From Kiloniella laminariae DSM 19542 (GTDB lineage Bacteria > Pseudomonadota > Alphaproteobacteria > Kiloniellales > Kiloniellaceae), in contig NZ_KB893168.1 in assembly GCF_000374005.1 (NCBI RefSeq), positions 62,184 to 126,183 on the forward strand: a stretch of DNA of 64,000 nucleotides. The letters are read 5' to 3'. Numbering within the stretch: the stretch's first letter is position 1; every line of letters begins with the position of its first letter. A model generated the notes under the pieces. That model was not told where the DNA came from. It did not search any database and worked only from the letters and a program-made list of their open reading frames with translations. Below, in pieces: positions 1 to 64,000 of the stretch. Made by a program: the position numbers and the translations under genes.

Positions 1-407
1 CAGGGGGGGCATGTTGGGCCTGCTATACTATCGGAAGCAAATACTTCAAAGCCGATCCTTTGCACGCAACAGCACTTGTTGCCGTTATTTCAATGATTGG
101 TTATCTGCCATTATATTTTGTCTTTGGTGACCCCCAGATATTTACTGCTCCAAGGAATGAAGTTGTTTTTCAGGCCTTATTTCAAGGTATTGGTTCAGCT
201 TTGCTCGCACTTCTCTTCTATACTAAGGCAGTATCTCTGCTTGGTGCAGCTCGTGGTGCTGTCTTTGCTGCGCTGGTGCCCGGCATTGCTGTCTTGCTTG
301 CTTACCCTGTTCTGGGAGAAAGCCTTTCACCACTGGAATTTGCCGGAGTTTGTGTCGTTACAGTCGGTATGGTTGGGGCTTTGGGGTTCATAAAGTTGAA
401 AAAATAA
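1..407 (+). CDS. EamA/DMT-family permease, 3' end only
   Basis: The reading frame is open from base 3 to the stop at 405-407, so the gene begins upstream of the window. About 134 residues remain. They are very hydrophobic, with at least four membrane segments, and end in a short basic tail (Lys-Lys). The spacing of small residues and the segment with GxARGAVFAALVP followed by a conserved-looking LGE are typical of the second EamA repeat of drug/metabolite transporters. The family exports or imports small metabolites across the inner membrane; the substrate cannot be read from this fragment. The gene may be read through to the next one, which starts 125 bases later, but no terminator is visible between them. 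Confidence 0.75.
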   Translation, partial: GGACWACYTIGSKYFKADPLHATALVAVISMIGYLPLYFVFGDPQIFTAPRNEVVFQALFQGIGSALLALLFYTKAVSLLGAARGAVFAALVPGIAVLLAYPVLGESLSPLEFAGVCVVTVGMVGALGFIKLKK

Positions 408-532
408 CATTATATCTTTCCGTGTCTTCGGTTCTCGTCGTTTTTAGTACAGTAATTATCCGGGTTATTTGCTAGGACTTTGCCACTGTTTCATGCGAAT
501 CGTTACCTGTCTGGCAAGTGAAAGGATTGATA

Positions 533-2533
533 ATGCTGCTGGGGATTGATACCGGAGGGACCTATACCGATGCTGTTCTCTTTACCGAAGAAGACGGTGT
601 AATAAAAACCTCCAAGTCCCTGACAACAAAACACGATCTTTCCATCGGAATCTGCAAGGCCGTCGATGCCATCCTGCCCGGAAGCGGTGAAGAAATCCGG
701 ATGGTTTCCCTTTCCACAACCCTCGCCACCAATGCTATTGTCGAATCTCATGGCAGTCCTGTGTGCCTGATCATGATCGGTTACGACGAAGGTTCTCTCA
801 TGCGCTCCAATCTTGGAGAGGCAATCGGAAAAAACCCCTATGTATTTGTTCAGGGCGGCCATACTTCCATGGGGGATGAACAGGCCCCACTTGATCTTGC
901 CGCCGTTCGAAAAACTGTTCTGGAGCAGGGACCCAAGGTTGCTGCCTTTGCTGTGGCAGGATATTTTTCGGTACGTAATGCTGCTCATGAAGAAGCTGTG
1001 AGAACACTGATCCGCGAAGAAACCGGATTGCCCGTGACCTGTGCCCATGAGCTTACTTCCAGTCTTGACGCCCCTCGCCGCGCATTAACTGCTGTTCTCA
1101 ACGCCCGTCTGATTCCCCAGCTTCAGCAATTGATTCTCGCTGTTGGTACAATGCTGGAACAGAAAAATATCAAAGCACCTTTGATGGTCGTCAAAGGCGA
1201 TGGTTCGCTTATTACTGCTGAAACCGCCCTGAACCGACCCGTGGAAACCATCCTTTCCGGTCCTGCTGCCTCTGTTGTCGGGGCACATTTCCTCTCGGGT
1301 GAAAAAGATGTGTTCGTGGTCGATATGGGGGGCACAACAACGGATATAGCTATTCTTGAAGACGGCCAACCTTTGTTGAACGATCAAGGGGCTCTGGTTG
1401 GCGGCTGGCGTACAATGGTCGAGGCTGTGGCCGTTCATACTTTCGGCCTGGGTGGGGACAGCGAAGTCGCCCTGGAACAAGGCAAAGCCATACTTACTGT
1501 TGGTCCCAGACGGGTTCAACCGATCAGCTTGCTGGCGCTACAATACCCTGAAGTTCTCGATGTCATGCAAAAGCAGCTGAAGTCAGACCGTATTCGTCCA
1601 ACAGATGGCCGCTTCGTTCTGCGCCTTCGAAAGCTTGATACAGGTGAAACCAGCCTCTCTCGTATGGAGGCTGAGATCTGGACCCTCCTCAAAGATGGTC
1701 CCGTCGCGTTGAATGAACTGGCGGAAAGACCGGCGATGATCCCGCCCCTTCAGCGGCTGGTCGATCGGGGACTGGTTATCTACTCCGGACTGACCCCCAG
1801 TGATGCCAGTCATTTGCTGGGCCGTCACCAATCCTGGGATGTTAAGGGAGCAGAACTCTCTGCTCAGCTTTTCCTTCGTTTCGCCGACAGGGAGAATATT
1901 TTCCGGAATGTCTCGGTTAAAGAGCTGGCGGAAAAAATCTATGAAAAAACAGTCACCCGTTCAGGAACAACAATTCTTGAATCAGCCATGTCCGAAGAAG
2001 GTTATCCCGCCCTCAGCAAGGAGCAGCAGCTGGGACAAAACCTGATCGAAAATGCCTTGCGTGACAAGTTGACCGAAAAAAAATCACCTCTGATCAACTT
2101 CAGCCTCCAGCTTGGTCGCCCGATCGTTGCCATTGGAGCCCCGGCAGCCACCTATTACCCTGATGTTGCCAAACGCCTGAACACAAGACTCTCGGTGCCG
2201 GAGCATGCCGAAGTAACCAACGCTGTGGGAGCCGTCGCCGGGGGAGTTGTGCAGAATGTCAAAGCCTTGATTTCATCCCCTGAAAAAGGCCGTTATCGCG
2301 TTCATATCAGCGGCGCCCAGAAAGACTTTACAGATCTGGAGCTTGCAGCAACCTTTGCCACCAGCACCGCCGATCAACAGGTTCGTGATCTGGCTCTGGC
2401 CTGTGGTGCCGCTGAAGTAAAGGTGAACATCACCCGCAAAGACAAAATTATCCTCGATGCAGGCGGCGACAAGCTTTTCATTGAAAGTCGTATCATCGCC
2501 ATAGCAAAAGGCCGCCCGGTTCTGGCGGCCTGA
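533..2533 (+). CDS. Hydantoinase/oxoprolinase-like protein (HyuA N-terminal type), stand-alone
   Basis: A 666-residue cytosolic protein. The start is ATG 533, because AAAGGA lies 6 bases upstream; an in-frame GTG at 518 is less likely. The first residues hold a phosphate-1 loop, GIDTGGTYTDA, and a second one, VDMGGTTTDIA, lies near residue 270. This is the actin/HSP70-like ATPase fold of Hydant_A_N/Hydantoinase_A proteins. In the middle (roughly 370-460) an insert with helix-turn-helix-like spacing separates the two halves. Family members use ATP to open lactam rings (5-oxoproline, hydantoins, acetone carboxylase-like reactions), usually with a HyuB partner. No hyuB gene is adjacent, so the substrate is unknown and the partner must be elsewhere or absent. 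Confidence 0.8.
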   Translation: MLLGIDTGGTYTDAVLFTEEDGVIKTSKSLTTKHDLSIGICKAVDAILPGSGEEIRMVSLSTTLATNAIVESHGSPVCLIMIGYDEGSLMRSNLGEAIGKNPYVFVQGGHTSMGDEQAPLDLAAVRKTVLEQGPKVAAFAVAGYFSVRNAAHEEAVRTLIREETGLPVTCAHELTSSLDAPRRALTAVLNARLIPQLQQLILAVGTMLEQKNIKAPLMVVKGDGSLITAETALNRPVETILSGPAASVVGAHFLSGEKDVFVVDMGGTTTDIAILEDGQPLLNDQGALVGGWRTMVEAVAVHTFGLGGDSEVALEQGKAILTVGPRRVQPISLLALQYPEVLDVMQKQLKSDRIRPTDGRFVLRLRKLDTGETSLSRMEAEIWTLLKDGPVALNELAERPAMIPPLQRLVDRGLVIYSGLTPSDASHLLGRHQSWDVKGAELSAQLFLRFADRENIFRNVSVKELAEKIYEKTVTRSGTTILESAMSEEGYPALSKEQQLGQNLIENALRDKLTEKKSPLINFSLQLGRPIVAIGAPAATYYPDVAKRLNTRLSVPEHAEVTNAVGAVAGGVVQNVKALISSPEKGRYRVHISGAQKDFTDLELAATFATSTADQQVRDLALACGAAEVKVNITRKDKIILDAGGDKLFIESRIIAIAKGRPVLAA

Positions 2534-2568
2534 TAGCTTTAATTATCTATGGAGAAAAGCGATAGCTT

Positions 2569-2988
2569 TTAACGAATACGGCCCAATACGATTTTCTCAA
2601 GAGTATTAAATGCCCGGTTGCCGATATTGACAAAGCGAGCGCCAAGATTTCCGGAATCATTATCGGCCCGTCTGATCTCGACATCGATAATAAAAGGCTC
2701 GTCTGTGGTCAGAAGGATTTCAAGTGTGGTTATATCGCCTACTTTGAGGTCAAGGGTACTAAGATCAATCTTTTCCCCCTCCTGATTCAACAAAACATCC
2801 ATATCGTTAAAATCAGAAAGATCTGGCTCTTCTCCTGTCAAGCCAACACCACCCGGGCTGATATCCCGAATAGTGACCATGACACCTTTGATTCTGGCGT
2901 CAAATCCCTTCAGTATCGCCGCCATTTTTACGGCGCGACGGTGATCCCGTCTTCGTTCTTTGTTATATACGGCAACAACCTTGGCCAT
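2569..2988 (-). CDS. PilZ-domain protein (probable c-di-GMP receptor)
   Basis: A 139-residue soluble protein. Two hallmarks of PilZ are present: a basic RxxxR stretch at residues 12-18 (RRRDHRR) and a (D/N)xSxxG motif, RDISPGGVGL, around residues 42-51. Together these bind cyclic di-GMP in the family. The C-terminal half has the alternating hydrophobic pattern of the beta barrel and ends in a helix (NIGNRAFNTLEKIV). There is no catalytic domain, so it is likely a stand-alone effector for motility, polysaccharide export or adhesion; the target is not evident from its neighbours. It converges with the hydantoinase-like gene, 35 bases away, and has its own promoter region facing the FemAB-like gene. 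Confidence 0.85.
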   Translation of the reverse strand: MAKVVAVYNKERRRDHRRAVKMAAILKGFDARIKGVMVTIRDISPGGVGLTGEEPDLSDFNDMDVLLNQEGEKIDLSTLDLKVGDITTLEILLTTDEPFIIDVEIRRADNDSGNLGARFVNIGNRAFNTLEKIVLGRIR

Positions 2989-3082
2989 TACGCTGAAAGC
3001 CCTGTAATAATTAAATCTGTCTCGCTATAGGAATAGCACGAAATCACTCGGAAATCATTTACAAATCCCGTACTTACCTATT

Positions 3083-4105
3083 ATGGATAATAAAGGGAAG
3101 CTCGTAAATAGCGGAAAAATAATGCCTGATAACAGCTCGGAAAATTCAGTGAAACAGGACAAGTCAGTGAAAATCGAATGGAACAAGATTTCAGTCAGGC
3201 AATGGCGGGAGCTTGTCCATCAATCGGGAAAATCCAACCTGTTACAAAGCTGGCCCTACGCACAGGCAATCCTCATTACAGAACGTTTAACCGGACAGTT
3301 TGCGACCATTTCATATGAAGGGCGCATTGTTGGTATCTGTCAGGTTCTAGAACAGAGATTGCTCGGCCTATTCCATAAAGTTCGTCTCTATCGGGGGCCG
3401 CTCTGGTTTGAACAATCTTTGCCAGATTACGTTTATCTGGCTTTCTGGCAGGAAATTCGAACACGTTATCCCGTGCGCCCCTGGCGCTTCACCTACCTTT
3501 TACCGGAATTGCCGGACACGGTAGAAAATCGGCAACTCATGGAAACAGCTGGTTTCAAACGCATTGATACAGAGGGTTACAGTTCTATCTGGCTTGATCT
3601 TTCCCAGGAAGAAGAGACTTTACGCGCCAACCTGAAATCCAACTGGCGGAATCCTCTCAATCAATCACTGAAGAAAGGACTAACTCTTGAAATCGATAAT
3701 GAGGGTGAACATCTCAACTGGTTGTTGAAACTAAGTGAGACAGACAAACTCCTGAAAGAATTCAGAGGTCCAAGCCCAGCCCTGGTTGCCCACCTTAAAC
3801 GCTTCACAAAAGATCGTGAGGACATGTTGCTGTTACGCGCTTTAGACGGCGGCAAAGCCATAGGTGCCGTGTTGATTTTCCTGCACGAGGCCAGTGCAAC
3901 TTATCTGGTTGGCTGGAACAGCCCGGCAGGACGTGATAAAAGAGCCCATAATTTCCTTATTTGGCACAGTATTATGGAATTAAAAAAACGACAGGTTAAC
4001 TGGCTGGATCTGGGGGGAATCAACCCGCAGGATGCGGCAGGTGTTACCACCTTTAAAAGAGGCGTCGGCGGCGAAGAATTCACTTTAGTTGGTAGTTACA
4101 CCTGA
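3083..4105 (+). CDS. FemAB-like / GNAT-fold acyltransferase
   Basis: About 340 residues with no signal peptide. The N-terminal part has the 'LLQSWPYAQAI' entry typical of FemAB/BioF2-like proteins. The middle has LKSNWRNPLNQSLKKG, matching the (K)xxRxxxxKAxKxG region of peptidyltransferases. The C-terminal part has a GNAT-like strand-helix (IGAVLIFLHEASATYLVGW) ending in WLDLGGINP and FKRGVGG, conserved in lipid II:glycine transferase-type proteins. Relatives transfer amino acids to peptidoglycan precursors or N-acyl groups to polysaccharides; the real substrate here is unknown. ATG 3122, with GGAA seven bases upstream, is an equally good start and would drop 13 residues. The gene converges with the sulfur transporter after 28 bases. 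Confidence 0.7.
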   Translation: MDNKGKLVNSGKIMPDNSSENSVKQDKSVKIEWNKISVRQWRELVHQSGKSNLLQSWPYAQAILITERLTGQFATISYEGRIVGICQVLEQRLLGLFHKVRLYRGPLWFEQSLPDYVYLAFWQEIRTRYPVRPWRFTYLLPELPDTVENRQLMETAGFKRIDTEGYSSIWLDLSQEEETLRANLKSNWRNPLNQSLKKGLTLEIDNEGEHLNWLLKLSETDKLLKEFRGPSPALVAHLKRFTKDREDMLLLRALDGGKAIGAVLIFLHEASATYLVGWNSPAGRDKRAHNFLIWHSIMELKKRQVNWLDLGGINPQDAAGVTTFKRGVGGEEFTLVGSYT

Positions 4106-4133
4106 TATTTCAAAAGAGTATCTGGTACAGGAA

Positions 4134-5297
4134 TCAGCGTATGGGAAACACTTTGACGACCCGGATTCCAACCATATTTCCGGCAAGTGCAGCGATGAGC
4201 CACACCCAACCATGCAGGCTCCCTGAAGCCACACCACTAAAAAATGCCCCAATATTGCAACCATAGGCCAGCCGGGCTCCATATCCAAGCAACAAACCAC
4301 CAACCAGGGCTGTGATAATACCCCTTGTTGTCAAATTCTGATTTTTCCCAAATTTTCCCGCCAGTACCGCCGCGCTCATTGCCCCAAGAACAATACCAAT
4401 ATTGCTGGATGAGGCATCATTATCAAACAAGGAACCCTTGAGTGCTTCTGCCTGTCCGCTCCAATAGGGAACCGAGGTCAGATCCGCGCCCAGAAAGGTA
4501 ACCAGTTTTCCGCCCCAGAAGGTAATCCCTGAAGTGATTCCCCAGGGGTGTCCCAGAGTGGCAAGCATGACGAAGTTCAGCAGGGCCAGACCAACTGCCC
4601 CCAAAACCAGGGGCCATGGTCCCTGCACCATTTTCTGCAAAAGAACAGTTGTTACTGGAACGACAAAATGAACTGTCGAAGGTTCCTCTTTTTTTTCCAT
4701 TTTTGTTACGAGTAGATACAGTCCCCCAAACAGTACCAGGTGAAAAGCCAGAGCTCCCTTCCATCCCCAGAGGGTGACCATTGAAAGCGGGGCCAGTTTG
4801 GGTAATTCGTGCCAGAACGGCAGATTGACTGTCGCCAGTACCGACCCCATCATAAAGGCAAACAACGTCAAAACCATCCGCAGACTGCCTCCTCCAACTG
4901 TAAAGAGTGTTCCGCTGGCGCAACCACTGGCGATCTGCATGCCAATACCAAAAATGAAGGCTCCGACAATAACCCCGGTGCCGGCAGGGGCAACAAACCC
5001 ATAAACTCTCTGCCCCCAAATACTTCCTGCATCCAGCACCGGAAAAAACAAGATCACCACAAGGGCCAACATGATCACTTGCGCTTTCAACCCTGCCCCC
5101 CACCGTTCCGTGAGGAAACGTCGCCAGGCCGAGGTGAAGCCAAAAGCTGCATGATAAAGACAGATCCCCAAAGCAATCCCGATCCCAGTCGCAAGGCCTG
5201 CCCGCTCATTGATAAAGCCCCCCAGATAGGCAACAGTTCCTATCGAACAGGCAAGAGGCAGTAATTTGTAAATAGAAAGTCTTGAGGTTTGCTGCAT
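4134..5297 (-). CDS. YeeE/YedE-family sulfur (thiosulfate-type) transporter
   Basis: A 387-residue polytopic membrane protein with about ten hydrophobic segments arranged as two homologous halves. Each half has the glycine-rich cysteine motif of the family: ASGCASGTLFTVGGGS in the first and YGCNIGAFFSGVASGSLHGW in the second. In characterised members (TsuA) such cysteines relay thiosulfate or another sulfur species through the channel. ATG 5297 is chosen because GGGGAAAG lies 7 bases upstream; the in-frame ATG at 5318 has no ribosome site. A separate rhodanese or TusA partner is not adjacent. A 14-base dyad just upstream may be its operator. Substrate identity (thiosulfate, sulfide or another form) is inference from the family. 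Confidence 0.85.
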   Translation of the reverse strand: MQQTSRLSIYKLLPLACSIGTVAYLGGFINERAGLATGIGIALGICLYHAAFGFTSAWRRFLTERWGAGLKAQVIMLALVVILFFPVLDAGSIWGQRVYGFVAPAGTGVIVGAFIFGIGMQIASGCASGTLFTVGGGSLRMVLTLFAFMMGSVLATVNLPFWHELPKLAPLSMVTLWGWKGALAFHLVLFGGLYLLVTKMEKKEEPSTVHFVVPVTTVLLQKMVQGPWPLVLGAVGLALLNFVMLATLGHPWGITSGITFWGGKLVTFLGADLTSVPYWSGQAEALKGSLFDNDASSSNIGIVLGAMSAAVLAGKFGKNQNLTTRGIITALVGGLLLGYGARLAYGCNIGAFFSGVASGSLHGWVWLIAALAGNMVGIRVVKVFPIR

Positions 5298-5321
5298 AGA
5301 TATGCTTTCCCCGTACATAAT

Positions 5322-5335
5322 AAACCGAGCGGTTT
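5322..5335. promoter_or_regulatory. Candidate operator, AAACCG-AG-CGGTTT dyad
   Basis: A perfect 6+2+6 inverted repeat sits 25 bases upstream of the YeeE/YedE start codon, in the promoter position. Short 2-base-spaced palindromes of this kind are common TetR-family operators. No TetR gene is present in the window, so the regulator is unknown. Confidence 0.4.
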
Positions 5336-5610
5336 GTAATAAGACTGCTCGTCCTGATCACTATAGACCGGAAAAACGGATAACCTCTTTTCACAATCGT
5401 GTCAGAATGTTGTGTTCTGCTTTCTCCCCACGGATCAGGAGTGCAGGAACAATTGTCGGGAAACCCTGTTAGTTCTGGAAAAAATACAACTCACGTCGAT
5501 CACAAGTCTCATAACTGCCCGGCCCCAACACATTTTCATCACTGGAAATCACAGGGGCGCTCATGCCATATGGTACTCAAGAATTTTATTGTTTTACCCG
5601 GAGGTTTCCT

Positions 5611-6954
5611 GTGCTGTTTGATTGCCGTGGCCATGAAGTAACTGCCTTAAGCCAGCTTGCTGTTGATCAATTCGACAATACGGTTTCCCTCTTTCTGGCA
5701 CATTCAAAAAAGACACCCGAGGCTCTCGACACAACCCTTGAAACAGATCCGCAACTGCTCATTGCTTTGATAGCCAAAGGTTTTTTCTACAAAATGTTGG
5801 CTAAATCCTCTGCTGATCCAGTGGCTTTGGAATCGCTCTTTAAAGCCAAACTGAGTTTACGTGAAAGGGGTGCCACTCAGCGCGAAAGGGAGCTTGTCAA
5901 AGCCCTGGAAGACTGGTGCAGTGGTCATCTCGACCTTTCTATATCCAGGCTAGACAACCTGCTTGACAGTTATCCTCTTGATGCCCTGACTGTAAAGTTG
6001 ACCCACGCCTGCCAGTTTATTCGCGGGAAAAGCCAGGCCATGCGTGCCTCGACAACAAAGGCTCTCCAGGCTTGGGGAGAAAATGACCGGGATTATGGCT
6101 TTATACTTGGATGCCATTGCTTTGGTCTGGAAGAAACCGGTTCTTACAAGGAAGCAGAGAAAACCGGAAAACATGCTGTAGAACTGGAACCGGATGACGC
6201 TTGGGGAACCCACGCTGTTGGACATGTGCTCGAGATGTCTTCCCGCCCACAGGATGGCCTGAACTGGCTTTCGCAATTTCAGGATCGCTGGGACAAGTGC
6301 AATAACTTTTCCTTTCACATGTACTGGCATATGGCCCTGTTTCATCTGGAGTTGGGACAGAAAGATGAAGTTCTCAAGCTCTATGACCATTATATCCGCA
6401 AGGATCATACAGATGATTTCAGGGATATCAGCAATGGTGTTTCGTTACTTTATCGACTGGAGCTTGAAGGTGTAGATGTTGGACAACGGTGGGAAGAAAT
6501 GGCTCACTTATCTGCGTCTCACGTTAATGATCACAGTCTGGCTTTTGCTGATGCCCATTATCTCTTGGCTATTCTTGGTGCAGGAAACAAGTCAGCAGCG
6601 GACAGTTTCATAGAAACAATGGAGCAAAAAAGCCGGGGTGAAGGTACTGCACAGTCTGTTTTCCGACACATCGGCATGCCGCTTGCCAAGGCCATAAAAG
6701 CCAGCAAAACCGGACAAGACGGGAAGTGTGTGGATCTTTTACTCCCTATTTTCGGTCAACTGCAACAGATCGGGGGCAGTCATGCCCAGAGAGATGTCTT
6801 TCACAGACTCCTCATAGATGCTGCCATACGCGCGGATCGTCATGAGACAGCCCAAGGCTTGCTGGAAAAACGACTTGAGGAAAGGCCCAATAATATATGG
6901 GCCCTGAATAGAGCAGCCCGGGTACGGGACAAAATGAACGAGATACCGGCCTGA
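5611..6954 (+). CDS. TTC38-like tetratricopeptide repeat protein (paralogue 1)
   Basis: A 447-residue soluble protein rich in helical TPR-like hairpins. The start is GTG 5611: GGAGG at 5600-5604 lies six bases upstream, and from here the protein begins MLFDCRGHEV, which lines up with the N-terminus of the second paralogue at 26901-28286 (MSLNDCRGVPV). Landmarks shared at the same residue numbers include FGLEE (171 versus 170) and GGSHAQRD (388 in both). The family is named after the eukaryotic protein TTC38; its biochemical role is not known. No signal peptide or membrane segment is visible. The gene converges with an FAD oxidoreductase 22 bases downstream. What it scaffolds is unknown. Confidence 0.75.
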   Translation: MLFDCRGHEVTALSQLAVDQFDNTVSLFLAHSKKTPEALDTTLETDPQLLIALIAKGFFYKMLAKSSADPVALESLFKAKLSLRERGATQRERELVKALEDWCSGHLDLSISRLDNLLDSYPLDALTVKLTHACQFIRGKSQAMRASTTKALQAWGENDRDYGFILGCHCFGLEETGSYKEAEKTGKHAVELEPDDAWGTHAVGHVLEMSSRPQDGLNWLSQFQDRWDKCNNFSFHMYWHMALFHLELGQKDEVLKLYDHYIRKDHTDDFRDISNGVSLLYRLELEGVDVGQRWEEMAHLSASHVNDHSLAFADAHYLLAILGAGNKSAADSFIETMEQKSRGEGTAQSVFRHIGMPLAKAIKASKTGQDGKCVDLLLPIFGQLQQIGGSHAQRDVFHRLLIDAAIRADRHETAQGLLEKRLEERPNNIWALNRAARVRDKMNEIPA

Positions 6955-6976
6955 AAAGCTGCTGTAAGCGAGAAGG

Positions 6977-8308
6977 TTACAACGATGGTCCGGGAATAAT
7001 CGGAGAGCCGTCGTGGAATCGGCTCAGCCGGAAGCGTGTCAGATCATGTCCCGTCGGGCGCCCTGCCACCATGTCAGCGACAACACGTCCAATTCCGGGG
7101 CCGATACCAAAACCGTGTCCACTCAGACCAGCAACAATTGTCAAACCTGGCAGGCTGTCGACTTTTGAAATAATCGGCAAGACATCAGGTGATGTCTCGA
7201 TCATCCCGGCCCAGCTCTCCAGAAAAGTTACGTCGGCCAAAGCAGGGACATAATCATTAAGTCTTTGTCTGAGTTTTCTGTGTAACTCTGGATCCGGTTT
7301 GGGGTCGAGGATTCTGTTTCGCTCAAAAGGGGATATTTTCTCTTCATTCCAGGACTTCCGGCGCCCATAGTCAGTAAAAAAGCTCTCGTCTATTCTGAGG
7401 CTAATTTCCTTCAGGGATTTTTTTATCAGCGGAATGAATTTGGGCAGATAACGGAAACTGTCCGGAACAATGTTATGGGTCATATGATCTGCAAGTGCGA
7501 CAGTATAACCACCGTCCTGTCGCCGTCGAAAGGCAATCTTGTCTGAAACGGCATTACCCGCAAAAAAACCATCCACCCGGGAAGTTCTGGCAACACAGTT
7601 TTTTACTCTGAGCTGCGGTACAATAATATTATGATACCCAGCCAAGAGAGATGACCAGGCTCCAGCCGCAGAAACCACCTGTTTTGCCCGCACCCGCCCC
7701 TGTTCAGTTATAACGCCCGAAATCTTTCCTGCAGAAACGTCCAATGCCCTCACAGCACAATTTTCGATGATACTGACACCAAGTTTTTTCGCCGCACGAG
7801 CCAGTTTGGGAACGGCGATAAAGGGTTCCGCCCGGCCATCACTCGGTGTAAAAAGCGCACCTTTCCATCGGGATTGATCCTGGCCGAGTAGTCTTGCAGT
7901 TTCACTGGCAGTTAACAGCTGTGTATCGAGTTCATGGTCCCGGGCGACAGTAAGCCAGGTTTCATTTTCCTGCTGCTGGTTATCATTTTCAGCCAGATAA
8001 AGACAGCCTCCCTGGTGAAAACCCAAATCTTCCCCAATCTCTGATGCCAATCTTTTCCAGATTTGCAGGCTTTCTTTCATGATGGGGAGTTCGGAGCTGT
8101 CACGGCCTTGCTGACGCACCCAGCCCCAATTACGGCAAGATTGTTCGCCCGCAACACGGCCTTTTTCACAGACAAGTACTGACTTGCCTTGGCGACCGAG
8201 AAAATAGGCTATGGAGATACCGATGATACCTGCACCAATCACCACGACATCAACTTCATCAGGAAGTTTGTCGTTATAGGAAACGGGGGTTTTATCGGTA
8301 ACAACCAT
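6977..8308 (-). CDS. FAD-dependent amine/amino-acid oxidoreductase (DAO family)
   Basis: A 443-residue protein with an N-terminal Rossmann FAD-binding loop, VVVIGAGIIGISIAYFLG (about residues 20-38), followed by SCRNWGWVRQQGRD, a signature seen in DadA-like deaminating dehydrogenases. The C-terminal GLSGHGFGIGPGIGR is the usual second FAD contact of the DAO fold. It probably oxidises an N-methylated or D-amino acid at the cytoplasmic face of the membrane, passing electrons to quinone or oxygen; the substrate is not determinable. ATG 8308 is preferred over GTG 8311, with AAGAG upstream. There is no partner subunit nearby. The 200 bases upstream are AT-rich and likely hold its promoter. Confidence 0.8.
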   Translation of the reverse strand: MVVTDKTPVSYNDKLPDEVDVVVIGAGIIGISIAYFLGRQGKSVLVCEKGRVAGEQSCRNWGWVRQQGRDSSELPIMKESLQIWKRLASEIGEDLGFHQGGCLYLAENDNQQQENETWLTVARDHELDTQLLTASETARLLGQDQSRWKGALFTPSDGRAEPFIAVPKLARAAKKLGVSIIENCAVRALDVSAGKISGVITEQGRVRAKQVVSAAGAWSSLLAGYHNIIVPQLRVKNCVARTSRVDGFFAGNAVSDKIAFRRRQDGGYTVALADHMTHNIVPDSFRYLPKFIPLIKKSLKEISLRIDESFFTDYGRRKSWNEEKISPFERNRILDPKPDPELHRKLRQRLNDYVPALADVTFLESWAGMIETSPDVLPIISKVDSLPGLTIVAGLSGHGFGIGPGIGRVVADMVAGRPTGHDLTRFRLSRFHDGSPIIPGPSL

Positions 8309-8508
8309 CACTGTCTCTTAAGACCACAAAAAAACATAAGAAGAATAAAGCTGTCTCTCTCTGATTTTTAAACAGGAATCATTAGGGTACAGCAGCCGCA
8401 TTAAATAACATGTTTTATTAATAGCTGAAACAGTATTTTTATGCTGCATTTTATACTTATTTGATGTTTTATTTCGCAACTATGTAATAAGAAATTCTAT
8501 TGATGTAT

Positions 8509-9429
8509 TTATAAACAAAAAGAGTCCAAAGGCTTTTCCGGGATATATGAAAAGTTATCCTGTCTCTCCAGTTGTTTGGAAAGAAACAAAAGCGCAGTTT
8601 CTATTTCTCTGGACCAAAGTTTCCAGCTGTGATTTCCATCAGTTACTCTGAGCTCAACCGGTTTTTTTTGCTCTCTCATCAACTTGTAGAATGCATAGGT
8701 TCCATCATAAAGCCCAAAGGAATCATCGTCACCAACCGTTAAAAAAGTAGCGGGAGGATTGGGGATATCTTCTATCAAGGAAAAAATATTTTTCTGATTG
8801 AACTTCTCGACAACAAACGGCTCTCCAAAAACACCGCTAAACAATTTTATCTGGATCGGGCGAAAGTCATCATGCCCACTGGCATTGGGGAAGATGGCCG
8901 GGCTTAATGCAGCGACAGCTGCAAACCGATCAGGTTCAAGATAAGCCATACGCAGCGCGCCATATCCGCCCATGGACAACCCGGCAACGACCCGTCCCCC
9001 CTTGTTCGTCTGCACAGGAAATTCTGCCTCAATCGCTTCTGGTAATTCATAGAGAATGGCTGTTTCATAATTGCCATACTTGGGTGAATTGACATACCAT
9101 GATTTGGCTGCGGCAGGCATGATAACGATCAGAGGAGGAATAACCTGATCTGTGATTAACCGATCAAGGGTGTTTGTAATATTGCCAACTTTGAGCCAGT
9201 CGTGATGCCCGCCGCCATAGCCATGTAAAAGATAGAGCACAGGATAGGGAGCACCCTCGCTTTTGCAATAGGCTTCCGGCAGATAAATAGAATAGTCCAG
9301 AGGAGTTTCGAGAGCATCAAGGGCGATTGTTCTATTAAAATCTATGCGTCCTTGTGCCATTGCTTCTGTTACGAGCCATGACAGGCAGAAGGAGAGCAAC
9401 AACATCCTGTAAAACGAGACATTCTTCAT
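8509..9429 (-). CDS. Secreted esterase (alpha/beta hydrolase, esterase D type)
   Basis: A 306-residue protein with a signal peptide: basic start, hydrophobic core LLLSFCLSWLV, and AMA-QG as the probable cleavage site near residue 26. The mature protein has an oxyanion region (LYLLHGYGGGHHDW) and the nucleophile elbow GLSMGGYGALR. An acid candidate is in VGDDDSFGLYDG, and the histidine is in DGNHSWKLW near the C-terminus. This is the feruloyl/S-formylglutathione/corynomycolyl-type esterase group. ATG 9429 has a strong GGAGG eight bases upstream. It lies 68 bases after opgC on the same strand and is probably co-transcribed with it, which suggests a periplasmic role linked to glucan substituents; that link is inference. 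Confidence 0.8.
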   Translation of the reverse strand: MKNVSFYRMLLLSFCLSWLVTEAMAQGRIDFNRTIALDALETPLDYSIYLPEAYCKSEGAPYPVLYLLHGYGGGHHDWLKVGNITNTLDRLITDQVIPPLIVIMPAAAKSWYVNSPKYGNYETAILYELPEAIEAEFPVQTNKGGRVVAGLSMGGYGALRMAYLEPDRFAAVAALSPAIFPNASGHDDFRPIQIKLFSGVFGEPFVVEKFNQKNIFSLIEDIPNPPATFLTVGDDDSFGLYDGTYAFYKLMREQKKPVELRVTDGNHSWKLWSREIETALLFLSKQLERQDNFSYIPEKPLDSFCL

Positions 9430-9497
9430 CACTCTCCCCTCCTCGCAATCTTCAGAAGAACATATACGCCAAATAAGTCAATTTCCCTATCCGCAGA

Positions 9498-10760
9498 TTA
9501 TTGTGCGGGTAGAGTTTTCTCTATTCGACTGCTTGTGGAAACTGCTTCTGGAGAGGTATCTCCAGCAACTGGGGCAGCTCTTTTTGTCCAGGGCGCAGCT
9601 TTGACCCACGACATGGCATAAGCAAAGATAATTATAATAACCAGCCCAGAGATATTCACCAAAGGCAGCCCCATGGCATCCCGACCGACAAGATCCAGAA
9701 CCATTCCGCCGATCCAAGAAAGTGTCATGCTCAGAATAAAGACAGGCAAAGCCTGCTGACCTGTGACAATTATCGGCCGGAGATAGCGACTTTTTAGAAT
9801 ATGTGCCCGCCCTTTGAGCATAGAGGCACAAATGTAGGCCAGGGCAAAGAACTGTGCCCAGCGTAGCAAACCAAAATTTGTTTTGGCATAACCAACCCGT
9901 AAATGTTCCAGACGGATTTTATCCATACTAAAGTCAGGGTTGCTGGAGAGAAGGTCAGGGTAGCCATAGATAATTGACCAGTTACTGAAAGGTACCAGAA
10001 CCAGTATAAAAACCACACAGACTGAAAGCAGTATTTTGTTTGGTTCTGGGGTTTTTATCCAGCCAGAAGAAATGGCAAACCCGGAAAAGAACAGAACCTG
10101 CCAGGCAAGAGGATTAAAAAACCAGACCCGATCAGAAAAAGGTTCGGCCGAGAAACCAAGATCCCAGATCCAGGTAGCAACGTAGAGTCCGAGCGAAAAA
10201 GCTGCTGCGAGCCATGGACTGAATCGGGCAAGGAACATAACGATAGGCACCATGGCAAGTACACCGATGTACATCGGCATGATATCAAAATAGTTCGGCA
10301 CATATGTCAGTGTGAAAAGCCCGATTAGAGCCTCTCCAGTGTGATCAAAGAAATACCCCAGGTTCATCTTGTTGATATAATCGCCACCAAATATCTCGGC
10401 ATTGCCATAGGCGCTGACAGCAGCTACGGCAAAAAACAACCCTAGATGGGCAAAGAAAATCTGAATACAGCGAATAACGATACGCGCGGTGCCGGTTCCA
10501 AATCCGGATCGACGGAAAGTCCCACCGAATGCTATCGCTGCAGCAAAGCCGGAACAGAAAACAAACATCTCTGTGGCATCACTTGGTCCAAACCTGCCCG
10601 GTATAAAACGTGACCAGTAATTTTCCGGAATGTGGGCAATAAAAATAAAAAGCATTGCCAGCCCGCGAAAGAAGTCGAGTCGCGGATCACGTTCCTTTTT
10701 TCCATTGGGAAGAACTCCAGGCAGTTGAAGGTTAGTTTTATCAGATATTTCTTGTGACAT
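9498..10760 (-). CDS. opgC: OpgC-like succinyltransferase of periplasmic glucans
   Basis: About 420 residues with ten or more membrane segments. It opens with DPRLDFFRGLAMLFIFIAH, the characteristic start of the OpgC/acyltransferase-3-like family, followed by FGPSDATEMFVFCSGFAAAIAFG, which is diagnostic of OpgC. The protein sits in the inner membrane and transfers succinyl groups from the cytosolic donor to osmoregulated periplasmic glucans. The start is uncertain: ATG 10760 is used because the extra 22 residues from ATG 10826 are not family-like, and no site has a good ribosome-binding sequence. It is divergent from the glucan-synthesis genes opgD/G and opgH and precedes the secreted esterase gene. 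Confidence 0.85.
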   Translation of the reverse strand: MSQEISDKTNLQLPGVLPNGKKERDPRLDFFRGLAMLFIFIAHIPENYWSRFIPGRFGPSDATEMFVFCSGFAAAIAFGGTFRRSGFGTGTARIVIRCIQIFFAHLGLFFAVAAVSAYGNAEIFGGDYINKMNLGYFFDHTGEALIGLFTLTYVPNYFDIMPMYIGVLAMVPIVMFLARFSPWLAAAFSLGLYVATWIWDLGFSAEPFSDRVWFFNPLAWQVLFFSGFAISSGWIKTPEPNKILLSVCVVFILVLVPFSNWSIIYGYPDLLSSNPDFSMDKIRLEHLRVGYAKTNFGLLRWAQFFALAYICASMLKGRAHILKSRYLRPIIVTGQQALPVFILSMTLSWIGGMVLDLVGRDAMGLPLVNISGLVIIIIFAYAMSWVKAAPWTKRAAPVAGDTSPEAVSTSSRIEKTLPAQ

Positions 10761-11018
10761 GCGACGGTAACCCGGTTTTCTTAAGAATTGTTCCATCCCT
10801 CTATAACTAAAATGGCATTTGAGCAATGGAATCTATAGTAAAACCTGTTCGCGAACTTGTGATGAGTCTTGTTTATTCCCACTCTCTTTAAGCGGTTAAA
10901 AGTACTGTCAAGCCCCGGTTTGTTTTTACACCCTGCTTAAAGAGATAAAAAAGTGAAATAAAAGTGAGATGACACAAAGATTCCCCTTGAAGATTTTCTA
11001 CTTTAGATCAAATTCCTG

Positions 11019-11040
11019 TTCGACGACGAACTACGTCGAA
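11019..11040. promoter_or_regulatory. Inverted repeat TTCGACG-N8-CGTCGAA upstream of opgD/G
   Basis: A perfect 7-base inverted repeat with an 8-base spacer ends 28 bases before the opgD/G start codon, in the region shared by the divergent opgC promoter. It may be an operator or a 5'-leader hairpin. No known regulator motif was recognised. Confidence 0.35.
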
Positions 11041-11068
11041 TTCTAACTATCCTGAAGTACTGTAACAG

Positions 11069-12619
11069 ATGAAACGCAGAGATTTTCTTCTATCTACTAT
11101 GGCCCTGACTTGTGCGGGATTTTTGCCTGGAATACTTGCTGAGAGCTCAGCTGGGCCAGCTGGCCTTACCCGTTTTCCGGATGTTCAGAAAAAAGCTGCG
11201 ACTCTGGCAAAGTCTCCCTATCAAAAACCTGATGACCGTATCAGTGATTTTTGGAAGAAAATGTCTGTCGAGCAGTTCTCTAAAATTTATTACAACCCAA
11301 AGGCACCACTATGGAACGATGGCGGTCCCTTCCAGATGCAATTTTTTCATCCCGGTGGCCCCTGGTTTCATCACACCGTGAATATTACGCTTCAGGAAAA
11401 CGGCAAAGAAAAAGATCAAACCCTTCAGCAAGGCATGTTCTGGTATGAAGGCGAACAGCCGACAGCCAGGGATTTTGACAATCTTCACTTTGCCGGATTT
11501 CGTGTTCATCACCAAATGAACAATGAATATTATGACGAACTGATTTCTTTTCTCGGCTCTAACTATTTTCGGGTACTTGGTCGCGGCCAACAATATGGCC
11601 TGTCTATTCGCGGCCTGGCGATCGATACCGCAGAAGCATCCGGAGAAGAGTTTCCCGATTTTCGCGAATTCTGGATCGAGAAACCTGTCTCCGGCTCAAA
11701 TGAGCTGGTTATTATGGCGCTACTGGATAGCCCGAGCATCAGCGGGGCCTATCACTTTGTCGTCACGCCTGGTGATGAGACCACTATTGACGTCGAGGTT
11801 TCCCTTTTTGCCCGGGAAGATATCAACAAGCTTGGCCTCGCCCCCCTAACCAGCATGTATCTCTATGGCGAAAACTCCAGAAAACTGGATGATTACCGAC
11901 CAGAAGTTCATGATTCAGATGGTCTGATGATTCACAACGCCGAGAATGAATGGTTGTGGCGTCCTCTGGCCCGTCGCCGCAGCCCAACCATCTCGTCCTT
12001 TGTCGATGCCGGAACCAAAGGATTTGGTCTTTGTCAACGTGACCGGTCCTACGACAGCTATCACGACCTGGATTCAAGATACCAGTTAAGACCAAGCATC
12101 TGGATTGAGCCCAAAGGCTCATGGGGCAAGGGACATGTCGAACTGGTTGAATTAAATTCGGATCTGGAGACAAGCGATAATATTGTTTGTTACTGGGTCT
12201 CGGATACGCAACTTAAAGCAGGCCAATCCCACCAGTATTCCTATCGGCTGACAAGTTTCCTTGACGCCCCTCAATGGCCTCCGGTTGGGCGAACCCTGAG
12301 TACAAGAGAAGGCCCGGCCAATCGTCCAGGGTTTTCCTATGGAAACCATGAAGAAGCCCGATATTTTATTGTAGAGTTTGAAGGAGCCGACCTCGACACT
12401 CTTGCTGCAGACAGCCCCATAGAAGCCATTTTCACCTGTCAAGATGGTAAAATATACGACATGCAGTGCCAGAAGAACCCGGTTAATAATCAATGGCGGG
12501 TCTCTTTCAATCTGAGCACCCCTGAAAATCGCTCTTGCGACATCAGAGGATACCTCAAGCTGGGCGACAGGGCACTAACCGAGACCTGGACTTATCTTTA
12601 TACAGGCAAACCCGTCTGA
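11069..12619 (+). CDS. Periplasmic glucan biosynthesis protein, OpgD/OpgG family
   Basis: A 516-residue exported protein. The N-terminus MKRRDFLLS is a twin-arginine signal followed by a hydrophobic stretch, as in OpgD; OpgG proteins normally use the Sec route, so OpgD-type is favoured. The body has family landmarks such as FRVHHQMN, FLGSNYFR and GQQYGLSIRGLAIDT, followed by the EEFPDFREFWIE region. It acts in the periplasm on the linear glucan made by OpgH, as a beta-1,6-glucosyl transferase or glucanase. Its stop codon (TGA, 12617-12619) overlaps an in-frame ATG of the opgH frame, so the two genes are translationally close. Length matches OpgG/OpgD (510-550). Confidence 0.88.
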   Translation: MKRRDFLLSTMALTCAGFLPGILAESSAGPAGLTRFPDVQKKAATLAKSPYQKPDDRISDFWKKMSVEQFSKIYYNPKAPLWNDGGPFQMQFFHPGGPWFHHTVNITLQENGKEKDQTLQQGMFWYEGEQPTARDFDNLHFAGFRVHHQMNNEYYDELISFLGSNYFRVLGRGQQYGLSIRGLAIDTAEASGEEFPDFREFWIEKPVSGSNELVIMALLDSPSISGAYHFVVTPGDETTIDVEVSLFAREDINKLGLAPLTSMYLYGENSRKLDDYRPEVHDSDGLMIHNAENEWLWRPLARRRSPTISSFVDAGTKGFGLCQRDRSYDSYHDLDSRYQLRPSIWIEPKGSWGKGHVELVELNSDLETSDNIVCYWVSDTQLKAGQSHQYSYRLTSFLDAPQWPPVGRTLSTREGPANRPGFSYGNHEEARYFIVEFEGADLDTLAADSPIEAIFTCQDGKIYDMQCQKNPVNNQWRVSFNLSTPENRSCDIRGYLKLGDRALTETWTYLYTGKPV

Positions 12620-12633
12620 TGCAGGATACAACA

Positions 12634-14481
12634 ATGAACATCGAAGATATCACTATATCTGATGCAAAAAAACTCTCGGCCATGCGGGTGAGAAGACGAT
12701 CGTTTCTTGTCGTTCTGCTCTTTTTGACAGTTGGCATTCTCAGTACAAACCTGACAATCAATCTGTTCGAAAATGGACTGAGCCTGCTGGAAGGTTGCTA
12801 TATCTTCCTTTCCACAATTGCCTTTCTCTGGATCGCCCAGTCCTTCTGGACTTCCACAGTCGGTTTTGCCTTTCGCCTCTTCTTTCCGCGCAATGCCGCG
12901 ATGAAGGTCTCACCTGTTGCTGCCGGGCTTGATGTAAAAGCCTGCCCCGTTGGTCGAACAGCAATTGTCATGCCGATCTACAATGAAGACCCCGAGATGG
13001 TTTTTCAGGGTATGGAGCAAACACTGCGTTCGGTTCTCGCAACCGGCCATGGGAATAATTACGACTTTTTTGTTCTCAGTGATACAACCAAAGACGAGAT
13101 TGCTGCGCAGGAAAATATTCTGGCACAGGAACTCTTGCATCGCTATGCCCTGCAAGGCAGGTTCCACTATCGCCGCCGCGAGAAAAACACTCACAGAAAA
13201 GTTGGTAACCTCAAGGATTTTTGTGATCGCTGGGGAACAGGCTACGACTATATGCTCGTTCTTGATGCGGACAGCATTATGTCAGGAGAAACCATTCTCA
13301 ACCTGACCAGAATGCTCGATAACAATCCAAACGCAGGTCTGATACAGGCACAGCCGCGTGCTATGGGGCAAAAAACCCTGTTTGGCCGTCTGACCCAGTT
13401 CAATATCCGTCTGACCGGAGAGCTTTTCTCTACTGGCCTGAGCTACTGGACCCTGAACGACGGGAATTACTGGGGGCATAATGCCATTTTGCGCCTGAAA
13501 CCTTTTATGGAACATTGTAATTTGCCGACACTATCCGGCAAAGGACCTTTGTCCGGAGATATCCTGAGCCACGACTTTGTCGAAGCTGCATGGTTGCGTC
13601 GTGCTGGATATGATGTCTGGATTTTTCCAGAAGGCAAAGGCAGCTATGAACAGATACCAACCAATATTCTGGATCATATCATTCGGGACCAGCGCTGGTG
13701 CCAGGGTAACTTTCAGCACACCAGACTTCTTGGTACTAAAGGCCTGAAACCAATCAGCAGATTACACATGCTCATGGGGGTTATGAGCTATGCCTCATCA
13801 TACCTCTGGATGCTTTTGCTGGTACTCAGTGCCTTGTTGGTAACGGAAAGAACCATGCCGTTGGGTCCAGTCCTTGAACTCCCGGCTGAATGGCCTTCAC
13901 TGCAAAATCACATAATGACGCCACTGTCACTTTTTACTGTTGTGATGGGCATGCTCTTTATGCCAAAGATTTTTGCTTTGATTATCGGTTATCGCGATGC
14001 CAAGGCCTACGGTGGCGTTATCAGGATAACTCTGAGCTGTTTGCTGGAAATGACATTTTCAGCAATCACGGCGCCTGTCGTAATGATCTTTCATGTTCGT
14101 ATCATCACAGCCCTGCTTCTCGGGAAAACGGTACAGTGGAATGCCCAGAGCAGAAGCGGGCGAAATATTCCCTGGAGCGAAGCTTTTAAACAGCACAGTG
14201 CGCACCTCTTGGCAGCAGCGGGGCTTGGTGCGGTGTATTATCTGCAAGCTCCAGAGCTTTTACCCTGGCTTGCCCCGATCCTCACTGGCCTGATTATCAG
14301 CGCGCCACTGGCGGTTGCTTTTGGTCAGGAAAAAATCGGCCTTTTCCTTCTGAACCAGGGCTTGTTGCTGATCCCTGAAGAAACCCGTCCGCCCGAAGAA
14401 CTGCCCATTCTGTTTTCGCGCTTTATTCAACCTTCTCTGCTTGCCAACGACACCCGTTATTTGCCCAAAGCAGCAGAATAA
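12634..14481 (+). CDS. opgH: Glucan glucosyltransferase OpgH
   Basis: A 615-residue inner-membrane GT2 enzyme that polymerises UDP-glucose into the beta-1,2-glucan backbone and moves it to the periplasm. Visible motifs are MPIYNEDP at the start of the catalytic domain, LDADSIM (the metal-binding DxD), SHDFVEAAWLRRAGYDVW, and RDQRWCQGN (the QxxRW acceptor motif). Two membrane segments precede the domain and about five follow it. It is much shorter than the 847-residue E. coli protein and lacks long cytosolic extensions, as in other alphaproteobacterial OpgH. ATG 12634 is chosen (AGGA seven bases upstream); ATG 12619, overlapping the previous stop, is an alternative. Transcription ends at the hairpin at 14511. 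Confidence 0.92.
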   Translation: MNIEDITISDAKKLSAMRVRRRSFLVVLLFLTVGILSTNLTINLFENGLSLLEGCYIFLSTIAFLWIAQSFWTSTVGFAFRLFFPRNAAMKVSPVAAGLDVKACPVGRTAIVMPIYNEDPEMVFQGMEQTLRSVLATGHGNNYDFFVLSDTTKDEIAAQENILAQELLHRYALQGRFHYRRREKNTHRKVGNLKDFCDRWGTGYDYMLVLDADSIMSGETILNLTRMLDNNPNAGLIQAQPRAMGQKTLFGRLTQFNIRLTGELFSTGLSYWTLNDGNYWGHNAILRLKPFMEHCNLPTLSGKGPLSGDILSHDFVEAAWLRRAGYDVWIFPEGKGSYEQIPTNILDHIIRDQRWCQGNFQHTRLLGTKGLKPISRLHMLMGVMSYASSYLWMLLLVLSALLVTERTMPLGPVLELPAEWPSLQNHIMTPLSLFTVVMGMLFMPKIFALIIGYRDAKAYGGVIRITLSCLLEMTFSAITAPVVMIFHVRIITALLLGKTVQWNAQSRSGRNIPWSEAFKQHSAHLLAAAGLGAVYYLQAPELLPWLAPILTGLIISAPLAVAFGQEKIGLFLLNQGLLLIPEETRPPEELPILFSRFIQPSLLANDTRYLPKAAE

Positions 14482-14510
14482 AACGATATCCTACAGAAAA
14501 CTAAATCACA

Positions 14511-14542
14511 AAAGGCCGGGGCAGAATATGTACCCGGCCTTT
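14511..14542. terminator. Bidirectional terminator between opgH and the histidine kinase
   Basis: A perfect 10-base stem, AAAGGCCGGG/CCCGGCCTTT, has a 12-base loop and sits between two convergent genes. The A/T ends of the stem give a short U-run on both transcripts. Confidence 0.8.
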
Positions 14543-14557
14543 CGTTATATGAATTAA

Positions 14558-16087
14558 TCAAGAAACAAAGGATACCTCAGGGTCGAGAGAGCGAGGCAGG
14601 AGAAGTTTTGCAGAAAGCCCCTGAACAGGTTGGTTTACAAGCACCAGTTCGCCGTTATGTGTTTCAGCAACATTTTTGACAATACTCAAGCCCAGCCCAC
14701 TTCCCCCGGTTTCCCGGTTTCTCGACTTCTCAAGCCTGTAAAAGGGTTTGAGGACATTATCCATCTCTTCTTCGGGAATGCCCGGCCCACGATCGCTCAC
14801 CTCGACCAGAATAAGACCGGGCTCAATCGTCAAGCCGACCTTTGCCTGAAAGCCGTACTTTACGGCGTTGGCGACCAGATTTGTTATTGCCCGTTTCAAC
14901 GCTCTCGGACGCCCGACCATATAACCTTTGAGAAGCCCGTCGAGGGACACTGTTTTTTCATGCCGGCTAAAAACGGTGCCTGATGTTCGCAGGGTTGGAT
15001 ATTGAATAGGTAAAAAAGTTACTGGCATACCGACATCCGAGAAATCATCACAGATACTCTGAACCAGTGAGACAATATCAAACTGCTCCAGCTCTTCGGC
15101 CTCCATCCCACCTTTAAGAAAATCGATCGCATCTTTGGTCATGGACAACATCAAATCCAGATCAGCCAAAATTTTATTACGAAGCTCCTCTTCCTCAACA
15201 AACTCTGCTCTTAATCGAAGGCGTGTTGCCGGTGTTCTCAAGTCATGGGAAATTGCGGTCAGCATTCGGGTGCGTTCCTCGATAGCCTCGGTTTTTTCTT
15301 CCTGTTCCCTGTACAGCTGATCAGCGATCTCTCTGGCTTCTTTAGGCCAAAATCTATAACGCAGACTATCTTTATTGATATTGTTTTCCTCAGAGCGTCC
15401 TATCCCGCTGCTTGTCCCAACAGCTCCAAGATAACGAAAGGAATAAAGCAGATAGCGAATACCCAAAACAAACAAGACAGCCGAAAATGACATGCCGCCC
15501 AGCAAGATAAGCAACCATTGCACCTCGGTGACCCGTTCGCGCCAGTAAACGGGGCTGGTCACAATCAGTTGATCCCCATTAGACAAACGTAGATATAACG
15601 AAGCTGGCCGATCATGCCGGGCGATTGCAGAGGTCAAAAACGTTAAATGAGCAGTGAGATCCTCTGGTGGATAAGTGGGTGACAGGAGTTTGGATCTGGG
15701 TTGTCCCCTTTTCATCCCTAAGCGAATGTTCGGGTAGAGCGAGATAATGGATTCACGGGTTAGATCAAGAAAGTATTCTTCGCCGTTATTATGAAGTAGC
15801 TTTTCTTCTGTATAATATTCAAACTGCACAGAGTTACTTCGATTAAAATTATTAGCTGCAACGGCTCTGCGTTCCTCAGGCATCCGGGATAATTCTTCAA
15901 ACGCACGGGCGATAACGGGGCCGATCCAGGTCGCCTCCGCGATTTCAGCTCTCCTGTTGATAATTGCGCCAATTCCGCCCGCGGCAAATGAGCTGGCCAG
16001 AAAACCACAAAAGAAACCGAACAGCAGGATCCGCACTCTGATCCGCTCTGGTGTCCAGCTCAAAAGCCATCGCCATCGATTGCTCAA
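14558..16087 (-). CDS. EnvZ-like sensor histidine kinase
   Basis: A 509-residue membrane kinase. Membrane segments at about 18-44 and 188-215 flank a periplasmic sensor of some 145 residues. A HAMP-like linker and the H-box AISHDLRTP (His281) follow, then LVANAVKYG (N-box), DRGPGIPEEE (G1) and GGSGLGLSIVKNV (G2). The start is TTG 16087, which overlaps the regulator's stop as TTGA, with AGGA nine bases upstream, so translation is coupled. By motif and by position beside a gts-type sugar importer it resembles the GtrS/GltR glucose system of Pseudomonas; this assignment is inferred. The sensed ligand cannot be told from sequence. Confidence 0.9.
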   Translation of the reverse strand: MSNRWRWLLSWTPERIRVRILLFGFFCGFLASSFAAGGIGAIINRRAEIAEATWIGPVIARAFEELSRMPEERRAVAANNFNRSNSVQFEYYTEEKLLHNNGEEYFLDLTRESIISLYPNIRLGMKRGQPRSKLLSPTYPPEDLTAHLTFLTSAIARHDRPASLYLRLSNGDQLIVTSPVYWRERVTEVQWLLILLGGMSFSAVLFVLGIRYLLYSFRYLGAVGTSSGIGRSEENNINKDSLRYRFWPKEAREIADQLYREQEEKTEAIEERTRMLTAISHDLRTPATRLRLRAEFVEEEELRNKILADLDLMLSMTKDAIDFLKGGMEAEELEQFDIVSLVQSICDDFSDVGMPVTFLPIQYPTLRTSGTVFSRHEKTVSLDGLLKGYMVGRPRALKRAITNLVANAVKYGFQAKVGLTIEPGLILVEVSDRGPGIPEEEMDNVLKPFYRLEKSRNRETGGSGLGLSIVKNVAETHNGELVLVNQPVQGLSAKLLLPRSLDPEVSFVS

Positions 16088-16851
16088 GACTGACGATCCT
16101 GCCCAGAAACAGTTTCAGAAAGCTGTTTGACCTGCTCTGTAAAAATGTAGCCCTGTCCGCGCACTGTTTTAATTAAGTTCGGTTTATCAGAATCAACTTC
16201 AAGTTTTTTCCGTAATCGACTGATTTGTATGTCTATACTCCGATCAAAAGCGATAGCTTCCACGCCCCTCGTTGCATTAATCAGGTCATCTCTCGTCAAG
16301 ACTGTTTGTGGACGTTCAAGAAAAGCCACAAGAAGTGCAAACTCCCCTGATGACAAATGCACAATAAATTTTTCCGGGGAGCGCACTTCCCGTTTGCCTT
16401 CGTGCAGCTGCCAGCCTGCAAATTTAAATTGCCGGTTTTTTACAGAGCTACACGGCTCCTCTTCGCTATCATTGGTTCCTCCGGATACCCGACGGAATAT
16501 TGCCTTCATCCGGGCAAGCAGTTCTCTGGGATTAAAAGGTTTCTCGAGATAATCATCCGCCCCGACTTCAAGCCCAACAATTCGATCTGCATCGCCTGTA
16601 ACGGCTGTTAACATAATGATGGGAACTGTTGAGCTTTCACGGATCGAGCGACAAAGAGTCAAACCGTCTTCACCTGGCAACATAATATCGAGAATGATGA
16701 GATCAACAGACCAGCGGGACAATTCACGACGCATCTCGCTCCCCGATCCCGCCACCGAGACCCGATACCCCCTCTGGGTCAGGAATCCGGTCAAAAGCTC
16801 CCGGATTTCGGCATCATCATCAACAATCAGAAGATGTTTGACCTTTTCCAT
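16084..16851 (-). CDS. OmpR-family response regulator
   Basis: A 255-residue regulator. The receiver domain shows the acidic pair DDD at 11-13, the phospho-acceptor Asp55 in LIILDIMLPGEDG, and Lys in EKPFNPRELLARM. After a short linker comes a winged-helix DNA-binding domain (LSSGEFALLVAFLERP ... SRLRKKLE ... VRGQGYIF). It is the first gene of a two-gene operon with the kinase and is divergent from the sugar-uptake operon, whose promoter region it shares. It is therefore the best candidate regulator of that operon, since no other regulator gene is found in the 10-kb cluster. Target and ligand remain inference. Confidence 0.92.
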   Translation of the reverse strand: MEKVKHLLIVDDDAEIRELLTGFLTQRGYRVSVAGSGSEMRRELSRWSVDLIILDIMLPGEDGLTLCRSIRESSTVPIIMLTAVTGDADRIVGLEVGADDYLEKPFNPRELLARMKAIFRRVSGGTNDSEEEPCSSVKNRQFKFAGWQLHEGKREVRSPEKFIVHLSSGEFALLVAFLERPQTVLTRDDLINATRGVEAIAFDRSIDIQISRLRKKLEVDSDKPNLIKTVRGQGYIFTEQVKQLSETVSGQDRQS

Positions 16852-16889
16852 CTCTTGTCCTGTTTAATTTCGCATTTGCGGGAAAAGAC

Positions 16890-17020
16890 TGTAACAAAAC
16901 TTTTTTATAACCTTAATGTATCAGTTTGTAACACTCAGCTCTGGCTGCAATCTTCTGTTACCCTAAAAAGATCGCTTAACTGACCCTCCCGGGGTTTAAC
17001 TATAACTATCGAAACCGATA
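16890..17020. promoter_or_regulatory. Divergent regulatory region with repeated TGTAACA and a TATCG-N4-CGATA dyad
   Basis: TGTAACA occurs at 16890-16896 and 16927-16933, and an inverted copy (TGTTACC) at 16956-16962. A 5+4+5 dyad, TATCG-AAAC-CGATA, lies at 17007-17020, about 76 bases before the binding-protein start. Repeated heptamers suit an OmpR-type regulator; the dyad resembles a LacI-type half-site pair. Neither assignment is proven. Confidence 0.4.
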
Positions 17021-17096
17021 CGGCCTGAACAGCTAACAATAATCTATGGGACGTAGATCGGTTCTTTGTCAACAAAAGCTCGGGGAGGAAATCGGG

Positions 17097-18359
17097 ATGA
17101 AAATATTGACACATAAATTAACGGTGACGACAGCACTTGTAAGCACTCTGATGTTTGCCGCTGTAACAGCTCATGCTCAGCCACAGGCTGAAGTTCTGCA
17201 TTACTGGACTTCAGGCGGTGAAGCCAAGGCCGTACAGGCTTTGAAAGAGGACTTTGAAGCGAACGGTGGCAAGTGGATCGATGCACCTGTCGCCGGTGGC
17301 GGTGGAGATGCCCAGGCAGCTGTACTGCGTTCTCGTGTTCTCTCTGGCAACCCGCCTGCGGCTGTCCAGATTAAGGGACCAAACATTCACGAGTGGGCTG
17401 CAACTGGCGCATTGGGTGACCTGAATGCTGTCGGAGCAGCAGAAGGATGGGACAACGTCCTTCCTCCCCTGCTGCAGGATATTGTCAAGTACGACGGCAA
17501 ATATGTTGCTGTTCCGGTGAACATTCACCGGGTTGACTGGATCTGGGCTAACCCGGAAGTTTTGGCAAAAGTAGATGCAGAGCCGCCGCGTACATGGGAC
17601 GAATTCAACGCCATTGCAGATAAATTGCTGGCTGCTGGCATCACCCCTCTCGCACATGGCGGACAGCCGTGGCAGGACGCGACAATTTTTGAAACAGTCG
17701 CTCTTGGTCTTGGCGGGGCAGAATTCTTTAATAAAGCCTTTGTTGAAAAAGATCCTGAGACCCTGAAATCTGACACCATGAAAAAAGTGTTTGACCAGAT
17801 GCGCAAAATGCGCGGCTACGTTGATGCCGATTTCCCGGGTCGTGACTGGAACCTTGCAACCGGAATGGTTATGCGCGGGGAAGCTGCCATGCAGATCATG
17901 GGAGACTGGGCAAAGGGCGAATTTGTTGCTGCGGGCAAAAAACCTGGCGTTGACTTCCTTTGTCTTTCAACTCCATCAAATGGCGGTTACATCCTGAACT
18001 CTGACAGTTTTGCCATGTTCAAGGTAACCAGTGCAGATGACAATGCTGGCCAGGAACTTCTTGCCCGTCTGATCCTGGGAGAGAAATTTCAGGAAACCTT
18101 CAACCTCTACAAAGGTTCCATTCCTGCTCGCATGGGTGTTGCCACTGACAAGTTTGACGAGTGTGCGGTCAAATCCATGATTGATCTGCAAGCTTCATCA
18201 GAAAGCGGCGAGCTTGTTGGCTCAGTTGCCCATGAAATTGCTGCTGCAGGTGCTATTCGCGGGGCGGTACTTGATGTGGTAACTGAGCATTTCAACTCAG
18301 ACATGACATCCGAAGCTGCCGTAGAGCGACTTGCTGAAGCCATTGAACTCGCTGAATAA
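17097..18359 (+). CDS. Sugar ABC transporter periplasmic binding protein (GtsA-like)
   Basis: A 420-residue family-1 binding protein. ATG 17097 has GGAGG eight bases upstream; an in-frame ATG at 17046 would bury the signal peptide. The signal peptide ends AHA-QP near residue 28. The mature start, EVLHYWTSGGEAKAVQAL, and the segments IHEWAATGALGDL and VPVNIHRVDWIWAN are typical of glucose/mannose binders in the gts/glc group. It captures a monosaccharide for the permease and ATPase genes that follow. It is the first gene of the catabolic operon and is separated from the permeases by a stable hairpin, which usually leaves the binding protein as the most abundant product. Confidence 0.9.
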   Translation: MKILTHKLTVTTALVSTLMFAAVTAHAQPQAEVLHYWTSGGEAKAVQALKEDFEANGGKWIDAPVAGGGGDAQAAVLRSRVLSGNPPAAVQIKGPNIHEWAATGALGDLNAVGAAEGWDNVLPPLLQDIVKYDGKYVAVPVNIHRVDWIWANPEVLAKVDAEPPRTWDEFNAIADKLLAAGITPLAHGGQPWQDATIFETVALGLGGAEFFNKAFVEKDPETLKSDTMKKVFDQMRKMRGYVDADFPGRDWNLATGMVMRGEAAMQIMGDWAKGEFVAAGKKPGVDFLCLSTPSNGGYILNSDSFAMFKVTSADDNAGQELLARLILGEKFQETFNLYKGSIPARMGVATDKFDECAVKSMIDLQASSESGELVGSVAHEIAAAGAIRGAVLDVVTEHFNSDMTSEAAVERLAEAIELAE

Positions 18360-18371
18360 GCTTGTCGGACC

Positions 18372-18405
18372 AGAGGCGGTATAATCTCATCTTTATACCG
18401 CCTCT
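18372..18405 (+). other. Stable intercistronic hairpin after the binding-protein gene
   Basis: A perfect 13-base stem, AGAGGCGGTATAA/TTATACCGCCTCT, has an 8-base loop and no U-run after it. Its position between binding-protein and permease genes suits partial termination or 3'-end protection of the upstream message rather than a full stop. The downstream genes have no other obvious promoter in the 160-base gap. Confidence 0.7.
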
Positions 18406-18522
18406 CGGTTATTCTGCTTCCTGACAGAACAGGACCAAAGCTGCACAGAACATTTTTCACAGTTTACAAAATTTTCTGTGAACGCTGTTCCTGAGATATT
18501 GAATATTTCACTAGGGTTATGA

Positions 18523-19461
18523 GTGGATATTCTGGAAATGAAAACAAACCCCATGACTGAACAATCCCTACCTGCAAAACGGCCGCTTTCGGACTGGTTG
18601 CGCTGGAATGTTGCAAAACTGGTTGTTGCTCCAACTTTTGCGCTGATCATATTCTTTGTTTACGGCTTTATAGCCTGGACAGGATATGTCTCCTTTACCA
18701 AGTCCAAGATGCTGCCGACCTATTCCTTTGAAGGCGTCTACCAGTATGTCCGGCTCTGGAAAATGTCCACCTGGCATGTTGCCATGGAAAACCTACTGGT
18801 TTTTGGTGGCCTCTTTATCCTGATCGCCATTGTACTTGGTTGCCTGCTTGCTGTCGCTCTGGACCAAAGGGTACGTGCAGAAGGACTGTTGCGGACAGTA
18901 TATCTCTATCCTATGGCAATCTCTTTTATTATCACGGGGACTGCCTGGAAGTGGATCCTTAACCCGGGCCTGGGGCTTGAAAAAATGTTTCATTCCTGGG
19001 GCTGGGAGAGCTTTTCCTTTGACTGGCTGATCAACAGCGACATGGCGATCTACACGCTTGTCATTGCAGCTGTCTGGCAATCCTCCGGATTTGTCATGGC
19101 TCTGTTTCTTGCTGCTCTTCGGGGTGTTGATAGCGAAATCATCAAGGCCGCCTATCTGGACGGAGCCTCACTTTCGCGCATTTATCTTGTAATTATTCTG
19201 CCGACCCTGCGCCCCGTCTTCCTCAGTAGCTTCTTTATTTTGGCCCACATGGCTGTAAAGAGTTTTGATCTGGTCGTCGCACTGACTGGTGGTGGGCCGG
19301 GAAACAGTTCGATCATGCCAGCAAACTTCATGTATGAAATGACCTTCCGCCGCAATCAAATCGGTCTTGGTGCAGCCTCTGCCATGATGATGCTGGCGAC
19401 TGTAATGGCGATTGTCATCCCCTATCTCTATTCAGAACTGAGGGAGCGCAAACATGGCTGA
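18523..19461 (+). CDS. Sugar ABC transporter permease (GtsB-like)
   Basis: About 312 residues with six membrane segments, forming one half of the inner-membrane channel. The EAA loop, EIIKAAYLDGASLSRIYLVIILP, which contacts the ATPase, lies near residues 205-228. GTG 18523 has AGGG upstream; ATG 18538 and 18553 are alternative starts, so the first 5-10 residues are uncertain. It overlaps the next permease gene by 8 bases, indicating co-translation. The fold belongs to the MalF-type (CUT1) permeases used with family-1 binding proteins. Confidence 0.9.
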   Translation: MDILEMKTNPMTEQSLPAKRPLSDWLRWNVAKLVVAPTFALIIFFVYGFIAWTGYVSFTKSKMLPTYSFEGVYQYVRLWKMSTWHVAMENLLVFGGLFILIAIVLGCLLAVALDQRVRAEGLLRTVYLYPMAISFIITGTAWKWILNPGLGLEKMFHSWGWESFSFDWLINSDMAIYTLVIAAVWQSSGFVMALFLAALRGVDSEIIKAAYLDGASLSRIYLVIILPTLRPVFLSSFFILAHMAVKSFDLVVALTGGGPGNSSIMPANFMYEMTFRRNQIGLGAASAMMMLATVMAIVIPYLYSELRERKHG

Positions 19462-20341
19462 TATTGCTTCCCTGCCTGGCGGCAACAGCCCCTGGCGCAG
19501 CGCCGGCCGCTTTGGTCTCTACTTTCTGCTACTTAGTTTCGGGGTTTATTATATCCTGCCGCTGATTGTCGTTCTCTCTACTTCCTTCAAGGATCTGGAC
19601 GAAATCAGAAACGGTACTCTGCTGTCTCTGCCCGCAGAAATAAATCTGGAATCCTGGCGTTATGCCTGGAGCGAGGCCTGCATCGGCGTCACCTGCACCG
19701 GACTTAAACCCTATTTCTGGAATTCGGTCATGATGACCATCCCTGCGGTCCTCATTTCAACAGTTCTTGGGGCCTTGACGGGCTATGCCCTGACCAAATT
19801 CAAGTTTCCTGGTGCCAACATGGTTTTTGCCATGATTCTGTTTGGCTGCTTCATCCCCTTCCAGGTGGTGTTACTGCCCATGGCACAGTCTCTGGGGTTC
19901 CTTGGGCTGGCAAACACAGTCCCCGGTCTGGTTCTGGTTCACATCGTTTACGGATTGCCCTTTACCGTGCTGTTCTTCAGAAACTACTACGTCAGTATTC
20001 CCGATGACCTGATCAAGGCGGCGACTATTGATGGTGCCGGTTTCTTCACCATATTCTGGCGCATTTTGTTACCCCTTTCCCCGCCAATTATTGTGGTGAC
20101 AATTATCTGGCAGTTTACCCAGATCTGGAATGACTTCCTGTTTGGCGCCTCCTTTACCACAGGCGGCGGACAGCCTGTTACCGTTGCGCTTAATAATCTT
20201 GTTAACACCACAACCGGTGTCAAACGCTACAACGTCGATATGGCGGCAGCCCTGATTACGGCAGCCCCGACACTGGCCGTCTATGTTCTGGCCGGACGCT
20301 ATTTCGTTCGTGGTTTGACCGCTGGTTCAGTCAAAGGGTAA
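19454..20341 (+). CDS. Sugar ABC transporter permease (GtsC-like)
   Basis: A 295-residue MalG-type permease with six membrane segments, the partner of the preceding gene. The EAA loop is DDLIKAATIDGAGFFTIFWRILLP, near residues 185-208. A cysteine-containing external loop (SEACIGVTCTGLKPYFWNS) follows the first segment, as in other glucose-type MalG proteins. It starts inside the previous gene and ends 13 bases before the ATPase gene, which has AAGGAG in that gap. This places all transport genes in one transcript. Confidence 0.92.
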   Translation: MADIASLPGGNSPWRSAGRFGLYFLLLSFGVYYILPLIVVLSTSFKDLDEIRNGTLLSLPAEINLESWRYAWSEACIGVTCTGLKPYFWNSVMMTIPAVLISTVLGALTGYALTKFKFPGANMVFAMILFGCFIPFQVVLLPMAQSLGFLGLANTVPGLVLVHIVYGLPFTVLFFRNYYVSIPDDLIKAATIDGAGFFTIFWRILLPLSPPIIVVTIIWQFTQIWNDFLFGASFTTGGGQPVTVALNNLVNTTTGVKRYNVDMAAALITAAPTLAVYVLAGRYFVRGLTAGSVKG

Positions 20342-20354
20342 GGAGAAAACTCTC

Positions 20355-21479
20355 ATGGCAACCCTGACCATTCAAAACGTCAAGAAATCCTACGGTGCTG
20401 TCGATGTTCTCAAAGGCATCGATCTGGAGCTGGAAAACGGCGAATTTCTTGTCCTTCTCGGCCCTTCCGGCTGTGGAAAGTCTACCCTGCTGAACATGAT
20501 TGCCGGGCTTGATACCATCACGGATGGTGAAATCCTGATCAACAGCAAGGTGGTCAACGACGTTCACCCCAAAGACCGTGACATTGCCATGGTATTTCAG
20601 AGCTACGCGCTCTATCCAAACATGACCGTTGAACGGAACATCGGTTTTGGTCTGGAGATGCGCAAGGTTACAAAAGCAGACCGGGAAAAGCGGGTTGATG
20701 AAGCCGTTCGCATGCTGCAGATCGATCACTTGAGAGATCGCAAGCCAGCACAGCTTTCCGGTGGACAGCGACAGCGTGTGGCGATGGGCCGGGCCTTGGT
20801 GCGCAAGCCAGAAATCTTTCTGTTCGATGAACCGCTTTCCAACCTAGATGCCAAATTGCGGGTCGAGATGCGGACAGAGATCAAAAAACTGCACCAACGC
20901 CTGGGCACAACCATGGTCTATGTCACCCATGACCAGATCGAGGCCATGACCCTGGCCAGCCGGATCGCCATTCTGCGTGAAGGTGAAATCCAGCAGTTTG
21001 CCAGTCCTCAGGAAGTCTATGAACGTCCGGCAAACATGTATGTTGCAGGCTTTGTCGGCTCGCCAGCCATGAATTTTATTCCGGCAACTGTTGTCAGTGA
21101 AGATAACCAGCTTGGTGTTTCTATTGAGCGAACCGCCAATGGAGAGCGCAGTTCTGTTTTCCTTGCCCTTCCCGATGATTTACAGGACATTGGCGAATGG
21201 GTTGGGCGCGAGGTTATCCTCGGCATTCGTCCGGAAACCCTTACCCATCGTTCAGATGCGGAAATGTCCCAGAACAAAAGGCTTCAACCATTCGATTGTC
21301 AGGTGGAAGTACTGGAACCAACCGGGGCAGATACGCTAACCTATATCGAGCTGGGCGGGCGGGAAGTTATTGCCAGGGTTAATCCCTACAATACCTCCAA
21401 TCCCGGGGAAACCATGGCCTTTATGGTCGATATGGGCAAAGCCAGCCTGTTTGACCCCAAAAGCGAACTGCGGATATAG
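20355..21479 (+). CDS. Sugar ABC transporter ATP-binding protein (UgpC/MsmK type)
   Basis: A 374-residue ATPase with Walker A GPSGCGKST (about 36-44), Q-loop VFQSYALYPNMTV, signature LSGGQRQRVAMGRAL, Walker B IFLFDEPLSNLDA, and H-switch TVYVTHDQ-type VYVTHDQIEA. The C-terminal 130 residues form the TOBE regulatory domain (ILGIRPETL, PTGADTLTYIELGG). It powers uptake through the two preceding permeases. ATPases of this group are sometimes shared with other CUT1 importers. It is followed after 10 bases by the lactonase gene, linking transport to catabolism. Confidence 0.93.
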   Translation: MATLTIQNVKKSYGAVDVLKGIDLELENGEFLVLLGPSGCGKSTLLNMIAGLDTITDGEILINSKVVNDVHPKDRDIAMVFQSYALYPNMTVERNIGFGLEMRKVTKADREKRVDEAVRMLQIDHLRDRKPAQLSGGQRQRVAMGRALVRKPEIFLFDEPLSNLDAKLRVEMRTEIKKLHQRLGTTMVYVTHDQIEAMTLASRIAILREGEIQQFASPQEVYERPANMYVAGFVGSPAMNFIPATVVSEDNQLGVSIERTANGERSSVFLALPDDLQDIGEWVGREVILGIRPETLTHRSDAEMSQNKRLQPFDCQVEVLEPTGADTLTYIELGGREVIARVNPYNTSNPGETMAFMVDMGKASLFDPKSELRI

Positions 21480-21489
21480 GCATAGAATC

Positions 21490-22380
21490 ATGCAAACCAT
21501 CGCTGTTGAGACAATCTGGGAAGGCCCGGCTCTGCTGGGCGAGTCCCCTCTTTGGGATCCAGGCAACAGCTGCCTCTATTGGCTGGACATAGAAAACGCC
21601 AGGCTATTCCGCCAGAAACAGGATGGAACTGGAAACCAGCCTGTTACCGACAGTCTTGATCTGCCAGCACCTGCCGGGAGCATAGCTCTGTCTGATAGCG
21701 GCGAGTTGATCGCAGCCCTCGGCCAGGGCATATCCCTGATCAATATGGAAACCGGAATTGTCACGGCACTTGCCCCAAGCCTGTCCGGTGATGCCTGCCT
21801 GATGAATGACGGCAAAGCAGATCGTTATGGCAATTTCTTTTTTGGAGCCAAGCACCTTAAAGAAACATCAGCCCTTGCCGGTTGCTGGCGATATTCGCAG
21901 GGACAGATCGTTCAACAGAAAGGACATTTTACCGTTTTCAACGGCCCCGCCTTTAGCCCTGCCGGAGACCGGATATATTTTGCTGATTCTCCATCCCGGA
22001 AAATAATGACTGCAAGCTATGATCAGGATTATGGCATCAGCAGCCTGCCTGAAGTTTTTGTCCAGCTGTCAGAAACAGATGGGTATCCCGATGGTATGAC
22101 TATCGATAGTGAAGGCTGTTTGTGGAATGCCCAGTGGGATGGCTGGGCAATCACCAGATACCTTCCCGATGGCACAATTGATCGCAAGATCACCTTGCCT
22201 GTTCAACGCCCGACCTCGCTTTGTTTCGGCGGGAAAGACCTCAAAACACTCTATATCACCTCAGCTTCAACAAGGCTGACACCAGAGGAAATATCCCGTA
22301 ATCCGGACGCCGGGGCTTTGTTCAAACTTAACCTCGACATCGCAGGTCTTCCGGAAACCCTAGTCAATTATTTAGATTAG
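21490..22380 (+). CDS. SMP-30/gluconolactonase-family lactonase
   Basis: A 296-residue six-bladed beta-propeller. It starts with the family pattern WEGPALLGESPLWDP...LYWLDI. The metal site is represented by Glu in GESPLW, Asn in MNDGKADRYGNFFFGA, and Asp in DGYPDGMTIDSEGCLWNAQW. It hydrolyses an aldonolactone to the aldonic acid in the cytosol, the step between the SDR dehydrogenase and the IlvD-type dehydratase of this operon. ATG 21490 fits; an open frame reaching back to 21370 lies inside the ATPase gene and is ignored. The next gene follows after 11 bases. Confidence 0.88.
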   Translation: MQTIAVETIWEGPALLGESPLWDPGNSCLYWLDIENARLFRQKQDGTGNQPVTDSLDLPAPAGSIALSDSGELIAALGQGISLINMETGIVTALAPSLSGDACLMNDGKADRYGNFFFGAKHLKETSALAGCWRYSQGQIVQQKGHFTVFNGPAFSPAGDRIYFADSPSRKIMTASYDQDYGISSLPEVFVQLSETDGYPDGMTIDSEGCLWNAQWDGWAITRYLPDGTIDRKITLPVQRPTSLCFGGKDLKTLYITSASTRLTPEEISRNPDAGALFKLNLDIAGLPETLVNYLD

Positions 22381-22391
22381 AAAAATCTGAC

Positions 22392-23183
22392 ATGATATTG
22401 GAAAACAAAAATATATTGATAACAGGCTCAAGCAGCGGCATTGGGCGAAAGATTGCAGAGGAAGCTCTCAAGGAAGGCGCATCCGTTTTCCTGCATGGCT
22501 TGCGGGAACAGCTGGTTGAAGCAGCAATCACAGAACTGGGCAGCCTGTATGGGCAGGAGCGGGTTGGCGGGCTGGCTGGTGATATCGCCAATCCGGAGTT
22601 TCCGGTTCAGCTATGTGCAGCGGCCATTCGTCATTTTGGCAGGATTGACGGTCTGATCAACAATGCCGGGATCTCTCCCCGACACAACATCGACAGTTTG
22701 ACAGCAGAGGCCTTTGAACAGGTCATGGCGATCAACCTGCGCGCCCCGATGCTCATGATCCAGGCCTGCATGGAAAATTTCCGTAAGCTGGGCAGCGGTA
22801 GTATCGTCAATATCGGTTCAATCAATGCACACTGTGGTCAACCGGATCTGCTGATCTATTCAGTTTCCAAGGGCGGGCTCCAGACGATGACCCGGAATCT
22901 TGGCGATGCCTTTGGTCCAGAAAAAATTCGCGTTAACCAGTTGAATGTCGGCTGGACCTACACTGAAAACGAGCACAAGCTGCAACTGGCCGAAGGCCGC
23001 CCGGAAAACTGGCTAGATGACCTTTCCCCGCTTTCTGCACCAACGGGAATGATTCTCTTGCCCGAACAGGTTGCGCAACACGCCGTCTTCTGGCTTTCGG
23101 ACAAGTCAGTACCTGTTACCGGTACGGTGCTGGAGGTTGAACAGTATCCCTTGATTGGCCGTAACCGGATAGCCGACAGTTAA
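22392..23183 (+). CDS. SDR-family dehydrogenase, probable aldose 1-dehydrogenase
   Basis: A 263-residue classical short-chain dehydrogenase. The cofactor loop is TGSSSGIG (residues 11-18), NNAG follows in GLINNAGISP, and the catalytic triad is Ser in NIGSINAH with Tyr and Lys in YSVSKGG. In this operon it most simply oxidises the imported sugar to its lactone with NAD(P)+. The sugar is not known: glucose, galactose, fucose or a pentose would all fit. A pathway role in interconverting a keto or aldonic acid instead is also possible. It has no long N-terminal extension. Confidence 0.8.
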   Translation: MILENKNILITGSSSGIGRKIAEEALKEGASVFLHGLREQLVEAAITELGSLYGQERVGGLAGDIANPEFPVQLCAAAIRHFGRIDGLINNAGISPRHNIDSLTAEAFEQVMAINLRAPMLMIQACMENFRKLGSGSIVNIGSINAHCGQPDLLIYSVSKGGLQTMTRNLGDAFGPEKIRVNQLNVGWTYTENEHKLQLAEGRPENWLDDLSPLSAPTGMILLPEQVAQHAVFWLSDKSVPVTGTVLEVEQYPLIGRNRIADS

Positions 23184-23236
23184 GCCTGATAATCTGCCTG
23201 CTACAATAAGATCCGCCCCAGAAAATAGAGTATGAC

Positions 23237-25027
23237 ATGACCCGTAGCCCGATCACCAAAGAACAACTCCGTAGCAAAAAATGGTTTGATGATGTTGATG
23301 ATCCTGGCATGTCTGCGCTTTATCTCGAACGCTACCTCAACTTCGGCCTGACCCGTGAAGAACTGCAATCAGGCAAACCTATTATCGGTATCGCCCAGAC
23401 CGGATCAGATCTGACCCCCTGTAACCGTCATCTCCAGGATCTGGCGACCCGGGTTAAAGAAGGTATTCGCGACGCCGGGGGAATTCCGCTGGAATTTCCG
23501 GTTCACCCAATTCAGGAAACCGGAAAGCGCCCAACGGCGGCTCTGGACCGTAACCTTGCCTATCTTGGGCTGGTAGAGGTTCTCCATGGTTATCCTCTGG
23601 ATGGCGTGGTTCTGACGACAGGATGCGACAAGACGACCCCCGCCTGCCTTATGGCGGCAGCGACTGTGAACATGCCCGCAATCGTCCTGTCTGGTGGCCC
23701 AATGCTCGATGGCTACCACAAAGGCCGCACTGTTGGTTCCGGAAGCATCATCTGGGAAGCCCGCCAGCAACTGGCTGCAGGTGAACTGGACTACGAAGGT
23801 TTTATGGACCTGGCGGCAGCCTCTGCCCCGTCAATAGGACATTGCAACACTATGGGCACGGCATTATCCATGAATTGCCTCGCCGAAGCACTGGGTATGT
23901 CCCTGCCCGGCTGTGCGTCCATTCCGGCACCTTATCGGGAGCGAGGCCAGATATCCTATCACACCGGGAAACGCATCGTCGAAATGGTCTGGGAGGATCT
24001 AACTCCCTCCGAAATCATGACCAAAGAAGCTTTTGAAAACGCCATTGTCCTGGCATCATCCCTTGGTGCTTCGACCAACTGTCCGCCCCATCTCATTGCC
24101 ATAGCCCGTCATATGGGGGTTGAGCTTGATATGGAGGACTGGCAGAGGGTCGGCTACAACGTACCGATGATCGTAGACTGTCAGCCCGTCGGCCGTTTTC
24201 TTGGTGAAGGTTTCCATAAAGCTGGTGGTGTTCCAGCAGTCCTCGCCGAATTGATTTCAGCTGGCCTGATTCATGAAACACAAATGACAGTGAATGGCCA
24301 CACCATTGGCGATAACTGCCGAAGTGCCTTCACACATGATCGTGAAGTCATTCGCACAGCTGATACTCCCTTACTGCAATCCGCTGGCCTTATGGTGCTT
24401 AGAGGAAACCTGTTTGAAAACGCTGTCATGAAGACCTCAGCAATCGACGGGGCCTTTCGCAAACGGTATCTCGAAGATCCCGAACATCCAAACGTGTTTT
24501 TTGGCGATGCCATCGTTTTTGAAGGCTCCGAAGATTACCATCACAGGATCAATGATCCCGATCTTGGCGTAACCGCCAACTCCATTCTTTTCATCAGGAA
24601 CTGCGGCCCGGTGGGATATCCCGGCTCTGCCGAGGTGGTCAACATGTTGCCGCCGGACAGTCTGGTCAAACAAGGTATCACCTCTCTCCCTTGTGCCGGT
24701 GATGGACGACAGAGCGGAACATCAGGTAGCCCCTCCATCCTCAATGCTTCACCTGAAGCCGCTGTTGGAGGCGGGCTCGCCCTGCTTAAAAATGGCGACC
24801 GGATCCGTGTGGATCTGAATGACCGCAAGGTCGACATGATGATCAGTGATGAAGAACTGGCAAAAAGACAGTCAGAACTGGTGCTACCCGAGCTAGATAA
24901 CCAGACTCCCTGGCAGGATATATATCGGTCCATGGTCGGGCAACTTTCCACTGGAGCCTGCCTTGAGCCTGCCACCCTGCATCTGCGCATTATCGACAAC
25001 AAGGGCTTGCCCAGACATTCCCACTAG
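23237..25027 (+). CDS. IlvD/Edd-family sugar-acid dehydratase
   Basis: A 596-residue cytosolic Fe-S enzyme. Three cysteines expected to hold the [2Fe-2S] cluster are visible: Cys62 in TPCNRHL, Cys130 in TGCDKTTPA and Cys203 in GHCNTMGTA. GPMLDGYHKGRTVGSGS and the C-terminal GDGRQSGTSGSPSILNASPEAA (read from two segments) are typical of the arabinonate/xylonate branch, not of branched-chain IlvD. It removes water from an aldonic acid to give a 2-keto-3-deoxy acid. Because a kinase of the 2-keto-3-deoxygluconate type follows, a hexonate such as gluconate or galactonate is more likely than a pentonate. It is the sixth enzyme-level gene of the operon; 160-180 bases separate it from kdgK. Confidence 0.88.
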   Translation: MTRSPITKEQLRSKKWFDDVDDPGMSALYLERYLNFGLTREELQSGKPIIGIAQTGSDLTPCNRHLQDLATRVKEGIRDAGGIPLEFPVHPIQETGKRPTAALDRNLAYLGLVEVLHGYPLDGVVLTTGCDKTTPACLMAAATVNMPAIVLSGGPMLDGYHKGRTVGSGSIIWEARQQLAAGELDYEGFMDLAAASAPSIGHCNTMGTALSMNCLAEALGMSLPGCASIPAPYRERGQISYHTGKRIVEMVWEDLTPSEIMTKEAFENAIVLASSLGASTNCPPHLIAIARHMGVELDMEDWQRVGYNVPMIVDCQPVGRFLGEGFHKAGGVPAVLAELISAGLIHETQMTVNGHTIGDNCRSAFTHDREVIRTADTPLLQSAGLMVLRGNLFENAVMKTSAIDGAFRKRYLEDPEHPNVFFGDAIVFEGSEDYHHRINDPDLGVTANSILFIRNCGPVGYPGSAEVVNMLPPDSLVKQGITSLPCAGDGRQSGTSGSPSILNASPEAAVGGGLALLKNGDRIRVDLNDRKVDMMISDEELAKRQSELVLPELDNQTPWQDIYRSMVGQLSTGACLEPATLHLRIIDNKGLPRHSH

Positions 25028-25134
25028 CCTATCTTTGCCACCGCTCCATCATTTGAATAATCCTTGACTGTACTGTTCAACAGATCTTGAACAATGAGAC
25101 AAAACGGTTAACGTCAAGCAGTAAAATCAATTTC

Positions 25135-25147
25135 TAACAACATGTTA
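25135..25147. promoter_or_regulatory. Candidate operator TAACA-ACA-TGTTA upstream of kdgK
   Basis: This 5+3+5 dyad lies in the AT-rich gap of about 180 bases before the kinase gene, and overlaps TGTTATACAAT, which resembles GntR/FadR-type half-sites. It suggests the kinase and aldolase genes have their own promoter. The evidence is motif resemblance only. Confidence 0.3.
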
Positions 25148-25209
25148 TACAATAAAATTCTCGCCTGGAGTCAACAAGGCAAGCTGAATTGAACAAGGAA
25201 CCCGCCCGC

Positions 25210-26142
25210 ATGACCTCAATCGGTATTATCGGCGAATGTATGGTCGAGCTTTTTCGCGCCGAAGCCTCTGCCTCACAAGACGAATTGTTCAAAAAGCGCT
25301 TTGGTGGTGATACCTACAACACCGCTTATTATCTGGCGCAATGTTCTCAGGGGGCAATAGGGGTCAGCTATATCACTGCTCTTGGTGATGACAGCCTTAG
25401 TGACGAGATGATCACAACCTTCGCGACGGCAGGTGTCCAGACAGATCTTATCGAAAAAATATCTGGTGCTGTTCCCGGGCTTTATATGATCCAGACCGAT
25501 GATCATGGCGAACGAAGTTTCCTTTACTGGCGATCTCAAGCCCCTGCTCGGCAGCTCTTCCAAACGGCCTTTACCGAACAGCTCAAAGCCGGATTGATGA
25601 CAAAAGACTGGTTATGTTTTTCTGGCATTACCCTGGCTATTCTCTACCCTGAAGGGAGGGAAGAGCTATTTCAGCTTTGCCGTGATTTCCGGTCGAAGGG
25701 TGGAAAAGTAGCTTTTGACAGCAACTATCGTCCCAGACTCTGGCAGGACAGAGATGAAGCAAAATATGTATTGAACCAGGCCTATAGCCTCTGTGATCTG
25801 GCTTTGCCTTCCTATGATGATGAAAAACTTCTTTTCGATCAGGAAGATACAAACCAGTCAATCCAACGGATTTCAAAGCTGGGTGTGGACGAGATTATTC
25901 TGAAAAATGGATCGGACAGCGTCACCTCTTATTCTGACGGGGAAGTTCAGGTCTTTCCAGTTGAGGCCGCGAAGGTGGTCAAGGATACGACAGCCGCAGG
26001 TGACAGCTTTAACGCCGGGTATCTCTGGGCTAGGCTCAGCGGGAAATCCCTTGAGAATTCTATTACGATTGCCGGAGAAATCGCCCGACAGGTTATCGCC
26101 CAGCAAGGCGCCATTGTCCCGATTATTGCTCCGGCACTCTAA
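25210..26142 (+). CDS. kdgK: 2-keto-3-deoxygluconate kinase (PfkB family)
   Basis: A 310-residue sugar kinase. The N-terminus, IGIIGECMVELF, and the substrate region RFGGDTYNTAYYLAQ are characteristic of KdgK. The C-terminal signature DTTAAGDSFNAGYLWARL carries the catalytic Asp. It phosphorylates 2-keto-3-deoxygluconate (or a close isomer) to KDPG with ATP. ATG 25210 is chosen with AAGGA ten bases upstream; TTG 25189 is a weaker start. The aldolase gene follows after 23 bases, so the two act consecutively. Confidence 0.9.
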   Translation: MTSIGIIGECMVELFRAEASASQDELFKKRFGGDTYNTAYYLAQCSQGAIGVSYITALGDDSLSDEMITTFATAGVQTDLIEKISGAVPGLYMIQTDDHGERSFLYWRSQAPARQLFQTAFTEQLKAGLMTKDWLCFSGITLAILYPEGREELFQLCRDFRSKGGKVAFDSNYRPRLWQDRDEAKYVLNQAYSLCDLALPSYDDEKLLFDQEDTNQSIQRISKLGVDEIILKNGSDSVTSYSDGEVQVFPVEAAKVVKDTTAAGDSFNAGYLWARLSGKSLENSITIAGEIARQVIAQQGAIVPIIAPAL

Positions 26143-26165
26143 CAAAACCAGCAGGCAAGCCTATA

Positions 26166-26813
26166 ATGACCAATGATGCCCATCACAGTTACCTCACGCA
26201 AACACTGGAAAAAGCGGTTATTCTGCCTGTTCTGGTCATCGAAAGCTCGGAAGAAGCTGTTGCACTTGCCAAAGCTCTTTTCGCCGGAGGCTGCACAGCC
26301 ATTGAAGTGACCTTGCGCAGCCAGGCTGCACTTTCAGCGATTGAGAAGATTGCCACGGCTTTACCTGAGCTGGCCCTGGGTGCAGGAACTCTGTTGGAGC
26401 AAGCTCAATTTGCACAGGTAAAAAGTGCTGGAGCAAGCTATGCCTTAAGCCCGGGAACAACGGAACGCCTTAGCCAGGCAGCCATCGATGCTGACTTGCC
26501 TTATGTTCCGGCAGCTGCAACCCCTTCTGAAGTCCTGTCTTTGCGAGAACAGGGGTTCAAGATACAGAAGCTTTTCCCTGCCACAGTAGTCGGTGGTATT
26601 GATATGCTGAAATCCCTGCATGCACCTATTGCTGATGTTCGTTTTTGTCCGACGGGCGGTGTATCTCTAGAGAACCTGAACAACTTCCTCTCCCAGCCAA
26701 ACGTAATCTGTGTTGGAGGAAGCTGGCTGGCGCCCAAAAATATGGTCACAGAAAAAAAATGGAATGAGATTACTCGGCTGGTTGAAACCAGTCTGGCAAA
26801 GGCCAAGCGATAA
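26166..26813 (+). CDS. eda: KDPG/KHG aldolase
   Basis: A 215-residue class I aldolase of the Eda family. Key elements are Glu in AIEVTLRSQ, the GAGTLLE segment, the Schiff-base Lys in QKLFPATVVGG, and FCPTGGVSLEN for phosphate binding. It splits KDPG to pyruvate and glyceraldehyde-3-phosphate, ending the pathway encoded by this cluster. Family members can also cleave 2-keto-4-hydroxyglutarate or KDPGal, so the stereochemistry of the substrate is open. A strong bidirectional terminator follows 28 bases downstream. Confidence 0.92.
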   Translation: MTNDAHHSYLTQTLEKAVILPVLVIESSEEAVALAKALFAGGCTAIEVTLRSQAALSAIEKIATALPELALGAGTLLEQAQFAQVKSAGASYALSPGTTERLSQAAIDADLPYVPAAATPSEVLSLREQGFKIQKLFPATVVGGIDMLKSLHAPIADVRFCPTGGVSLENLNNFLSQPNVICVGGSWLAPKNMVTEKKWNEITRLVETSLAKAKR

Positions 26814-26840
26814 CTCGTTTTGGAAGAGAAAAGATCCACA

Positions 26841-26881
26841 AAAAGATAAAGACCAGCTGTCAAAACTGGTCTTTATCTTTT
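26841..26881. terminator. Bidirectional terminator between eda and TTC38-like gene
   Basis: A perfect 16-base stem, AAAAGATAAAGACCAG/CTGGTCTTTATCTTTT, has a 9-base loop. The A- and U-rich ends serve both converging transcripts. Confidence 0.85.
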
Positions 26882-26900
26882 ATATCTGATTTTAGAAAAT

Positions 26901-28286
26901 CTATCCGGTTGTCAGCGAGAGCGCCCGAGCGTCAGCGCGGGCGGCCCGGTTTACATGCCCCAACCCTTTGTGAGCGCGGGCCACATAACTCCAGTTTTGC
27001 ACTGAAGTGTTTTTCAAAGCACAACGTTCGTTTGCCAGGGCAAGGGCCAGGTCAAAACGTTTTGCCCGAAGAGCTGCCTCCAGCAAGGTCCAGCCGATTA
27101 TATCGCGCTGGGCATGGCTGCCGCCAAGACGGTGCGTCATGTAACGAACAGCCAAAAGCCGATCAACACAACTGCCATAGTCTTCCCGTTCAAAGTCTTG
27201 CAGAGCCAGACAGAATGGTAGACCGATTTCCCGGCTCATCGCCACGTTGGCATCTGTTGCATGGCCGATATAACGTTCATTGGCATTGAGCAGCCGCTGT
27301 GCAGCCTCTGTCCGCCCATCAGACACAAAGGTCATCATGGCATGAACATCATTGAAGGCATAAAGCGTATCTTCCGCACTGGGCTCCCATTTATCAGCAA
27401 GGGAAGTCCAGCGGTCCCCAACATCGATCCCAAGAAGCTTAAGCCGCCATAACAGAGCCGCAGCATCCAGCTCTTCGTACTTGTCGGCTGTCTGGTTCTG
27501 GGTCCGCAGATTGTTATCATAAATATCAAGGACACGATCAACCTGCCCTACATCCAGATGAAACAAGGACAGATGCCACCAGAGATGGTTGGCAAAGTGG
27601 CTGCGCGACCAGCTTGGCGCGCGTTCTCTCATAAAGCTTATCCCGCCCGCCTGACGGCCCTGCATTTCCATAACATGGGAAACCGAATGAACCGCGTAGG
27701 GATTGTCAGGGCGGATCGCCAGTGACATACGTCCCATCTCTTCTGCCTGGAGATAGTCGCTGTTTTCTTCCAGGCCAAAAGAATAGAAACCAAGCACAAA
27801 TTCGTAACCTGGCATGTCCTCATCCCAGAGGGCAAAGACCCGGGCAACACAGTCGCGTTGCCCAACCACATCACCCAACAGGACATCAGCAAGGTGAATC
27901 ATCTGCAGTGCAAGGAGATCAAGAGGATAGCAGGTTAAGACAGCTTCCCAGTGTTGAACAGCAGCAAAAAAATCACCATCAACCCAGGCTCGTACAGCTT
28001 TGATATGGCCGCGTTCCCGTTCATTTGCCTTGTCCCAGAGCGCTTCGGCTTTTTCAAGAGCAGACAACATTCGGCGATAAATTCTTGTTTCCAGAGTCTG
28101 GGTCAGCCAGGCCGCCTTAAAGCAGTGTCCCATGATGAAATCAGGGTGTTCTTCAAGCGTCCGGTTGATCATGGTGATCGGATCACCAAAGAATGTCATG
28201 GTACAGAGATGTGCCTCTTCCAAAGCTTTAATCGCATCCCGATTTCCATAGGAAACGGGGACACCCCTGCAATCATTCAATGACAT
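26901..28286 (-). CDS. TTC38-like tetratricopeptide repeat protein (paralogue 2)
   Basis: A 461-residue soluble helical-repeat protein. It aligns end to end by eye with the protein at 5611-6954: CRG near residue 6, FGLEE at 170-174, FHLDVGQVDRVLDIYD at about 242-257 (FHLELGQKDEVLKLYD in the other) and GGSHAQRD at 388-395. It extends about 14 residues further at the C-terminus. There is no signal peptide. It lies 68 bases downstream of the E1 gene on the same strand and could be the last gene of that operon. Function is unknown for the whole family, so no role is proposed. Confidence 0.75.
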   Translation of the reverse strand: MSLNDCRGVPVSYGNRDAIKALEEAHLCTMTFFGDPITMINRTLEEHPDFIMGHCFKAAWLTQTLETRIYRRMLSALEKAEALWDKANERERGHIKAVRAWVDGDFFAAVQHWEAVLTCYPLDLLALQMIHLADVLLGDVVGQRDCVARVFALWDEDMPGYEFVLGFYSFGLEENSDYLQAEEMGRMSLAIRPDNPYAVHSVSHVMEMQGRQAGGISFMRERAPSWSRSHFANHLWWHLSLFHLDVGQVDRVLDIYDNNLRTQNQTADKYEELDAAALLWRLKLLGIDVGDRWTSLADKWEPSAEDTLYAFNDVHAMMTFVSDGRTEAAQRLLNANERYIGHATDANVAMSREIGLPFCLALQDFEREDYGSCVDRLLAVRYMTHRLGGSHAQRDIIGWTLLEAALRAKRFDLALALANERCALKNTSVQNWSYVARAHKGLGHVNRAARADARALSLTTG

Positions 28287-28354
28287 AGACTTCTCTCTTG
28301 TTTCTCAGCCATATTCGCGGGCTTTTCATTTTCCTAGCAAGCAATTGTGTCGGG

Positions 28355-30727
28355 TTAGTGACGACGCGCTGCTTTGCTAATCCAGTTATCATCAATCTGA
28401 TAATGATCGAACAGGTCGATCAAATCTCCACACTGCCCAAAAGAATTGATCCCCAAGGGTGCGACGGCATGGCCTCTTACGCCCCCCATCCAGGCCAGAG
28501 CTGCGGGATGACCATCGATAACTGTAACCAGACGCGCATTTGACGCCAAAGGCTCGAGCAGGTTTTCAACATGCGCCATTTGACCATTGTCTTCGCCTTT
28601 TAAACGCAAGCGTTCAAGATCCTGCCATTCATTATAAAGACGATCGGTCGAGGTCACCGAAAGCAGCCCCATTTCGGGGAAATCAGTCTTCAGAGCATCA
28701 AAAGCCTTTAAAGCTTCAGGAGCCAGAGCCCCTGTATAGACCAGTGCTTTGCTTGATCCTTTTGCCGGAGGAACCAGCCAGTAACCGCCGCTGACGATCC
28801 CTTTTCGGGTTTCTTCGTCGAGTGTACGCGACGGCTGTTCTATCTGTCGGGTTGAAAGGCGGAGGTAAACCGAACCACCATTGCTCTCATCCTGCATATG
28901 GGCAAAGCTCCAGCCCATGATCTCGGCCACTTCGTCAGCAAAGGCTGGCTCAAAGGAGGTGAGCCCCGGTTGCCCCATGCCAATCATCGGTGTTGAGATC
29001 GACTGATGAGCGCCCCCTTCTGGTGCCAGCGTAATCCCTGATGGCGTAGCCACCAGCATAAAGCGGGCATCCTGATAACAGGCATAATTCAGAGCATCGA
29101 GACCGCGCGAAATAAAGGGGTCGTAGAGTGTACCAATCGGCAAAAGACGCTCGCCAAACAGACTTCCGGACAGTCCGAGTGCTGCCAGATTAAGAAAAAG
29201 GTTATTCTCGGCGATCCCCAGTTCAACATGCTGCCCGGAGGGATGGCGGTCCCACTTCTGCATGGAGGGAACCTTGTTCGCCCGGAAGGCATCTTTTTTG
29301 TCTTTGCGGCCGAATAACCCGCGCTGATTGACCCAGCCGCCCAGATTGGTTGAAACCGTTACATCCGGAGAGGTGGTGACAATCCGGTCGGCAAGATCAC
29401 CACCAGCCTTAGCAAGATCATTGAGGATACGACCAAAGGTTTCCTGGGTTGAGGCTTTATCCGCGACTGTAAAGGGCATCTTTTCAGGCAGGGCTATTTT
29501 CCGGGCATCTTTATGTCGGGAACCATTACTGACAAGCGAAGCATCCTCAATAATCTGTTTGATTGCCTCCAGATCCCCCTTCAGCCCGGCGAAATGATCC
29601 CACTCCTGCCCGGATTCAACACCGCAGGTTTTCTGGAATTCAGCAAATTGCGGCAAGTTCATCAGGCCAGCATGATTATCCTTGTGACCCTGCAGGGGTA
29701 GCCCATAACCCTTGACAGTATAACAAACAAAGGTTGTCGGCTTGTCATCAGGAACTGACTGGAAAGCTTCAAGCAAGGTTTCCATGCAGTGCCCGCCCAG
29801 ATTGGTCATCAACCGTTGCAGATCATCATCGGCATAACTGGCTATCAGCTGGTGTAGATCAGATTCATCCGGTAAATCCTGTATGATCTGTTTGCGCCAG
29901 GCAGCAGCTCCCTGGAAGGTCAGTGCAGAGTAGATGTCGTTCGGACAGGCATTGATCCAACGACGTAGCGCCTTACCGCCGGGACGGTTAAAAGCGGTTC
30001 TTTGTAACTTGCCGTATTTCAGAGTGATGACATTCCAGCCAGCCGCCCGGAAAAAACGTCCGATGATGCGAAACAGGTCTTCATTGACCATGCCATCAAG
30101 GCTTTGACGGTTGTAATCGATAATCCACCAGATATTGCGGATGTCATGCTTCCAGGTATCAAGCAAGGCCTCATAGATGTTGCCTTCATCCAGTTCTGCA
30201 TCCCCAACCAGCGCAACCATCCGTCCCGGCACCTCATCCGAAGGAATGATATCCTTGTACCGCAGATAATCCTGGGTCAGCGCCGCAAAGTTAGTGATTG
30301 CCGCCCCCAGTCCAACCGAGCCGGTCGAGAAATCGATCATAGTTCCGTCTTTAGTTCGCGATGGATAGGACTGGGCCCCGGCAAAGGCCCGAAAGTTCTC
30401 CATCTTTTCCCGGGTCTGATTACCAAGCAGATACTGAATGGCATGCAGCACAGGGCTGGCATGGGGCTTTACCGCCACACGATCCTGTGCGCGCAGTTCA
30501 TGCATATAGAGGGCAGTCATGATTGTGGTGATTGAGGCACAGCTGGCCTGATGCCCGCCGACTTTCAAACCATCGCGGCTTTCTCGCAGGTGATTGGCAT
30601 TGTGGATCATCCAACTCGCAAGCCAGCGGACTTTGTTCTCGATTTGCTGAAGAGCCAAGACCTGTTCGTTTTCCCCATCCCACGCATTTTCGAACATGGT
30701 TTGATTCTCTGCCAATACAGCCTGCAT
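28355..30727 (-). CDS. Homodimeric 2-oxoacid dehydrogenase E1 (AceE-like, MdeB-type)
   Basis: A 790-residue thiamine-diphosphate enzyme of the AceE/transketolase type. Visible are HQASCASITTIMTALY, HASPVLHA, the TPP/Mg motif GDAELDEGN...NRQSLDG, and HVELGIAENN and TPSGITLAPEGGAHQS in the pyrimidine domain. Usual AceE is about 880-890 residues, so this is about 100 shorter. It follows the methionine gamma-lyase gene after 53 bases with AGGGG six bases before its ATG. In Pseudomonas putida the same pair is mdeA-mdeB, where the E1 oxidises the 2-oxobutyrate made by the lyase. That substrate is inferred here. No E2 or E3 gene is nearby, so it would have to share these subunits with another complex. 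Confidence 0.85.
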   Translation of the reverse strand: MQAVLAENQTMFENAWDGENEQVLALQQIENKVRWLASWMIHNANHLRESRDGLKVGGHQASCASITTIMTALYMHELRAQDRVAVKPHASPVLHAIQYLLGNQTREKMENFRAFAGAQSYPSRTKDGTMIDFSTGSVGLGAAITNFAALTQDYLRYKDIIPSDEVPGRMVALVGDAELDEGNIYEALLDTWKHDIRNIWWIIDYNRQSLDGMVNEDLFRIIGRFFRAAGWNVITLKYGKLQRTAFNRPGGKALRRWINACPNDIYSALTFQGAAAWRKQIIQDLPDESDLHQLIASYADDDLQRLMTNLGGHCMETLLEAFQSVPDDKPTTFVCYTVKGYGLPLQGHKDNHAGLMNLPQFAEFQKTCGVESGQEWDHFAGLKGDLEAIKQIIEDASLVSNGSRHKDARKIALPEKMPFTVADKASTQETFGRILNDLAKAGGDLADRIVTTSPDVTVSTNLGGWVNQRGLFGRKDKKDAFRANKVPSMQKWDRHPSGQHVELGIAENNLFLNLAALGLSGSLFGERLLPIGTLYDPFISRGLDALNYACYQDARFMLVATPSGITLAPEGGAHQSISTPMIGMGQPGLTSFEPAFADEVAEIMGWSFAHMQDESNGGSVYLRLSTRQIEQPSRTLDEETRKGIVSGGYWLVPPAKGSSKALVYTGALAPEALKAFDALKTDFPEMGLLSVTSTDRLYNEWQDLERLRLKGEDNGQMAHVENLLEPLASNARLVTVIDGHPAALAWMGGVRGHAVAPLGINSFGQCGDLIDLFDHYQIDDNWISKAARRH

Positions 30728-30780
30728 TATTCTGCCCCTGTTTTTTTACTTTTCGTTGGATTATGACAACGCTTATTAAA

Positions 30781-32013
30781 TCAAGCTGAACGGGCCATCA
30801 TTTTGACCTTGCTTCCGCCTCCGGCCACATCAAGCGCGTACTCGAGATCGGAAAGAATATCCTCGACCTCTTCGAGACCAACAGAAAGCCGTACGAGACT
30901 GTCTGTAATGTCGTATTCCTGGCGTTCTTCGGCTGTATAGGTCGAATGAGTCATTGTGGCGGGGTGTTGGATCAGGGTTTCCGCATCTCCCAGGCTGACT
31001 GCCCGGACGATCATCTGGCAACCATCAATCATTTTACGCCCCGTCTCCAGACCACCGTTGAGCTCAAAAGCAATCATCCCACCAGAATTGTCCATCTGTT
31101 TTTGGGCAATATCATATTGCTCAAAGCTTTCCAGACCAGGATAGAAAACCCGGCTAACCAGCGGGTGAGATTCAAGATAACTGGCAACCGTCATTGCACT
31201 GGCACAATGTCTATCCATCCGCAGGTTCAGTGTCTTGATCCCGCGCAGGATCAGCTGGGCATCCTGGGGGGACAGCACCGCACCTGTCATATCCTTGAGG
31301 CCAATCAGTCTGATGTCGTGCATGGCTTCTGCGGTTCCCACAACAGCTCCTGCTGTCAGATCGCCATGGCCACCAAGATATTTGGTCGCAGAATGGACCA
31401 CAAGATCAGCCCCGAGTTCGATGGGACGTTGCAGATAAGGACTGCAATAGGTGTTATCGACGATTACCGTTGCTGACTTACTGTGAGCAATCTCGGAAAT
31501 CGCGGCAATATCCACAACCCGCATGTTGGGATTGGCCGGGGTTTCAAAATATACAATCCGGGTTTTGTCACTGATTGCAGCTTCAAGCTTTGCCGGATCA
31601 GTCAGGTCGACATGACGTGTCGTCACCCCGAAGCGTTCAAGTCCGTGGCGGAAATAGGAGAAGGTGCAGCCATAAAGGGTACGGTCCACAATGATTTCAT
31701 CACCGGGCTTCACCAGGGTCCAGAAAACGGAGGTAATGGCCCCCATCCCGGAAGAGGTAACAAGAGCAGCTTCTCCTCCCTCCAGAATGGCCATGCGCTC
31801 TTCCAGCAAAGCCAGGGTCGGGTTGGAAATACGGGAATAGATGTAGCCAGCCTCTTCCTCGGCAAAACGACGGCCACCCTGTGCGGCAGAATCAAAGGCA
31901 AAGGTCGAGGTCATATAAACCGGCGGGTTCAACGCCCCTTGGTGATCAAGCGGATTATAACCGTGGTGAATGGCGCGTGTCGCGAAACCTTTTTTGCCTT
32001 TAAGATCAGTCAT
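30781..32013 (-). CDS. mdeA: L-methionine gamma-lyase
   Basis: A 410-residue PLP enzyme of the Cys/Met metabolism family. It splits methionine to methanethiol, ammonia and 2-oxobutyrate. Diagnostic residues fall at the numbers used for the P. putida enzyme: Tyr59 and Arg61 in IYSRISNP, Cys116 in LYGCTF (the lyase-specific cysteine), and the PLP Lys211 in HSATKYLGGHGD. ATG 32013 is chosen, with GGGAG ten bases upstream; a longer frame to 32085 would cover the sigma-54 promoter. It is the first gene of an operon with the E1 gene and lies opposite a TyrR-type activator. Confidence 0.92.
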   Translation of the reverse strand: MTDLKGKKGFATRAIHHGYNPLDHQGALNPPVYMTSTFAFDSAAQGGRRFAEEEAGYIYSRISNPTLALLEERMAILEGGEAALVTSSGMGAITSVFWTLVKPGDEIIVDRTLYGCTFSYFRHGLERFGVTTRHVDLTDPAKLEAAISDKTRIVYFETPANPNMRVVDIAAISEIAHSKSATVIVDNTYCSPYLQRPIELGADLVVHSATKYLGGHGDLTAGAVVGTAEAMHDIRLIGLKDMTGAVLSPQDAQLILRGIKTLNLRMDRHCASAMTVASYLESHPLVSRVFYPGLESFEQYDIAQKQMDNSGGMIAFELNGGLETGRKMIDGCQMIVRAVSLGDAETLIQHPATMTHSTYTAEERQEYDITDSLVRLSVGLEEVEDILSDLEYALDVAGGGSKVKMMARSA

Positions 32014-32056
32014 TTGAATTTGGCTCCCAGAGTGAAATGTCTTTAACACCCACAAA

Positions 32057-32073
32057 AGCAACAAGCGTGCCAA
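32057..32073 (-). promoter_or_regulatory. Sigma-54 promoter of the mdeA operon
   Basis: Read on the minus strand this is TTGGCACGCTTGTTGCT. It fits the -24/-12 consensus (TGGCACR-N4-TTGCW) at every conserved position, with GG and GC exactly ten bases apart. The predicted transcript would start roughly 12 bases further on and give a leader of about 30 bases before ATG 32013. Confidence 0.85.
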
Positions 32074-32123
32074 GTATTTTATCAAATAAAATCAAATAGA
32101 TACATAAATTCAAATCAAATTAA

Positions 32124-32141
32124 TGTAAATTTATTCTTACA
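32124..32141. promoter_or_regulatory. TyrR-type box (upstream activator site)
   Basis: TGTAAA-TTTATT-CTTACA matches the TyrR/PhhR box TGTAAA-N6-TTTACA in 11 of 12 positions. It lies about 70-80 bases upstream of the sigma-54 promoter of mdeA, the usual distance for an enhancer-type activator site, and about 95 bases before the divergent TyrR-like gene. Confidence 0.75.
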
Positions 32142-32202
32142 CTTATTTTAGCCTGGATCTTAAAAGTGCAGTAAATCTGTTGATTTTCAAAGATCAATAT
32201 GG

Positions 32203-32220
32203 TGTAAATTAATTCGTACG
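32203..32220. promoter_or_regulatory. Weaker second TyrR-type half box
   Basis: TGTAAA-TTAATT-CGTACG keeps the left half perfectly and three of six bases of the right half. It lies 15 bases before the start of the TyrR-like gene and 79 bases from the first box, a position that could allow autoregulation. Confidence 0.4.
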
Positions 32221-32235
32221 TAAGGATATATTTAC

Positions 32236-33807
32236 ATGAGAATTGAAATAAGAACCGATAATCGTTTGGGGATGACCCAGGAGGTTCTCTCAGTCCTGGT
32301 TGCCCAAGGCCTGGATTTGCGTAACCTTGAGGTCACAACCAATCATATCTATATCGACTTACCCTCGCTTGACCGGGCTCAAGCCCCGTCATCATTACCA
32401 TCAGCATTAACAGCGGCGATAACCGCTGTTCCTGGTGTGCACCAGATCATGCCCATTGACCTTCTGCCGACAGAGCGTCGCCGATTGCAATTACACGCAG
32501 TCCTGTCAAGTTTGCCTGACCCCGTTATTGCCATTGACACAAAGGGCGACATAACCCAGGCGAACGACGCAGCGCAAAAAATTGTCAATAAAACAGAACT
32601 GGACCTGAGAGGCAGACCACTGGACCAACTTCTCTCACAACCACTCGCCCATTTGCTGCAAAAATCTTCTTTTCAAATAGCCGAGATTGAAATGCAGCTG
32701 GGCGGCGAGAATTTTCTCTTGCATGCAGAACCAATCAAAGCACAAGAAAATCAGAATACCCAGATATCTGGCAGCGTACTGGTTTTTCAACGTCCGGCCA
32801 GACTGGGACGAACCTTCAGTGCACTTGATACAAAACAAGCTGTTAAAGATTTTTCGGCTATACTGGGGGAAACACCCGCATTCCTCCATATCAAGGATCG
32901 AGCAGTTCGGCTTTCCAAAGTTGATGCCCCACTACTAATCCTGGGAGAAACCGGAACCGGTAAAGAGCTTTTTGCCCGCGCCTGCCATGAATCCAGTCTC
33001 CGAAATAAAAACTCTTTTCTCGCCTTAAACTGTGCCGCGCTACCAGAAAATCTGGCAGAAAGTGAGCTGTTCGGCTATGCCCCCGGCGCTTTTACCTCTG
33101 CCACAAAAGGCGGCAAGCCGGGACTGCTGGAACTCGCTCACACTGGAACAGTTCTTCTGGATGAGATCGGCGAACTCACCCCCTATCTGCAGGCCAAACT
33201 GCTGCGGTTTTTACAGGACGGCAGTTTTATGCGGGTCGGCGGCACAAAAGAAATCAGGGTTGATGTCCGAACCATCAGTGCCACCAACCGCAATCTCGAA
33301 GAGATGGTTACAAAAGGGACTTTCCGCGAGGACCTCTATTATCGCCTCAATGTCCTGTCGATCACCCTTCCGCCTTTACGTGAACGAGCTGGAGATATTC
33401 CTCTGCTTGCCGGACACTTCACCAAACGAGCTTCCCGTCAGATTGGCTGCCGGACACCCGTTTTATCCCAGTCGCTAATAGACCAGCTTAGTGCCTATTC
33501 CTGGCCTGGAAATATAAGGCAAATGGAAAATGCCCTGTTCCGGGCAGTGTCTCTTTGTGAAAAAGAACAGCTATCAGCCGTTGATCTGGAATTACCATTA
33601 CAAATTCCCACCCCGCCTTCTCTTTCACAGGGCTCGCACATACAACTTGGCACCAGCTATAAACTGGCTTTGGAAAATTTTGAAAAGCATCTCTTTACAG
33701 AGCTTTATCCACTTCACCCAAGCAGCCGAAAGCTTGCACAGGCTCTTGGTGTTTCCCATACAACAGTTGCCGATAAATTAAGGAAATACGGAATTACACT
33801 CGATTAA
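32236..33807 (+). CDS. TyrR-type AAA+ transcriptional regulator
   Basis: A 523-residue regulator. It has an N-terminal ACT domain (RIEIRTDNRLGMTQEVLSVL), a PAS domain near 90-190 (LSSLPDPVIAIDTKGDI), and an AAA+ domain with Walker A GETGTGKE (237-244), Walker B VLLDEIGEL and sensor/arginine region PLRERAGDIP. A C-terminal Fis-type HTH (SSRKLAQALGVSHTTVADKL) follows. The sigma-54-contact loop reads GAFTSA at 284-289 instead of GAFTGA. ACT/PAS/AAA+/Fis order is that of TyrR and PhhR. It is divergent from mdeA-E1, whose promoter is sigma-54 type with a TyrR box, so it is very likely the activator. The effector amino acid, perhaps methionine or an aromatic one, is unknown. Confidence 0.9.
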   Translation: MRIEIRTDNRLGMTQEVLSVLVAQGLDLRNLEVTTNHIYIDLPSLDRAQAPSSLPSALTAAITAVPGVHQIMPIDLLPTERRRLQLHAVLSSLPDPVIAIDTKGDITQANDAAQKIVNKTELDLRGRPLDQLLSQPLAHLLQKSSFQIAEIEMQLGGENFLLHAEPIKAQENQNTQISGSVLVFQRPARLGRTFSALDTKQAVKDFSAILGETPAFLHIKDRAVRLSKVDAPLLILGETGTGKELFARACHESSLRNKNSFLALNCAALPENLAESELFGYAPGAFTSATKGGKPGLLELAHTGTVLLDEIGELTPYLQAKLLRFLQDGSFMRVGGTKEIRVDVRTISATNRNLEEMVTKGTFREDLYYRLNVLSITLPPLRERAGDIPLLAGHFTKRASRQIGCRTPVLSQSLIDQLSAYSWPGNIRQMENALFRAVSLCEKEQLSAVDLELPLQIPTPPSLSQGSHIQLGTSYKLALENFEKHLFTELYPLHPSSRKLAQALGVSHTTVADKLRKYGITLD

Positions 33808-33851
33808 TATTAATAGAGAAAAAAATTTGTTTTCCCATTACAAATGTCCCC

Positions 33852-34667
33852 TCAATTACTCAGAGGGATTTCAAATTTCCTTTCTATTAAGTCCCGTCGA
33901 TAACGGGCGATTTCATCCCAAATATTCTCGGAAAGACCTTTATTCTCCGAATAGAATTTATGACTGATCATCATGTACCAGTCATATTCCGCAAATGCTG
34001 GTTCAAGCTCGACAAGCTCATCATTCCGGCCTATTTTTTCAAGTAATTTTCGACCAATATTTCGCTCTATGATATAGGCTGAAAGGTGTTTTTCCGCGAC
34101 TAGTGACAAACCCTTTTCCGGTGAATGCACCGTATTTGCTTCAAGCCCAAAATCTTCCCTGAGCCGCTTGACGACCACATAACCCAAGGGAGCTCCGATA
34201 GACATCCCGACATTATTAAAAGCTTTTCCGTCCCACTTGAGCAAGGTGTCCTCACGAGCGAAAAGCATATAGGAAACCCTCAGTAAACGGCGATCAATGT
34301 CCGGATTTCCCTCTCCTTTTGCAACATCTAACGGATATTGCCCCAGGGCTTCACGTTCTTTCTGATAAATAGCGGGAAAGACAGCATCAACCTCATTGTC
34401 TTTTAACAAAGCCAGACAACGTTTCCAGGGACGCCTTATGAAATCGGTAGAAACATTCAGGGGAGCGAGAGAGGCAGAAATCATTTCAGGGAAGATACCA
34501 GGTTCTCTCTCCGGGACCTGATCGTCGCCACCTAACACAAAGGGTGGATGGCTTCTGTCTTCGTAACACACACGAAAGCTTTGCTCAGAAGCCCAAAGCT
34601 CTTGCGCCAGAAAAATACCCAAAAAGGACAATATTGCTCTTTTCAGATAGCCATGAAAACTGGTCAT
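33852..34667 (-). CDS. Periplasmic solute-binding protein (SBP_bac_3-like), orphan
   Basis: A 271-residue exported protein. It has a signal peptide (basic KR, hydrophobic AILSFLGIFLA) with likely cleavage at ELWAS-EQ near residue 28. The mature part FRVCYEDRSHPPFVLGG and the later NVGMSIGAPLGYVV match the two-lobed type-3 amino-acid-binding fold. There is no adjacent permease or ATPase, and the conserved polar ligand residues of true amino-acid binders are not obvious. It may act as a stand-alone sensor or binding protein. It converges with the TyrR-like gene after 44 bases. Confidence 0.7.
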   Translation of the reverse strand: MTSFHGYLKRAILSFLGIFLAQELWASEQSFRVCYEDRSHPPFVLGGDDQVPEREPGIFPEMISASLAPLNVSTDFIRRPWKRCLALLKDNEVDAVFPAIYQKEREALGQYPLDVAKGEGNPDIDRRLLRVSYMLFAREDTLLKWDGKAFNNVGMSIGAPLGYVVVKRLREDFGLEANTVHSPEKGLSLVAEKHLSAYIIERNIGRKLLEKIGRNDELVELEPAFAEYDWYMMISHKFYSENKGLSENIWDEIARYRRDLIERKFEIPLSN

Positions 34668-34990
34668 TCAATCTCGCTATTCTGGCAACTGGGTAACAGT
34701 ATCAACGGAAATCGTAAAATAATTCTGAATCCAGCCAACCAAGCTGGATACACCGGATTTTTTTTACACCCAGAGTCAATAATATTATGGGTCCAGTTTT
34801 TCACCCTCTCTGGTGAAAATTATCATTTTATGCTAGGTATTATCAGATAGGGTCTTCCAGTTTTCAATTGAAAATTTGGCAAAGAGGAACAAGCTTTTCA
34901 GTTCGATCCTGTGCCCGTTTCTGTTAGTAAAAACCAGTCTGATATTTTTAGCGTCAAATACGATAAACAACGGCAAAAGGAAATCGGTAA
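34668..34990. other. Non-coding gap with two hairpins
   Basis: This 323-base divergent gap holds no convincing gene. An ATCCAGC/GCTGGAT hairpin (34729-34749) is followed eight bases later by eight T. An 8-base stem, TTTTCACC/GGTGAAAA, lies at 34798-34819. Directly before it is ATGGGTCCAG (34787-34796), a 10-mer that recurs in other non-coding stretches of the window. The promoters of the two flanking genes must also lie here. Confidence 0.5.
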
Positions 34991-35368
34991 ATGATGCCTA
35001 CTACAGTTCATAGCATCTTAAAATATACTGTCCAGATCCTGAACACCAAGGGCAACGCCGATACACCGAAAGCACAGATTATCGTTCGATTGCTGAACAA
35101 GGAAGATAAGACCTGTGGTGTTGCTGTTTTCAAGGATTATGGCGAAAGCAATGCGCAAAACCCTTACGGTGATCACCAAAAGCAAACCGCAACCGCTTAT
35201 TATGATATAAAATACTATCAGTCTTTTGTTGATATTTTACGTCTTGAAAAAGAACTCTTCTGGAAAATAGCCTGGCAACAGATCGGTCCAAACAAAACCG
35301 TTCTCGATGTTTCCCTTGATACAAAAGCAGAAATTATCGGAGAACATTTTGGCAATGGCGGTGCCTGA
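34991..35368 (+). CDS. Hypothetical protein of 125 residues
   Basis: A small soluble protein that I do not recognise. AAAAGGA lies about nine bases before the ATG and a strong terminator follows 70 bases after the stop, which supports a real single-gene unit. The sequence alternates short hydrophobic strands with charged loops (ILKYTVQILNTKG, AQIIVRLLN, GVAVFKDYGESN) and ends in LDVSLDTKAEIIGEHF. This suggests a small beta-rich fold. There are no cysteine motifs, membrane segments or signal peptide. The codon use looks like that of its neighbours. Confidence 0.6.
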   Translation: MMPTTVHSILKYTVQILNTKGNADTPKAQIIVRLLNKEDKTCGVAVFKDYGESNAQNPYGDHQKQTATAYYDIKYYQSFVDILRLEKELFWKIAWQQIGPNKTVLDVSLDTKAEIIGEHFGNGGA

Positions 35369-35436
35369 CAAATCAGTATCTTTCCTGACCAGAGATCTTG
35401 TACTTTCCCGCTGATCCTCTGTTTCAAAAACATAAC

Positions 35437-35480
35437 AGATATGGCGCTTGAGAATTAGCTCAAGCGCCATATCTTTTTTT
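35437..35480 (+). terminator. Rho-independent terminator after the 125-residue gene
   Basis: A perfect 16-base stem from AGATATGGCGCTTGAG, with a 6-base loop, is followed by seven T. It ends just before the stop codon of the converging polyamine-transporter operon. Confidence 0.9.
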
Positions 35481-35491
35481 ATACAGCCCAC

Positions 35492-36379
35492 TCAGATTGG
35501 CGCCATTGCCTTGTCTGCTTCAGCCGCTGCCCGCTTGGCGGCCTCAGCTGCAATCTTCTCCTTGCGCAGTTCCTTACGGCGGTAGACTTCGTGCAGAATA
35601 GCACCAAGCAAGGTCACACAGACAATAACGACGGCCAGAGCACTGAGAGAAGGATTGGTTCCCAAACGCACCTTACCCGCCAGGACTGTCGTCAAAGTGC
35701 TTTCCGCCTGAATGGTAAAGAGGGTTGTATTGTAATTCTCGAAACTGGTTAGAAACGCCAGCACAGCAGCTGAGCCAATCGCAGGTCTCAAGAACGGGAT
35801 CAGGATTTTCCAGAACACCTGCACATTTGTTGCCCCCAGATCCAGCGCTGCCTCTTCCTGGGTCCGGTCAAATCGCTGTAGACGGGAGAGGAAGATCAAC
35901 ATGCAATAGGCCGAAATAAAGGTAGATTGCCCCACAATCGTCAGAAAAATCCCGCTATAGAAAATTGTGTCGTAATCAGCGTCCATCCAGACACCAAGCC
36001 GATCCCAGAAAACCAGAGTGGAGATTCCCAGAATAACGCCCGGTGTCAGCAGAGGAGAAACCACAACCGTGTAGTAGATCGGTTGAACCTTCTTGTGCAC
36101 CTGGGACATCAGCAAAGCTGCGGCCAGACCGATTGGTACAGCAAGAAAAATAACCCCGACGCCAATCAAAAGCGAGTTCTGGATCCCTGTAATCATCTCC
36201 TTATCGTTGGCAAGAACCGAAAACCATTCCAGCGTAAGTTCCTCAATCGGTATTGCTGTTGGAAACTTTGGTGTATTGAAGGCTGTGATCCCCATCAAAA
36301 TCAAAGGACCAAAAAGGTAAAGGAAGAACATCCCGATATAAAAACGGACCATGTATTTCTGAATACGATCTGAAGTCAT
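35492..36379 (-). CDS. Polyamine-type ABC transporter permease (PotC-like)
   Basis: A 295-residue permease with six membrane segments. The EAA loop reads RTQEEAALDLGATNVQVFWKILIPFL. The C-terminal tail is long, basic and alanine/lysine-rich (about 30 residues), which is unusual for PotC. It is the last gene of a four-gene import operon and overlaps the previous permease by four bases (ATGA). Together with the next gene it forms the channel for putrescine, spermidine or a related cation; the exact ligand is not determinable. Confidence 0.9.
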   Translation of the reverse strand: MTSDRIQKYMVRFYIGMFFLYLFGPLILMGITAFNTPKFPTAIPIEELTLEWFSVLANDKEMITGIQNSLLIGVGVIFLAVPIGLAAALLMSQVHKKVQPIYYTVVVSPLLTPGVILGISTLVFWDRLGVWMDADYDTIFYSGIFLTIVGQSTFISAYCMLIFLSRLQRFDRTQEEAALDLGATNVQVFWKILIPFLRPAIGSAAVLAFLTSFENYNTTLFTIQAESTLTTVLAGKVRLGTNPSLSALAVVIVCVTLLGAILHEVYRRKELRKEKIAAEAAKRAAAEADKAMAPI

Positions 36380-37386
36380 TTTGCCAGCTCCCCCAGATTA
36401 ACCTTGAAGAGACGCATAATCGTCAGAACGAAGATGATGCAGGAAAACAGCAGTACAAATGCATAGGCAGAACCCCGCGCCCAATCACCACCGGAAAAGA
36501 ACCAGTCGTAGATTATCTGGGTAAACCAAAGACTGCTTGGCCCGCCCAGAATCTGGGGAACAGCCAAGGCACCAGCTGACAGCATGAAAACCATGGTGCA
36601 GCCAGAGGCAATCCCCGGTTTGGCGTAAGGAATGACCACTCGGTAATGAATACGCCACCAGGGAGATCCGAGATCCCTCGCCGCTTCAATCTGGTTGTGA
36701 TCAAGACTTTCGATCGCATTGTAGATCGGGAAAACCATCAAGAGGATGTAGGCATAACTCAGGCCAGCATACATCGCCACATCGATTTTGATAAAGTCAA
36801 TCGGATCATCAATGAGCCCGATAGAAATCAGAACAGCATTAATGACACCACTTGATCCAAAAAGGATACGAAAGGCAAAAGCCCGCAGGATTTCGTTGAC
36901 CCAGAACGGCAGGATAAGACAAATCAGAAATAATCTTGCCGTTCCGCCTTTTGCGGTTTGAGCCAGGTAATAGGCAATCGGATAACAAAGCGCAAAAGCA
37001 AGGAGTGTCACCATTACTGAAGCGATAATAGTTCTGAGAAACACCTGCAGATGCAGCCAGTTAAACCACGCCTCGTCACTTTCCCTTCCAAAAATAAGAT
37101 AGGAGTAGTTAACCAGCGTATGCCCTTCGAGATTTCCGCCAATCGCGCCATCCCGAAAGGAATAGTCAACCATATAAAGCTGGGGGGCGATAATCATCAA
37201 CCCGACCCAGAGCACAACTGCCCCGACCAGATAGATCGAGACAAATACACCGTTTTTTCGGACAAACTTGATCTGCCTCAGGTTGTCCCAGACCCTGGCC
37301 GAATTGTTTTGCAAGACGGGTGCAAGTGTCAGGGCCATAATTACAGCCAGAAAAACAACAAAGAAGGTGCTGAGTGGATCATTCAT
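36376..37386 (-). CDS. Polyamine-type ABC transporter permease (PotB-like)
   Basis: A 336-residue permease. ATG 37386 is chosen, with AAGGAG about nine bases upstream and an 8-base overlap with the ATPase gene; a longer frame to 37479 has no ribosome site. Six PotB-type membrane segments follow an added N-terminal region of about 45 residues that contains an extra hydrophobic segment (FFVVFLAVIMALTLAPVL). The EAA loop is NQIEAARDLGSPWWRIHYRVVIPYAK. It pairs with the PotC-like permease. Confidence 0.9.
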   Translation of the reverse strand: MNDPLSTFFVVFLAVIMALTLAPVLQNNSARVWDNLRQIKFVRKNGVFVSIYLVGAVVLWVGLMIIAPQLYMVDYSFRDGAIGGNLEGHTLVNYSYLIFGRESDEAWFNWLHLQVFLRTIIASVMVTLLAFALCYPIAYYLAQTAKGGTARLFLICLILPFWVNEILRAFAFRILFGSSGVINAVLISIGLIDDPIDFIKIDVAMYAGLSYAYILLMVFPIYNAIESLDHNQIEAARDLGSPWWRIHYRVVIPYAKPGIASGCTMVFMLSAGALAVPQILGGPSSLWFTQIIYDWFFSGGDWARGSAYAFVLLFSCIIFVLTIMRLFKVNLGELAK

Positions 37387-38470
37387 CAGCCAACTCTCCT
37401 TCCGGCAGAACAATGGCACGGTCTGGATCAAAACGGATCTTAACCTTGTCACCGACATGCATGTTGGTATCAACACCATCGTTGCTTAAGGAAAGCGCAA
37501 TATGTTTGCTGCCCTCTCCTTCCAGGTGAATATGAATGGAATGACCTTCGAATTCCTCGGAAAGCACAGTGCTTTCTATGCTGTTCTCTGCCGGGCTCTG
37601 ACCTTCAACCAGAGACAGGGATTCCGGCCGGACAAAAAGAATGGCAGCATCTCCTTCCTCTAGTCCCTGGGTATTACGCCCCCTCAGTATCCCGAATTTA
37701 TTTTCGACCTGGGCATACTGAGCATCTGCCTTAACGACTTTGCCAAAAAAAGGATTATTCTCCCCAACAAAGGAGGCCACAAATGCAGTCTGCGGATTAT
37801 TATAGATGCTTGTACCGTCCCCAACCTGCTGGATAACGCCGGCAGACATCACGGCCACCCGGTCGGACATGGTTAAAGCTTCACCCTGGTCATGGGTGAT
37901 ATAGATAAAGGTAATACCGACACGCTGCTGGATATTGCGCAATTCACTGCGCATGTGTTGTCGAAGCTTCAAATCCAGGGCAGAGAGCGGCTCATCAAGC
38001 AACAGAACTTGAGGTTCAACAGCCAGAGCCCTGGCAATAGCAACCCGCTGCTTCTGTCCGCCCGACAGCTCCGAGACCATCTTGTCGCCCTGCCCGGGCA
38101 AAGCAATAAGATTGAGTAACTCTTCTGCCCGGCGGCGGCGCTCAGCGTATTTGACACCTTCGACCTCCAGCCCGAAGGCAATGTTTTCAGCAACAGACAT
38201 CAAAGGAAAGAGAGCCAGGTTTTGAAAAATCAGGGCCGTCGGTCGTTTGTTCGGGCCAATGCCCCGCATATCAGATCCATTGATCCGGATGACACCTTCG
38301 GTCGGCTCGTTAAATCCAGAAATGGCCCTCAGGATCGTGGTTTTTCCGCAGCCGGATGGGCCAAGAAAACTGAAAAACTCTCCCTTTCTGATTGAAAGGT
38401 TTGCATCATCTACAGCTGTGAAATTCCCAAAACGAATTGATACATGTTCTAAATCGACACCTGAGCTCAT
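37379..38470 (-). CDS. Polyamine-type ABC transporter ATPase (PotA-like)
   Basis: A 363-residue ATPase with Walker A GPSGCGKTT, Q-loop FQNLALFP, signature LSGGQKQRVAIARAL, Walker B VLLLDEPLSALD and H-switch YITHDQGEAL. A TOBE domain closes the protein. It energises import through the PotB- and PotC-like permeases encoded downstream. The binding-protein gene lies 112 bases upstream, separated by a hairpin. Confidence 0.92.
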   Translation of the reverse strand: MSSGVDLEHVSIRFGNFTAVDDANLSIRKGEFFSFLGPSGCGKTTILRAISGFNEPTEGVIRINGSDMRGIGPNKRPTALIFQNLALFPLMSVAENIAFGLEVEGVKYAERRRRAEELLNLIALPGQGDKMVSELSGGQKQRVAIARALAVEPQVLLLDEPLSALDLKLRQHMRSELRNIQQRVGITFIYITHDQGEALTMSDRVAVMSAGVIQQVGDGTSIYNNPQTAFVASFVGENNPFFGKVVKADAQYAQVENKFGILRGRNTQGLEEGDAAILFVRPESLSLVEGQSPAENSIESTVLSEEFEGHSIHIHLEGEGSKHIALSLSNDGVDTNMHVGDKVKIRFDPDRAIVLPEGELADE

Positions 38471-38533
38471 GACGCCCCCAAGACTATTCTCACGGGCTCA
38501 ACAACTGGCCCGGTTTGTTATTTCAAGAAGAGT

Positions 38534-38560
38534 GAGGAGCACAGAAAACCCGTGCCCCTC
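38534..38560 (-). other. Intercistronic hairpin after the polyamine-binding-protein gene
   Basis: GAGGAGCAC and GTGCCCCTC, nine bases apart, pair with one mismatch. There is no U-run. The arrangement repeats that seen after the sugar-binding-protein gene and may set the ratio of binding protein to membrane components. Confidence 0.5.
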
Positions 38561-38582
38561 TCAATTGAGTTAAGCTCAGAAA

Positions 38583-39722
38583 CTAGGACGCAACAAACTT
38601 GTCCTGGAACTCTGTACGCAGCTGCGCATACCAGGTTGGTTCAGCGGGCCAGGCAAAGAGATTATCCAGGGCATCTCCAGGATAGGCCTCGGCAAAGTTC
38701 TTCTTCGACGCCTCGGTAAGATGAGCATCCGCACCGTTCACAGCCGAATTGTATCCTGTCAGATTGGCGGTTAATCCCCCGAATTCGGGCCGGAAAGAAA
38801 ACTCGAGGAAGGCATATACCTGATCAATGTTCTTGGCGCCAACCGGCATTGCAATACCATCCACCCAGGCAAGTGCTCCTTCTTTTGGCGCCTGATACTG
38901 AACCGGATTACCTTCTGACTTGAGCGCCAAAATTGGTCCATCCCAAGTTTGCCCACGGATAACATCTTCTTGCATCAGGCCATTTTTCTGACCATCAGCA
39001 TCATTCCAGAATTTTTTGACGTTCTTTTTACGCTCAATACAGAACTGGGTAATCTTGGACCATACATCCTTCATGTCGTCTTCGCTTTTGTAGGCGCGAA
39101 CAACATCGCCAGGAGCCAGCTCCCCAATAGTCTCCATATAAAGACCTGCGCCGAGCATCATGGAATGTGGACGCCCCATCATTTCGTTATCACGTCCCTC
39201 GACCCAGAGATCGCCATAACTGGGAACTCCCCCCTCCGGGGTCCACTTGTCAGTGCGCCAGGCAATGGCTTCGGTTCCCCAAAGCTGCGGAACCCAGTGG
39301 GATCCCTTCCCACCAAAATTCCAGTCGGTTTCTCCGACCTTGGCCATGGAGGCATTCACCCGGTCAATTGGCACTTTGTTCATATCAAATGCCTGCAACA
39401 GGTTCAGAGGTTCCCATTGCTGGGCACGCATGTTGGTTGGAGAAACCAGATCAAAGCCCCGACCACGGGTCGCCCGCAGCTTGTTGATGATTTCTTCATT
39501 TGATCCAATGCCAGTATGGTTTATCGCAATACCGGTTTCCTTGGTGAAGGCTTCCTTGAATTCCTCGGGCAAATAATCTGACCACATCATCACGTTGATT
39601 TCGCCTGAAGAAGACAGAGCATTTTTTATAAAAGCCGGAGCAGCCAGCACAGATACTCCGGCAACAGCAGCATTTTTAAGGACTTTACGACGGCTTACAG
39701 ATTTATTGTTTAAGATTGTCAT
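38583..39722 (-). CDS. Polyamine-type periplasmic binding protein (PotD/PotF-like)
   Basis: A 379-residue exported protein. The N-terminus has a twin-arginine-like pattern (SRRKVLKNAAVAG) followed by a hydrophobic run. The mature part begins INVMMWSDYLPEEFKEAF, and SNEEIINKLRATRGRGFDLVSPTNM and GTEAIAWRTDKW follow, all typical of the PotD/PotF/extracellular binding group. It delivers a polyamine or a similar cationic compound to the three downstream-encoded components. The leader of almost one kilobase upstream is non-coding. Confidence 0.88.
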   Translation of the reverse strand: MTILNNKSVSRRKVLKNAAVAGVSVLAAPAFIKNALSSSGEINVMMWSDYLPEEFKEAFTKETGIAINHTGIGSNEEIINKLRATRGRGFDLVSPTNMRAQQWEPLNLLQAFDMNKVPIDRVNASMAKVGETDWNFGGKGSHWVPQLWGTEAIAWRTDKWTPEGGVPSYGDLWVEGRDNEMMGRPHSMMLGAGLYMETIGELAPGDVVRAYKSEDDMKDVWSKITQFCIERKKNVKKFWNDADGQKNGLMQEDVIRGQTWDGPILALKSEGNPVQYQAPKEGALAWVDGIAMPVGAKNIDQVYAFLEFSFRPEFGGLTANLTGYNSAVNGADAHLTEASKKNFAEAYPGDALDNLFAWPAEPTWYAQLRTEFQDKFVAS

Positions 39723-40662
39723 GTATCACTTCTCCCAAATTCCCTGCCATTAGAAGCAAGGCGTTTCCCTGTTCACAGCCTCTGTAGAACGTACTTGGCG
39801 CCAAGAAAGCTGTTTCGTTTATCGTTGGGTAAATGTTCGCTTGAATCAGGACCTGTTTGCCGAGACACCTCCCTGTCGAGTGTTGTAAAAAGCACCTCTT
39901 AAGCTTTTGATAAATATAGTAAAGGCACCTTCTTTTTGTAAAAAAATACGCGTAGAAAACACTATAAGTTCTGATAAAAAGGAAAATTGTAAAAACTGGG
40001 AGGTACACCGAAGCAGCAACAAAAATGAATTCTCTGACACAAAGAGATTTCTGGTACTTACAACAGACATACCCACTGTCAGCTCCTTACCTGAACCGAC
40101 CAAAAGGCAACTGTGAAAGACATGCGTTCTTGTAAACGGCTTACGTCATTTGTCAGATCGCACAACACTTTAAAACGACTAGAAAAATCGTTTGCTGCCT
40201 TGGTCAACTTGTCATCGGCGAGTATTTACACCCCTACAGCCCGATAACCCTTACGTCACAGCTCAAATACACAAACAAACAAAATACTGGTGATCTCAGG
40301 GAATAATACACCACATAGACAAATTCTGAAAAAAAATTACAAATACCCTTCGTACTCTGAAAAGAATATTATAATTTTCACTCATCAATATCCTGAAAAT
40401 ATTTGCATTTTCATATTTTCCTACCCCATCATAAATAAAGGCATTTTTCATTTATGAAAACACGAAACCCCATTTCAAGATACGATCACGAACAGCTCTT
40501 GGCGCGAAAGATCTGAATATTACCTGTTCTTTGTTTTATTGGCTTTAACTGCCTTGTTATTAATACGGTAATCGAAATGAAAATTCGATCTAGTACCAAC
40601 TACAAAAACAAGATGGGTCCAGATAAAAACGGAAAGACACCAGCTTTTTCCCGGACAGGACA
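39723..40662. other. Long non-coding stretch (940 bases)
   Basis: I find no gene here. Open frames at 39846-40103 (-) and 39907-40116 (+) have no ribosome sites and unlikely composition. Visible items are a 12-base palindrome CTTGGCGCCAAG (39794-39805), two copies of CTTACGTCA (40140-40148 and 40250-40258), a TTTTCAT-TT-ATGAAAA dyad (40445-40460), and ATGGGTCCAG at 40613-40622. The stretch is AT-rich, especially 40300-40460. It should contain the promoter of the polyamine operon and could hide a small RNA. Confidence 0.5.
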
Positions 40663-42876
40663 TCAACTGCGAATTTCCTGCATAAAGCCATCTACCTCTT
40701 TGGACAGTGTCTCCAGTTCAACCGCCAGTTTCCGCGAGGCACTCAATACCGTCTCGGAAGCGCCACCAGTCTCTTCTGATGCCCGCATGACTTCCTGGAT
40801 ATTTTGAGACACTCGGGTTGTTCCATCGGCCGCCAACCGTACATTCCTCGACATCTCTCCTGTCGCAGATGACTGTTCCGTCACGGCAGCGGCAATTGAG
40901 CTGGTGATCTCATCGACATTCCCTACAGCCAGGGTAACTTTTTTGATCGCATCCGCAGCCTGTTGCACAGTAGAACGTATTGTCGAGATCTGGGTAGAGA
41001 TGTCATCGGTAGCAGAACCGGTTTGGGTTGCCAGATTTTTCACTTCTGACGCCACAACTGCAAATCCCTTGCCTGCATCCCCTGCCCTGGCGGCTTCGAT
41101 TGTGGCATTCAATGCCAAAAGGTTGGTTTGATCCGCAATTTCACTGATCAGATCAACAACCGCTCCGATTTTTTCTGCGGCTTCAGACAGACTGTCCACA
41201 GCCTGGTTGGTCTCTCTCGCATCCGAACTGACTTCGCGTGAAGCCGTTGCAGCCAAAGCAGTCTGACGGCTGATTTCCTCAATCGAGGAGGAAAGCTCTT
41301 CTGAGGCAGCAGCAACGGAATCAACATTAACGGATACATCTGACGAAGCCTGTGATGCCTGAGACGATTTTTGCTGTGCCCGCCCGGCGATATCATTCAT
41401 CCCTTGAGCCGTTGTACTTAAATCAGAAACAGAGGATTGAACCGTCGAGACGATGGCTTTGACCCGGCTATTGAATTGGTCAGCAAGAGCATTCATATCA
41501 GCTTTGCGCTTCGCTTCAGCCACTTCTTTCGCCTCTTCGCGTTCACGCCGCAATCGCTCGACATTCAGAGCATTTTTCTTAAAAACCTCCAGTGCCCGGG
41601 CCATGGCCCCGATTTCATCATTCTGTCCCGCAGCAACTTCAACGGTTAGATCGCCATTGGCAATGTCACCCATGGCAGAAGACAGCACCACCAGGCGTTC
41701 GATTATCATTCGGCCAACATAAAAGAAGACGATGAACAGCGCGAGAATGACAGACAGAACCGAGATGGCTGATAGCCAGAATTTACCTTCGGCAATAGCC
41801 TCTTCAGAAACAGAAACCGAGGCCACTGCCCCTTCCGCTGCTCCGGAGACCACCTCGCTGATCAAGGCAGTAAGCTCCAAAGAAAGTTCGGTATTTCTTG
41901 CAGATAACACTTGGATTTTTTGTTGTTCCAGCAGCATGGAACGACGGTAGGAAAAGACGGTTTCTTCGGTCGTCAACAGACTGAAGAGCTTTTTACCAAG
42001 CTCGCGTATTTTAACGGCCTCGGCAGAGATATCATCGCTGATCAGGGACAGATTATTTTCGCTGCGTGCAACAGCATTTTTGACCTGCTCTTCAGCCCCA
42101 TCCACCGCAACAGGATCTTTTGCCGAAATTGCCTCCGCGAGCTGCGCAAAAATAAAATTAATATCGACCCGCAAACCAGATGAAACCTGATTTCTGGTTA
42201 CAGAAATCAGAATTTCAATCAGCTGACTGGTAACATCGGAACTACCGAAGGCCTGATCAATTGAATCCTCTGCTGTTTTCTTCGCCTGCTCCTGGTACGG
42301 AATAACAACAGTATCAAAGGCATACTTCAGCTCCAGAAGATCAGCCATTTTTGCCGTCCCCTGATTTTCCAGCTCCAGTTGGCGAGATACAGAATTATTG
42401 AGTTCAGAAAGATTTGAAGAAATATCTGCCGAGACACGGCTTAATCCCTGACTAATAGAGGCGTCAAAGTTTCCGGCTTTGAGCTCTTCGGTCAGATTTT
42501 CGAGCTCCTTTTCCCGCTCCTGAAGCGAGGTATAAACTCTGTTCTTAACATCCAGGTCCGGTGCCGAGATCAAGGCAGGCGCAGCCGTGGCGATTTTTGT
42601 TCCGATATCAGACAGCTTTAATGCCGTCGTCATCTGCGGCATGCTGCGACTTGAAATTTGTTCCAGAGACTGGTTCACCCCCTGAAAAGAGATCCAGCCG
42701 ACCAATCCTGCGAGGAGTGTTGTCGCTACGATACTCCCTACGGCAAGAAGCATCTTTACTTTAACACTTAACCCACGCTTCAGCTCATCAGGTAATATAG
42801 ATTTGTTTTCGTATAGAGTAGACGTTCCGGTTGCTTGATCCCCGTCACCATGAGAACCCGAAGTGGTTTCAGACAT
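40663..42876 (-). CDS. Methyl-accepting chemotaxis protein
   Basis: A 737-residue membrane receptor. Membrane segments lie near 41-63 ([17 protein letters not shown]) and 365-390 ([18 protein letters not shown]), enclosing a periplasmic helical sensor of about 300 residues. HAMP follows ([17 protein letters not shown]), and the signalling hairpin tip is [21 protein letters not shown] (in two overlapping parts). It senses an unidentified ligand and drives the CheA kinase. Its sensor size is larger than the 4-helix-bundle type, resembling helical-bimodular receptors. No other chemotaxis gene is nearby. Confidence 0.95.
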
Positions 42877-43240
42877 ATTCGTCTCCCCTGGAAGCCCTGA
42901 TCCCCAACCGGTCCCCGATTGAACAGATTTCTTCCCCTATTTGATACACAACAGACAAATTTTTGGCCCGAACCACCCTACAGGGCCCCTTAAAGGCGAT
43001 GATCATAGGGGCAAATGTCTTAAAATCTTCCTACCCAAAGATTCCAGAGCAGCTTTCTCCAGCTAAAAATCGCCTAAACTTGCTATAAATCCGCTGGTAA
43101 CGGTAAGACCGGAAAAAGCCCTGCGGTTAGAACCAGTGCAGAGAACATGATGAGTCCAGAGAGAAAGCGTGATATAGCCTTTTGATCAAATGACTTAGAT
43201 TGCTGTAAAGAATCCGGATAATTATTGAGGGGATATACAG
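42877..43240. promoter_or_regulatory. Divergent control region of the chemoreceptor and MocR-type genes
   Basis: This 364-base gap holds no gene. On the minus strand it carries CTGGACTCAT (43150-43159) and CTGGTTCTAA (43127-43136), 23 bases apart in the same orientation. They resemble the CTGGACYTAA box reported for TauR regulators and lie 80-110 bases before the MocR-type start. Confidence 0.4.
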
Positions 43241-44731
43241 GTGGCCAGCGATATACTTTTCCATTTGGATAAAAACAGCCGTGAATCCCTGCAAAGCCAG
43301 CTTAGAAGAGCAATCCTCAATGCCATCCTCAACAGCACCCTGCCCGCTGGTTTCAAATTGCCCTCCAGCCGCAAGCTCGCAAAAGATCTGGGCATTTCCC
43401 GCAACACAGCCATTTTGGTTTATCAAAGCCTGACGGATGACGGATATCTGGTTGCTCACGAAAGAAGTGGTCTTTTTGTGAACAAGGATTTTGTCGCGGG
43501 ATTGGAACAGTCCCGCCTGACACCGGAAAAAGCAAGAGCTCCGCTCCGCAATCAGGATAAAGATCCGGACTGGAACAGTCGTCTTTTTCTCCGCCCTTCA
43601 GATCTCGACTATCTAAACCTTCCCAAAAACTGGCAACACAAACCTTATCCATTTATATATGGCCAGCCAGACCGCGGCTTGTTTCCTCTGACAGCCTGGA
43701 GGGAATGCAGCAGGTTAGCTCTCAGTACCCGTGATATGGCGGATTGGATCCACGACGACAAGATCTATGACGATCCACAGCTGGTCGAGCAGATCAGAAC
43801 CCGTCTGCTCCCGGCAAGAGGCATACATGTGTCCAGTGACCAGATTTTGGTTACCTTGGGCGGGCAAAATGCGCTCTATATGCTTGCGGGACTACTTGTG
43901 CGCAAAAATACCCGGGTTGCTGTTGAAAACCCCGGCTATCCGGATGCGAAAAACATCATGCGGCTTTTTACCGAAAAGCTTACCGCAATTCCCGTTGATG
44001 AACAGGGCATGGTGGTAGATGAACGCCTGAATGACTGTGACTATGCTTTTGTCACACCAAGCCACCAGTGCCCGACAACCGTAACCATGCCTCTGTCTCG
44101 ACGGTGCAAACTTCTTGAAAAGGCGGAAGAACAGGATTTTCTGGTTATAGAAGACGATTATGAAAACGAGATCAACTATTTCAAATCAGCCAGCCCTTCG
44201 CTCAAAGCTCTCGATACCAACAATCGGGTTATCTATATCAGCAGTCTTTCCAAAACCCTGTTTCCCGGGCTGCGGGTCGGCTATGTCGTCGCAGCGCCCG
44301 AACTGATTGCCCAGTTAAGTGATTTCCGCCGCCTCGTCGTCCGTTATACCCCGAGCAATAACCAGAGAACCGTCGCCCTGTTCCTTTCCCACGGCTATTA
44401 TGACAGCCTCATCTATAGCTTGAGAAAACGTTGGCATCGTCGGTGGGAAGCGGTGAGCGAGGCGCTCGACAGCTTTCTACCACAATGCAGTTATCCTCAT
44501 TCATCCGGTGGCACCTCCTACTGGGTCCAGATCCCGGAGCAACTCAGTGCCGATACATTAGCCAAAGAAGCATACAATGACGGTGTCCTGATTGAATCCG
44601 GACGGCCATTTTTTCTCGAACGCCCTGCCCCCGACACCCATATCCGGATTGGTTTTACCTCCATAGAAACCGCCAAGATCGAACCTGGTATCAAGCAGCT
44701 GGCAAGTACGATTGACCGTCTTGCCAAATAA
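43241..44731 (+). CDS. MocR-type regulator (GntR HTH fused to aminotransferase), TauR-like
   Basis: A 496-residue protein. Residues 1-75 form a GntR winged helix (LPSSRKLAKDLGISRNTAILVYQSL, then RSGLFVN). The rest is a fold-type I aminotransferase domain, with PLP contacts in NPGYPDA, VTPSHQCPTT, EDDYENE and the Schiff-base Lys in SSLSKTLFPGLR. GTG 43241 has GAGGGG about ten bases upstream. Such proteins bind PLP plus an amino compound as effector and act on nearby genes. Placement before pta and soeABC resembles TauR of taurine-using alphaproteobacteria. Because tpa and xsc are missing here, the effector stays uncertain. Confidence 0.9.
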   Translation: MASDILFHLDKNSRESLQSQLRRAILNAILNSTLPAGFKLPSSRKLAKDLGISRNTAILVYQSLTDDGYLVAHERSGLFVNKDFVAGLEQSRLTPEKARAPLRNQDKDPDWNSRLFLRPSDLDYLNLPKNWQHKPYPFIYGQPDRGLFPLTAWRECSRLALSTRDMADWIHDDKIYDDPQLVEQIRTRLLPARGIHVSSDQILVTLGGQNALYMLAGLLVRKNTRVAVENPGYPDAKNIMRLFTEKLTAIPVDEQGMVVDERLNDCDYAFVTPSHQCPTTVTMPLSRRCKLLEKAEEQDFLVIEDDYENEINYFKSASPSLKALDTNNRVIYISSLSKTLFPGLRVGYVVAAPELIAQLSDFRRLVVRYTPSNNQRTVALFLSHGYYDSLIYSLRKRWHRRWEAVSEALDSFLPQCSYPHSSGGTSYWVQIPEQLSADTLAKEAYNDGVLIESGRPFFLERPAPDTHIRIGFTSIETAKIEPGIKQLASTIDRLAK

Positions 44732-44768
44732 CAAGATCACATCCCCCGGTATATCCCAGTGACCCCGA

Positions 44769-44817
44769 CTGAACCTGTTCACCAGAACTGGACCCATCGA
44801 AAGGCTCCATATGGAGC
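44769..44817. promoter_or_regulatory. Direct repeats and a 14-base palindrome between the MocR-type gene and pta
   Basis: CTGAACCTGT (44769-44778) and CTGGACCCAT (44788-44797) form two similar 10-mers 19 bases apart. A perfect palindrome, GCTCCATATGGAGC, follows at 44804-44817. This is a plausible binding region for the MocR-type regulator ahead of the leader ORF and pta. It also lies in a 460-base non-coding gap. Confidence 0.45.
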
Positions 44818-44943
44818 TAGTCGCAACCTCACTGGCGATAAAGAATTGCAGCAGAACAGGTAAACCTGATCAGGCGACGTTTCCTGCATCGAAACCGATT
44901 TGGGAAAAACAGCAAAACCATCAGGTTGCGCAGGAGGTGTTGT

Positions 44944-45057
44944 ATGTTGATTTTTGAACTCATCCGCTTAGTAGAAAAAAAGATCAGGCCCTTTGTCATT
45001 TCCAAAGGACAGCCCACCCTGCTTTCTCCGGTTCACATCCCTGTCAAACGGAAGTGA
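44944..45057 (+). CDS. Candidate leader peptide, 37 codons
   Basis: ATG 44944 is preceded at a 6-base distance by GGAGG (44933-44937), one of the best ribosome sites in the window. The frame runs 37 codons to TGA 45055-45057. The peptide begins MLIFELIRLVEKK and ends HIPVKRK. It is basic, with no membrane segment and no obvious run of one amino acid. The stop lies 14 bases before the first arm of the candidate attenuator. It is either a leader peptide whose translation controls pta or an independent small protein; it matches no family I know. Confidence 0.45.
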   Translation: MLIFELIRLVEKKIRPFVISKGQPTLLSPVHIPVKRK

Positions 45058-45070
45058 AACTGCTGAGGTG

Positions 45071-45135
45071 TCCCGACGACCTTCGGCATAAACTCATCGG
45101 GAGTGACTCTGAAACAGGAAGAACTCCCGGTTTTT
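45071..45135 (+). promoter_or_regulatory. Candidate attenuator: competing hairpins upstream of pta
   Basis: Terminator form: CGGGAGT (45098-45104) pairs with ACTCCCG (45123-45129), with a small inner CTG/CAG stem, and is followed by GTTTTTC. Alternative form: TCCCGA (45071-45076) pairs with TCGGGA (45097-45102), which would block the terminator arm. The two cannot form together. They lie between the leader ORF and the pta start at 45194. Confidence 0.5.
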
Positions 45136-45193
45136 CATTTGAAATCGACTTTTCACAGTTCAGGCGGATACGCATAAAAATGAGATTTCATCA

Positions 45194-46111
45194 ATGTTAA
45201 GCCAACATCCCATAGAATGCCCAACCCGTTTGATGAGCACGGCTGCGGCTCACGGCCCTGTAAGAACGGCTATTGTAAATGCGGTGAGCCCCATCGCAAT
45301 GGAAAGTGCCTTTCTCGCAGCACAAGCCCGGCTTATTGAGCCCATATTGATTGGGAATAAAGAAACGGTAAGAACTCTGGCAGCAGGATTTGACTGGGAT
45401 ATCAACCATCTGGAAATTCACCATGCTCCAGATGAACAAACCGCTGCCGTTTCTGCTGTCGAGCTTGCTCGTAACGGGATGGTTGATGCCTTGATGAAAG
45501 GCCAGATTCATACTGATGTATTTATGAAAGCAATCATTGATCGCTCAAAAGGATTACGGCGTGAAGGTCGTCTCTCACACGCCTTTTACATGTCGGTGCC
45601 AGATTCAGACCGGATTGTAGTAATCACTGACGCAGCGATTAATATTGCACCTGATCTGGAAACCAAAAAGTCAATTATTCTCAATGCGGTAAAGATGCTT
45701 CATTCCCTGGGAAACAAACATCCCAAGGTCGCCGTGCTTTCGGCGAGTGAAGAGGAAAATCCACGTATTCCCTCAAGCATGGAAGCTGCTGAACTCACAC
45801 GCTGGGCAAAAGCCTCAATCACACATGCCGATGTTTTTGGCCCCATGGCTCTGGATAATGCGATCTCTCCCGAAGCAGCCCGGATAAAAGGCATAGATAA
45901 TGCCGTGGCCGGACAGGCCGATATCCTTGTGGTCCCCAACATTGAAACAGGCAATGCTCTGTTTAAACAGCTGGTTTACTGCGACAGCGCCTGTGCTGCA
46001 GGTATCGTCCTAGGCGCTTCCGTACCCATCGTCCTCACCAGTCGTGCCGACCCTCCTGCTGCACGTTTGGCCAGCATGGCTATTGCAACCATAGTTGCAC
46101 AAAATGTATAA
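45194..46111 (+). CDS. pta: Phosphate acetyl/butyryltransferase
   Basis: A 305-residue enzyme of the short Pta/Ptb family, which lacks the long regulatory N-terminus of E. coli Pta. It converts acetyl phosphate and CoA to acetyl-CoA in the cytosol. Visible landmarks are MDALMKGQIHTD, SHAFYMSVP, ITDAAINIAPDLETK and the C-terminal VVPNIETGNALFKQL, followed by GASVPIVLTSRAD. In alphaproteobacterial organosulfonate pathways this enzyme recovers the acetyl phosphate made by Xsc, which releases sulfite at the same time. Placement before the sulfite dehydrogenase genes fits that; xsc is not present in the window. A candidate attenuator precedes it. Confidence 0.88.
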   Translation: MLSQHPIECPTRLMSTAAAHGPVRTAIVNAVSPIAMESAFLAAQARLIEPILIGNKETVRTLAAGFDWDINHLEIHHAPDEQTAAVSAVELARNGMVDALMKGQIHTDVFMKAIIDRSKGLRREGRLSHAFYMSVPDSDRIVVITDAAINIAPDLETKKSIILNAVKMLHSLGNKHPKVAVLSASEEENPRIPSSMEAAELTRWAKASITHADVFGPMALDNAISPEAARIKGIDNAVAGQADILVVPNIETGNALFKQLVYCDSACAAGIVLGASVPIVLTSRADPPAARLASMAIATIVAQNV

Positions 46112-46214
46112 ACATCTTGAACAACTGTTTAAGAAATAACGAACTTAACAATCAGTCATAACTCGACCAAAAATAAAAAAAGACAACAGGGTTGCTACAG
46201 GATGGAGATAAAAT

Positions 46215-49169
46215 ATGAGCTTCTTGCCCACGTCCAGACAGGAGCAGGTTGAGACCTCTCCCCACGTATCGGACGAGGTAAAGACGACCACCTGTTATAT
46301 GTGCGCCTGCCGTTGCGGCATCAAAGTGCATTTAAGAGGCGACCAGATCCGTTACATCGAAGGCAATCCGGATCACCCTGTCAATAAAGGGGTGCTTTGT
46401 GCCAAAGGCTCGGCCGGGATTATGCAGCACAACTCCCCTGCCCGGTTGCGCAAGCCTCTGTTGCGCACAGGCGAGCGTGGCTCTGGCGAGTTCAGGGAAA
46501 TAGAATGGGAAGAAGCGCTGGAACTGGCGACGGGCTGGCTTGGCAATATCCGAAAAACGGATCCAGCCAAACTCGCCTTCTTCACCGGACGCGACCAGTC
46601 GCAGAGCCTGACCGGCTGGTGGGCCGCCAAATTCGGCACCCGCAACTTTGCAGCCCATGGTGGGTTTTGTTCTGTAAATATGGCAGCAGCCGGACTTTAT
46701 ACGGCTGGGGGCTCGTTCTGGGAATTTGGCGAGCCTGACTGGGATCTGACGAAATACTTGCTGATGTTCGGTGTTGCCGAAGACCACGATTCCAATCCGA
46801 TCAAAATTGGCCTTGGCAAACTTAAAGGCCGCAAGGGCACCAAGTTTGTTTCTGTAAACCCGGTCCGCACAGGCTATTCAGGTATTGCAGATGAGTGGAT
46901 CGGTATTCGCCCGGGCACTGATGGCCTTCTGGTTTTTGCCCTGATCCATGAGCTGCTCAAGGCAGAAAAGGTCGACTGGCAATATCTGTCGCGCTACACC
47001 AATGCTACCTGGCTGGTGATCCAGGACCAAGGAGCCGCTGACGATGGTCTTTTTGCTCGGGACGTCGATACAAATCCGCTTTGTTATGACGCTCAGAAAA
47101 AATTCCTGACTTCAGCCAACAATCCCGAGGCACAGCCTGCTCTGGTTGGAGAATATATCCTGCCGGATGGACGTAAAGCTGTACCGGCTTTTCAGTTGAT
47201 GGCCGAACGTTATCTTGATCCCAAGTATGCGCCGGATGCAGTTGCCGAACAGATTGGCTATAGCGCTGCAAACATTCGGCGCATTGCTGCTGAAATTGCC
47301 GAAGTGGCCTTCGAGCAGGAAATTATTCTGGATGTTCCCTGGACTGACTGGGCGGGTCGCAAGCAGGACAAGATGATTGGTCGCCCGGTTTCCATGCATG
47401 CCATGCGCGGGATCTCTGCCCACTCCAACGGTTTTCATACCTGTCGCGCCATTCATGTCCTGCAGATGTTGCTTGGCTCGATTGATGTGCCGGGAGGTTT
47501 CCGACATAAGCCCCCTTTCCCGCGCCCCTGCCCCCCCGGACCAAAACCTGCCGGACAGGACTCACTTGCCAATACGCCCCTACCAGGCATGCCGCTGGGC
47601 TTTCCCACAGGCCCGGAAGATCTGCTGGTCGAAAAAGACGGCAGCCCGAAACGGATCGACAAGGCCTACAGTTGGGAGTTTCCTCTCGCCTCTCATGGCC
47701 TGATGCACATGGTAATCCACAACGCCTGGAAGGGAGATCCATACCCGGTGGATACTCTGTTCATGTATATGGCAAACATGAGCTGGAACAGCTCCATGAA
47801 TGTGCCGGGAACGATCAAGTATCTGACGGATAAAAACGAAGATGGCGGGTACAAAATCCCCCGGATTATCTATTCTGACGCCTACCATTCTGAAATGGTG
47901 GCTTATGCAGATCTGGTTCTGCCAGATACCACCTACTTGGAACGCTGGGACTGTATCTCGCTGCTGGACCGTCCGATCTGCAGTGCGCATGGGCCAGCGG
48001 ACTCTATTCGCCAACCTGTGGTCAAGCCGGATCGTGATGTCAGGGCATTTCAGGAAGTCCTGCTTGATCTTGGGGCCCGCCTCGGTCTGCCTGGTATGGT
48101 GAAAGAAGACGGGTCCCCCGCCTATCCCGGTGGCTATGCAGACTATATCACCAACCATGAACGAACCCCGGGTGTCGGGCCGCTTGCAGGGTGGCGTGGC
48201 AAGGACGGCACCAGCCATGGCAAAGGAACTCCAAACCAGGGTCAACTTCAGCGCTATATTGATAACGGGTGTTTCTGGTCGGATGAATTCACGGCAGAAC
48301 AGTCTTATTTCAAATTTGCCAATCGCTCCTATCTCGACCGGGCACAGAGCATGGGCTGGATCCCTTCGGCGGATCGGATCGTGATGCAGATCTATTCAGA
48401 GCCAATGCAGAAATTCCGTCTTGCGGCGCTCGGACATGGGGAGATCCAGCCGCCTGATCACCTGCGCAGCCGGATCGAGGAAAATTTTGATCCCCTGCCT
48501 CTCTGGTATCAGCCGCTTGAAGAAAAAGCTTTTGATGGCGATGACTATCCCCTGCATGCCATCACCCAACGCCCGATGCACATGTACCACAGCTGGGGAT
48601 CCCAGAACGCCTGGTTACGCCAGATCACAGCGCAGAATCGCCTGTTCATAAACAAGAACACTGCAGAGAAACAGGGGATTGCAGACGATGACTGGATCTG
48701 GGTTGTCTCTCCCCATGGCAAGGTCAAAACCCAGGTGCGCCTGATGAGCGGGGTCAATCCCGATACAATCTGGACCTGGAATGCCATTGGAAAACGCAAG
48801 GGAACCTGGGGACTTGATCCGAAAGCACCGGAATCAAACAAAGGTTTCCTGCTCAATCATATCATTTCTGAACTTCTGCCTCCCAGAGCAGATGGCTATC
48901 GCTATTCAAATTCAGATCCCGTCACAGGACAAGCTGCCTGGTATGATTTGAGAGTGCGCATCGAAAAGTGTGATGCAACGGAAGAAACGGTGACAGAGCC
49001 GCTGTTTGATACTCTGCCCCCTATTCCCAATGCGCCGGAACAGCTTGCTGTTCTTCGTTATGGTGAAAATTTCCCACCCGCGAAATCTCTAAACAAAAAA
49101 AGCCCGACAACCGAGCACAAAGAACCAGCTCTGGTATACAAAACAAATGTGAAGGGGGAAGCATCATGA
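46215..49169 (+). CDS. soeA: Membrane sulfite dehydrogenase, molybdopterin subunit (SoeA-like)
   Basis: A 984-residue DMSO-reductase-family enzyme. The N-terminal [4Fe-4S] cysteines are Cys27, Cys30, Cys34 and Cys62 (CYMCACRCG ... GVLCAKG). The Mo region includes HGGFCSVNMAAAG, then FGVAEDHDSNPIK. There is no twin-arginine signal, so it faces the cytoplasm, as known for SoeA and unlike most relatives. It oxidises sulfite to sulfate with AMP-independent transfer to the Fe-S subunit and quinone. GGAG precedes the ATG. It overlaps soeB by four bases (ATGA). Alternatives such as polysulfide or thiosulfate reductase are less likely because these are exported. Confidence 0.88.
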   Translation: MSFLPTSRQEQVETSPHVSDEVKTTTCYMCACRCGIKVHLRGDQIRYIEGNPDHPVNKGVLCAKGSAGIMQHNSPARLRKPLLRTGERGSGEFREIEWEEALELATGWLGNIRKTDPAKLAFFTGRDQSQSLTGWWAAKFGTRNFAAHGGFCSVNMAAAGLYTAGGSFWEFGEPDWDLTKYLLMFGVAEDHDSNPIKIGLGKLKGRKGTKFVSVNPVRTGYSGIADEWIGIRPGTDGLLVFALIHELLKAEKVDWQYLSRYTNATWLVIQDQGAADDGLFARDVDTNPLCYDAQKKFLTSANNPEAQPALVGEYILPDGRKAVPAFQLMAERYLDPKYAPDAVAEQIGYSAANIRRIAAEIAEVAFEQEIILDVPWTDWAGRKQDKMIGRPVSMHAMRGISAHSNGFHTCRAIHVLQMLLGSIDVPGGFRHKPPFPRPCPPGPKPAGQDSLANTPLPGMPLGFPTGPEDLLVEKDGSPKRIDKAYSWEFPLASHGLMHMVIHNAWKGDPYPVDTLFMYMANMSWNSSMNVPGTIKYLTDKNEDGGYKIPRIIYSDAYHSEMVAYADLVLPDTTYLERWDCISLLDRPICSAHGPADSIRQPVVKPDRDVRAFQEVLLDLGARLGLPGMVKEDGSPAYPGGYADYITNHERTPGVGPLAGWRGKDGTSHGKGTPNQGQLQRYIDNGCFWSDEFTAEQSYFKFANRSYLDRAQSMGWIPSADRIVMQIYSEPMQKFRLAALGHGEIQPPDHLRSRIEENFDPLPLWYQPLEEKAFDGDDYPLHAITQRPMHMYHSWGSQNAWLRQITAQNRLFINKNTAEKQGIADDDWIWVVSPHGKVKTQVRLMSGVNPDTIWTWNAIGKRKGTWGLDPKAPESNKGFLLNHIISELLPPRADGYRYSNSDPVTGQAAWYDLRVRIEKCDATEETVTEPLFDTLPPIPNAPEQLAVLRYGENFPPAKSLNKKSPTTEHKEPALVYKTNVKGEAS

Positions 49170-49918
49170 CCTGCCTTCCTGTTGTCAATCCGACAAAAAA
49201 ACTGGGACTGGTTATAGACCTGGATATCTGTGTTGGTTGCCATGCCTGTGCTGTCAATTGCAAGGAGTGGAACACGGGAGGTCATTCAGCACCCCTGACC
49301 GACCTTGATCCCTACGGGGCTGACCCCAATGGTGTCTGGTTTAACCGTATTCACAGTTTTGAAGTTGTGGATGAGGACAATGACAGTAAAACAGTTCACT
49401 TCCCCAAAAGCTGCCTGCATTGTGATGATGCCCCCTGCGTGACTGTTTGCCCGACCGGGGCATCCTATAAACGTGAAGAAGACGGCATTGTTCTGGTTGA
49501 TGCCGACAAATGCATCGGCTGTAAACTCTGTTCCTGGGCCTGCGCCTATGGGGCAAGAGAATATGATGAAGATGTCGGTATCATGAAAAAATGCACTCTC
49601 TGTGTTGACCGGATCTACAACGAGAACCTGCCCGAAGCCTCCAGAGTTCCTGCCTGTGTCTCCACCTGCCCGGTCGGAGCCAGATCTTTTGGGGATTTCA
49701 ATGACCCCAAATCCCATGTCAGCCTGTTGGTCGCGGACCGGGGTGGTTTTGACCTGATGGCCGAGCTTGACTACAAACCTGTGAACAAATATCTGCCTCC
49801 GCGTCCGAAACAGAATGAACACAGTTGTGCCGCCAACAAGCCCAAACAGCTTACCCCGGTCGCAACAGAAAAAGCCGGACTCTTTGCCCGCTGGGCCGAC
49901 AAGGTATTGTCCCTGTGA
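49166..49918 (+). CDS. soeB: Membrane sulfite dehydrogenase, Fe-S subunit (SoeB-like)
   Basis: A 250-residue DmsB/PhsB-type electron-transfer protein with four cysteine groups for four [4Fe-4S] clusters: CVGCHACAVNC, CLHCDDAPCVTVCP, CIGCKLCSWAC and CTLCVDRI with CVSTCP. It passes electrons from the SoeA molybdenum site to the SoeC membrane anchor. AAGGGGGAAGC lies upstream of the start, which overlaps the SoeA stop. The C-terminal tail of about 45 residues is rich in Lys and Pro and has no cysteines. Confidence 0.92.
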   Translation: MTCLPVVNPTKKLGLVIDLDICVGCHACAVNCKEWNTGGHSAPLTDLDPYGADPNGVWFNRIHSFEVVDEDNDSKTVHFPKSCLHCDDAPCVTVCPTGASYKREEDGIVLVDADKCIGCKLCSWACAYGAREYDEDVGIMKKCTLCVDRIYNENLPEASRVPACVSTCPVGARSFGDFNDPKSHVSLLVADRGGFDLMAELDYKPVNKYLPPRPKQNEHSCAANKPKQLTPVATEKAGLFARWADKVLSL

Positions 49919-49957
49919 ACAAAATTAATTCAATACACTCCAAGCAAGAGGCCCTCT

Positions 49958-50911
49958 ATGCATCCGGCTAAGTCCGTTATTCTGTTCACCACGGCTTCCG
50001 GGGCCGGATATGGCATGATCTTCCTGCTGACGTTAGGTCAGTTGCTTGGAATACTTCCATTTAACAGTACCCTGGCTTTCAGCGGCTTCGGTACAGCTTT
50101 TTTCCTGATTATCCTGGGGCTGGCTTCATCAACCTTTCATCTGGGCCGTCCGGAAAGAGCCTGGAGGGCTCTGAGCCAGTGGCGAAGTTCATGGCTGAGC
50201 CGGGAAGGAATTCTGGCCATATCCAGCTTTATTCCTGCAGGCCTTTATGCACTGCTCATTGTGGTTGGACAGGGTAGCTTTGATGGTCTGGTGATATTTT
50301 CAGGTCTGGTAAGCCTGATGCTTTGCACAGCAACCGTTTACTGCACAGCCATGATCTATGCATCCCTGAAGCCGATACCCGCCTGGTATAATCGATTGGT
50401 GCCCACAAGTTATCTGGTGCTTGCTCTCTCTTCCGGAGCCCTGCTCCTGAGCTGTATTTTGCACTTTCAGGGGCTCAGTGACCTGATCACCGATATTACC
50501 ACCATCATCCTGTTGCTGGCATCTCTCGTGACCAAGTTTCTCTACTGGCAACATATCGCCGAACACAGGGGACGGTCCTCTGTCGGGACAGCCACAGGAC
50601 TTGGCAAGCTGGGCAAGGTTCGCCTTCTCGAAGCCGCCCACAGTGAAGCCAACTATCTGATGAAGGAAATGGGTTTCAGGATTGCCCGAAAACACAGTCA
50701 ACGTTTACGCAAGATCACTTTTATCAGTGGATTTGTTCTGCCAGTTTTTCTGATTTCTCTTGTCGGAGTTCTGGCAAGTACAACACTCGCCAATCTCGTG
50801 ATGATACTGGCCATACTGATGGGAACAACAGGTATTCTCACAGAACGCTGGCTATTTTTTGCAGAGGCAAAACACACTGTAAGCCTCTATTACGGAGCAG
50901 AAAAACTTTAA
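49958..50911 (+). CDS. soeC: Membrane sulfite dehydrogenase, anchor subunit (SoeC/DmsC-like)
   Basis: A 317-residue protein with about eight membrane segments, of the DmsC family. It contains STFHLGRPERAWRALSQWRSSWLSRE (in two parts), the characteristic DmsC loop with conserved His and Arg. It anchors SoeAB and exchanges electrons with quinone. AAGAGG lies six bases before the start. A strong terminator follows 40 bases after the stop. Confidence 0.88.
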   Translation: MHPAKSVILFTTASGAGYGMIFLLTLGQLLGILPFNSTLAFSGFGTAFFLIILGLASSTFHLGRPERAWRALSQWRSSWLSREGILAISSFIPAGLYALLIVVGQGSFDGLVIFSGLVSLMLCTATVYCTAMIYASLKPIPAWYNRLVPTSYLVLALSSGALLLSCILHFQGLSDLITDITTIILLLASLVTKFLYWQHIAEHRGRSSVGTATGLGKLGKVRLLEAAHSEANYLMKEMGFRIARKHSQRLRKITFISGFVLPVFLISLVGVLASTTLANLVMILAILMGTTGILTERWLFFAEAKHTVSLYYGAEKL

Positions 50912-50950
50912 AACCATACCTCCTTGATGGATATCTCCTCAAGGAAACTC

Positions 50951-50989
50951 CGCTGAGGCAGAAAGTTACTCTGCCTCAGCGTTTTTTTT
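50951..50989 (+). terminator. Rho-independent terminator after soeC
   Basis: A perfect 12-base stem, CGCTGAGGCAGA/TCTGCCTCAGCG, with a 7-base loop, is followed by eight T. Confidence 0.95.
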
Positions 50990-51009
50990 ATTACATATCC
51001 CTGATGCAA

Positions 51010-52107
51010 TCAGGCAACGTGTTTTACTGTACGGCCTGCACCAGTGCCTTTCATCTGACGTTGCCGGGCCTGCAAGATTTTTTCCTGAGCCATACTGTCC
51101 GCGACATCACTTGTTGCACGACCTTCCCGATCAGCACGGATGAATATGTCCAGCAGGACATCGTGGATACTGGCAACTTTGGAATCAACCAGAGTACGGT
51201 CATAGCGCCCGATAATTTCTCCGGCCACATTGATGATGCCCCCAGCATTGATCACATAATCAGGAGCATAGAGGATTTTCTGCAGGCGCAAGAGATCGCC
51301 ATCCGATGCTGAGGATAACTGGTTGTTCGCAGCACCAGCCACAATCCTGGCCTTGATCCGCGGGATACTTTGTTCATTCATAATAGCCCCGAGAGCACAG
51401 GGCGCGACCACATCAGCATCACAAAACAGGATTTCATCACAGGAAACAGCTGTCGCCCCGAAAGCGGATACAGCCTTTCTTGTGATGTCATCGTTAATAT
51501 CGGCAACTATCAACTTTGCCCCGGCCCTGTGGAGTTCCTCGCAAAGGTGCCATCCGACATGCCCCAGCCCCTGAACGGCCACAACAAGCCCCCTGACATC
51601 TTGTTTTCCCAGACGATGCCTGACAGCAGCTCTAATCCCGTTAAAGGTTCCCCGTGCCGTAAAAGGCGACGGGTCACCACTTGCTGCCTGCCCGGAGTTC
51701 AACCCGCCAACATGATCTGTTTCCTGGGCGACAATTTCCATATCCGATACAGAGATGCCGACATCTTCGGCTGTGATGTATTTTCCAGAAAGTCCCTCGA
51801 CAAAACGACCAAATGAGCGAAATAGCGCTTCTGACTTATCCTTGCCTGCATCCCCTATTATAACAGCCTTGCCGCCACCAAGTTCCAGTCCAGCCATGGC
51901 ATTTTTATAGCTCATTCCCCTTGAAAGCCTCAGGGCATCCCTGAGAGCTTCCTCGTCACTGGCATAGGACCACATACGGCAACCGCCTGCTGCAGGCCCC
52001 AAAGCGGTTGAATGAACCGCGATTATTGCCTTGAGGCCGGAAATGGCATCATGGCAAAAAACAACCTGCTCGTGCCCGGCAAAAGCCTCGTGATTAAATA
52101 CGCTCAT
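51010..52107 (-). CDS. Leucine dehydrogenase-type amino-acid dehydrogenase
   Basis: A 365-residue enzyme of the Glu/Leu/Phe/Val dehydrogenase family. The two catalytic lysines fall at Lys68 (MSYKNA) and Lys80 (ELGGGKAVI), the same numbers as in characterised leucine dehydrogenase. The nucleotide loop is VQGLGHVGWHLC. It oxidatively deaminates branched-chain amino acids to 2-oxo acids with NAD+. It lies beside the valine-degradation operon and is divergent from an Lrp-type regulator. The next step, the branched-chain oxoacid dehydrogenase, is not encoded in the window. Confidence 0.9.
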   Translation of the reverse strand: MSVFNHEAFAGHEQVVFCHDAISGLKAIIAVHSTALGPAAGGCRMWSYASDEEALRDALRLSRGMSYKNAMAGLELGGGKAVIIGDAGKDKSEALFRSFGRFVEGLSGKYITAEDVGISVSDMEIVAQETDHVGGLNSGQAASGDPSPFTARGTFNGIRAAVRHRLGKQDVRGLVVAVQGLGHVGWHLCEELHRAGAKLIVADINDDITRKAVSAFGATAVSCDEILFCDADVVAPCALGAIMNEQSIPRIKARIVAGAANNQLSSASDGDLLRLQKILYAPDYVINAGGIINVAGEIIGRYDRTLVDSKVASIHDVLLDIFIRADREGRATSDVADSMAQEKILQARQRQMKGTGAGRTVKHVA

Positions 52108-52142
52108 CTTACTTTTCCCCGGATGACCGAAACGATCAGTCT

Positions 52143-52370
52143 CTATTGATTATCCGTAGAACAGGCAGACCTTGCAGGAGAAAAACAAACCAAGAGTTTT
52201 ACACTTGAATCATACTGTTCAAGCTGGCTCTTCGTTGATGCCAGAAAGATATTATCATCTGGATCACTCTCTCCTGCCCTGCAGATATCTTGCAGCTGCC
52301 GCTTGTTCTGTTTGTTTACGGCTTCTTTTAATTTTGCCAAAATCTTTCTGGAATGTTCTTTCTTTTCCAT
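52143..52370 (-). CDS. Possible small protein of 75 residues
   Basis: An uncertain call. The frame lies between the Lrp-type gene and the leucine dehydrogenase gene, reading toward the latter, 35 bases before it. GGA lies eight bases before the start. The first half is basic (KKEHSRKILAKLKEAVNKQNKRQ) as two pieces of a likely helix, and the second half is acidic and polar. I recognise no family. It may be just the leader of the dehydrogenase transcript. Confidence 0.35.
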   Translation of the reverse strand: MEKKEHSRKILAKLKEAVNKQNKRQLQDICRAGESDPDDNIFLASTKSQLEQYDSSVKLLVCFSPARSACSTDNQ

Positions 52371-52429
52371 TCAATTTTCCGGTATTTTAGCAATCTGGTT
52401 TCTCTAAAATTCATTATGGCGAAAAAATT

Positions 52430-52915
52430 ATGCCGATTTCACTCGACAATACAGACAGAAAGATCCTGAAGCTGATGCAGCAGGATTCTGGCCTCAGTAA
52501 TGCCGAAATTGCTGAACAGGTAGGGTTATCAACTGCACCCTGCTGGCGCCGGATCAAAAGGCTCGAAGAAAACGGCATTATCAGACAAAAGGTCGCCATT
52601 CTTGATCCAGACAGTCTGGGGCTTGAAATAGTGGTTTTTGCCACGGTCAAGGTAACTGCGCAGGCTCAGCATGGACTTGAGGATTTTGAACGCAGGGTCA
52701 GCCGCTTTGATGAAGTGACTGAATGTTATACCGTCAGCGGGGGCATGGATTACATCCTGCGCATCGTCACAATCGATATGCGCAGCTATGAGCGATTTCT
52801 GCGCGACAATCTGCTGCAAATCCCAAATATTGCTGAAGTACATTCCCGTTTTGCTGTCTCAAAGGTCAAATATACAACAGGCCTGCCTCTGGATCTGGTC
52901 AAGACAAAAGACTGA
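52430..52915 (+). CDS. Lrp/AsnC-family regulator (BkdR-like)
   Basis: A 161-residue regulator. The N-terminal HTH is LSNAEIAEQVGLSTAPCWRRIKRLEENGII, read from two segments, and the C-terminal RAM ligand domain includes CYTVSGGMDYILRIV. It binds amino acids and forms oligomers on DNA. It is divergent from the leucine dehydrogenase gene, so it likely responds to branched-chain amino acids; this is inference from position. Confidence 0.93.
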   Translation: MPISLDNTDRKILKLMQQDSGLSNAEIAEQVGLSTAPCWRRIKRLEENGIIRQKVAILDPDSLGLEIVVFATVKVTAQAQHGLEDFERRVSRFDEVTECYTVSGGMDYILRIVTIDMRSYERFLRDNLLQIPNIAEVHSRFAVSKVKYTTGLPLDLVKTKD

Positions 52916-53103
52916 TAAAGCAGGCTTGTCGGAAAAGGCTTGAAAACCAGCACCCAATCTTCTAGCTTGGCTCAGGTTTTCAGGGACGCCTACCGCCAAA
53001 AGTCGTATCACCCTGCTGAAATGTCGCACTGACGTTCACTATCACCAAAGTATTCTTCTGGATCGCATTGAGCGGGAATGATCCGGGTTAAGGAGAAAAC
53101 TCT

Positions 53104-53688
53104 ATGGTCGATATTATCAAAGATCTCAAACACAAAGCGCGTCATCTTCACCGAAATATCCTTACTTCTACGCCGCAAAGCTTGGCTTTCATCCGAAAAC
53201 AACCTGGTTTAGTCAAGTTATCCAACGCTGAACTGATCGAACAGACCCTGCGGCGTCATTGCTTGTCCCAGCTAGCTATCTTTTTGGGGTTTCAGGGCTG
53301 GGCACATTTGCTCAAAGTCATGCAAGAGCCTGGTAGCCCTCCTGGTGAAAACCAGAGATCAGTAGTAGATTACGGTAAACTTCTCTATCCACCCCGCTGT
53401 GGTGTTTACACCAATATCTGGCATGTTTTCTACGGAGAGGCCCGTCAGGTCCGACAGAAAAATGCGGGATATCTCCTGCCCTACAAAACCCAGTTTCTTG
53501 TATGCGAGGCTGATTATATCCGAACGCTGGGGCTCGATCCGGAAGACCAGAACTGGAATCTGCTGGAGCGTGACTGGATCAATCCAGCAGCACACCCCGC
53601 TCGGAACCATCTGTACAAGACGTTGATCGATCATGCCTTGGCCGGACAAGGCTGGCTGTATCCCGATCAAAGGCAGAACGGTATATAA
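53104..53688 (+). CDS. Hypothetical protein of 194 residues
   Basis: A soluble protein that I cannot name. It has AAGGAG eight bases before the ATG. The N-terminal part KHKARHLHRNIL ... LRRHCLSQLAIFLGFQGWAHLLK resembles the short helical module found at the ends of some glyoxalase-like and ankyrin proteins, where 'GFxxWxxL' recurs. The C-terminal half is rich in Tyr and Trp (TNIWHVFYGEARQ, LLPYKTQFLVCE) with no catalytic motif seen. It has its own hairpin after the stop. Confidence 0.65.
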   Translation: MVDIIKDLKHKARHLHRNILTSTPQSLAFIRKQPGLVKLSNAELIEQTLRRHCLSQLAIFLGFQGWAHLLKVMQEPGSPPGENQRSVVDYGKLLYPPRCGVYTNIWHVFYGEARQVRQKNAGYLLPYKTQFLVCEADYIRTLGLDPEDQNWNLLERDWINPAAHPARNHLYKTLIDHALAGQGWLYPDQRQNGI

Positions 53689-53701
53689 TTGATGGTCAAA
53701 G

Positions 53702-53732
53702 TGAACGGCACTGTAACCAACAGTGCCGTTCA
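53702..53732. terminator. Hairpin between convergent genes
   Basis: A perfect 13-base stem, TGAACGGCACTGT/ACAGTGCCGTTCA, has a 5-base loop but no U-run. It lies between the 194-residue gene and the acyl-CoA ligase gene and probably stops both transcripts or protects their ends. Confidence 0.6.
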
Positions 53733-53738
53733 GTAAAT

Positions 53739-55355
53739 TCACCCAAGCATGCGAAGTTCACGTCGGATGATTTTTCCTGTCGTGGTCATGGGTAAGGCCT
53801 CGACAAAAGCGACTTCGCGTGGATATTCATGCGCCGCAAGCTGACTTTTGACAAAGTTCTGGATTTCTTTCACCAGTTCAGGGCTTTCCTGATAACCATC
53901 GTTCAGAACAACAAAGGCCTTCACAATTTCGGTACGTTGCGGATCCGGTTTTCCAACCACGCCGGCCATACGTATCGCCGGATGACCGATCAGACAGTCT
54001 TCTATCTCACCGGGGCCTATACGATAACCGGCCGAGGTAATAACATCATCATCCCGGCCCACAAACTGTATCCATCCTTCAGCGTCAAGAATACCTCTGT
54101 CCCCTGTCAGGAGCCAGGACCCGGCAAACTTCTTCCCGGTTGCTTCCGGATTGTTCCAGTATTGCAGAAACATCACCGGATCAGGGCTTTTCACCCCGAT
54201 ATTGCCAAGCTCGCCAGTCGGAAGTTTCTGGCCACTGTCATCAACGATTGCCAGCTCGTGACCCGGCACTGCACGCCCCATAATTCCCGGACGGGCAGGC
54301 ATAATTTTTGAACAGGACGAGACAATCATGTTGCACTCTGTTTGGCCGTAGAATTCATTGATTGTCAGACCAAAGGTCTTGCGTCCCCAATCCAGTAACT
54401 CAGTCCCCAGCGTTTCACCACCGGAAGCAATTGAGCGCATCTGAAGATTCCAGCGCTTCTCCGGATCTTTGACCGTTCGCATCATTTTCAGGGCGGTTGG
54501 TGGGATAAAAGCATTGCGAATTTTTTGCTGCTCAAGGAGTTCAAAAGCCGCTTCGGCTGTGAATTTTTCAAAACGCCGGGCCACCACCGTTACGCCGTGA
54601 TGCAAGGCGGGAAGCAGAACATCCAACAAGCCACCAATCCAGGCCCAGTCCGCCGGAGTCCAGATTTTATCTCCCGGTTGAGGGAAAAAGTCATGCGACA
54701 TCTCCACACCCGGTAAATGCCCAAGCAGAACCCGGTGTGCATGCAGCGCCCCTTTTGGCTGCCCTGTTGTTCCGGAAGTATAGATAATCACGGCAGGATC
54801 ATCCGCTTTGGTCAGAACTGGCGTAAAGAGATCGGACTGAACAGCGATTTCCTGATGCAGATCCCTTGCGTCCTCGACAGGGCCGTCAATAGACAGAACC
54901 AGTTCCAGTTCAGGCAAACGGTCACGTATTTCTGCCAGTTTCCGCACACCATCGGTATTGGTGATAACCACCCGGGCACCCGAATTTGACAGGCGATATT
55001 CAAGCGCCTCAACACCAAAAAGCATAAAAAGCGGAATGGCTATACAGCCCATCTTATAGGCGGCAATGTGTGAAAAAGCCGTTTCAGGTGACTGTGGCAA
55101 CAGGATCGCAACCCTGTCTCCCCGGACGATGCCGCTGGAATCCAATAGGTTTGCAAGACGGTTTGAGAGCTTTTTCAGGTCGCCGAAAGAATAATCAGAT
55201 ACTTGCCCTGCAGTATCAATAAAGCTGAGCGCAAGCCTGTCTGGCTCGCGCTCAGCCCATTTGTCACAGACATCTACACCGATGTTGTAGCTATCCGGAA
55301 TTTCCCAGTGAAAAGCCTCTTTAACAGATTCATAGCTTGGCCCCTGACGTAACAT
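53739..55355 (-). CDS. Acyl-CoA ligase (AMP-forming)
   Basis: A 538-residue adenylating enzyme. The phosphate loop is IIYTSGTTGQPKGAL, then INEFYGQTECN, TGDRGILDAEGWIQFVGRDDDVI and the catalytic Lys in PMTTTGKIIRREL. It activates a short or branched carboxylic acid to its CoA ester. ATG 55355 is used, preceded by GGGGAAAG; the frame to 55409 adds 18 non-family residues. It is the last gene of the valine operon, where it may activate isobutyrate or propionate; acetate or medium-chain acids are alternatives. Confidence 0.88.
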   Translation of the reverse strand: MLRQGPSYESVKEAFHWEIPDSYNIGVDVCDKWAEREPDRLALSFIDTAGQVSDYSFGDLKKLSNRLANLLDSSGIVRGDRVAILLPQSPETAFSHIAAYKMGCIAIPLFMLFGVEALEYRLSNSGARVVITNTDGVRKLAEIRDRLPELELVLSIDGPVEDARDLHQEIAVQSDLFTPVLTKADDPAVIIYTSGTTGQPKGALHAHRVLLGHLPGVEMSHDFFPQPGDKIWTPADWAWIGGLLDVLLPALHHGVTVVARRFEKFTAEAAFELLEQQKIRNAFIPPTALKMMRTVKDPEKRWNLQMRSIASGGETLGTELLDWGRKTFGLTINEFYGQTECNMIVSSCSKIMPARPGIMGRAVPGHELAIVDDSGQKLPTGELGNIGVKSPDPVMFLQYWNNPEATGKKFAGSWLLTGDRGILDAEGWIQFVGRDDDVITSAGYRIGPGEIEDCLIGHPAIRMAGVVGKPDPQRTEIVKAFVVLNDGYQESPELVKEIQNFVKSQLAAHEYPREVAFVEALPMTTTGKIIRRELRMLG

Positions 55356-55415
55356 TACTCTTTCCCCGCAGGATTGTTTTTTTATTCCAGGGACACTGGA
55401 CGGTGACAAGCTACC

Positions 55416-56297
55416 CTATTTCTCGCCTTTGAGAAACTTGATAATGCCGGAAAAATCTGTCGAAGCGCCACCTTCGTTATTAAACAGCTCATACAGCTCT
55501 TCAGCATGGGCCCCCAAAGGCGTTGACACGCCACTGGATTTGGCAGCTTCCTGAGACAGTTTAAGATCTTTGAGCATCAGGGCTGCCGCAAAACCCGGCT
55601 TGTAATCATTGTTCGCCGGGCTGGTTGGCACAGGTCCCGGCACCGGACAATAGCTGTTGATTGACCAGCACTGGCCTGAAGATGTCGAAGCAACATCAAA
55701 CAGCGCCTGATGGTCCAGTCCGAGCTTTTCCGCCAGATTAAAGGCTTCAGCCGAGGCTATCATGGAAATACCCAGGATCATGTTGTTGCAGATTTTGGCT
55801 GCCTGACCATTGCCATCACCGCCGCAGTGAACAATTTTACCGCCCATAACCGTGAGCAGCTCTTGAGCCTTGTCAAAAGCTTGTTTTGACCCGCCGGCCA
55901 TAAAGGTCAGCGTGCCAGCTGTCGCACCTCCAACCCCGCCGGACACGGGAGCATCAAGTGACAGCATGGATGCCTGTGTTGCGGACTGGTGTGCGGCTCT
56001 GGCGCTGTCGACATCAATCGTAGAACAGTCGATAAAAAGTGTCCCGGCTTTGGCTTCCTTCAGGGCTGCACCATAAACCGCAAGCAGATGTTTGCCTGCT
56101 GGCAACATGGTGATAACAGCATCAGCAGCCTGTACAGCTTCTTCCATGGAGGAAGCAATTTCCACACCCTGACTTTTGGAATGCGCCTTGGCCTCTTCAG
56201 ACAGATCAAAACCCTTGACTGTGTACTGGGCTTTAACGAGGTTCGCAGCCATCGGGCCGCCCATGTTTCCCAAGCCGATAAATGCAATTGTTTTCAT
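55416..56297 (-). CDS. mmsB: 3-hydroxyisobutyrate dehydrogenase
   Basis: A 293-residue NAD+ enzyme. It has the cofactor loop FIGLGNMGGPMAANL, the substrate signature DAPVSGGVGGATAGTLTFM, and the catalytic Lys in AAKICNNMILG. It oxidises 3-hydroxyisobutyrate to methylmalonate semialdehyde in valine breakdown. ATG 56297 has AAGGA eight bases upstream. It lies between the hydrolase gene that supplies its substrate and the ligase gene. Confidence 0.95.
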   Translation of the reverse strand: MKTIAFIGLGNMGGPMAANLVKAQYTVKGFDLSEEAKAHSKSQGVEIASSMEEAVQAADAVITMLPAGKHLLAVYGAALKEAKAGTLFIDCSTIDVDSARAAHQSATQASMLSLDAPVSGGVGGATAGTLTFMAGGSKQAFDKAQELLTVMGGKIVHCGGDGNGQAAKICNNMILGISMIASAEAFNLAEKLGLDHQALFDVASTSSGQCWSINSYCPVPGPVPTSPANNDYKPGFAAALMLKDLKLSQEAAKSSGVSTPLGAHAEELYELFNNEGGASTDFSGIIKFLKGEK

Positions 56298-56321
56298 ATT
56301 ATTATTCCTTCTCAACCTGAT

Positions 56322-57395
56322 CTACCGGGCCAGTCTGGTACTTAAACCAAGTTCCTGGTCACCAAGACTGTCAAAACAAACATCAACCATTGCGTCCTGA
56401 ACATCTTCAACCCTGGCAACAGACCATTTGGGGTCTCCGGTTTTATCGATAACCGCTGCGCGCACTCCTTCAGAAAAATCGGGAAGAGCAAACATCCGCA
56501 ACGCAAGCCGGTATTCCATATCAAGAACTTCTTCTATGCCCCCAAGATTGCGAGCTTTACGGAGAGCTGCCAGTGTCGCTTTCAGGGAGTGAGGTGCCCG
56601 CCCCCGCAGGGTCTTGACCAGTTCGTCGCCCCAGTCAGTCCCAAGCTTTGCTGCTGCAGCAAGGATGTCTTCGATCCGGTCAAAGGAAAAGACATCATCA
56701 ATCGCACCGCGCAAAGCAGCAAGGGGTGCCTGAGCGTTCGAACTGACAAACCCTCTGATGAGCGTATCAACATCGCTCCGGCTATCCACACCATAATCAG
56801 CAGCGACCAAGGATTCTATCAGACGAGGCAGACGATCGCTTGAAACCTCGACATCGGCCAGTCCGGCATAGATCGCATCAACAGCCCCGATCCGCTGACC
56901 GCACAACCCAAGATAACTGCCGATTTCTCCCGGCGCATTGGCAAGAAGCCAGCTCCCGCCAACATCCGGAAAAAGCCCTATGGCTGTCTCGGGCATGGCG
57001 ATCATGGAGCGCTCTGTCACGATACGGTTGCTACCATGGGCAGACACGCCAACGCCGCCGCCCATAACGATACCGTCCATCACAGCAATGTATGGTTTGG
57101 GATAGTTGGCAATCAGAGCATTCAGACGATATTCATCCGCCCAGAATTTCTGTGCCAGTCCATCGTTTTCCTGCGCTGATTTATAAAGTGCCCGGATATC
57201 ACCACCAGCACAAAGACCGCGTTCGCCGGCCCCATCGACAATAACGATCCGTACGGTTTCATCCGTCAGCCAGCGTTCAAGGGCATCCAGCATCCCGTGG
57301 ACCATCTCGAGGGTCAGGGCATTGAGCGCTTTGGGACGGTTCAGGGTAATGCGGCCCGCCGCACCTTCCTGACGGATAATCAGCTCGTCAGTCAT
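56322..57395 (-). CDS. 3-hydroxyisobutyryl-CoA hydrolase
   Basis: A 357-residue member of the crotonase family, longer than simple hydratases and carrying HIBYL-CoA hydrolase landmarks: GLCAGGDIRALY, GIVMGGGVGVSAHGSNRI and MPETAIGLFPDVGGSW. The Glu in PETAIG and Asp in FPDVGG are the usual catalytic pair. It releases free 3-hydroxyisobutyrate from its CoA ester. The gene overlaps the acyl-CoA dehydrogenase gene by four bases. An enoyl-CoA hydratase function is less likely given length and neighbours; the hydratase step is not separately encoded here. Confidence 0.92.
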   Translation of the reverse strand: MTDELIIRQEGAAGRITLNRPKALNALTLEMVHGMLDALERWLTDETVRIVIVDGAGERGLCAGGDIRALYKSAQENDGLAQKFWADEYRLNALIANYPKPYIAVMDGIVMGGGVGVSAHGSNRIVTERSMIAMPETAIGLFPDVGGSWLLANAPGEIGSYLGLCGQRIGAVDAIYAGLADVEVSSDRLPRLIESLVAADYGVDSRSDVDTLIRGFVSSNAQAPLAALRGAIDDVFSFDRIEDILAAAAKLGTDWGDELVKTLRGRAPHSLKATLAALRKARNLGGIEEVLDMEYRLALRMFALPDFSEGVRAAVIDKTGDPKWSVARVEDVQDAMVDVCFDSLGDQELGLSTRLAR

Positions 57396-58552
57396 GCCTG
57401 TCCTCCCTTCAGCAGATCACGGGAAATGATCAGGCGCATGATCTCGTTGGTTCCTTCAAGGATCTGATGAACCCTGAGGTCACGCACAATTTTCTCAACC
57501 CCATAGTCGGCAAGATATCCATAACCACCGTGGATCTGAAGCGCTTCGTTCGCGACAGAAAATCCGGTGTCCGTGGCAAAACGTTTGGCCATGGCGCACC
57601 AGCGGGTCGCATCATGGGCCTTTGCATCAAGCTTGCAGGCCGCCTTGTACAGCAGAGTTCTGGCAGCTTCCAGTTCGGTAAGCATATCGGCCACCTTGAA
57701 CTGCAGCGCCTGGAACTGGGCCAGATTTTTACCAAAGGCCTTGCGTTCGCCCATATAGGTTACCGCCTTGTCGAGCGCAGCCTGCGCTCCCCCAAGCGAA
57801 CAGGCCCCGATATTAAGACGGCCGCCATCAAGCCCCATCATGGCAATCTTGAAGCCCTGCCCCTCGTCACCAATCATGTTTTCGGCCGGGATACGTACGT
57901 CTTCAAGAATAACTGTTCTGGTCGGCTGGGCTTTCCAGCCCATCTTTTTCTCGTTGGCACCAAATGATACGCCCGGTGCATCCTTTGGCACCAGAAAACA
58001 GGAAACCCCTGCAGCGCCATCGCCCCCTGTACGGGCCATCACCAGATAAAGATCAGAAGTTCCCGCCCCGGAGATAAACTGCTTTGTGCCATTGAGCACA
58101 AAATCAGTTCCGTCTTTTACGGCTTTGGTTTTAAGGGCTGCAGCATCAGACCCGGCAGATGGTTCCGTCAGACAATAACTGGCAATCAAATCCATGGACA
58201 TCATGGAGGGGAGCCATTTCTGACGCTGTGCTTCGGTCCCGAAACGATCGATCATCCAGGAAGCCATGTTGTGAATGGAAATAAAGGCCGATACCGCCGG
58301 GCAACCGCTGGCCAGAGCCTCGAAAATCAAGGCAGCATCCAGCCGGCCAAGGCCAGTTCCACCAACATCATCCCTGACGTAGATCCCCCCCATACCCAGT
58401 GCGGCTGCTTCACGCATGACATCAACCGGGAAATGTTCTTTTTCATCCCATTCCAGGGCGAAGGGGGCAATTTTGTCCCGAGAGAAATCACGCGCCATCT
58501 CCTGAATGGCACGCTGGTCTTCATTGAGGTCAAATAGGTCAAACTGGCTCAT
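57392..58552 (-). CDS. Isobutyryl-CoA-type acyl-CoA dehydrogenase
   Basis: A 386-residue flavoprotein. FAD and substrate motifs are CLTEPSAGSDAAALKT, QFISGAGTSDLYLVM and IHGGYGYLADYGVEKI. The C-terminal ILEGTNEIMRLI holds the catalytic Glu in the position used by short-chain/isobutyryl enzymes. It oxidises isobutyryl-CoA to methacrylyl-CoA in valine breakdown. Residual activity on 2-methylbutyryl-CoA is possible. Confidence 0.92.
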   Translation of the reverse strand: MSQFDLFDLNEDQRAIQEMARDFSRDKIAPFALEWDEKEHFPVDVMREAAALGMGGIYVRDDVGGTGLGRLDAALIFEALASGCPAVSAFISIHNMASWMIDRFGTEAQRQKWLPSMMSMDLIASYCLTEPSAGSDAAALKTKAVKDGTDFVLNGTKQFISGAGTSDLYLVMARTGGDGAAGVSCFLVPKDAPGVSFGANEKKMGWKAQPTRTVILEDVRIPAENMIGDEGQGFKIAMMGLDGGRLNIGACSLGGAQAALDKAVTYMGERKAFGKNLAQFQALQFKVADMLTELEAARTLLYKAACKLDAKAHDATRWCAMAKRFATDTGFSVANEALQIHGGYGYLADYGVEKIVRDLRVHQILEGTNEIMRLIISRDLLKGGQA

Positions 58553-58630
58553 CGGTTTTTTCCTGCCCGGTCGTATTTATTTTATAAACTGGAACACGGA
58601 GCGACCCGAAGATCGCCCCGCAAACCTGCA

Positions 58631-60130
58631 TCAGTCCATCGTCGGGATGGAGAACTCGGCTCCTTCCTTGACCCCGGAAGGCCAGCGGGAAGTAACCGTT
58701 TTGGTTTTGGTGTAGAAACGGATGGCATCCGGACCATGCTGGTTCAAATCACCAAAGCCGGAGCGTTTCCAGCCTCCGAATGTGTAATAAGCCAAAGGAA
58801 CAGGGATCGGTACGTTTACTCCAACCATGCCCACGTTTACCCGGGTCATGAAATCACGCGCAGTATCACCGTCACGGGTATAGATCGCTACGCCGTTCCC
58901 ATATTCGTGTTCGCTTGGCAGGCGCAGAGCTTCGTCGTAGTCCTTGGCACGAACAACGGAGAGCACTGGTCCAAAGATTTCTTCCTTGTAAATGCGCATG
59001 TCCGGCGTGACGTTATCAAACAGGCAGCCGCCCATATAGAAGCCTTTTTCATACCCCTGCATGACAAAGTCGCGACCATCGACAACCAACTTGGCACCTT
59101 CTTCAATACCGATATTCACATAGCCTTTAACGCGCTCGACGGCTTCTGCCGTAACCAGCGGGCCAAAGTCGGCATCCGGATCTGTTGACAAACCGATTTT
59201 GAGGCTTTCGACACGTGGCGTAAGCTTGGCAATCAGGCGATCCGCCGTTTCTTCACCGACAGGCACAGCAACAGAGATCGCCATGCAGCGCTCCCCGGCA
59301 GAGCCATACCCTGCACCAATAAGCGCATCAGCAACTTGATCCATGTCAGCATCCGGCATGATGATCATGTGGTTCTTCGCCCCGCCAAAACACTGCGCAC
59401 GTTTGCCGTTCGCGGTTGCACGGGTGTAGACGTATTCAGCAATCGGGGTCGAGCCGACAAAACCGACAGCCCGGATATCCTCGTCATCAAGGATGGCATC
59501 GACTGATTCTTTGTCACCATTGACCACATTGAGAATACCAGCTGGCAATCCAGCCTCAAGCATCAGTTCCCCCAGACGCAGTGGCAAAGAAGGATCGCGT
59601 TCGGATGGCTTGAGAATAAAAGCATTGCCGCAAACAATTGCCGGAGCAAATTTCCACATCGGGATCATCGCAGGAAAGTTAAACGGCGTAATGCCAGCAA
59701 CAACACCCAGCGGCTGGCGCATGGAGAACATATCAATGCCCGGTCCGGCTCCTTCGCTGAATTCGCCCTTCTGCAGATGCGGAATGCCACAGGCAAACTC
59801 TACAACTTCCAGGCCACGCTGGATATCACCTCTGGCATCCGGGATGGTCTTGCCGTGTTCACGCGACAGCATCTCGGCCAGTTCGCCATAGTTCTCTTCA
59901 ATCAACTGCAGGAATTTCAGCATCACACGGGCACGCTTTTGCGGGTTGGTCGCGGCCCAGGCTGGTTGTGCCGCCTTGGCATTCTCGACAGCAGCTCGCA
60001 ACTCTGCGGCTGATGCCAGCGGAACTCTTGCAGCAACTTCGCCCGTCATTGGCCAGTAGACATCACTAAAACGACCAGAAGTGCCTTTTACTTTTTTGCC
60101 ACCGATAAGGTGATAGAGTTCAGCGGTCAT
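58631..60130 (-). CDS. mmsA: Methylmalonate-semialdehyde dehydrogenase (CoA-acylating)
   Basis: A 499-residue aldehyde dehydrogenase of the MmsA group. Landmarks are PFNFPAMIPMWKFAPAI, FGGAKNHMIIMPDADM and the catalytic cysteine in GSAGERCMAISVAV (near residue 284). The C-terminal FYTKTKTVTSRWP is typical. It converts methylmalonate semialdehyde, CoA and NAD+ to propionyl-CoA. It is the first gene of the valine operon and is divergent from the LysR-type regulator, which shares its promoter region. Confidence 0.95.
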   Translation of the reverse strand: MTAELYHLIGGKKVKGTSGRFSDVYWPMTGEVAARVPLASAAELRAAVENAKAAQPAWAATNPQKRARVMLKFLQLIEENYGELAEMLSREHGKTIPDARGDIQRGLEVVEFACGIPHLQKGEFSEGAGPGIDMFSMRQPLGVVAGITPFNFPAMIPMWKFAPAIVCGNAFILKPSERDPSLPLRLGELMLEAGLPAGILNVVNGDKESVDAILDDEDIRAVGFVGSTPIAEYVYTRATANGKRAQCFGGAKNHMIIMPDADMDQVADALIGAGYGSAGERCMAISVAVPVGEETADRLIAKLTPRVESLKIGLSTDPDADFGPLVTAEAVERVKGYVNIGIEEGAKLVVDGRDFVMQGYEKGFYMGGCLFDNVTPDMRIYKEEIFGPVLSVVRAKDYDEALRLPSEHEYGNGVAIYTRDGDTARDFMTRVNVGMVGVNVPIPVPLAYYTFGGWKRSGFGDLNQHGPDAIRFYTKTKTVTSRWPSGVKEGAEFSIPTMD

Positions 60131-60369
60131 ATCCGCATCTCCTTTATACGTAAGAAGTCAGAACCAGAGCAGAGTTCCAAAACCCTGCCCTGCTATACCG
60201 ACAATTGAAATCAGGTGTTCTTGCAACATTTGCTCCCCGACAGATCATATTTCGCCCGGAAGACTCGTTGTTCTGGATACATCCACAAAGAACTAAGCTC
60301 AGAGACTTGCATTGTTTTTTTCGCACAGCTATAGGTAATACCAACAAACCAGTGTGCGAAAATGCAATT

Positions 60370-61275
60370 ATGAACCCGACCTTTGACTGGAATGATCTTC
60401 GCCCTTTTCTCGCTGTTGCTAGAACGGGCAAGCTCACCATCGCCGCCAAACGGCTGAAAGTGGATCACACCACTGTCAGCCGCCGGATACAGGCGCTTGA
60501 AAACGCCCTGAACGCCACTCTGTTTGAACGTGGCCCGCAAGGTTATGCCCTGACGGAAATCGGTCAACGTCTTCTCGGCGCAGCTGAATCCATGGAAACC
60601 GTTGCCATGGGCGTTCAGAACGAATTGGCCGGAGCTGACCTTACCTTGACCGGAGCCGTAAGGATTGGTGCGCCAGACGGTTTTGGCAGCTACTTCCTGG
60701 CCCCAAGAATTTGTGATCTTTGCCGGGCCCATCCGGGTCTGGAAATTGATCTGGTCGCCATGCCCCGCATGTTCAGCCTTTCAAAACGCGAAGCAGACAT
60801 TGCCATTGGCCTGAGCCGTCCGACTGAAGGACGTTTGCGCTCTCGAAAACTGACGGATTACCGCCTCGGGCTTTACGCTTCACCAGAATACCTCAAACGA
60901 CGCGGCCCCATCACCAGCAAAGACCAGCTCCAGAGCCACAGGCTGGTTGGCTATATCGAAGATCTGATTTTTTCACCCGAACTGGATTATGTGCCGCAGG
61001 TCGGCAAGGAGCTGCGGCCCCAGTTGCGCAGCACCAATCTGATCGCCCAGATGCATGCCACCGCAACGGGTGCAGGGATCTGTATCCTGCCGTGTTTTAT
61101 GGCCGATAATCACGAAAACCTGGTGCCGATCCTCCGGGAAGAGGTCAAGATCATGCGCACCTTCTGGCTGATCTATCACGCAGACTTGCAGGGCTTTGCC
61201 CGTATCCGCGCAACTGTCGATTTTATCGTGGAAAAAGTCACTGCCGCACGTAAAGTCTTTATGCCTGAATCCTAA
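60370..61275 (+). CDS. LysR-family regulator of the valine operon
   Basis: A 301-residue regulator. The HTH is LTIAAKRLKVDHTTVSRRIQALE and the effector domain begins TGAVRIGAPDGFGSYFL. ATG 60370 is chosen because homologues start MxxxFDWNDLRxFLAVAR; the open frame upstream to 60205 is not family-like. It is divergent from mmsA and therefore likely controls the operon. The effector may be 3-hydroxyisobutyrate or another intermediate, not shown by sequence. Confidence 0.9.
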   Translation: MNPTFDWNDLRPFLAVARTGKLTIAAKRLKVDHTTVSRRIQALENALNATLFERGPQGYALTEIGQRLLGAAESMETVAMGVQNELAGADLTLTGAVRIGAPDGFGSYFLAPRICDLCRAHPGLEIDLVAMPRMFSLSKREADIAIGLSRPTEGRLRSRKLTDYRLGLYASPEYLKRRGPITSKDQLQSHRLVGYIEDLIFSPELDYVPQVGKELRPQLRSTNLIAQMHATATGAGICILPCFMADNHENLVPILREEVKIMRTFWLIYHADLQGFARIRATVDFIVEKVTAARKVFMPES

Positions 61276-61278
61276 AAA

Positions 61279-61312
61279 CAGAAAACCCCAGTCATCAGAC
61301 CGGGGTTTTCTG
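61279..61312. terminator. Bidirectional terminator after the LysR-type gene
   Basis: An 11-base stem, CAGAAAACCCC/GGGGTTTTCTG, with a 12-base loop has A/T-rich ends on both sides. It stops the LysR gene and the converging exported-protein gene. Confidence 0.85.
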
Positions 61313-61361
61313 CCATAGCACTTCTAATAACATTCAGTTTAAACAGATACGTATAAGACGA

Positions 61362-63590
61362 TCACTTCTGAGCCAAAACCTTATCAAGCGGGCCGAGATT
61401 CATGAAGAGCGTTTCTCCATTTGAATCATCCACACCGTCATTGTCTGTAACTGCATAAACAGTTCCATCAGCCGCAACAGTCAGGCCTTCGAGCTTGTCA
61501 GGTGTCCAGCCGTTCGCCCCCTTAAGATCAACAAGTAAATCCCGGATCAATTTTTTTTCCAGAACCGGGACTTCTTTTGTGCCAACAGGTACCGGCGCTG
61601 TATGGCGAACAGAGACACGATAAAGGCGTTTGATTGTGGCGTCTTCACCTCCTTTGTTGTCCCGTTCAACGATAGCAAGTTCGCCATTGCCAAGACTTGT
61701 GATCTCGCTCAGACCAACCCAACCACCCGCAGGACTTTCTGGTTTGTCCAGGCGATAAGACAGAACGCCCCAGATTTCTCTCTTGATGTCATAAGTCAGG
61801 ATTTTACTGTAACCCTTTGGATCATCTTTCCATTCCCTTTGAATGGCAATGTAAAGTTGATCACCATCAAGTGCTACCCCTTCAAGCCCGTGTTTGAGCA
61901 TCTGGGCTTCTACAGCAGTTGGCAAAGCAATCTCCTTTACCACTTGCCCCGTTGGCAGGACATGTAGCAACAAGCTTTTACGTTTTTCCGGCTTTGCTTC
62001 TGATACAACCCAGAATGATCCATCCGGTGCTGCAGCAATGCCTTCAAGATCAAGATTTTCCATTGGCTTACCGTCTTTGATCAAACGGCGAGCTGCAACA
62101 ATACGGGCCGGGCTGGCAGAAACATCAAGAGTATAGATATCAGCAGTGGAATAGAAGCTGTCGTTTACTGCGTAAAGAATGCTCGGGTCCGTTGGATTGG
62201 CTGTCAGTCCCGATAGTGCACCCCAGCCAATCGGCTTTCCATTTGCCCCCTCGACAGAAACAATCTGCGGCACAGCAGCCCCCTTTTGTCCCTGTTTGTA
62301 AATTGTCAGGGTTGATCTGTAACCGACTTCAGCACTGTCTTTCTCATTAGCGATCACCAGCAGGCCTCGCGCAGGAATAGCAACAATGCCTTCCGGCCCA
62401 ACGCCGCCACTTGGTAAACCCTGTACAAGATCCAGTCGATTGTTGGGTTTGCCAGAAGTCTCAACATCCTGGAACACACCAATCAGGTTTGCCCGCTCCA
62501 GACCGACAAAGATCAGACGGTCCTTACCAAAGGTACCAACTGTTACCCCCTCTGGTTCAGTTCCTTTTTTATGGGATCTTTTCTCGGGGTAGTGCCCCAT
62601 GGAAACGGCGAGCTCTTCTGTCAGGGATCCGCTATCATAAAGCACATCACCTGCGGTTGAGAACACGGTAAACCCACGTGATCCCCCTTCGTAATCTCCC
62701 TCGTTGGCGGTAACGAAACGGGTATCATCAATCCAGGAAACCGCATCCGGCTCCCGACGCAGATCCTTCAGATCATCCGTAAGGGAAATAGATTTATCCT
62801 TGGTCGCATCGACCCCGGAAACAGTTGAGGTTCCAGCAGAAAAATGGCGAATAATCTTGTTATTTTCCAGATCGACCAGAACGATATGATTGTTTTCCTG
62901 AAGTGTGACCACGGCCTGGTTCAAGCTGTTGATTGAAACAAATTCTGGCTCAGGGTCAGAAGGAGCAATTTCTGCCAATCCGGTCATATCGGTTTTGGTT
63001 ACTGTTTTGCAGTTGGAGAGCTGTCCTTCACTACCCAGCACAAATGTAGCCAAGTGTCCTGCAGGTCCCTGAGGCAATTGCCCATCGTTCAGTTCTTCAT
63101 CGCGCTCATTCTCAACCGCAACAGCCAGATACTTTCCATCAGGGCTCAGCGCAACGGAATCAGGTTGTCCGGCCACATCACACTTGGCAATAACCTTGTC
63201 TTTAGCGAGATCAACAACAGCGAGATATCCTGAGGGTTCCATATAGTTTTTGGAAGTATTAACCCCGACATAAGCCAGACCGCCTTTGACAGTAACCGAG
63301 GTTGGTTCACCACCAACCATCACCACGCCAGCCGCTTGGGGATTGGATGGATCGAAAATATCGACCTTGCCAATAACCTCAAGAGACGAGTCCGTGTAGA
63401 CCAGCATCGTACCGTTCATTGCTGAGGTCACGATCTCTGCCCCGGTGACCGTCGCCATTTCCTTGCCCTTGGGCAGGTTTTTATAAACAGGCAGGGAAGA
63501 CAGACGGCTAAAGCCCTCAACCGCCATGGCGGGTCCGGCCAAGCCCAGGGCGATAACCGCTAGGCTGGCTGATTTGGCAAGGTGTTTCAT
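61362..63590 (-). CDS. Exported esterase-like phytase/beta-propeller protein
   Basis: A 742-residue secreted protein. ATG 63590 has GGAG eight bases upstream, and the signal peptide (SASLAVIALGLAGPAMA) ends near residue 23. The first half is a beta-propeller (VDLAKDKVIAKCDVAG, ALSPDGKYLAVAVEN, LVDLENNKIIRHF). The second half is the esterase-like phytase fold (NLDLEGIAAAPDGSFWVVSE, GLEGVALDGDQLYIAIQRE, DKLEGLTVAADGTVYAVTDN). It probably acts in the periplasm on phosphate esters, or only binds them; no metal-site proof is visible. It has an upstream gap of about 210 bases that could hold a phosphate-controlled promoter, but no Pho box was identified. Confidence 0.8.
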   Translation of the reverse strand: MKHLAKSASLAVIALGLAGPAMAVEGFSRLSSLPVYKNLPKGKEMATVTGAEIVTSAMNGTMLVYTDSSLEVIGKVDIFDPSNPQAAGVVMVGGEPTSVTVKGGLAYVGVNTSKNYMEPSGYLAVVDLAKDKVIAKCDVAGQPDSVALSPDGKYLAVAVENERDEELNDGQLPQGPAGHLATFVLGSEGQLSNCKTVTKTDMTGLAEIAPSDPEPEFVSINSLNQAVVTLQENNHIVLVDLENNKIIRHFSAGTSTVSGVDATKDKSISLTDDLKDLRREPDAVSWIDDTRFVTANEGDYEGGSRGFTVFSTAGDVLYDSGSLTEELAVSMGHYPEKRSHKKGTEPEGVTVGTFGKDRLIFVGLERANLIGVFQDVETSGKPNNRLDLVQGLPSGGVGPEGIVAIPARGLLVIANEKDSAEVGYRSTLTIYKQGQKGAAVPQIVSVEGANGKPIGWGALSGLTANPTDPSILYAVNDSFYSTADIYTLDVSASPARIVAARRLIKDGKPMENLDLEGIAAAPDGSFWVVSEAKPEKRKSLLLHVLPTGQVVKEIALPTAVEAQMLKHGLEGVALDGDQLYIAIQREWKDDPKGYSKILTYDIKREIWGVLSYRLDKPESPAGGWVGLSEITSLGNGELAIVERDNKGGEDATIKRLYRVSVRHTAPVPVGTKEVPVLEKKLIRDLLVDLKGANGWTPDKLEGLTVAADGTVYAVTDNDGVDDSNGETLFMNLGPLDKVLAQK

Positions 63591-63799
63591 TAATAAAGCT
63601 CCGGACAATATTTCAATAATTATCCTTTTGCTATGAAGCTTCTTGGTGTCATGCGAATTTCAGTTTCATGTCATTTTTGCGAAGCTACTATTCTATTTCA
63701 TCTGAAAACTATCTTTTGTCGCATATTTTCAATACAGATCGCCATCGCCCGGGCAGAGTCAATTCCATCACAAAAACACACCTATTCCAGAGGCCATCA

Positions 63800-64000
63800 A
63801 TGCAGTTAAAATATACCATTCTCTATGTCGACAATGTTTCTGAAACTCTCGATTTTTACGCAAGGGCTTTTGGTTTCTCCCAAAAAATGCTCCATGAAAG
63901 CGGTGATTATGGTGAATTGGATACAGGCTCGACCACTCTGTCATTTTCATCCTATGCATTAATGCAACAGCTGGGGAAATCACCGGAAAAACCCGATACC
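63800..64000 (+). CDS. VOC/glyoxalase-family protein, 5' end only
   Basis: ATG 63800 has AGAGG six bases upstream. The 67 codons before the window end read MQLKYTILYVDNVSETLDFYARAFGF in continuous frame (shown here as adjacent pieces), the first beta-alpha-beta unit of VOC proteins. It could be a glyoxalase, dioxygenase or resistance protein; the metal ligands lie beyond the window. Confidence 0.75.
   Translation, partial: MQLKYTILYVDNVSETLDFYARAFGFSQKMLHESGDYGELDTGSTTLSFSSYALMQQLGKSPEKPDT

Follow-up and report, generated by a model that had tools for sequence, protein, structure and literature searches.

A possible conditional terminator in the leader of the pta-soeABC genes of Kiloniella laminariae

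Attenuators of the trp, his and leu type consist of a short open reading frame (ORF) with a Shine-Dalgarno (SD) sequence, followed, ahead of the operon, by an antiterminator and an intrinsic terminator that exclude each other. The leader peptides TnaC and SpeFL arrest the ribosome at the stop codon, and these systems are Rho-based and have conserved arrest residues. For taurine catabolism, the main text of PMC5320631 gives CTGGACYTAA as the TauR repeat and describes TauR regulons that hold pta, to which some Rhodobacterales add bisC, dmsC and hybA genes. In an open-access literature collection that mostly excludes subscription papers, with the papers retrieved judged by title and the start of the abstract, we found no leader-peptide attenuator for soeABC, sulfoacetaldehyde, phosphotransacetylase, Rhodospirillales or the taurine metabolism of Kiloniella.

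We analysed a 64,000-nucleotide (nt) stretch of the K. laminariae DSM 19542 genome, hereafter the window, in which a regulator gene is followed by a 462-nt gap, pta and the genes of oxidoreductase subunits (46215-50911).

43241-44731, forward strand: gene for a MocR/GntR-type PLP-dependent regulator, TauR-like by context (Pfam GntR and Aminotran_1_2)
45194-46111, forward strand: pta, phosphate acetyltransferase-like (Pfam PTA_PTB, 1.3e-39)
46215-49169, forward strand: soeA-like molybdopterin oxidoreductase gene (Pfam)
49166-49918, forward strand: soeB-like 4Fe-4S subunit gene (Pfam Fer4_11)
49958-50911, forward strand: soeC-like membrane anchor gene (Pfam DmsC)
50951-50981, forward strand: strong terminator-like hairpin at the operon end, 12 pairs then TTTTTTTT, -22.3 kcal/mol

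The name TauR is suggested by the operator and the regulated genes and fits the Pfam domains; the best NCBIfam model for the regulator is PdxR, above the cut-off of that model. The names SoeA, SoeB and SoeC are compatible with the Pfam results, and among the NCBIfam matches shown, none reached its cut-off for these subunits. The operon genes appear to process taurine-breakdown products. The pathway genes lie on more than one contig: the genome has one xsc gene above the family cut-off, on a contig other than that of pta, and the TauR-type half site CTGGACCTA precedes it there (L089, 6231-6239).

The gap between the regulator gene and pta was compared with that of the other Kiloniella-type pta loci, one in K. 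laminariae G21630-S1 (L035) and six elsewhere (L036-L040 and L028).

44788-44819, forward strand: putative TauR-type operator CTGGACCCATCGAAAGGCTCCATATGGAGCTA, fitting the TauR repeat CTGGACYTAA
44840-44847, forward strand: AAAGAATT, possible part of a promoter -10 region

The operator block is recognisable in all eight loci, with the first C of CTGGAC changed to T in L036 and L028, and positions 44786-44825 are identical to L035 at 40 of 40 sites. With this putative CTGGAC-type operator upstream, pta-soeABC carries the mark expected of a TauR-regulon member. The AAAGAATT element lies exactly 20 nt after the operator in seven of the eight loci, and this constant distance suggests that the promoter is probably common to loci with and without the leader described below.

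The sequence-only reading of this region had proposed a leader-peptide attenuator starting from a 37-codon ORF preceded by GGAGG.

44933-44937, forward strand: Shine-Dalgarno sequence GGAGG of ORF1
44944-45057, forward strand: leader ORF1, 37 codons, stop codon TGA at 45055-45057, same open length in L035
45054-45200, forward strand: ORF2, 48 codons, GTG start, open in both genomes

ORF1 is present as proposed, with 6 nt between GGAGG and the ATG at 44944, and is predicted to be a translatable short leader ORF. It keeps its SD, start, length and stop in L035, and the SD/start region (44929-44950, 22 nt) is identical there, which is not unusual because 68% of shuffles give a 21-nt identical run somewhere in the leader. 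The peptide is 57% identical between the two genomes. Its 25 nucleotide differences fall 5/10/10 on the three codon positions (23/14/103 in pta), and 9 of them are synonymous and 16 not, with 6.8 synonymous changes expected (chance 0.19), so that neither the codon positions nor the synonymous counts of this pair revealed selection on the ORF1 peptide. Since 33% of 2000 random substitution sets leave ORF1 open, the frame could have persisted by chance. The last ten residues form a shared end, SPVH(I/V)PVKRK, with a single I/V change, while the rest is divergent, on the evidence of two sequences. That the peptide has no run of one amino acid was confirmed; it ends in P-V-K-R-K, and we found in ORF1 neither control codons, a codon run nor a rare-codon cluster pointing to a signal, CGG (37 times) and AAG (58 times) being not rare among the 3461 codons of seven window genes. 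A 3-nt insertion in L035 puts the ORF1 stop 3 nt further from the first hairpin.

ORF2 overlaps the ORF1 stop at its start (GTGA) and the pta start at its stop (ATGTTAA), and stays open in L035 across the 3-nt indel. Its differences fall 6/4/4 on the codon positions (4 synonymous, 10 not), and about 84% of random substitution sets keep it open. No family matched ORF1 at thresholds of E 0.001 in Pfam and E 0.1 in NCBIfam, and none in NCBIfam matched ORF2. A protein-coding account of the leader was rejected, as both frames are without a codon-position signal and without a family.

Downstream of ORF1, folding predicts three competing structures ahead of a T tract.

45061-45088, forward strand: HP1, hairpin competing with the antiterminator, -13.1 kcal/mol
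45071-45102, forward strand: antiterminator, 45071-45079 paired with 45094-45102 with one C.A mismatch, -8.6 kcal/mol
45096-45131, forward strand: HP2, intrinsic-terminator hairpin, -15.7 kcal/mol
45131-45135, forward strand: terminator T tract (TTTTT after HP2), identical in L035

The two stems proposed earlier, TCCCGA (45071-45076) with TCGGGA (45097-45102), and CGGGAGT (45098-45104) with ACTCCCG (45123-45129) followed by GGTTTTTC, are both present and do share bases 45098-45102. The first consists of 6 base pairs and is extendable by two more across the C.A mismatch. HP1 was not part of that two-stem description, and its presence makes a three-state layout possible. It is a small hairpin (5-nt loop, one bulge) that begins 3 nt past the ORF1 stop and contains TCCCGA in its 5′ arm and loop. 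Because the operator lies upstream of HP2, whose end is 312 nt past the operator and 62 nt ahead of pta, any transcript coming from there has to run through HP2 before it gets to pta-soeABC. Rfam gave no match at gathering score in the window.

The stability of these folds was compared with that of shuffled sequences. The 81-nt stretch 45060-45140 folds at -30.2 kcal/mol (z -3.47), and none of 200 dinucleotide shuffles was as stable, whereas 44926-45200 as a whole does not stand out (z -1.02), its stability being equalled in 26 of 200 shuffles. Individually, HP2 was matched by 0.3% of 1000 shuffles and HP1, in the upstream 38 nt, by 0.38% of 5000. The antiterminator pairing alone is within chance: 6 or more Watson-Crick pairs with the 5′ arm of the terminator were obtained in 7.0% of 5000 shuffled 38-mers and in 2.1% of 5000 random 38-mers of the window. 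Stability of HP1 grade together with at least 6 pairs was found in none of 5000 shuffles and in 0.06% of 5000 random window 38-mers. When the window was scanned for hairpins that adjoin T-rich runs and are at least as stable as -12 kcal/mol, 32 sites emerged, HP2 included. At 19 of these, the upstream 60 nt can form six or more pairs with the 5′ arm, counting G-U, so that an antiterminator match by itself says little. A third hairpin, spanning the pta start (about 45136-45195), was rejected, being matched by 18.6% of 1000 shuffles; it is in the RNAalifold consensus and overlaps the sole inverted repeat, and the corresponding stretch of L035 has a different minimum fold.

The leader differs from that of L035 at 59 of 341 positions. 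Four-fold degenerate sites differ by 40% in pta, 43% in the tauR-like gene and 55% in soeA, and the leader as a whole therefore looks constrained. Only four of the 76 positions of 45061-45136 differ, a divergence as low as in a fraction of 0.00065 of 20000 shuffles, or 0.021 when any 76-nt stretch is allowed. This stem region is better conserved than ORF1. One of the four substitutions is in HP1 and converts U.G to U-A, and the three in the inner part of HP2 create one new pair, convert U.G to U-A and convert U-A to U.G; no pair is broken, and HP2 is stronger in L035 (-18.6 kcal/mol). When the five changes of 45058-45136 were placed randomly, the fold was as stable in 353 of 20000 trials and no pair was broken in 3402 of 20000, which gives modest support to stem conservation. 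RNAalifold with the two sequences retains HP1 and HP2, and among its 69 consensus pairs the one two-sided compensatory change is in the ORF1 region, outside both hairpins. Both arms of the antiterminator are unchanged in L035 and therefore carry no covariation information. These positions, predicted folds and their conservation in two genomes were read directly from the data. Aligned with L035 over 106 columns, the spacer between pta and soeA (46112-46214) shows 5 substitutions and one gap of 2 nt. It is about as conserved as the stem region, though no such structure is claimed there, and low divergence alone therefore does not indicate an attenuator. Against the other five loci, the pta-soeA spacer is alike mainly near the soeA start. 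The spacer between regulator and operator is only 49% identical to that of L035. Protein identity between the window and L035 is uneven along 43241-49111 (tauR-like 97%, soeA-like 93%, pta 89%).

The pta gene was sought in 58 genomes, own included, and in a species collection (28 loci). Conservation of the ORF and the stems, which the attenuator proposal had named as its check, was seen in K. laminariae G21630-S1 and failed in the six other Kiloniella-type loci; among the genomes searched, the leader is present in these two marine K. laminariae genomes only. The distance from operator to pta is 374 and 377 nt in the two leader-bearing loci and 132-154 nt in the other six, where we found no hairpin-plus-T site of -6 kcal/mol or better between operator and pta. 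The gene soeA follows pta in L035-L040, and L028 ends inside pta. A DNA search with 44730-45200 matched three of the 58 genomes, namely the own genome, G002 (taken as the same genome as L035) and G008, in which the match covers 31 nt of the operator only. Wide conservation was not found with the RNA model R1 either, which matched 2 of 61 genomes of the order, both being its source genomes, and 1 of 385 in a class sample, the window's own genome, G002 being evidently not in that sample. A protein search with ORF1 in the 61 genomes returned the two leader genomes and a weak match in G008 (E 0.043, residues 10-31), which lies on a different contig from the pta of G008 and was treated as chance.

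A terminator scan of up to 500 nt upstream of pta covered 31 loci, the window included, and left about 20 other pta loci outside. Candidates in L010, L014, L015, L016 and L050 have unrelated sequence and different neighbours, and those in L038 and L040 were rejected as lying inside the regulator gene. A tree of the regulators groups the window with L035 (96/100) and does not place L036 firmly. The leader was probably gained in the K. laminariae lineage, gain being a simpler reading than loss. A mobile element or repeat was rejected, since 44730-45200 has a single match in its own genome; plasmids and phages gave no match to 44860-45193, and 44730-45200 itself contains two short repeats, one direct and one inverted. 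Allowing at most 2 mismatches, TGTCCCGACGACCTTC occurs 8 times in the genome (one exact) versus 6 for a control pattern, and we found no second leader copy in the genome beyond chance-level matches of 20-21 nt. In the same survey, a metagenome bin labelled Rickettsia typhi (L051) has a 43% identical pta, and the label looks doubtful.

The effect of a ribosome on the competing folds was modelled by a partition-function sweep on 45040-45136, with occlusion edges every 3 nt and truncated transcripts ending at 45103 or 45122. A ribosome has a footprint of about 11-14 nt, and edges 45063-45072 are the predicted reach of a ribosome with the last ORF1 codons or the stop in its A site. Without occlusion, or with occlusion only to 45060, the antiterminator probability was 0.0. 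At edges 45063, 45066, 45069 and 45072 it became 0.51, 0.99, 1.0 and 0.6 for the transcript ending at 45103, and 0.76, 0.8, 0.91 and 0.01 for that ending at 45122; occlusion to 45075 gave no antiterminator. Among the tested edges, only 45063-45072 yield the antiterminator, and they do so in incomplete transcripts. In L035, the corresponding values (positions aligned on HP1) were 0.86, 1.0, 1.0 and 0.99, and 0.13, 0.37, 0.73 and 0.0. Once transcription has completed HP2, its probability is 1.0 in both genomes for all occlusions tested. HP2 thus wins at equilibrium in all states, and antitermination could only be kinetic. Both stems of the proposed mutual exclusion can fold, and they overlap, but the antiterminator pairing is no rarer than chance allows and gives way to HP2 at equilibrium.

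On this basis the following sequence of events may be envisaged. The pta-soeABC transcript would be controlled by TauR, and its 5′ leader would hold a conditional intrinsic terminator. By default HP1 would fold first, leaving the terminator 5′ arm free, and HP2 would halt transcription at about 45131-45136. A ribosome on the last codons or the stop of ORF1, with its leading edge at about 45063-45072, would melt HP1, whereupon TCCCGACGA could pair with TCATCGGGA, and with the antiterminator formed, RNA polymerase could clear the T tract ahead of HP2 formation. In this way ORF1 would signal that a ribosome is present, or is slow to leave, at its stop codon. Since ORF1 is without peptide conservation, the ribosome's role is inferred from position, and promoter, termination and read-through are likewise deduced. 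That the leader is a conditional intrinsic terminator, possibly switched by a ribosome at the ORF1 stop, is our tentative reading, to which we give less than an even chance. The attenuator proposal thus survives in its layout, as a terminator-like hairpin, a competing antiterminator and HP1 lie between the operator/promoter region and the genes, but not in peptide selection or wide conservation.

HP2 may instead be a constitutive, perhaps partial, terminator whose effect is simply to reduce pta-soeABC expression or to keep it apart from read-through out of tauR, with HP1 and the antiterminator incidental. Its victory at equilibrium in all states, the frequency of the antiterminator match by chance and the lack of a selection signal in ORF1 all agree with this, but HP1 is significantly stable, adjoins HP2 and stays paired in L035, and a full stop between operator and genes would presumably silence an otherwise intact operon; we regard it as somewhat unlikely. 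The better conservation of the stem region than of ORF1 would also suit an RNA switch under a protein or small ligand, with ORF1 dispensable and its SD and start persisting for RNA reasons or by chance. Against such a switch are the lack of an Rfam family at gathering score in the window, the little room that so small an HP1 would give to a ligand pocket, and the lack of a second genomic copy beyond chance-level 20-21 nt matches, and we consider it unlikely.

The insertion-like distribution and a 9/12 promoter-like match at 45152-45181 would fit 44930-45136 being a separate small protein or RNA unit with its own terminator, inserted behind the operator, with pta transcribed from a new promoter after HP2. 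However, promoter-like matches are at chance level (12 found versus 11.0 expected in 40000-52000), a promoter at 45152-45181 would start transcripts almost at the pta start codon, and ORF1 shows no detectable peptide selection, which makes this account quite unlikely. Translational coupling from ORF1 to ORF2 (GTGA) and on to pta (ATGTTAA), with ORF2 ribosomes also covering HP1 and HP2, would explain why the overlaps at both ends of ORF2 are kept in L035 across the indel, and the pta SD looks weaker here than in other species by our reading. Nevertheless, ORF2 has no coding signature and would be left open by most random substitutions, and we hold coupling to be very improbable. As a special form of the conditional terminator that we tentatively prefer, ORF1 may encode a newly evolved arrest peptide, the ribosome stalling at PVKRK-stop on a metabolite of taurine or sulfite breakdown, melting HP1 and letting polymerase pass to pta-soeABC; this is improbable. 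If true, TauR activation would be joined by a second checkpoint, at the level of translation, which arose inside a single genus and is missing from sister species that keep the promoter.

If real, the conditional terminator would be an attenuator on a sulfonate-catabolism operon, and an example of one that emerged, within a genus, between an operon and its conserved promoter. As the operator and spacing are common to species with and without the leader, the effect of the gain would be directly measurable.

The leader of K. laminariae resembles the trp, his and leu attenuators in its short ORF with an SD, followed by a putative antiterminator and a predicted terminator ahead of the operon, and differs in having no control-codon run. 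ORF1 ends before the first hairpin, which would confine any ribosome action to its final codons or the stop. Those attenuators serve biosynthetic operons, whereas the operon here is catabolic and the leader is found in two genomes only. With TnaC and SpeFL it shares a catabolic operon and the end of the leader ORF as the would-be control point, but the terminator here would be intrinsic, and we saw in the peptide no arrest motif, only the SPVH(I/V)PVKRK end common to both genomes. In the main text of PMC5320631, 'attenuat' is absent and the regulons are controlled by TauR binding, and the K. laminariae locus is like them in its CTGGAC-type operator and in combining pta with bisC/dmsC/hybA-type genes.
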